From Baffinella frigidus (taxonomy: Eukaryota; Cryptophyceae; Cryptomonadales; Baffinellaceae): 26,905 nucleotides of DNA. Positions 1-26,905 of the stretch are shown piece by piece. Position numbers and translations under genes: made by a program. The stretch is from NCBI GenBank assembly GCA_026770585.1, contig MU647049.1:137471-164375 (forward strand), written 5' to 3'. A model generated the notes under the pieces. That model was not told the origin of the DNA and made no database searches. It worked only from the letters and a program-made list of their open reading frames with translations. Position 1 is the first letter of the stretch, and each line of letters starts with the position of its first letter.

Positions 1-113
1 GGGTTTAGGGTTTTGGGTTTTGGGTTTTGGGGTTTAGAATTGAGGTCGGCGGGGGTTTAGGGTTTAGGGTTTAGGGTTTAGGGTTTAGGGTTTAGGTTGA
101 GGGGGGTGGAGGG
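1..113. repeat. Telomere-type TTTAGGG repeats in the IFT81 intron at the left edge
   Basis: GGGTTTA units with GGGTTTT variants, interrupted near 36-52. It lies downstream of the IFT81 exon ending at 116, so it is intronic. The CCCTAAA strand is the sense strand of IFT81. Position at the window edge could suggest a chromosome end, but identical arrays occur inside introns throughout, so I do not call it a telomere. Confidence 0.85.
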
Positions 114-115
114 AC

Positions 116-601
116 CGTCTCGAGTTTCTCTTTGAACTCCTCGAAGGAGCCAGGGTACTGGAAGAGGACCTGGTTTCGGGTTTCCGGTTCAGGGTTTCGG
201 GTTTCGGGTGTAGGGTGTAGGGTTTCGGATTGCGGGTATGGTGTTTCGGGTTTCGGGTTTCGGGTGTAGGGTTGTAGGGTGTAGAGTTGTAAGGTTTCGG
301 GTTTCGGGTTTCGGGTGTAGTGTCTAGGGTGTAGTGTGTAGTGTGTATGGTGCAGGATGTAGGGTGTAGGGTGCAGGGTGTAGGGTGTAGGGTGCAGGGT
401 GTAGGGCGTAGGGTGTGGGGTGTAGGGTGTAGGGTTGCAGGGTGGAGGGTGGAGGGGTGTAGGGTGTAGGGTGCAGGAAGAGGACCACGTTGAGGAAGTT
501 GAACATGCGCGCGGCCGTGACGTCCATCCCCTCATCTCGTACATCGACCTAGTATGGAGACCTTTGTTAAACTGAGAGAGAGAGAGAGAAAGAGAGAGAG
601 C

Positions 602-634
<33 letters not shown>

Positions 635-2739
635 CGAGAGCGAGAACGAGAGAGAGAGAGAGAGAGAGACAGCGAGAGAGAGAGCGAGAGAGAGAGAGAG
701 AGACGTCCATCCCCTCATCTCGCACGTGCACCTAGCGTGCGAGAGATAACGAGCGTTAATTGATCGAAACCAACACCGCCACCATGTTAATAGGGTAATG
801 TACCAAAAATGGGGTAGTTAGGCCTACGGCATTGCCTAGGACCTCCTACTGTAGGCCAAAATCCCAGGACTTTTTGGTCATAGGAGCCCTACGGCCTACG
901 GTAGGCAATTCCGTAGGCCTAACTACCCCATTTTCAGGCCGTTAGCCTATGAATGTATTCCCATCCGTGAAGGCCTGTAGGGCTTGAGGTGTTCGGCGGT
1001 TTCCGCACCGTTTTACGGTTTAGTGGCGGGGTTTAGGGTTTCCACACGGTGGACTACGGACCTTTCATCAAAAGTCAACTTGACCCGCGGTAATTAACTT
1101 TGAGGCTTTTCTCAAGCAGGTTTGGTCACGCCCCCCCCCCCCCGAATCGGGGGGCCCCGAAACCCTCGTAGTCTACCAAGTGGAGGGTTGGGGATTTAGG
1201 GTCAGAGTTGACGATGTAGGGGTTAGGTGCCCGTGAAAGTCCACCGGCCCCAGCATCGACCAATCACCTAGCTATGTACTCTCTGTCTCAGTCTATTTGG
1301 GCTCCCCAAATTGGTGAGCCCGGGCTCTTTTCCGCCGCTGACGGACTTGTACCGCAAACCGTGCATGCCAACTTGAGAATGGTCAGGCAACCCGAGTGAG
1401 GCAGAGCTAGCTACCAGCTTTCACAGCAGGACCAAATCCTAGATCGGTCTCGCCGGATTCCGGGGAGCTAGTACCAGAAAATACAACACCCGAAGTGGTT
1501 TGGTCTTTCTGTGAGGGCTGGTGGACAGCGCGTGCCACTTAGCAGCGGCCGAGTTCCATTTCCCCCGGATATCCCGGGGGAAATGCGGTTAGAACCCAAT
1601 GCAAATGGATAAGATTCCAGTACAAATCCTTTAGATGGACTGTATCCGTGAAGCCCCCGGTGGCTGCCAAGTGGGACTGCTGCCGCCCCTCATCCACAGC
1701 CACGTCCAGTCCTGCAACGCTGAGGTGTGTCCCTCCTCCCCGCTCCCCAGCTACGCTAGACTTGTGCGCCTGGGGGGGGGGGGGGTTAGCCCGTCCGAGG
1801 ACTCGAACGGCAAGCCAAGGACCTCGCAAAGGGTGTGCATGCTGAGAAGGGGGGAGTGTTCACAGTAATACAGGCGTAGAGACTCTGGCAACGTACGGCG
1901 TGGGGACCCGTGCTGCTGTCCACTTGCCCACTGTCCACCGCAGGCACCGCGAAAACGCGTGCCGCTAGGGGTGTGCGCTCACCTCATGGTCCTTCGAGAG
2001 GTGTGCGAAGACGGTGTTGAGGGTCTCGAGGAGTTCCTGCTTCAGGTTTTAAGGTTTAGGGTTCAGGGGTTAGGAGCTCCTGCGAAGAGTTAGGAATTAG
2101 GGTTTGGGGTTTGGGGTTCAGGGTTTAGGGTTTGGGGGTTTTAGGGTTGAGGGGTTAGGGTTTAGGGGTTTTCGGGGTTTCGGGTTTAGGGGTTCGGGTT
2201 TAGAGTCTAGGGGGGTAAGGGTTTAGGGGTCAGGGGTTTTAGGTTTTAGGGTTTATGGGTTGTGGTTTAGGGGTTTTAGTAGGGTTTGTGGTTCAGGGGT
2301 TTGGGGTTTGGGGTTTGGGGTTTGGGGTTTGGGGTTTGGGGTTTAGGGTTTAGGGTTTAAGTGTCAGGGGACCTGCCCGGTCTTCTCATCGAGGGTCGCG
2401 AGCGTCAGGTCCTGCTTTAGGGTTTAGGTTTTAGGGTTTGGGGTTTAGGGTTTAGGGTTTAGGGTTTAGGGTTTAGGGTTTAGGGTTTAGGGTTTGGGGT
2501 TTGGGGTTCAGGGTTCAGGGTTTAGGGTTTGGGGTTTGGGGTTGGGGGTTGGGGGGTTAGGGGTTAGCGGTTAGGGTTTAGGTTTCAGGGTTTAGGGGTT
2601 GGGGTTTAGGGTTTGGGGTTTAGGGGTTAGCGGTTTTGGTTTAGGTTTTGGTTTTAGGGGTTAGGGGGTGTTCCTCCTCAAACTTGAACTCCACAAGCTT
2701 GTCCTTGATCAGGTGGATGTTCGCCGGGTACCGCTCCAT
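116..2739 (-). CDS. IFT81: Intraflagellar transport protein 81 (IFT81), N-terminal CH-domain part, 5 exons, runs off the left edge
   Basis: Exons read on the minus strand: 2739-~2674 (start ATG 2739-2737, MERYPANIHLIKDKL...), 2411-2373 (DLTLATLDEKTGQ), 2036-1983 (ELLETLNTVFAHLSKDHE), 548-486 (VDVRDEGMDVTAARMFNFL..), 169-116 (VLFQYPGSFEEFKEKLET). All internal exons are whole codons (phase 0). Joined, they follow the N-terminus of IFT81 as I recall it: a short helix, a 'xLxTxDxxxxxELLxxLNxVxA' segment, then 'VDxRxExxxxTAxRMxxxL' and a Y-P/K-P turn. In known IFT81 this calponin-homology-type domain works with IFT74 to bind tubulin cargo in the IFT-B complex of flagella. Splice sites are GT-AG except the first intron, whose donor is unclear (coding seems to run to GAG at 2674, followed by GAACAC). 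The rest of the protein (coiled coils) must lie to the left. Identity rests on recalled motifs only; exon boundaries of exon 1 are the weakest part. Confidence 0.72.
170..485 (-). repeat. IFT81 intron made entirely of variant telomere-type heptamers
   Basis: On the sense (minus) strand the intron starts GTCCTCTTCC at 485, passes directly into CCCTACA, CCCTGCA, CCCTCCA and then CCCGAAA heptamers, and ends in ACCAG at 170. There is essentially no other sequence. The first 10 bases of the intron repeat the first 10 bases of the next exon (169-160), so the array is bracketed by a direct duplication. Confidence 0.88.
571..702. repeat. (GA)n microsatellite with GC interruptions
   Basis: About 130 bases of GAGAGA with occasional CGAG units, in the IFT81 intron between exons 3 and 4. 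It ends at the degraded copy of exon 4. The apparent Ser/Leu- and Arg/Glu-rich open frames here are translations of the repeat. Confidence 0.93.
697..737 (-). pseudogene. Degraded copy of the start of IFT81 exon 4
   Basis: Minus strand reads ..GCTAG|GTGCACGTGCGAGATGAGG.. and continues GGATGGACGTC, nearly the same as the true acceptor and exon start at 549-515 (ACTAG|GTCGATGTACGAGATGAGG..). It breaks off into the GA microsatellite, so only the acceptor and about 30 exon bases survive. Confidence 0.75.
806..934. mobile_element. Palindromic MITE-like element (129 bp)
   Basis: Left arm AAAATGGGGTAGTTAGGCCT and right arm ending AGGCCTAACTACCCCATTTT are perfect inverted repeats at the tips, with a less perfect interior built of CCTACGG/CCGTAGG units. 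There is no coding capacity. It lies in an IFT81 intron. Confidence 0.8.
1261..1412. repeat. Dispersed repeat family 'GTTGACGG-TTTGTACCGC' (copy 1)
   Basis: A block with TTGGTGAGCCCGGGCTCTTTTCCGC, then CTGACGGACTTGTACCGCA and GCCAACTTGAGAATGGTCAG, then GAGTGAGGCAGAGCTAG. The same ordered motifs recur at 5727-6020 (inverted orientation), 11700-11760, 22840-23010 and 23464-23612. Inverted subterminal pieces (AAGTTGAC / GTCAACTT) suggest a non-autonomous DNA element. Confidence 0.6.
1533..1676. mobile_element. MITE-like element, 'CCACTTAGCAGC' family (copy 1)
   Basis: Begins TGCCACTTAGCAGCGGCCGA and ends CCGGTGGCTGCCAAGTGGGA, imperfect terminal inverted repeats. A second copy with the same ends and the shared internal string CTGTATCCGTGAAGCCCC lies at 23892-24226. 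An internal palindrome TTTCCCCCGGATATCCCGGGGGAAA occurs near 1560-1584. Confidence 0.72.
1901..1957. repeat. Direct repeat of about 57 bp shared with 3185-3241
   Basis: Both copies contain GCTGTCCACTTGCCCACTGT followed by CC-CGCA-GCACC-CGAAAA. One copy is in an IFT81 intron, the other in the divergent promoter region upstream of Z-ISO. Confidence 0.75.
2037..2372 (-). repeat. IFT81 intron 2 built of telomere-type repeats with a false acceptor
   Basis: Between exon 2 (donor GTCCCC at 2372) and exon 3 (acceptor ..GAAGCAG at 2037) nearly all sequence is CCCTAAA, CCCCAAA, CCCGAAA and similar heptamers on the sense strand. Near 2070-2090 the sense strand reads CTTCGCAG|GAGCTCC, a copy of the acceptor and first bases of exon 3 (GCAG|GAACTCC). 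Confidence 0.85.
2412..2664 (-). repeat. IFT81 intron 1 built of telomere-type repeats
   Basis: TTTAGGG, TTTGGGG and TTAGGGG units on the plus strand fill the whole space between exon 1 and exon 2 (acceptor AAAGCAG at 2412). It includes a run of perfect TTTAGGG at about 2447-2492. Confidence 0.9.
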
Positions 2740-3547
2740 CTCGCCTGCTGGGAGGGAATGGACCGATCAGCTAAGCCCACGGTGCGGCTACAGGGGAAAT
2801 CTTCAGGTGGGAGTCCGTCAGCCAGTCAGCCAGTCAGTCAGCGAGCGAGCGAGCGAGCGAGCCAGTCAGCCAGTCAGTAAGCCATTCAGACAGCCAGACA
2901 TGCGCTTACTGGCTGCGAGCCGGTCAACTGCAGGCTCCGGGGAGCCGGCCTTGTCCGCCGCAACGAACCCCGCACCCCCCCACCGCATTCAGAGAAGCTC
3001 CCGCCCAGATATCCTGGTTGGCGTCGAGTACGGTCTCAACGAGAACCCACTGAAACCAACTGCGGGAACCCGCGCTTTATGATGGAAATGAGGACACAGC
3101 GCGGGGAGAAAGTGCATAATGGGGAGGAGGTGGCGTCCGCGACATCAGCCAACTGCCTGAGGAACAAAACATCGCACGCACGTCGTGGGGTCTCGCGGTG
3201 CTGTCCACTTGCCCACTGTCCCGCAAGCACCACGAAAATGCCACTTTCCACCCAGCTTCGTTCCCGTCACACGGGCAAGCGCCACCCCAGCGAGTGCTCA
3301 CCTTCCTTTCTGCCACGCGCCCCCCCTCCTGCCGCCCGATCGCACCAGAGTCTCGGAACACCACTCCTCTCTCCAGGAAGCGAAGCAGCCCTTCCCGGTC
3401 GGTTGTTCAAAATAGCACTTCAAAAGTGGAGTGGACCACTTTTGACAGGGCGCCGAGGCGGATTTTGTTTCGCCTCCTCTGGTCTAAATGGCCTCCTTTC
3501 CGCTGTTCGCCAGCAGTCCTCTCTCTCCCACCGGCAAGCCAACCACG
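2740..3547. promoter_or_regulatory. Divergent intergenic region between IFT81 and Z-ISO
   Basis: The IFT81 start (2739, minus) and the preferred Z-ISO start (3548, plus) face away from each other across about 810 bases, so the promoters of both genes must lie here. I see no TATA box or other named element. It contains a (CAGC/CAGT/GAGC)n tract at 2818-2880, the 57-bp direct repeat at 3185-3241, and a short palindrome AAAAGTGGAGTGGACCACTTTT at 3422-3443. Confidence 0.5.
2818..2880. repeat. (CAGC/CAGT)n and (GAGC)n microsatellite
   Basis: Tandem tetranucleotides CAGCCAGT and GAGCGAGC in the divergent intergenic region; the Ser/Gln-rich open frames across it are artefacts. Confidence 0.85.
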
Positions 3548-13610
<10,063 letters not shown>

Positions 13611-13632
13611 CGTGCTGTGTGATTTCGTCGTG

Positions 13633-13664
<32 letters not shown>

Positions 13665-13690
13665 GACGCACTGGTGACGTTCTCATTGCA
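13611..13690 (+). repeat. 3' end of Z-ISO: (CT)n and a repeat of the stop region
   Basis: After the stop, CTCTCT with TTT interruption (about 13632-13663) is followed by GCACTGGTGACGT at 13668-13680, the same 13 bases that span the terminal His-Trp-stop (13601-13613). No clear polyadenylation signal seen. Confidence 0.75.
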
Positions 13691-13728
13691 GATCCTAGTT
13701 CTCCACCCCCCCCAGCAGGGGGTCTTAG

Positions 13729-13848
13729 TACACGGGTACCTCGCTCATAAGAATGCACCCACCCCCTAGGACCACCATACGGCCCTAGGCATAGGCCTGC
13801 TGTAGGGTCTAAGGGGGCGCAGTTTCTTATGAGCGAGGTACCCCTGTA
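13729..13848. mobile_element. 'GGTACCTCGCTCATAAGAAA' MITE, copy 1
   Basis: Tips TACACGGGTACCTCGCTCAT and ATGAGCGAGGTACCCCTGTA; interior of CCTAGG/CCCTAGGC units. One of six copies in the window, each about 121 bp and nearly self-complementary, without coding capacity. Confidence 0.93.
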
Positions 13849-13948
13849 GTTGCCCCCCCCCCCCCCGCAGAGGGTCTTAGTACGTGGTCATGCTGGTCGT
13901 GTAATCAATAAACTCTCTTGTGTGTGTTCGTCTCCGCGGGGGGGGGGG

Positions 13949-14071
13949 TACAGGAGTACCTCGCTCATACGAATGCGCCTTCCCCTAGGACCCAGCAGTA
14001 GGCCTATGCCTCTAGGGCTCTATGGTGGCCCTAGGAGGGTTGCAGTTTCTTGTGAGCGAGGTACCCCTGTA
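13949..14071. mobile_element. 'GGTACCTCGCTCATAAGAAA' MITE, copy 2
   Basis: Tips TACAGGAGTACCTCGCTCAT and GTGAGCGAGGTACCCCTGTA. Only about 100 bases from copy 1. Confidence 0.93.
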
Positions 14072-14073
14072 GA

Positions 14074-14470
14074 TGGTGGCCGTGTTGGGATTAACAAAGG
14101 TCTCTATCCGTTACATGTACATGTACAAAGGTTCCTCTTTGTTACATTTACGTCGATTTGCAAAGAGGCATGTACTAGGTGGGGGTGCATGGCCATGCTG
14201 GTGAAAATAAAAGTCTCTCATTTTGCCTTGACAACCAGATCCGTTCTCCGGTAGCGCCTCACTGCCTGAGAGCCGAAACGTCTGGGAAAGTGCTGCTCCT
14301 GGACTTGGATGCGAAGCTCTGGGAATAGGGTATACCCTAAACCATACAGCGGCCTAAACCATACAGCGGTAAAGGATTCCCGGGGCAGGGCACAGTCCCA
14401 CGCAAAAGTGGCCGACGTGGCTAGAGCCCCTTCTGTCCTTCTGCACTGGAGGGTGTGATGCTGAAAAAAA
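14074..14470. other. Intergenic, no gene seen
   Basis: Contains small direct repeats (TACATGTACATGTACAAAGG; CCTAAACCATACAGCGG twice near 14335-14370). No supported coding exon or RNA gene. Confidence 0.5.
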
Positions 14471-14504
14471 GCAGGGCCATTCTGCAAGATAACAGGATTA
14501 GTTC

Positions 14505-14560
14505 CTTTGTCCTCCGATGGTGGGAGATCGGAGAACCTCAAGGACCTCAAGGACCGCAGG
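14505..14560 (+). mobile_element. SINE-like element end, CCTCAAGGA tail
   Basis: GGTGGGAGATCGGAGAACCT followed by CAAGGACCTCAAGGACC. Related by order and sequence to the 18430-18512 element and to the dense family at 19-21 kb: a body ending 'TGGGAG..' followed by 9-mer repeats. Confidence 0.6.
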
Positions 14561-14622
14561 CACAGACTAGCGGTGCAGCATCGTTCACGCCCTGGTCGCG
14601 AGCAAATCACCAGCCATCCCAA

Positions 14623-14731
14623 GTGGCTCAAATAGTGCCCCGGAAGGTCTCCGATTTTACCTTGGATCGGGGTCGGATCCGACCCCGATCCAAGGTAAAT
14701 CGAAAATGCCCCAGAGCGCTATTTGAGCCAC
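14623..14731. mobile_element. Palindromic MITE-like element (109 bp)
   Basis: Tips GTGGCTCAAATAG / CTATTTGAGCCAC; centre CCTTGGATCGGGGTCGGATC is part of a long perfect palindrome. Flanked at a distance by a direct repeat CACGCCCTGGTCGCGAGCAA (14587 and 14774). Confidence 0.87.
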
Positions 14732-14811
14732 CTCCAAGGGCTTAGGGGAACGGCTCTGGCGACGGGTTCAGTCCACGCCCTGGTCGCGAGCAATCACCTG
14801 GGATCGCCGAA

Positions 14812-14875
14812 TCTCCTGTAGGCTCCTGAGGTTCTTCGAGCTCCCCACATAGGCGGACACCGGAAAGTGTTCTGT
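14812..14875 (-). mobile_element. SINE-like element end, minus orientation
   Basis: Minus strand reads TCCGGTGTCCGCCTATGT-GGGGAGCTCGAAGAACCT then CAGGAGCCTACAGGAG. The plus-strand copy at 18430-18512 shares CCGGTGTCCGCCTATGTTGG and GAGCTCGAAGAACC. Confidence 0.65.
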
Positions 14876-15039
14876 CGAATCCCGAATCTCGAAAGCGACT
14901 CCCACGATTTTAGGCTGAGTTAGAGACCTTACTCGGACACCGCCTGTCCAGTTTGGTTATCGGCCAGGGTCAAATCCTGGTCCCTCGAAATGAGAGGATC
15001 CTTCGTTTGCAAAAATAGACTCGTTTATTCACAGGTGCT

Positions 15040-15253
15040 TGCGCCTTGCGCCCCACGCCCCACGCCCCACGCCCAGGCCCAACGCCCCACGCCCTACACC
15101 CCACGCCCCACTCCCCACGAATAGGCGATCCGTCCCACGCCCTACGCCCTACGCCCTACGCCCTACACATTACGCCCCACGCGCTACACCCTTCATCATA
15201 TGTACGCCCTACGCCCCACGCCCCACGCCCTTCCTGTGCGCCCTACGCCCTAC
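15040..15253 (+). repeat. Heptamer array of CCCTACG / CCCCACG
   Basis: About 25-30 degenerate seven-base units GCCCCAC, GCCCTAC and CCCTACA. This is a telomere-type variant with G in place of the last A. It lies outside the supported gene models. Pro/Arg-rich frames across it are artefacts. Confidence 0.88.
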
Positions 15254-15338
15254 AATCAGAAAGCCGCCTCTACCCTCGAGAGGCGAGCATGCTCCCGTTG
15301 AACAGGTGAAGAGTGCGCGGTGAGTATGGGGAACACCC

Positions 15339-15734
15339 TTACGAAGAAGACGTCCTCGCAATCTGGACGGCGGTGCAGAGAGCCTGCGTGTACGCCTCCA
15401 AAACATGTCCAACCATGCGAGTCATCTCCCCTCCCTTGTTGTCTGTCAACGTTTGTCTGATGATGCCCTGCACCTGCGGAGCAAAACTCCGGTCGGCCAG
15501 CATTGCGCCATCGATGCTCCGAAGGCCCGGCGTATCGGCAGAGACCGCCGCGTACAACGCAACCACTGCATCTGGCCCCATCGTTTGTTCGAGAACACGC
15601 CGGAAGAGCTGGAACACTAAAGCGCTGGTCATCTCCGGCAGCTCGTCCGCGGCCGCCTCTGCTCGCCACGGCTGTCCGGAGGGGCAGCTGCAGGGTTTCA
15701 CGAGCAGGCAGAAGAGGCAGATAGAACCGCCCAT
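15339..15734 (-). CDS. Hypothetical protein, 131 residues
   Basis: Single open frame on the minus strand, ATG 15734-15732 (context CGAAATGGG) to TAA 15341-15339. It starts with a Cys-containing hydrophobic stretch (ICLFCLLVKPCSC) and continues as what looks like an alpha-helical domain (LVFQLFRRVLEQTMGPDAVV.. ..MTRMVGHVLEAYTQALCTAV). I do not recognise a family. The amino-acid make-up of this frame is more protein-like than the overlapping plus-strand (185-codon) and other minus-strand (181-codon) frames, which I take as shadows. TTCGTAAGGG at the end could instead be a splice donor (GTAAGG at 15342 downward), so the protein may continue. The frame stays open for about 28 codons upstream of the ATG. 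Confidence 0.42.
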   Translation of the reverse strand: MGGSICLFCLLVKPCSCPSGQPWRAEAAADELPEMTSALVFQLFRRVLEQTMGPDAVVALYAAVSADTPGLRSIDGAMLADRSFAPQVQGIIRQTLTDNKGGEMTRMVGHVLEAYTQALCTAVQIARTSSS

Positions 15735-16349
15735 TTCGTACGGAAAGAGTGCTCGAGCAGGCTCGAGTTTGGGGCACAGTTTGCCTCTTCGGCACCGTCA
15801 AGAGGCGAAAAACTTGGTGTTCCCGTGTTCCTACTTTCAGAAGGCTGTCAGCCGACTGTCAGCCTTGTAGATTACGACCCCGGTTTTGATGACGGCACGA
15901 CCGTTCAGTTTTTTACTACGAAGCTTCGTACATTTTGAATTCGTTCAAATTTGCAAGAAGAGACGCGATCTCTACGAGCTCGTAGATCGGGTCCGCGTGT
16001 CCGCGTCTGTTCGGAAGTCGAGGTGACCGATCTGTAGACGAGGCTGGCTCGGATAGCGAGGGGGCAAATGGATCGGGTATTTTTTGCCTTCAGCTCCCAT
16101 CGGGAGCTGAAGCCTATCATGATAGTACAAACTGGACGCGACTGGTACCAAATTTTGGATTCGTACCCGAATTAAATAGATCCGTTTGCCACAAATTTGG
16201 GTGGTTTGGAGGGGTCACCATAACCGACAAGATAAGGCGCAAATCGCGTCGATTCGCGTCGTTTGTGGCTCCGAGGTGTCATCATCCTTTCCTGAAGAAG
16301 TTCCGGCGCTCACCCTCGTTCTGCCCCACCACCACGGCGAATACCCGCC

Positions 16350-17175
16350 ATGCCAGACACAACCGCCAAGCTCCCCGAACTGCTCTCCGCGGCGAGAGGG
16401 CGCCGCACGACGACTGACGCGAGACGCGGGCCGAGGGCGAGACACAACTGCATCTCCGAGCTGCTCTCCGCGGTGAGAGGGCGCCGCACGTTGGATGACG
16501 CGGGGGGCGTCCTCGGACGCGAGCCCAGCACGAAGACGATTCTCACCACCACGAACTCACGCTCCTTCTCCTCGGACGAGGAGAACCCCGACGGTGGGCA
16601 GTCTTGCTCGCTCCTACGCCGCGCGCGTCAGGCAGATGTCACCGTCCCCCGAGAAAACATCCTTCGGCGCCTCCCCGCCCTTCTCCTCGCCTGAAGACGG
16701 CTCCTTCAGGGACCGTGAGAGGCTGGGTTCCTTCGACCGTCGCCGCCAATCTTTCGCTCGCGCATCTTCGGACGAGAACCGCCCCGCGCCACGACTCTCC
16801 TCGCCGCCCTTCCTCAGAGCCTCCTCTGAGTTCATCACCACGGGCTTCCCTCCTGCCGCAGGCTCGCGCCGCCGCCTCCCCACGCTCCGCACTAAGGAGC
16901 CCCACGGGACCACCGCCCCGAGGGGGAGGAGGGGTCTCTCCACGTCCGACCTCTACGCCCCACAGTGGGACCCCCTAGCGTGGCTTCAGGAAGTTGACGA
17001 GTCAGCTTCCCAGACATCGTGGCTCCCGGACGCGCTTCCGCCCGCGCCCGCCTCGAGCAGGCGGTTCCACGTGCGGGGGGGGGGCATGCATCACCTGCGA
17101 AACCCGTCGCCTTCGGGGGATATGTTGACGGAGGTGTTCTGCTACAACTCGGCGGACTACGAAGGGGTTTCGTGA
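16350..17175 (+). CDS. Hypothetical Ser/Arg/Pro-rich protein, apparent frame change near 16600
   Basis: From ATG 16350 one frame reads KLPELLSAARGRR..ISELLSAVRGRR..RSFSSDEENPDGG, including a tandem repeat of the ELLSA-RGRR unit (also visible in DNA at 16375-16402 and 16455-16490), then stops at 16694. A second frame, open from ATG 16495 to TGA 17175 (226 codons), continues with SPSPEKTSFG, many Ser/Arg/Pro, then WDPLAWLQEVDESASQTSWL and ends MLTEVFCYNSADYEGVS. The two frames probably belong to one gene joined by a short intron or separated by an indel around 16594-16635, but I cannot place the join. Low-complexity, likely disordered; no family recognised. The final GCTACGAAGGG-like bases resemble ends of repeats elsewhere in the window (25876, 26824). 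It is divergent from the 15734 gene. Confidence 0.45.
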
Positions 17176-17425
17176 TTAGGCCATAAGTGTGGGGGGGGGG
17201 TTAAATAATAAATTGCTAAAAACGACCGCTGCACGCCAGGTGGGACCTAGGGGACGAGAATGAATAGGCCATAGGATCCTGCGGTAGGGCATCCGTAGGA
17301 CGCAGGGTTGCTCTGGCGGATATCCCAACCGATTCCTGGTGGCTCAGTCACCAAGAACCCCTTCGTAGCCCACTGTGTGGTAGAGAGGAGGGTTGTTTGG
17401 TGTGCCCGTGCATCTGGAGTGTCAC

Positions 17426-17546
17426 TACAGGGGTACCTTGCTCATAAGAAACCGCCCCCCCTACGGACCCTACGGTAGCCCTATGCCTAGGGCTCTATGG
17501 TGGTCCTAGGGGGTGGACGTTTTCTTATGAGCGAAGCCCCCCTGTA
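17426..17546. mobile_element. 'GGTACCTCGCTCATAAGAAA' MITE, copy 3
   Basis: Tips TACAGGGGTACCTTGCTCAT and ATGAGCGAAGCCCCCCTGTA; the right tip is more decayed than in other copies. Confidence 0.92.
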
Positions 17547-17612
17547 CATGTAGCGCGCAGATTGTCTCCTATCTCTTTAATGGTGAGGTGGGAGTGAGAC
17601 GCAACGTGAGTG

Positions 17613-17733
17613 TACAGGGGTACCTCGCGCACAAGAAACTGCCCCTCTCATCGGATCACCTTATGGCCCTAGGCATAGGACTACTGAAGGGTCCTAGGAG
17701 GATGCGGTTTCTTATGAGCGAGGTACCCCTGTA
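17613..17733. mobile_element. 'GGTACCTCGCTCATAAGAAA' MITE, copy 4
   Basis: Tips TACAGGGGTACCTCGCGCAC and ATGAGCGAGGTACCCCTGTA, exactly 121 bp. Confidence 0.93.
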
Positions 17734-17896
17734 CACGTTTCTCTCTCGGCCGATGATACTTGAATCAAAGTGTCTCTCTGAGCGTCGTGTGTGGAACTTC
17801 TGAGGACAAATGAGGATACATATTTTACTCGAAAACAAGGTCCACCACGCCGTAGGAGCCTACAGTAGGCCTATGGATATGAGCCTAGGACCACCC

Positions 17897-18017
17897 TACA
17901 GGGGTACCTCGCTCATAAGAAAGCGCCTCCCCCTAGAACCCTACTGTAGGCCTATGCCTACCGCCCTGTGGTGGTCCTACGGGGGGCGCGCTTTCTTATG
18001 AGCGAGGTACTCCTGTA
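17897..18017. mobile_element. 'GGTACCTCGCTCATAAGAAA' MITE, copy 5
   Basis: Tips TACAGGGGTACCTCGCTCAT and ATGAGCGAGGTACTCCTGTA, 121 bp. It lies inside a longer inverted arrangement: AAAACAAGGTCCACCACG (17832) and GTGTGACCTTGTTTTCG (18024) flank it. Confidence 0.93.
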
Positions 18018-18149
18018 CGACCGGTGTGTGACCTTGTTTTCGAGTCCTTTCCCTGAAGATAAGCTGCCTAAGGGGACTTCTTGAGATTGATAACTGGTTC
18101 TTTCACTGCCCACTGAGAGGCCAATGTTAACACCTACACGGCCGCCAAG

Positions 18150-18271
18150 TACAGGGGTACCTCGCTCATAAGAAACCGCCCCCCCCTAAACCCCTACAGC
18201 AGGACCATGCTAGGGTCCTGTGGTGGTCCTGGGGGGGGGGGGGGGGGTCTTACGAGCGAGGTACCCCTGTA
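18150..18271. mobile_element. 'GGTACCTCGCTCATAAGAAA' MITE, copy 6
   Basis: Tips TACAGGGGTACCTCGCTCAT and ACGAGCGAGGTACCCCTGTA, with a poly-G run replacing part of the right arm. Confidence 0.92.
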
Positions 18272-18429
18272 CACGGTGTGTACAAACGGAGACAGGGTGA
18301 GACCTTCGTTACCGCCAACACGGCCGCCAAGTATGCACCTCCACCGAGGCTGTGTCTGATCAGGACCTAGAAAGCTGGCATGTGCACTCTACACGTTGTG
18401 CACGAAGGGAGAGAGGGTGAGACCTTTGT

Positions 18430-18512
18430 TATGGCTTCTCTGCAGAACCAGTTCCGGTGTCCGCCTATGTTGGGAGCTCGAAGAACCTAAAGGACCTAAA
18501 GGACCTTACTAC
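18430..18512 (+). mobile_element. SINE-like element, plus orientation, (CCTAAAGGA)n tail
   Basis: CTGCAGAACCAGTTCCGGTG..CCTATGTTGGGAGCTCGAAG followed by AACCTAAAGGACCTAAAGGACC. The order CTGCAGA .. ATGTTGGGAG .. (CCTAAAGGA)n is the same as in the minus-strand copies at 19-21 kb. Confidence 0.7.
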
Positions 18513-18576
18513 CGACATTGCGTGCAGGATGTCTGGGTTTGGCTGGGTGGGACACATGTAATCAATCAGGTTGATA

Positions 18577-18835
18577 AACCCCAAACCCTGAACCCTCAAC
18601 ACTCAACCCTAAACCAAGGATAAAACCCTAAACCCTTAACTCCAAACCCGAAACCCTAAACCCTAAATCCTGAACCCTGAACCCTGAACCCTAAACCCTA
18701 AACCCTAAACACTAAAACCTAAAACCTAAAACCTAAAACCATAAAGACTAAACCCTAAACCCCAAATCATGGAACACCCTAAACCCTTTCCTCTACACCA
18801 TACACCCTACAGTCCGAATCATAAATCCTAAATCG
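18577..18835 (+). repeat. Telomere-type array, CCCTAAA and CCTAAAA variants
   Basis: CCCTAAA, CCCTGAA, CCCTCAA and a short run of CCTAAAA, decaying toward the 3' end. No exon that I can recognise adjoins it. Confidence 0.88.
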
Positions 18836-18837
18836 TG

Positions 18838-19010
18838 AAGACGGGATACAGGGTGGTTCTCTTGGGGTGTTTGAGGACTGCCAAATGGCAGCACGCTCGC
18901 GCACACACCGAACCCAAGTCAGCCTTTATGAGGCTCATGGTATCCCATGGTTGAAGTATAAAAGCTCCAGCCACGGATACCCCACAAGGTGAGAGGGATT
19001 ATGTGGGGGG
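18838..19010 (-). repeat. ~170-bp dispersed repeat, copy 1
   Basis: GGGATACAGGGTGGTTCTCTTGGGGTGTTTGAG..AAGTCAGCCTTTATGAGGCTCATGGTATCCCA..CACGGATACCCCACAAGGTGAG. Two further copies at 19262-19440 and 20569-20760 are joined directly to the SINE-like unit, so this is the other part of a longer (~330-bp) element. Confidence 0.82.
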
Positions 19011-19133
19011 TGAGGTGAGATCAGCCACACACCAAAGATGAAGGGAGATAAATGAGAAATCAACAACATCGAGTTGCTTTACATAAATTCTGTAAAGCAG
19101 CTCGATCCGTAAAAGCCAGCAAAGTTAAGGGCA

Positions 19134-19440
19134 TCCTTTAGGTCCTTTAGGTTTTAATTTATCCCAATACGGCCCAACGACACGCCCTTCCGTGGAAAGG
19201 ACTGCAGAGAAAGCATTTTTGCTTTCGGATCACGTTTAGCTCTCCGGTGCAGAGGCTCGTGTAGAGGGGATAGAAGGGGGTTCTCTTGGGGTGTTTGAGG
19301 CGGCTGCCCAAGCGGGCGCGCGCTCGCCAACGCACCGAACCCAAGTCAGCCTTTATGAGGCTCATGGTATCCCACGTTTGAAGTATGAAAATTTCAACCA
19401 CGGATACCCCACAAGGTGATTGGGATTGTGTGGGGGGGTG
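19134..19440 (-). mobile_element. SINE-like element, near full unit
   Basis: On the minus strand: CACAACCTTGTGGGG-type part (19440-19262), then AGCCTCTGCAC-GGAGAGCTAAACG.., GCAAAAATGCTTTCTCTGCAG, TTCCACGGAAGGGCGTGTCG, TTGGGCCGTATTGGG, AATTAAAACCTAAAGGACCTAAAGGA (tail at 19134). GAAAGCAAAAATGCTTTC is a strong small hairpin in every copy. Confidence 0.75.
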
Positions 19441-19561
19441 AGGTGAAATCGGTTACAAAGGTGAAAGAAGAGAAATGTGGTTGTGAAGGGGCTTCTTCCT
19501 ATAAATCAGCTCGATCCCCAAAAGCCGTTAATTCCAATAATTCCGTGAATTCCAGCATCAA

Positions 19562-20053
19562 AGTCCTTTAGGTTTTCATTTTTCCCAACATAGCCCAACG
19601 ACACGCCTTTTCGTAGAAAAGATCTGCAGAAAAAGCATTTTTGCTTTCGGATCGCGTTGAGCTCTCCAGTGCAGAGGCTCGTGAAGAGGGGATACAGGGT
19701 GGTTCTCTTGGGGTGAGTGAAGGTACACTAACTGGTTCCTTTAGGTCCTTGAGGTTTTAATTTCGCCCAACATATGCCAACGGCACGCCGTTCCGTAGAA
19801 GGGATCTGCAGGGATTTTTTTTCGATTCAAGCATCCTTTAGGTCCTGTAGGTTTTGTTTTCTCCCAACATACGCCAACGGCACGTCGTTCCGTAGAAGGG
19901 ATCTGCAGAGAAAGCATTTTTAGCATACTTTAGGTCCTTGAGGTTTTAAATGCTCCCACCATGGCCCCACGACACGCCTTTCCGTAGAAAAGATCTGCAG
20001 AGAAAGCATTTTTGCTTTCGGATCGCGTTGAGCTCTCCAGTGCAGAGGCTCGT
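19562..20053 (-). mobile_element. Four stacked SINE-like 3' units
   Basis: Successive minus-strand units at 19562-19682, 19736-19812, 19829-19923 and 19927-20053. Each ends in one or two CCTAAAGGA-type 9-mers, several truncated at or near GCATTTTT. Head-to-tail order with tails abutting the next unit points to repeated insertion or tandem copying at the tail. Confidence 0.78.
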
Positions 20054-20190
20054 GAAGAGGGGATGGTGGGTGGTGGGGTGTTTGAGTTAGGCCAATGAGG
20101 CACAGGCTCGCGCATACAGGTCCTTTACAAGTGGAGCGTATGGAGCTTTAATGAACGCCATACAGCAGCACGAACGAAAGTTGGTCAGTG

Positions 20191-20760
20191 CCTTAGGTCC
20201 TTTAGGTCCTTTAGATTTTAATTTCTCCCAGCATGGCCCAACGACACGCCCTTCCATAAAAAGGATCTGCAGAGAAAGCATTTTTGCTTTTGGATCGCGT
20301 TTAGCTCTCCAGTGCAGAGGCTCGTCCTTTAGGTCCTTTAGGTTTTAATTTCGCCCAACATATGCCAACGACACGCCGTTCCGTAGAAGGGATCTGCAGA
20401 GAAAGCATTTTTGCTTTCGGATCGCGTTGAGCTCTCCAGTGCCTTTAGGTCCTTTAGGTTTTAAATACTCCCAACATGGCCCAACGACACGCCGTTCCGT
20501 AGAAGGGATCTGCAGAGAAAGCATTTTTGCTTTCGGATCGCGTTTCGCTCTCCAGTGCAGAGGCTCGTGAAGACAGGATAAAGGGTGGCTCTCTTGGGGT
20601 GTTTGAGACTGCCCAAGTGGGCGCGCGCTCGCATACACACCGAGCCCAAGTCAGCCTTTCTGAGGATCATGGTATCCCACGGTTGAAGTGTAAGGGCTCC
20701 AACCACGGATACCCCACAAGGTGAGGTGGTTTGTGTGGGGATTGTGTGGGGATGTGAGGT
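20191..20760 (-). mobile_element. Three directly abutting SINE-like units plus the companion repeat
   Basis: Units 20191-20325, 20326-20441 and 20442-20569 join without spacer: the CCTTTAGGTCCTTTAGG of one follows directly on GCAGAGGCTCG or CTCCAGTG of the previous. The ~170-bp companion repeat continues to 20760. Short ORFs here reading 'LKPKGPKG' are translations of the 9-mer tail. Confidence 0.8.
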
Positions 20761-20979
20761 TACATCAGACAGACACCAAAGATGAAAGGAGAGAAAATGT
20801 GGTGGGGATGTGAGGTGAGATCAGCCAGACACCGAAGATGAAAGGAGAACAAAAAATGTGGTTGTGTAGGGGTTTTCCCTAATGTACACAAGTCAGTAGA
20901 GTCAGGGGCAAGACTAGCAAGAGTTATTCTATTGTCATCAACGTTCGCTTACCACCGATGCAGGGCTGGCAGCCTCCCT

Positions 20980-21006
20980 CCCTCCCTCCCTCCCTCCCTC
21001 CCTCCC
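20980..21006. repeat. (CCCT)n microsatellite
   Basis: Seven CCCT units within CCTCCCTCCCT, in non-coding sequence. Confidence 0.9.
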
Positions 21007-21142
21007 TTACTCCCCCCCTCCTTGATTTGATAAGCCAGGTCCGCGTGGGGGGGAGGGTTTCCACAGACCTGAGCTGGGAGTCGGGTCCCCACGGGACAAA
21101 GACGCGTTTTCCCTCGTCGAAGACAAAGCAGAGGCTCGTTAG

Positions 21143-21280
21143 GGAGCTCCGTGAGGTCCTTGAGGTCCTTGAGGTTTTGACTTCTCCCAACATATGCCAA
21201 CTACACGCCCTTCCGTAGAAAGGACTGCAAAGAAAGGTCCTTCAGGTCCTTTAGGTCCTTTAGGTCCTTTAAGCATTTTT
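21143..21280 (-). mobile_element. SINE-like 3' end fragments with long 9-mer tails
   Basis: Tail CTCCGTGAGGTCCTTGAGGTCCTTGAGG then TTTTGACTTCTCCCAACATATGCC..CTTCCGTAGAAAGGACTGCA, followed by a second tail of four GGTCCTTTA units ending in AAGCATTTTT. Same minus orientation as the neighbours. Confidence 0.72.
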
Positions 21281-21581
21281 GGGGCTCACAACCTGAGCCT
21301 CATGTACACAAATCAAATCAGATCAGAAGTTTGGCCAAAGTTGACCTGTCAACTTGAGGCTCTTACACCGCGAGTTTGCGCAAAAGACAGGAGAAGCCGG
21401 AACCTAACGCCCCCCCCCCTCATCACCAGCCTCTCTACCAGCACCTACCTGGCTAACATCGGCGAGGACTCTGGTGTGAGGGCGCACTAGGCATCGCACA
21501 CCCCAGACGTGGGCCCTTTTTGTGCGAGTTTCGGACAAACTGCGCCAAAAGCACCTAGGCGCACCTCGGCAGACGCGCGGA

Positions 21582-24500
21582 ATGCCGTTCCAATGGACGC
21601 TGGCGGCCGCGCTAGGACTGTGCCTCGCCGCAACATTCGTCGCCGGAGATGACTCCGTCATGCAGGTGCGCAAATCCGGGCTAGGCTCCTCCCTCAGAGT
21701 TTTTTTGGTTGCAAACAGATGTCTCAAGGATGCACACAGCGCAGGGTTGCTGCGACGGTGGCTGCAGCATGGGTGTTGGCTGCTGTCACGGGAAGTGGAC
21801 GCGTACAGCGGATATTCTGCGTGAGGTGCTGTGAGCATGGCAGTTTGGGGCGAGGATCGACCCCTCGCAAAGCGCAGGGCTCTTTGCGTGAGAGCCATGA
21901 TGGCTCTCCCAGGGCGTACCCTGGACGGCGTTGACGAAAAGAAGTGACACTACGCGCGTGCAGGTGCCCAAGTGCCCATTTCCCTGCGGAGACAACGACG
22001 CGCTCCTTTGCTCGCAGCACGAGGTGCCTCCCGCCACCACCCACCACATCCATTTTTGGCAGGAGGGAGTCTCAAGTGTTTTCAAGGGGTTGGACATCCC
22101 GCGGTAGAAATAGATTGTGCGAAATGTTTTGTACTGCTCGGTTGCATTCAAGAGTCTGGGCCACACCAAGACCACCCAATCCGCTGAGGCCCCTGAGTCC
22201 CACCAGCAACCCTTGCAGCTTATAACCGGGTCGGGTACTGTAGTAAATTTCAGCTAAACCGGACATATCTGTCCGTATCTCCCGTCAGCAATTCTGATGC
22301 TCCTAGGGCCTCCTACCGTAGGTTTCCTACGAATATCAAAAAAAAAATCATTCCCCGGATTCTTGCAAGGATCCGGTGAAAGCTGCTATGGGTTGCTGGT
22401 GGTCAACTTAATTTCTTTACACCCAACGTGAACGGATTTGTACCGCACAACAGGGAAATCAACGCCCAGCCTCCTCATTTTGAGGAGACCAGATTAACTG
22501 AGACAGAGCTGGACCCTTCCCGGTTTCTCTCGTCCCTTCCCGGGTTCCTTCTCAGACCAGATTAACGACCCTTCTCGGGTTCGTTCTCAGACCAGATTCA
22601 CTCAGACAGAGCAAGGCCCTTCCCGGTTTCGTTCTCGTCACGGTCACACACCCCGCGCGGGCCACGGAGGGCCCTTGAAGGGGTTATTCAAAAGTCAATG
22701 TTTAGGGGGAAACGGTATTCAAAAGTCATTTTTTAGGAGAAAAGGGCTCCAAAGGCGACCCAACGGCTCCAAGAACGGGGTTCGTTCCCGTCCCGGCCGC
22801 ATACCCCACGCGGGTCGGTCAAGCGTCTCACCGCTTCCTTTCTGACTATTCTCAAGTTGACAGAAGTTGCTACGCGGACGGGCCCAAAAACCTGTGGGTT
22901 CTACTCGCGGTAGTAAAGCGACTGCGTAATAGTAGTAAAGCGACTGCACTTACGTTGACACTCTGGGTGTGCGGTGCAAGTCCGTCAACTTTGGAGCGGA
23001 AATGAGCCCGGGCTCACGAAATTTGATCTCGGAACATACCAGAATCTGGTCACAAAAGACGTAAGATAGCATCATTATATGCCTAAAAGAGCATATGCAT
23101 GCTTATCTTCGGCGTCGGACGCCTGAGATACTGGGACAGAACCTGTCTTGTTTAAAAAATGAATTGGTCCCATCCCCTCGGCAGATTGTGACGCGGGGGG
23201 AGGACCGAACAGTCGATTTCCGACCTATTCCCAAAAGTTGATTTCGCACCAAGATTGCGACTTCTTGAGTTGTAGCCAGGCGAATTCGCCTGGCTGTCAA
23301 GGCGAATTCGAGGACTGAGAATCGACTGTTTGGTCCTTGCGTGAGGTTATGAGGCTGGCCTGACGAAAATGGACAAATGGCTTGGGCAGATTGTGAAGCA
23401 GGGGGGGAACGTGTCCATGGAGCTGCCGGTGGGTCTCACAGTAGAGGACGGGTGCGCACTCCCCCGAAATTCACCTCTCGGTCTCAGTCTGTTTGGTCTC
23501 ACCACTTTGGTGACACCAGGCTCTTTTCCGCTCCAAAGTTGACGGGTTTGTACCTCACACCCAGGATGTCAACTTACGAATAGTCAGCCGACCGGACTGA
23601 GAGAAAGCTAGGAGGAATTTCATCTCGAAAGATAACTGAATCAGTTCCCTGATTAGCGTTTTAATTTAATTAGGAGGCCTGATTAAATTTACTATGCCCT
23701 TACGTATTTCTCCTATTCAACCTCCTATTGAAAAGGAACTGATTCAGTTATCTTCCGAGATGAAAATACCCACGTCACCTTTGAGATTCTTTCTCAGCTT
23801 TGGCTTGGCGTTGCCATTTCTTACTCTGAGGGCTTGAAATACCGGGGTTGTACCAGAAATGCCTGAGATAGATGCCCTGCGAAATAGATTCTACCACTTA
23901 GCAGCGGCCGAGGTCCTTTTCGCCTTGAAATTCCGGTTAGGTTCCAGGGCAATGGATACGATTCTAGCAGAGCCAATGTGGAAAGACTTGGCCAATTCTG
24001 AGAACCTGAACCTGTGAACCTGATAGCAACAACTTTTCAAGCGGACGTGATGACTTTTTTTTCTCGAAATTTTAATTTTAATCGTCATCACGTCCGCTTA
24101 AAACGTTGTTGCTCTCAGGTTCTCAGGTTCTCAGTTTCTCATAATTGGCCGAGTCTTTCCACATTGGCTCTACACATAGTTTAGATGCACTGTATCCGTG
24201 AAGCCCCTGGTGGCTGCTAAGTGGTAGGTGACGCGGTGGGTGTGATTCAGGTGGGATATCCGTGTGCACAATGACGACCAGGGCCCCTCAGGCAGCAAAT
24301 TCAAGGTCGAAACCCTCCCAACACGCCAACTTTGGTCAACCTGATTTGATTTGCCCCTTCGAACGACTTGACCAACTCGCTTAAGACAGAGAGAGAGGAA
24401 AAAGCGCGTTTATTATGGATCGAAAGCAACATGGCCACCATGTATCCCCTTGCGCGAAGGCCTTGGAAGACTAGCACCCAACCACCTCCAAAATCATCCC

Positions 24501-26797
24501 GCGCTGACCAGGCCCGCGGGGAAGCCCCCTCAAATGACGAGGGATGCAGTGTCAGGATCCCAGGCCGCATGCCTGTGCACCCCCACTAGGGCGGTCACGT
24601 TACCAAACATCGGAGTTCCCCACTACATCGGAGTTCCCCACCGAGTTACCTAGCTATATGCAGGGGTTACCGTTTCCCTCTCCAAAGTTGACGGGGTTGT
24701 ACCGCGAAACCACGATGTCAACTTGTAGGGACAGTCCCTCCAACCCTGACGGCTGGGGCAAATCGACGATTTTCGATTCCCCAATTTCAAGGGGAATAGG
24801 AGCCGTTGAAGCCGGAATCCGGCTTCATGCAAAGGTGAAAATGGCTCCAAAAAAATCGATGATTTGCCCAGGCTGGGTCGGATCCCTCTCCCCGTCGCCA
24901 TTCACGGACCTCTTCCGGGTCTGATCCCTCCCCGAGAGAGACACCCTGAAGAATGCAAACACGGCCGCAATTTATGCACCCCCACCGAGGCGCTGGTTGA
25001 GCCCAACGAGCGAAATAATTCTTCGCTTCTTCTTCGCTTCCGAGGGCTGGGGTGATCACGATTTCGTGTTCGTGATGTATTAGCTGAGATTTGTCGGCCG
25101 ACCCGGGCCTTCTCTTAGTCTAAAGTTCGGTTCAGCCTACGTTGAATGCAGGCACCGTCTTGCCCATTTCTAGGGGTCGCTCCCTATCGATGCGGAGGAA
25201 GAAGTCGACGAAGAAGGGATTCACTATTGTGAGGCTTCACTGCACAGCAGTGCTTTGAATCGCGCGGGTTTCATCAGGTTTTCATCAGTGCCTGAATCGC
25301 GCGGGTTTCGTCAGGTTATCCACGGAGGGCTCTTCGGGGGTTATTCAAAAGTCAATTTGCATAGGCAAAACGATATTCCAAAGTCAATTTTCAATTGAAA
25401 ACGGCTCCAAGGGTGACCCAACGGCTCCAAGAACGGGGCTGGGATAACCCTCAAAGGGCCCTGTGTGGGATCAGTGCTCTGAATCGCGCGGTTTTTGGCA
25501 GGTTATGATCCTCGATGCGCCGAACTTCCTCAAGTATAAGCTCAAGAAACCTTACGTTGTATCCTCCCAGCCCTCCCACTCCAACACCACACAGTGGGCT
25601 TCTGTGGGCTGGGGCGGCCTGTGAGGGCGGGGCCGTGGACGGAGGAGCTTGTGGAGCTTGTGCCCACCACGTTCGTGTGAACAGTCCAGGGCCGTATTCG
25701 AGCACAACCGGATCGGTCAACCTATTTTTCTTGTTACCAAGTAAGAATTGCTGTGTGCAAAGACATCTTATTCACCAACATATCAATATTCGACCAGATT
25801 TTTGGTTGTTCGCCAGAGTAAGAGGCCAAGGAACCTTACGCTGTATTCTCCGAGCCCCCCCACTCCACAGAGCGGGCTACGAAGGGATTTCGTGAACAAC
25901 TTTATCCTTAGCCCCCTACGGATTTCGTGAACAACTTTATCCTTAGCCCCCTACGGTAGCCATCCATTATTTTTATTTTTTATTTTTTAACCTTACTCTG
26001 TATCCTCCGAGCCCTCCCCACTTTTTTGTTTTTAACGCAGGGCTCCATGGGGGGTTATTGAAAAGTCAACGCCGTTGACATTGTCATTCCGAACTACACC
26101 GTTTACATTGTCATTCCGAACTCAGTGTGGTCGCAGTAATTCGGAAACCGATTCGCATGTTCCAATGAATACGGAATTGTGCGGTCAAATGTTCAAAAGG
26201 GTTTGTCAAAACCGGGTCCATTTCTGTCAAACAATTGGCAGAACCTTATTATGTATCCTCCGAAGCCTTCCTACCTTTTTTTGTAAAGCAGAGACGTCTT
26301 ATGCCACAAACATGGCCACCATCCACACAGCGCACTTCGAAGGGTTGTCGAATACGCTCAGAACTAGGGCCCTACGGTAGGCAACCCGTAGGGACATAGG
26401 GGAATTCCTACGGATAAGGTAACGGAAACTCGGGCTCTCAGCGCCCGAAAATCCCTTCGTAACCCGTTGTTTTGCACGTATTTCTCGTCGACCCATGCGA
26501 TCTTCCCAGAACTCTTCTCAGGACCTTGAATTTGACCAGGAATTGCGTATTGGGTTCCCCACTCCAACATTCCAACCCCAGACCTGAACCGATCCGTTGA
26601 GCATTTTCCGCTCGTGCAAACCTTTCCGGCGTTTTACACCGGGCTAACCAATCGTAAGTTAACCACACCGTCGTAAGTTGACCATCGTAAATTGACCGTG
26701 TAAGTTGACCGTCGTAAGTTGACCGGTGGGTGACTTTTGGCAGTGGTGTGAGGGCCACGAGCTGCTCAACAAGCCGATTTCGTGCATGTCCCTCCAG
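21582..26797 (+). CDS. Probable secreted Cys-containing protein of unknown function, at least 5 exons, incomplete at the right edge
   Basis: Proposed exons: 21582-21665 (MPFQWTLAAALGLCLAATFV.., ending GDDSVMQ), 21964-22023 (VPKCPFPCGDNDALLCSQHE), 23390-23428 (IVKQGGNVSMELP), 25502-25555 (VMILDAPNFLKYKLKKPY), 26744-~26797 (WCEGHELLNKPISCMSLQ). Each starts after CAG, all are phase 0, and the first four end at GT. The first exon is a textbook signal peptide with likely cleavage after VAG, so the product enters the secretory route (or a plastid, but no transit stretch follows). Cys pairs (KCPFPC, ALLC, WC, ISC) fit disulfides. I do not recognise the family. The model is supported by relics: GCAG|ATTGTGACGCGGGGGG at 23182 copies exon 3, and CAAGGAACCTTACGCTGTAT at 25825 copies the exon 4 end. 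Additional exons could be missing, and exon 5 may continue past the window or be cut by the right-edge element. Exon 3 could alternatively run to 23451. Confidence 0.5.
22670..22800 (+). repeat. Dispersed repeat 'GGGTTATTCAAAAGTCAA' (copy 1)
   Basis: GGGGTTATTCAAAAGTCAAT.. ..TATTCAAAAGTCATTTTTTA.. GACCCAACGGCTCCAAGAAC. A second copy is at 25336-25440 and a fragment at 26052-26070. In an intron of the proposed secreted-protein gene. Confidence 0.8.
22840..23030. repeat. Dispersed 'GTTGAC' family copy
   Basis: GACTATTCTCAAGTTGACAG near 22844 and ACACTCTGGGTGTGCGGTGC..CGTCAACTTTGGAGCGGAAA near 22958-23003, followed by GAGCCCGGGCTCACGAAATT. Same motif order as the 5740-5830 and 5925-6020 copies. 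Confidence 0.6.
23150..23345. mobile_element. Inverted-repeat element with nested palindrome
   Basis: GGACCGAACAGTCGATTTCC and GAATCGACTGTTTGGTCC are inverted; inside lies the perfect palindrome AGCCAGGCGAATTCGCCTGGCT (about 23275-23296). The left flank carries the relic of exon 3 of the secreted-protein gene. Confidence 0.7.
23464..23612 (+). repeat. Dispersed 'GTTGACGG-TTTGTACC' family, well-preserved copy
   Basis: TTCACCTCTCGGTCTCAGTC.., TTGGTGACACCAGGCTCTTTTCCGC, AAAGTTGACGGGTTTGTACC, GATGTCAACTTACGAATAGTCAG, GACTGAGAGAAAGCTAGG. It abuts the 23619 MITE. Confidence 0.68.
23619..23764. mobile_element. MITE family 'TTCATCTCGGAAGATAACTG' (copy 2, 146 bp, inverted relative to copy 1)
   Basis: Tips TTCATCTCGAAAGATAACTG and its partner ending ATCTTCCGAGATGAA; interior AATTAGGAGGCCTGATTAAA and CTCCTATTCAACCTCCTATTG shared with 10288-10433. 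Confidence 0.92.
23892..24226. mobile_element. 'CCACTTAGCAGC' MITE (copy 2) interrupted by another element
   Basis: Outer tips TACCACTTAGCAGCGGCCGA and TGGCTGCTAAGTGGTA match 1533-1676; the inner 23969-24171 segment is absent from that copy. Confidence 0.87.
23969..24171. mobile_element. Nested hairpin element (203 bp) inside the 23892 MITE
   Basis: Tips AGAGCCAATGTGGAAAGACT and AGTCTTTCCACATTGGCTCT are perfect inverted repeats; further inward GCGGACGTGATGAC / GTCATCACGTCCGC. Single copy seen. Confidence 0.92.
24753..24871. mobile_element. Imperfect palindromic element
   Basis: GGGGCAAATCGACGATTTTC at the left and AAAAATCGATGATTTGCCCA at the right, with GAAGCCGGAATCCGGCTTC as an internal perfect palindrome near 24809-24827. 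In an intron of the proposed secreted-protein gene. Confidence 0.72.
25248..25501 (+). repeat. Three copies of the sequence preceding exon 4 of the secreted-protein gene
   Basis: CAGTGCTTTGAATCGCGCGGGTTTCATCAG|GTTTTC, CAGTGCCTGAATCGCGCGGGTTTCGTCAG|GTTATC and the real CAGTGCTCTGAATCGCGCGGTTTTTGGCAG|GTTATG. The 3' splice region exists in triplicate, separated by the 'TTATTCAAAAGTCAA' repeat. Confidence 0.82.
25825..25860 (+). pseudogene. Relic of the exon 4 3' end of the secreted-protein gene
   Basis: GCCAAGGAACCTTACGCTGT.. copies CTCAAGAAACCTTACGTTGT at the exon 4 donor (25541-25560) and the following TCTCC-AGCCC-CCCACTCC. Shorter versions lie at 25988-26020 and 26241-26275. Confidence 0.75.
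25886..25955. repeat. Perfect 35-bp tandem duplication
   Basis: GATTTCGTGAACAACTTTAT plus the next 15 bases (to CTACG) occurs at 25886-25920 and again at 25921-25955 with no difference; a very recent event or an assembly artefact. Confidence 0.95.
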
Positions 26798-26905
26798 GCC
26801 AGCCCCCCCCCCCCCACGCAGCGGGCTACGAAGGGATTTTCGGCCCAAATCGGGCCACCTTTCCGTTACCTTATCCGTAGGAACCCCCCTATGTCCCTAC
26901 GGATT
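26378..26905. mobile_element. Long terminal-inverted-repeat element running off the right edge
   Basis: The left arm CCCGTAGGGACATAGGGGAA..CCTACGGATAAGGTAACGGAAA..CGAAAATCCCTTCGTAACCCG (about 26386-26466) is the inverse of the right arm CGGGCTACGAAGGGATTTTC..TTTCCGTTACCTTATCCGTAGG..TATGTCCCTACGG (about 26823-26903). At least 528 bp, with TIRs near 80 bp. The proposed exon 5 of the secreted-protein gene lies between the arms, so either the arms are two solo elements in opposite orientation or the exon call is wrong. Confidence 0.75.
26652..26724 (+). repeat. Tandem CGTAAGTTGACC units
   Basis: Five irregular copies of (T)CGTAAGTTGACC, four with GTAAGT and one with GTAAAT, ending about 20 bases before the proposed exon 5 acceptor (26743). 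Confidence 0.85.

Follow-up and report, generated by a model that had tools for sequence, protein, structure and literature searches.

How does an intron made mainly of telomere-type repeats come to lie between two copies of the same coding bases? The question is raised by the fourth intron of a gene near the beginning of the window, by which we mean the whole stretch of 26,905 nucleotides that was analyzed. A preliminary description had proposed that a staggered break in an exon was filled with telomere repeats and became an intron at once. The origin of new introns is still debated, and a review names transposons, exon duplications, and break-repair filler among the sources (PMC3443670). At this locus, the filler is recognizable, its orientation has a simple reason in splicing, and one case has intact ends.

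The gene occupies positions 2739 to 116 on the minus strand, where five modeled exons, all in phase 0, encode the N-terminal domain of IFT81. The peptide matches the Pfam domain IFT81_CH (E value of 9e-10; residues 8 to 89 of 93) as well as solved IFT81 chains (E value of 1e-5; residues 24 to 79), the latter match covering four residues past the intron 4 junction (75|76) and no more, and on this similarity the gene is identified as IFT81. The peptides used for the Pfam, solved-chain, and protein searches, both for IFT81 and for the neighboring Z-ISO gene, carried one residue more than the final exon ends give. Eight other open reading frames in the window had no match in Pfam. Exon 4 (548 to 486; VDVRDEGMDVTAARMFNFLNV) and exon 5 (169 to 116; VLFQYPGSFEEFKEKLET), both placed by the gene model and the IFT81_CH match, lie with the intervening intron 4 (485 to 170) exactly where the preliminary description had put them on the minus strand.

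Intron 4 is a predicted GT-AG intron of 316 bp that holds one GT and two AG dinucleotides in total. It opens with GTCCTCTTCC and closes with CCAG, and exon 5 opens with GTCCTCTTCC again, as had been described; the duplication, claimed to span at least 10 bases, is exactly 11 bp long (GGTCCTCTTCC) when the G ahead of both copies is counted, and, if two mismatches are allowed, the likeness continues into the first repeat units at 17 of 19 positions. The left copy (476 to 486, minus strand) supplies the last G of exon 4 and the donor GT. Heptamers of the CCCTACA/CCCGAAA type follow (171 to 475), and their final A begins the acceptor AG, while the right copy (160 to 170) supplies the G of that acceptor and the beginning of exon 5. 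The donor GT therefore does come from the duplication, as proposed, but the acceptor is half repeat and half duplication rather than a product of the repeat side. A telomere-like intron between duplicated exon bases in IFT81 is confirmed as an observation. Tandem duplication of an AGGT exon segment was rejected as the sole source of the intron, the exon copy amounting to only 11 (at most 19, with two mismatches) of the 316 bp.

The statement that the insert consists only of such heptamers was roughly right, since 89% of the bases of intron 4 fall in heptamers with at most two mismatches to CCCTAAA (mean of shuffled sequence, 29%; maximum, 42%), but the canonical unit itself has 0 occurrences there as an exact word. 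TTTAGGG is the telomere repeat type of many algae. A greedy parse, which misses units that are out of register, yields 35 units, including 13 CCCTACA and 9 CCCGAAA, with a tendency toward blocks: 11 adjacent pairs are identical, compared to a shuffled mean of 6.6 (fraction, 0.025). Such partial homogenization is what an expanding satellite produces and would suit an old intron whose contents were replaced by spreading heptamers, the 11-bp repeat having arisen independently when the exon start underwent a small duplication. We regard this account as unlikely. The copy sits exactly at the donor of intron 4 with no intron sequence upstream of it, and because it is flush with the donor, a duplication made at an existing acceptor would have needed a further precise deletion.

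Is the duplication itself beyond chance? When every donor was aligned in splice register to its own acceptor exon, the longest exact run was 11 bases in intron 4 and 2 to 5 bases in the other 13 introns, and the 182 mismatched donor/acceptor pairs that served as controls gave runs of at most 7. This rules out chance as the source; the 11-bp duplication is real and, in splice register, unique among the 14 introns. In a looser test over whole introns, the score of intron 4 (13) equals the single best of 340 controls, and the strength of the duplication rests on its exact position. A chance resemblance or a wrong gene model can accordingly be set aside as highly improbable. The IFT81 junctions are predictions from DNA, and intron 1 needs a GA donor, both of which would suit an error in the model; however, homology runs on over the intron 4 junction, which predicts its splicing, and, 316 not being a multiple of 3, the reading frame continues only if intron 4 is removed.

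A flanking repeat can accompany introns of many kinds. In Drosophila, repeats of at least 5 bp are present at 19 of 77 gained and 26 of 100 conserved introns and so are not commoner at gained ones (PMC3296678), and imperfect direct repeats of 4 to 30 bp (mean, 11.4) are reported near the borders of many intron classes (PMC11782384). Because of these counts and of how widespread border repeats are, a flanking repeat says little by itself about whether an intron was gained. The exact, flush match of 11 bases outweighs repeats of the Drosophila type, yet it is a single case. In Daphnia pulex, new introns have been ascribed to blunt or staggered double-strand breaks that leave repeats of 4 to 12 bp, and internal repeats were found in 55 of 90 new introns versus 100 of 617 older ones (PMC4202315). 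Intron 4 resembles these break-repair introns in its terminal repeat of 11 bases. Unlike in Daphnia, the filler in four of the introns studied here is a telomere-type heptamer; the stem "telomer" occurs 0 times in the main text of that report.

On balance, we lean toward an origin of intron 4 by insertion of telomere-type heptamers into a continuous exon during the repair of a staggered break. Such a break in the IFT81 exon would have left an overhang that, once filled in on both sides, gave the copies of GGTCCTCTTCC that flank the insert; a block of heptamers would have been inserted at the break and the ends joined. The left copy would then provide G|GT, and the final A of the repeats together with the first G of the right copy would provide AG. 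Splice sites would have been ready at once, and the mRNA would read as it did without the insert. We infer the break repair as an event, the order of these steps, and splicing in vivo; what the locus displays directly is an insert between duplicated exon bases that splicing would remove with no change to the mRNA, and to that extent the proposal of an instant intron is supported. In mouse ES cells, small tandem duplications arise when CST-Pol alpha-primase fills in 3' overhangs (PMC8355091). They are similar, in that an overhang is duplicated at a break and the same machinery fills telomere overhangs; the parts of that work consulted describe no telomeric filler.

Intron 4 has companions of the same make. 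Four of the 14 complete modeled introns in the two genes are 89 to 96% heptamer, namely, intron 4, IFT81 intron 1 (2412 to 2673, minus strand; 262 bp; 96%), IFT81 intron 2 (2037 to 2372, minus strand; 336 bp; 91%), and Z-ISO intron 9 (12820 to 12972, plus strand; 153 bp; 93%), compared to 5 to 43% in the other ten. IFT81 intron 5, of which the start lies within the window (1 to 115, minus strand) before the intron leaves it, is 85% heptamer there. The terminal matches of the companions are short (4 bases in IFT81 intron 1, 5 in intron 2, and 2 in Z-ISO intron 9) and within the control range, and none of the three has the terminal repeat of a break-repair intron. This counts against our preferred explanation: a terminal duplication above the control range is present in only one of four heptamer introns. 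The idea that a flanking duplication marks heptamer introns as a class did not hold up, and the 11-bp duplication was rejected as a signature of every such intron.

The unit composition of these introns bears on where the filler came from. CCCTAAA is present as an exact word 14 times in IFT81 intron 1, 10 times in intron 2, and 5 times in Z-ISO intron 9, a content that favors a sharper form of the break-repair origin, in which telomerase itself extended a 3' end of the broken DNA ahead of fill-in, with the variants a later development. Mammals offer a precedent, sequence derived from telomerase RNA having been reported at 1 of 66 loci (PMC7215372). Intron 1 would fit synthesis by telomerase; intron 4, in contrast, has runs of identical variants in place of the canonical unit, a pattern that copying from an existing array also explains. 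Since intron 4 lacks CCCTAAA, synthesis of its filler by telomerase, part of the original suggestion, is left unproven and finds no support in this intron. We consider the telomerase version quite improbable, and the lack of canonical units in intron 4 points instead to variant arrays that were copied or that expanded later.

All four heptamer introns are C rich in the sense strand, with an antisense heptamer coverage of 0. For IFT81 introns 1, 2, and 4 and Z-ISO intron 9, in that order, the sense strand holds 0, 1, 1, and 1 GT and 2, 5, 2, and 2 AG dinucleotides, whereas the reversed introns would hold 37, 45, 65, and 21 GT and 25, 33, 31, and 10 AG. The C-rich sense strand is thus almost devoid of GT and AG and offers little competition with the flanking splice sites. 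In the two genes, all 11 merged heptamer tract spans are also C rich in sense. This orientation is what a splicing filter would leave, but because the tracts are confined to two genes, the bias is suggestive and not proven. The branch-site consensus is CTAAAC-like, and the C-rich heptamer strand would offer such sites. The site of Z-ISO intron 9 may likewise be read as a GG with TAAACC...AAACCA placed between, which would again give G|GT and A|G at the junctions.

These patterns allow a broader reading that we put forward tentatively and hold to be rather doubtful: that telomere-type DNA gives rise to a class of introns in this lineage and that only inserts that are C rich in sense survive in exons. 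The latter restriction would arise because the C-rich strand is nearly free of GT and AG, would offer such branch sites, and would convert G|G at the target to G|GT...A|G. Were this so, telomere sequence would be preadapted as an intron. Among the titles and opening parts of abstracts listed from the open-licence literature, no report of telomere-repeat introns as a class appeared.

Whether the heptamer introns are young can be judged in part from relatives. The 93-residue IFT81 peptide, used as a protein query, matched three short predicted proteins (P0121, P0122, and P0123) and nothing else. P0122 and P0123, from contigs of 2100 and 1911 bp, share 91% identity over 59% of the query and are unbroken where heptamer introns 1 and 2 would lie. 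Both end in SKDHE|VKP, where exon 4 of the gene in the window would give VDV, so that past the boundary of intron 3 the exon 4 sequence is absent. This pattern would be expected of genomic DNA with intron 3 and without introns 1 and 2; a transcript that retained intron 3 would match it too. The position of IFT81 intron 3 (549 to 1982, minus strand; 1434 bp; not heptamer) is accordingly common to these relatives, and since introns 1 and 2 are missing from them while this ordinary intron is shared, introns 1 and 2 look lineage specific. Exon 1 ends at FEE|D in the same two relatives, which is why intron 1 (2673 to 2412) is modeled as a GA-AG intron.

The missing introns lend partial support to an origin by telomere-type filling, in that a relative with an intron at the site of intron 3 lacks these heptamer introns, and they argue against an old intron with replaced contents, being of the same make as intron 4. 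Empty sites were found at the protein level only, for the sister introns 1 and 2. Loss in the relatives would resemble gain here, few taxa are involved, and the polarity is not proven; the pure repeat content of introns 1 and 2 would argue for youth. P0121 (79% identity) reads across all four IFT81 intron sites, including NFLNV|ILFQYPG, and aligns ungapped over the intron 4 junction to its end. Its source may be a transcript, which leaves intron 4 itself unpolarized. In a search of viral_contigs for relatives, IFT81 had one match (56% over 27 residues), which was left out of the comparison, and Z-ISO had none. Within IFT81 intron 3, an inverted repeat at 787 to 953 has 52-nt arms that are 85% complementary and 63 nt apart.

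The neighboring gene (3548 to 13610, plus strand), modeled with 11 exons, encodes the 15-cis-zeta-carotene isomerase Z-ISO (NnrU domain; E value of 1e-23). With its later peptide, the two best of 120 listed matches were an MMETSP transcript (76%) and Guillardia theta (72%), and these share with the query the nine residues NSLLGTEGV, which are a gap in the other rows that cover the region in a 24-row alignment (a few rows do not cover it). The host genome is most likely nuclear and cryptophyte. Intron 2 of Z-ISO (2004 bp) probably hides one short exon; between exons 2 and 3, one short piece of coding sequence is missing from the gene model, and a protein search with the peptide of exons 1 and 2 gave 629 candidates, none of them scored.

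Around both genes, exon borders recur as second copies in their own adjacent introns. At a score of at least 13, this is the case for 12 of 28 borders versus 1 of 340 controls (Fisher P = 4e-14), which rules out chance as the source of the copies as a set, and at a score of at least 14, it is the case for 11 borders and 0 controls; the 28 borders were taken with exon ends that are 3 nt off the final model at IFT81 exon 1 and Z-ISO exon 10. The copies are 18 to 64 bp long, and two have in-frame stops. Of 13 heptamer tracts, 4 have flanking direct repeats (score of at least 11) versus 20 of 400 random pairs (P = 0.003).

In Z-ISO, the acceptor and start of exon 7 are duplicated around heptamers (10463 to 10486 and 10626 to 10649), as are the acceptor and start of exon 11 (13308 to 13331 and 13530 to 13553). 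The exon 6 acceptor (8890 to 9249) has two upstream copies, a clear one at 8992 and a weak one at 8890 (score of 8, in the control range), with heptamers in both gaps. The donor region of exon 2 is present three times (4057, 4335, and 4472; span, 4057 to 4494), the first gap being ordinary DNA and the second heptamer. At the 3' end of IFT81 intron 2 (2029 to 2083, minus strand), a 12-bp near-duplicate (2083 to 2072 and 2040 to 2029; 11 of 12 identical) surrounds 31 bp of heptamer with a score of 9.5, which is within the control range. IFT81 intron 3 carries a second copy of the acceptor with the beginning of exon 4 (34 bp; score of 24; from 735 to 711 and 552 to 528 onward, minus strand); a (CT)n microsatellite together with a short piece of unique sequence separates the two copies, giving the same architecture with a different filler.

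Among 15 listed duplication pairs, the filler is 81 to 99% heptamer in seven and 0 to 29% in eight; the pairs were listed by hand, the heptamer pairs partly by way of their own tracts, so the 7:8 ratio is not unbiased, and two of the seven (the end of IFT81 intron 2 and the copy at 8890) score within the control range. Since duplications filled with other DNA are no fewer (8 of 15), the underlying process appears to be a duplication combined with some filler, of which telomere-type DNA would be one kind and apparently a favored one. A succession of staggered breaks of the Daphnia kind would account for the recurring exon-border copies and their filler in this part of the genome. The recurrence of heptamer filler between exon-border copies in Z-ISO speaks in part for the telomere-fill origin of intron 4; at the same time, most of the other copies lie within introns, away from the donor, as the replacement of contents in an old intron would lead one to expect. 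Under the break-repair origin that we prefer, most such events would only lengthen an existing intron, and the intron 4 event, having no intron beside its site, would make one.

Further copies were observed in Z-ISO. The end of exon 6 (exon at 9233 to 9316) is followed in the next intron by three graded copies (9445 to 9552, 9741 to 9797, and 9907 to 9936), the second with an in-frame stop. An intronic copy of the end of exon 7 (11059 to 11078) continues with GATCATCTG-GTGCAT, which is the start of exon 8 joined on directly, and then with AACCC repeats; it is possibly a relic of an intron-less state, few bases being involved.

Could a mobile element account for intron 4? An introner-like element that carried heptamers and transposed with a target site duplication would explain the splice sites, since introners take one or both from target duplications or insertion sites, leaving the mRNA unchanged as here (PMC9860276). 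Introners differ from the present introns, however, in that here there is no common element sequence, the four heptamer introns having no common nonrepeat ends, and only tandem repeat is found; no inverted repeat of at least 12 nt was found within 160 to 495. Nor is the length of the duplication constant, at 2, 4, 5, and 11 bases at intron ends and 12 to 24 bp around internal tracts. We judge a mobile element very unlikely.

Parallels to the proposed break repair come from telomeric repeats at internal sites. In the horse, such repeats have been inserted at breaks, with a duplication alone at 3 of 66 loci (PMC7215372), and short interstitial telomeric sequences of mammals resemble the IFT81 case in that a repeat is inserted at a break, sometimes with a target duplication. 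Human exons harbor none of the interstitial telomeric loci described there, and the authors anticipate that such a repeat would introduce stop codons whichever way it was oriented. The IFT81 insert differs from these loci: it is a predicted intron flanked by coding bases, and its units are noncanonical. Among algae, lineage-specific introns of Amorphochlora amoebiformis occupy proto-splice sites, and half have simple repeats (PMC12730881). They are similar as gained algal introns with simple repeats; that repeat is (AT)n, and neither a duplication nor telomere-type filler is described in the parts of the report consulted.

The findings suggest chromosome-end-like DNA as a source of new introns, in a C-rich orientation that is predicted to be cleanly spliceable. 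Were the pattern genome-wide, intron gain would be tied directly to break repair or telomere maintenance, and the view in mammalian work that an exonic telomeric repeat should introduce stop codons would have an answer.

The window holds other repeats as well. A (TA)n tract (12495 to 12728) that includes a 10-N assembly gap lies between an intronic copy (at about 12290) and the modeled start of Z-ISO exon 9 (12762). Downstream of Z-ISO are two MITE-like elements (13729 to 13848 and 13949 to 14071) with 25-nt inverted ends, 96% and 88% complementary, around TACCTCGCTCATA. Outside both modeled genes, a heptamer array of the CGCCCCA/CGCCCTA type (15049 to 15253) illustrates the extent of drift from CCCTAAA.
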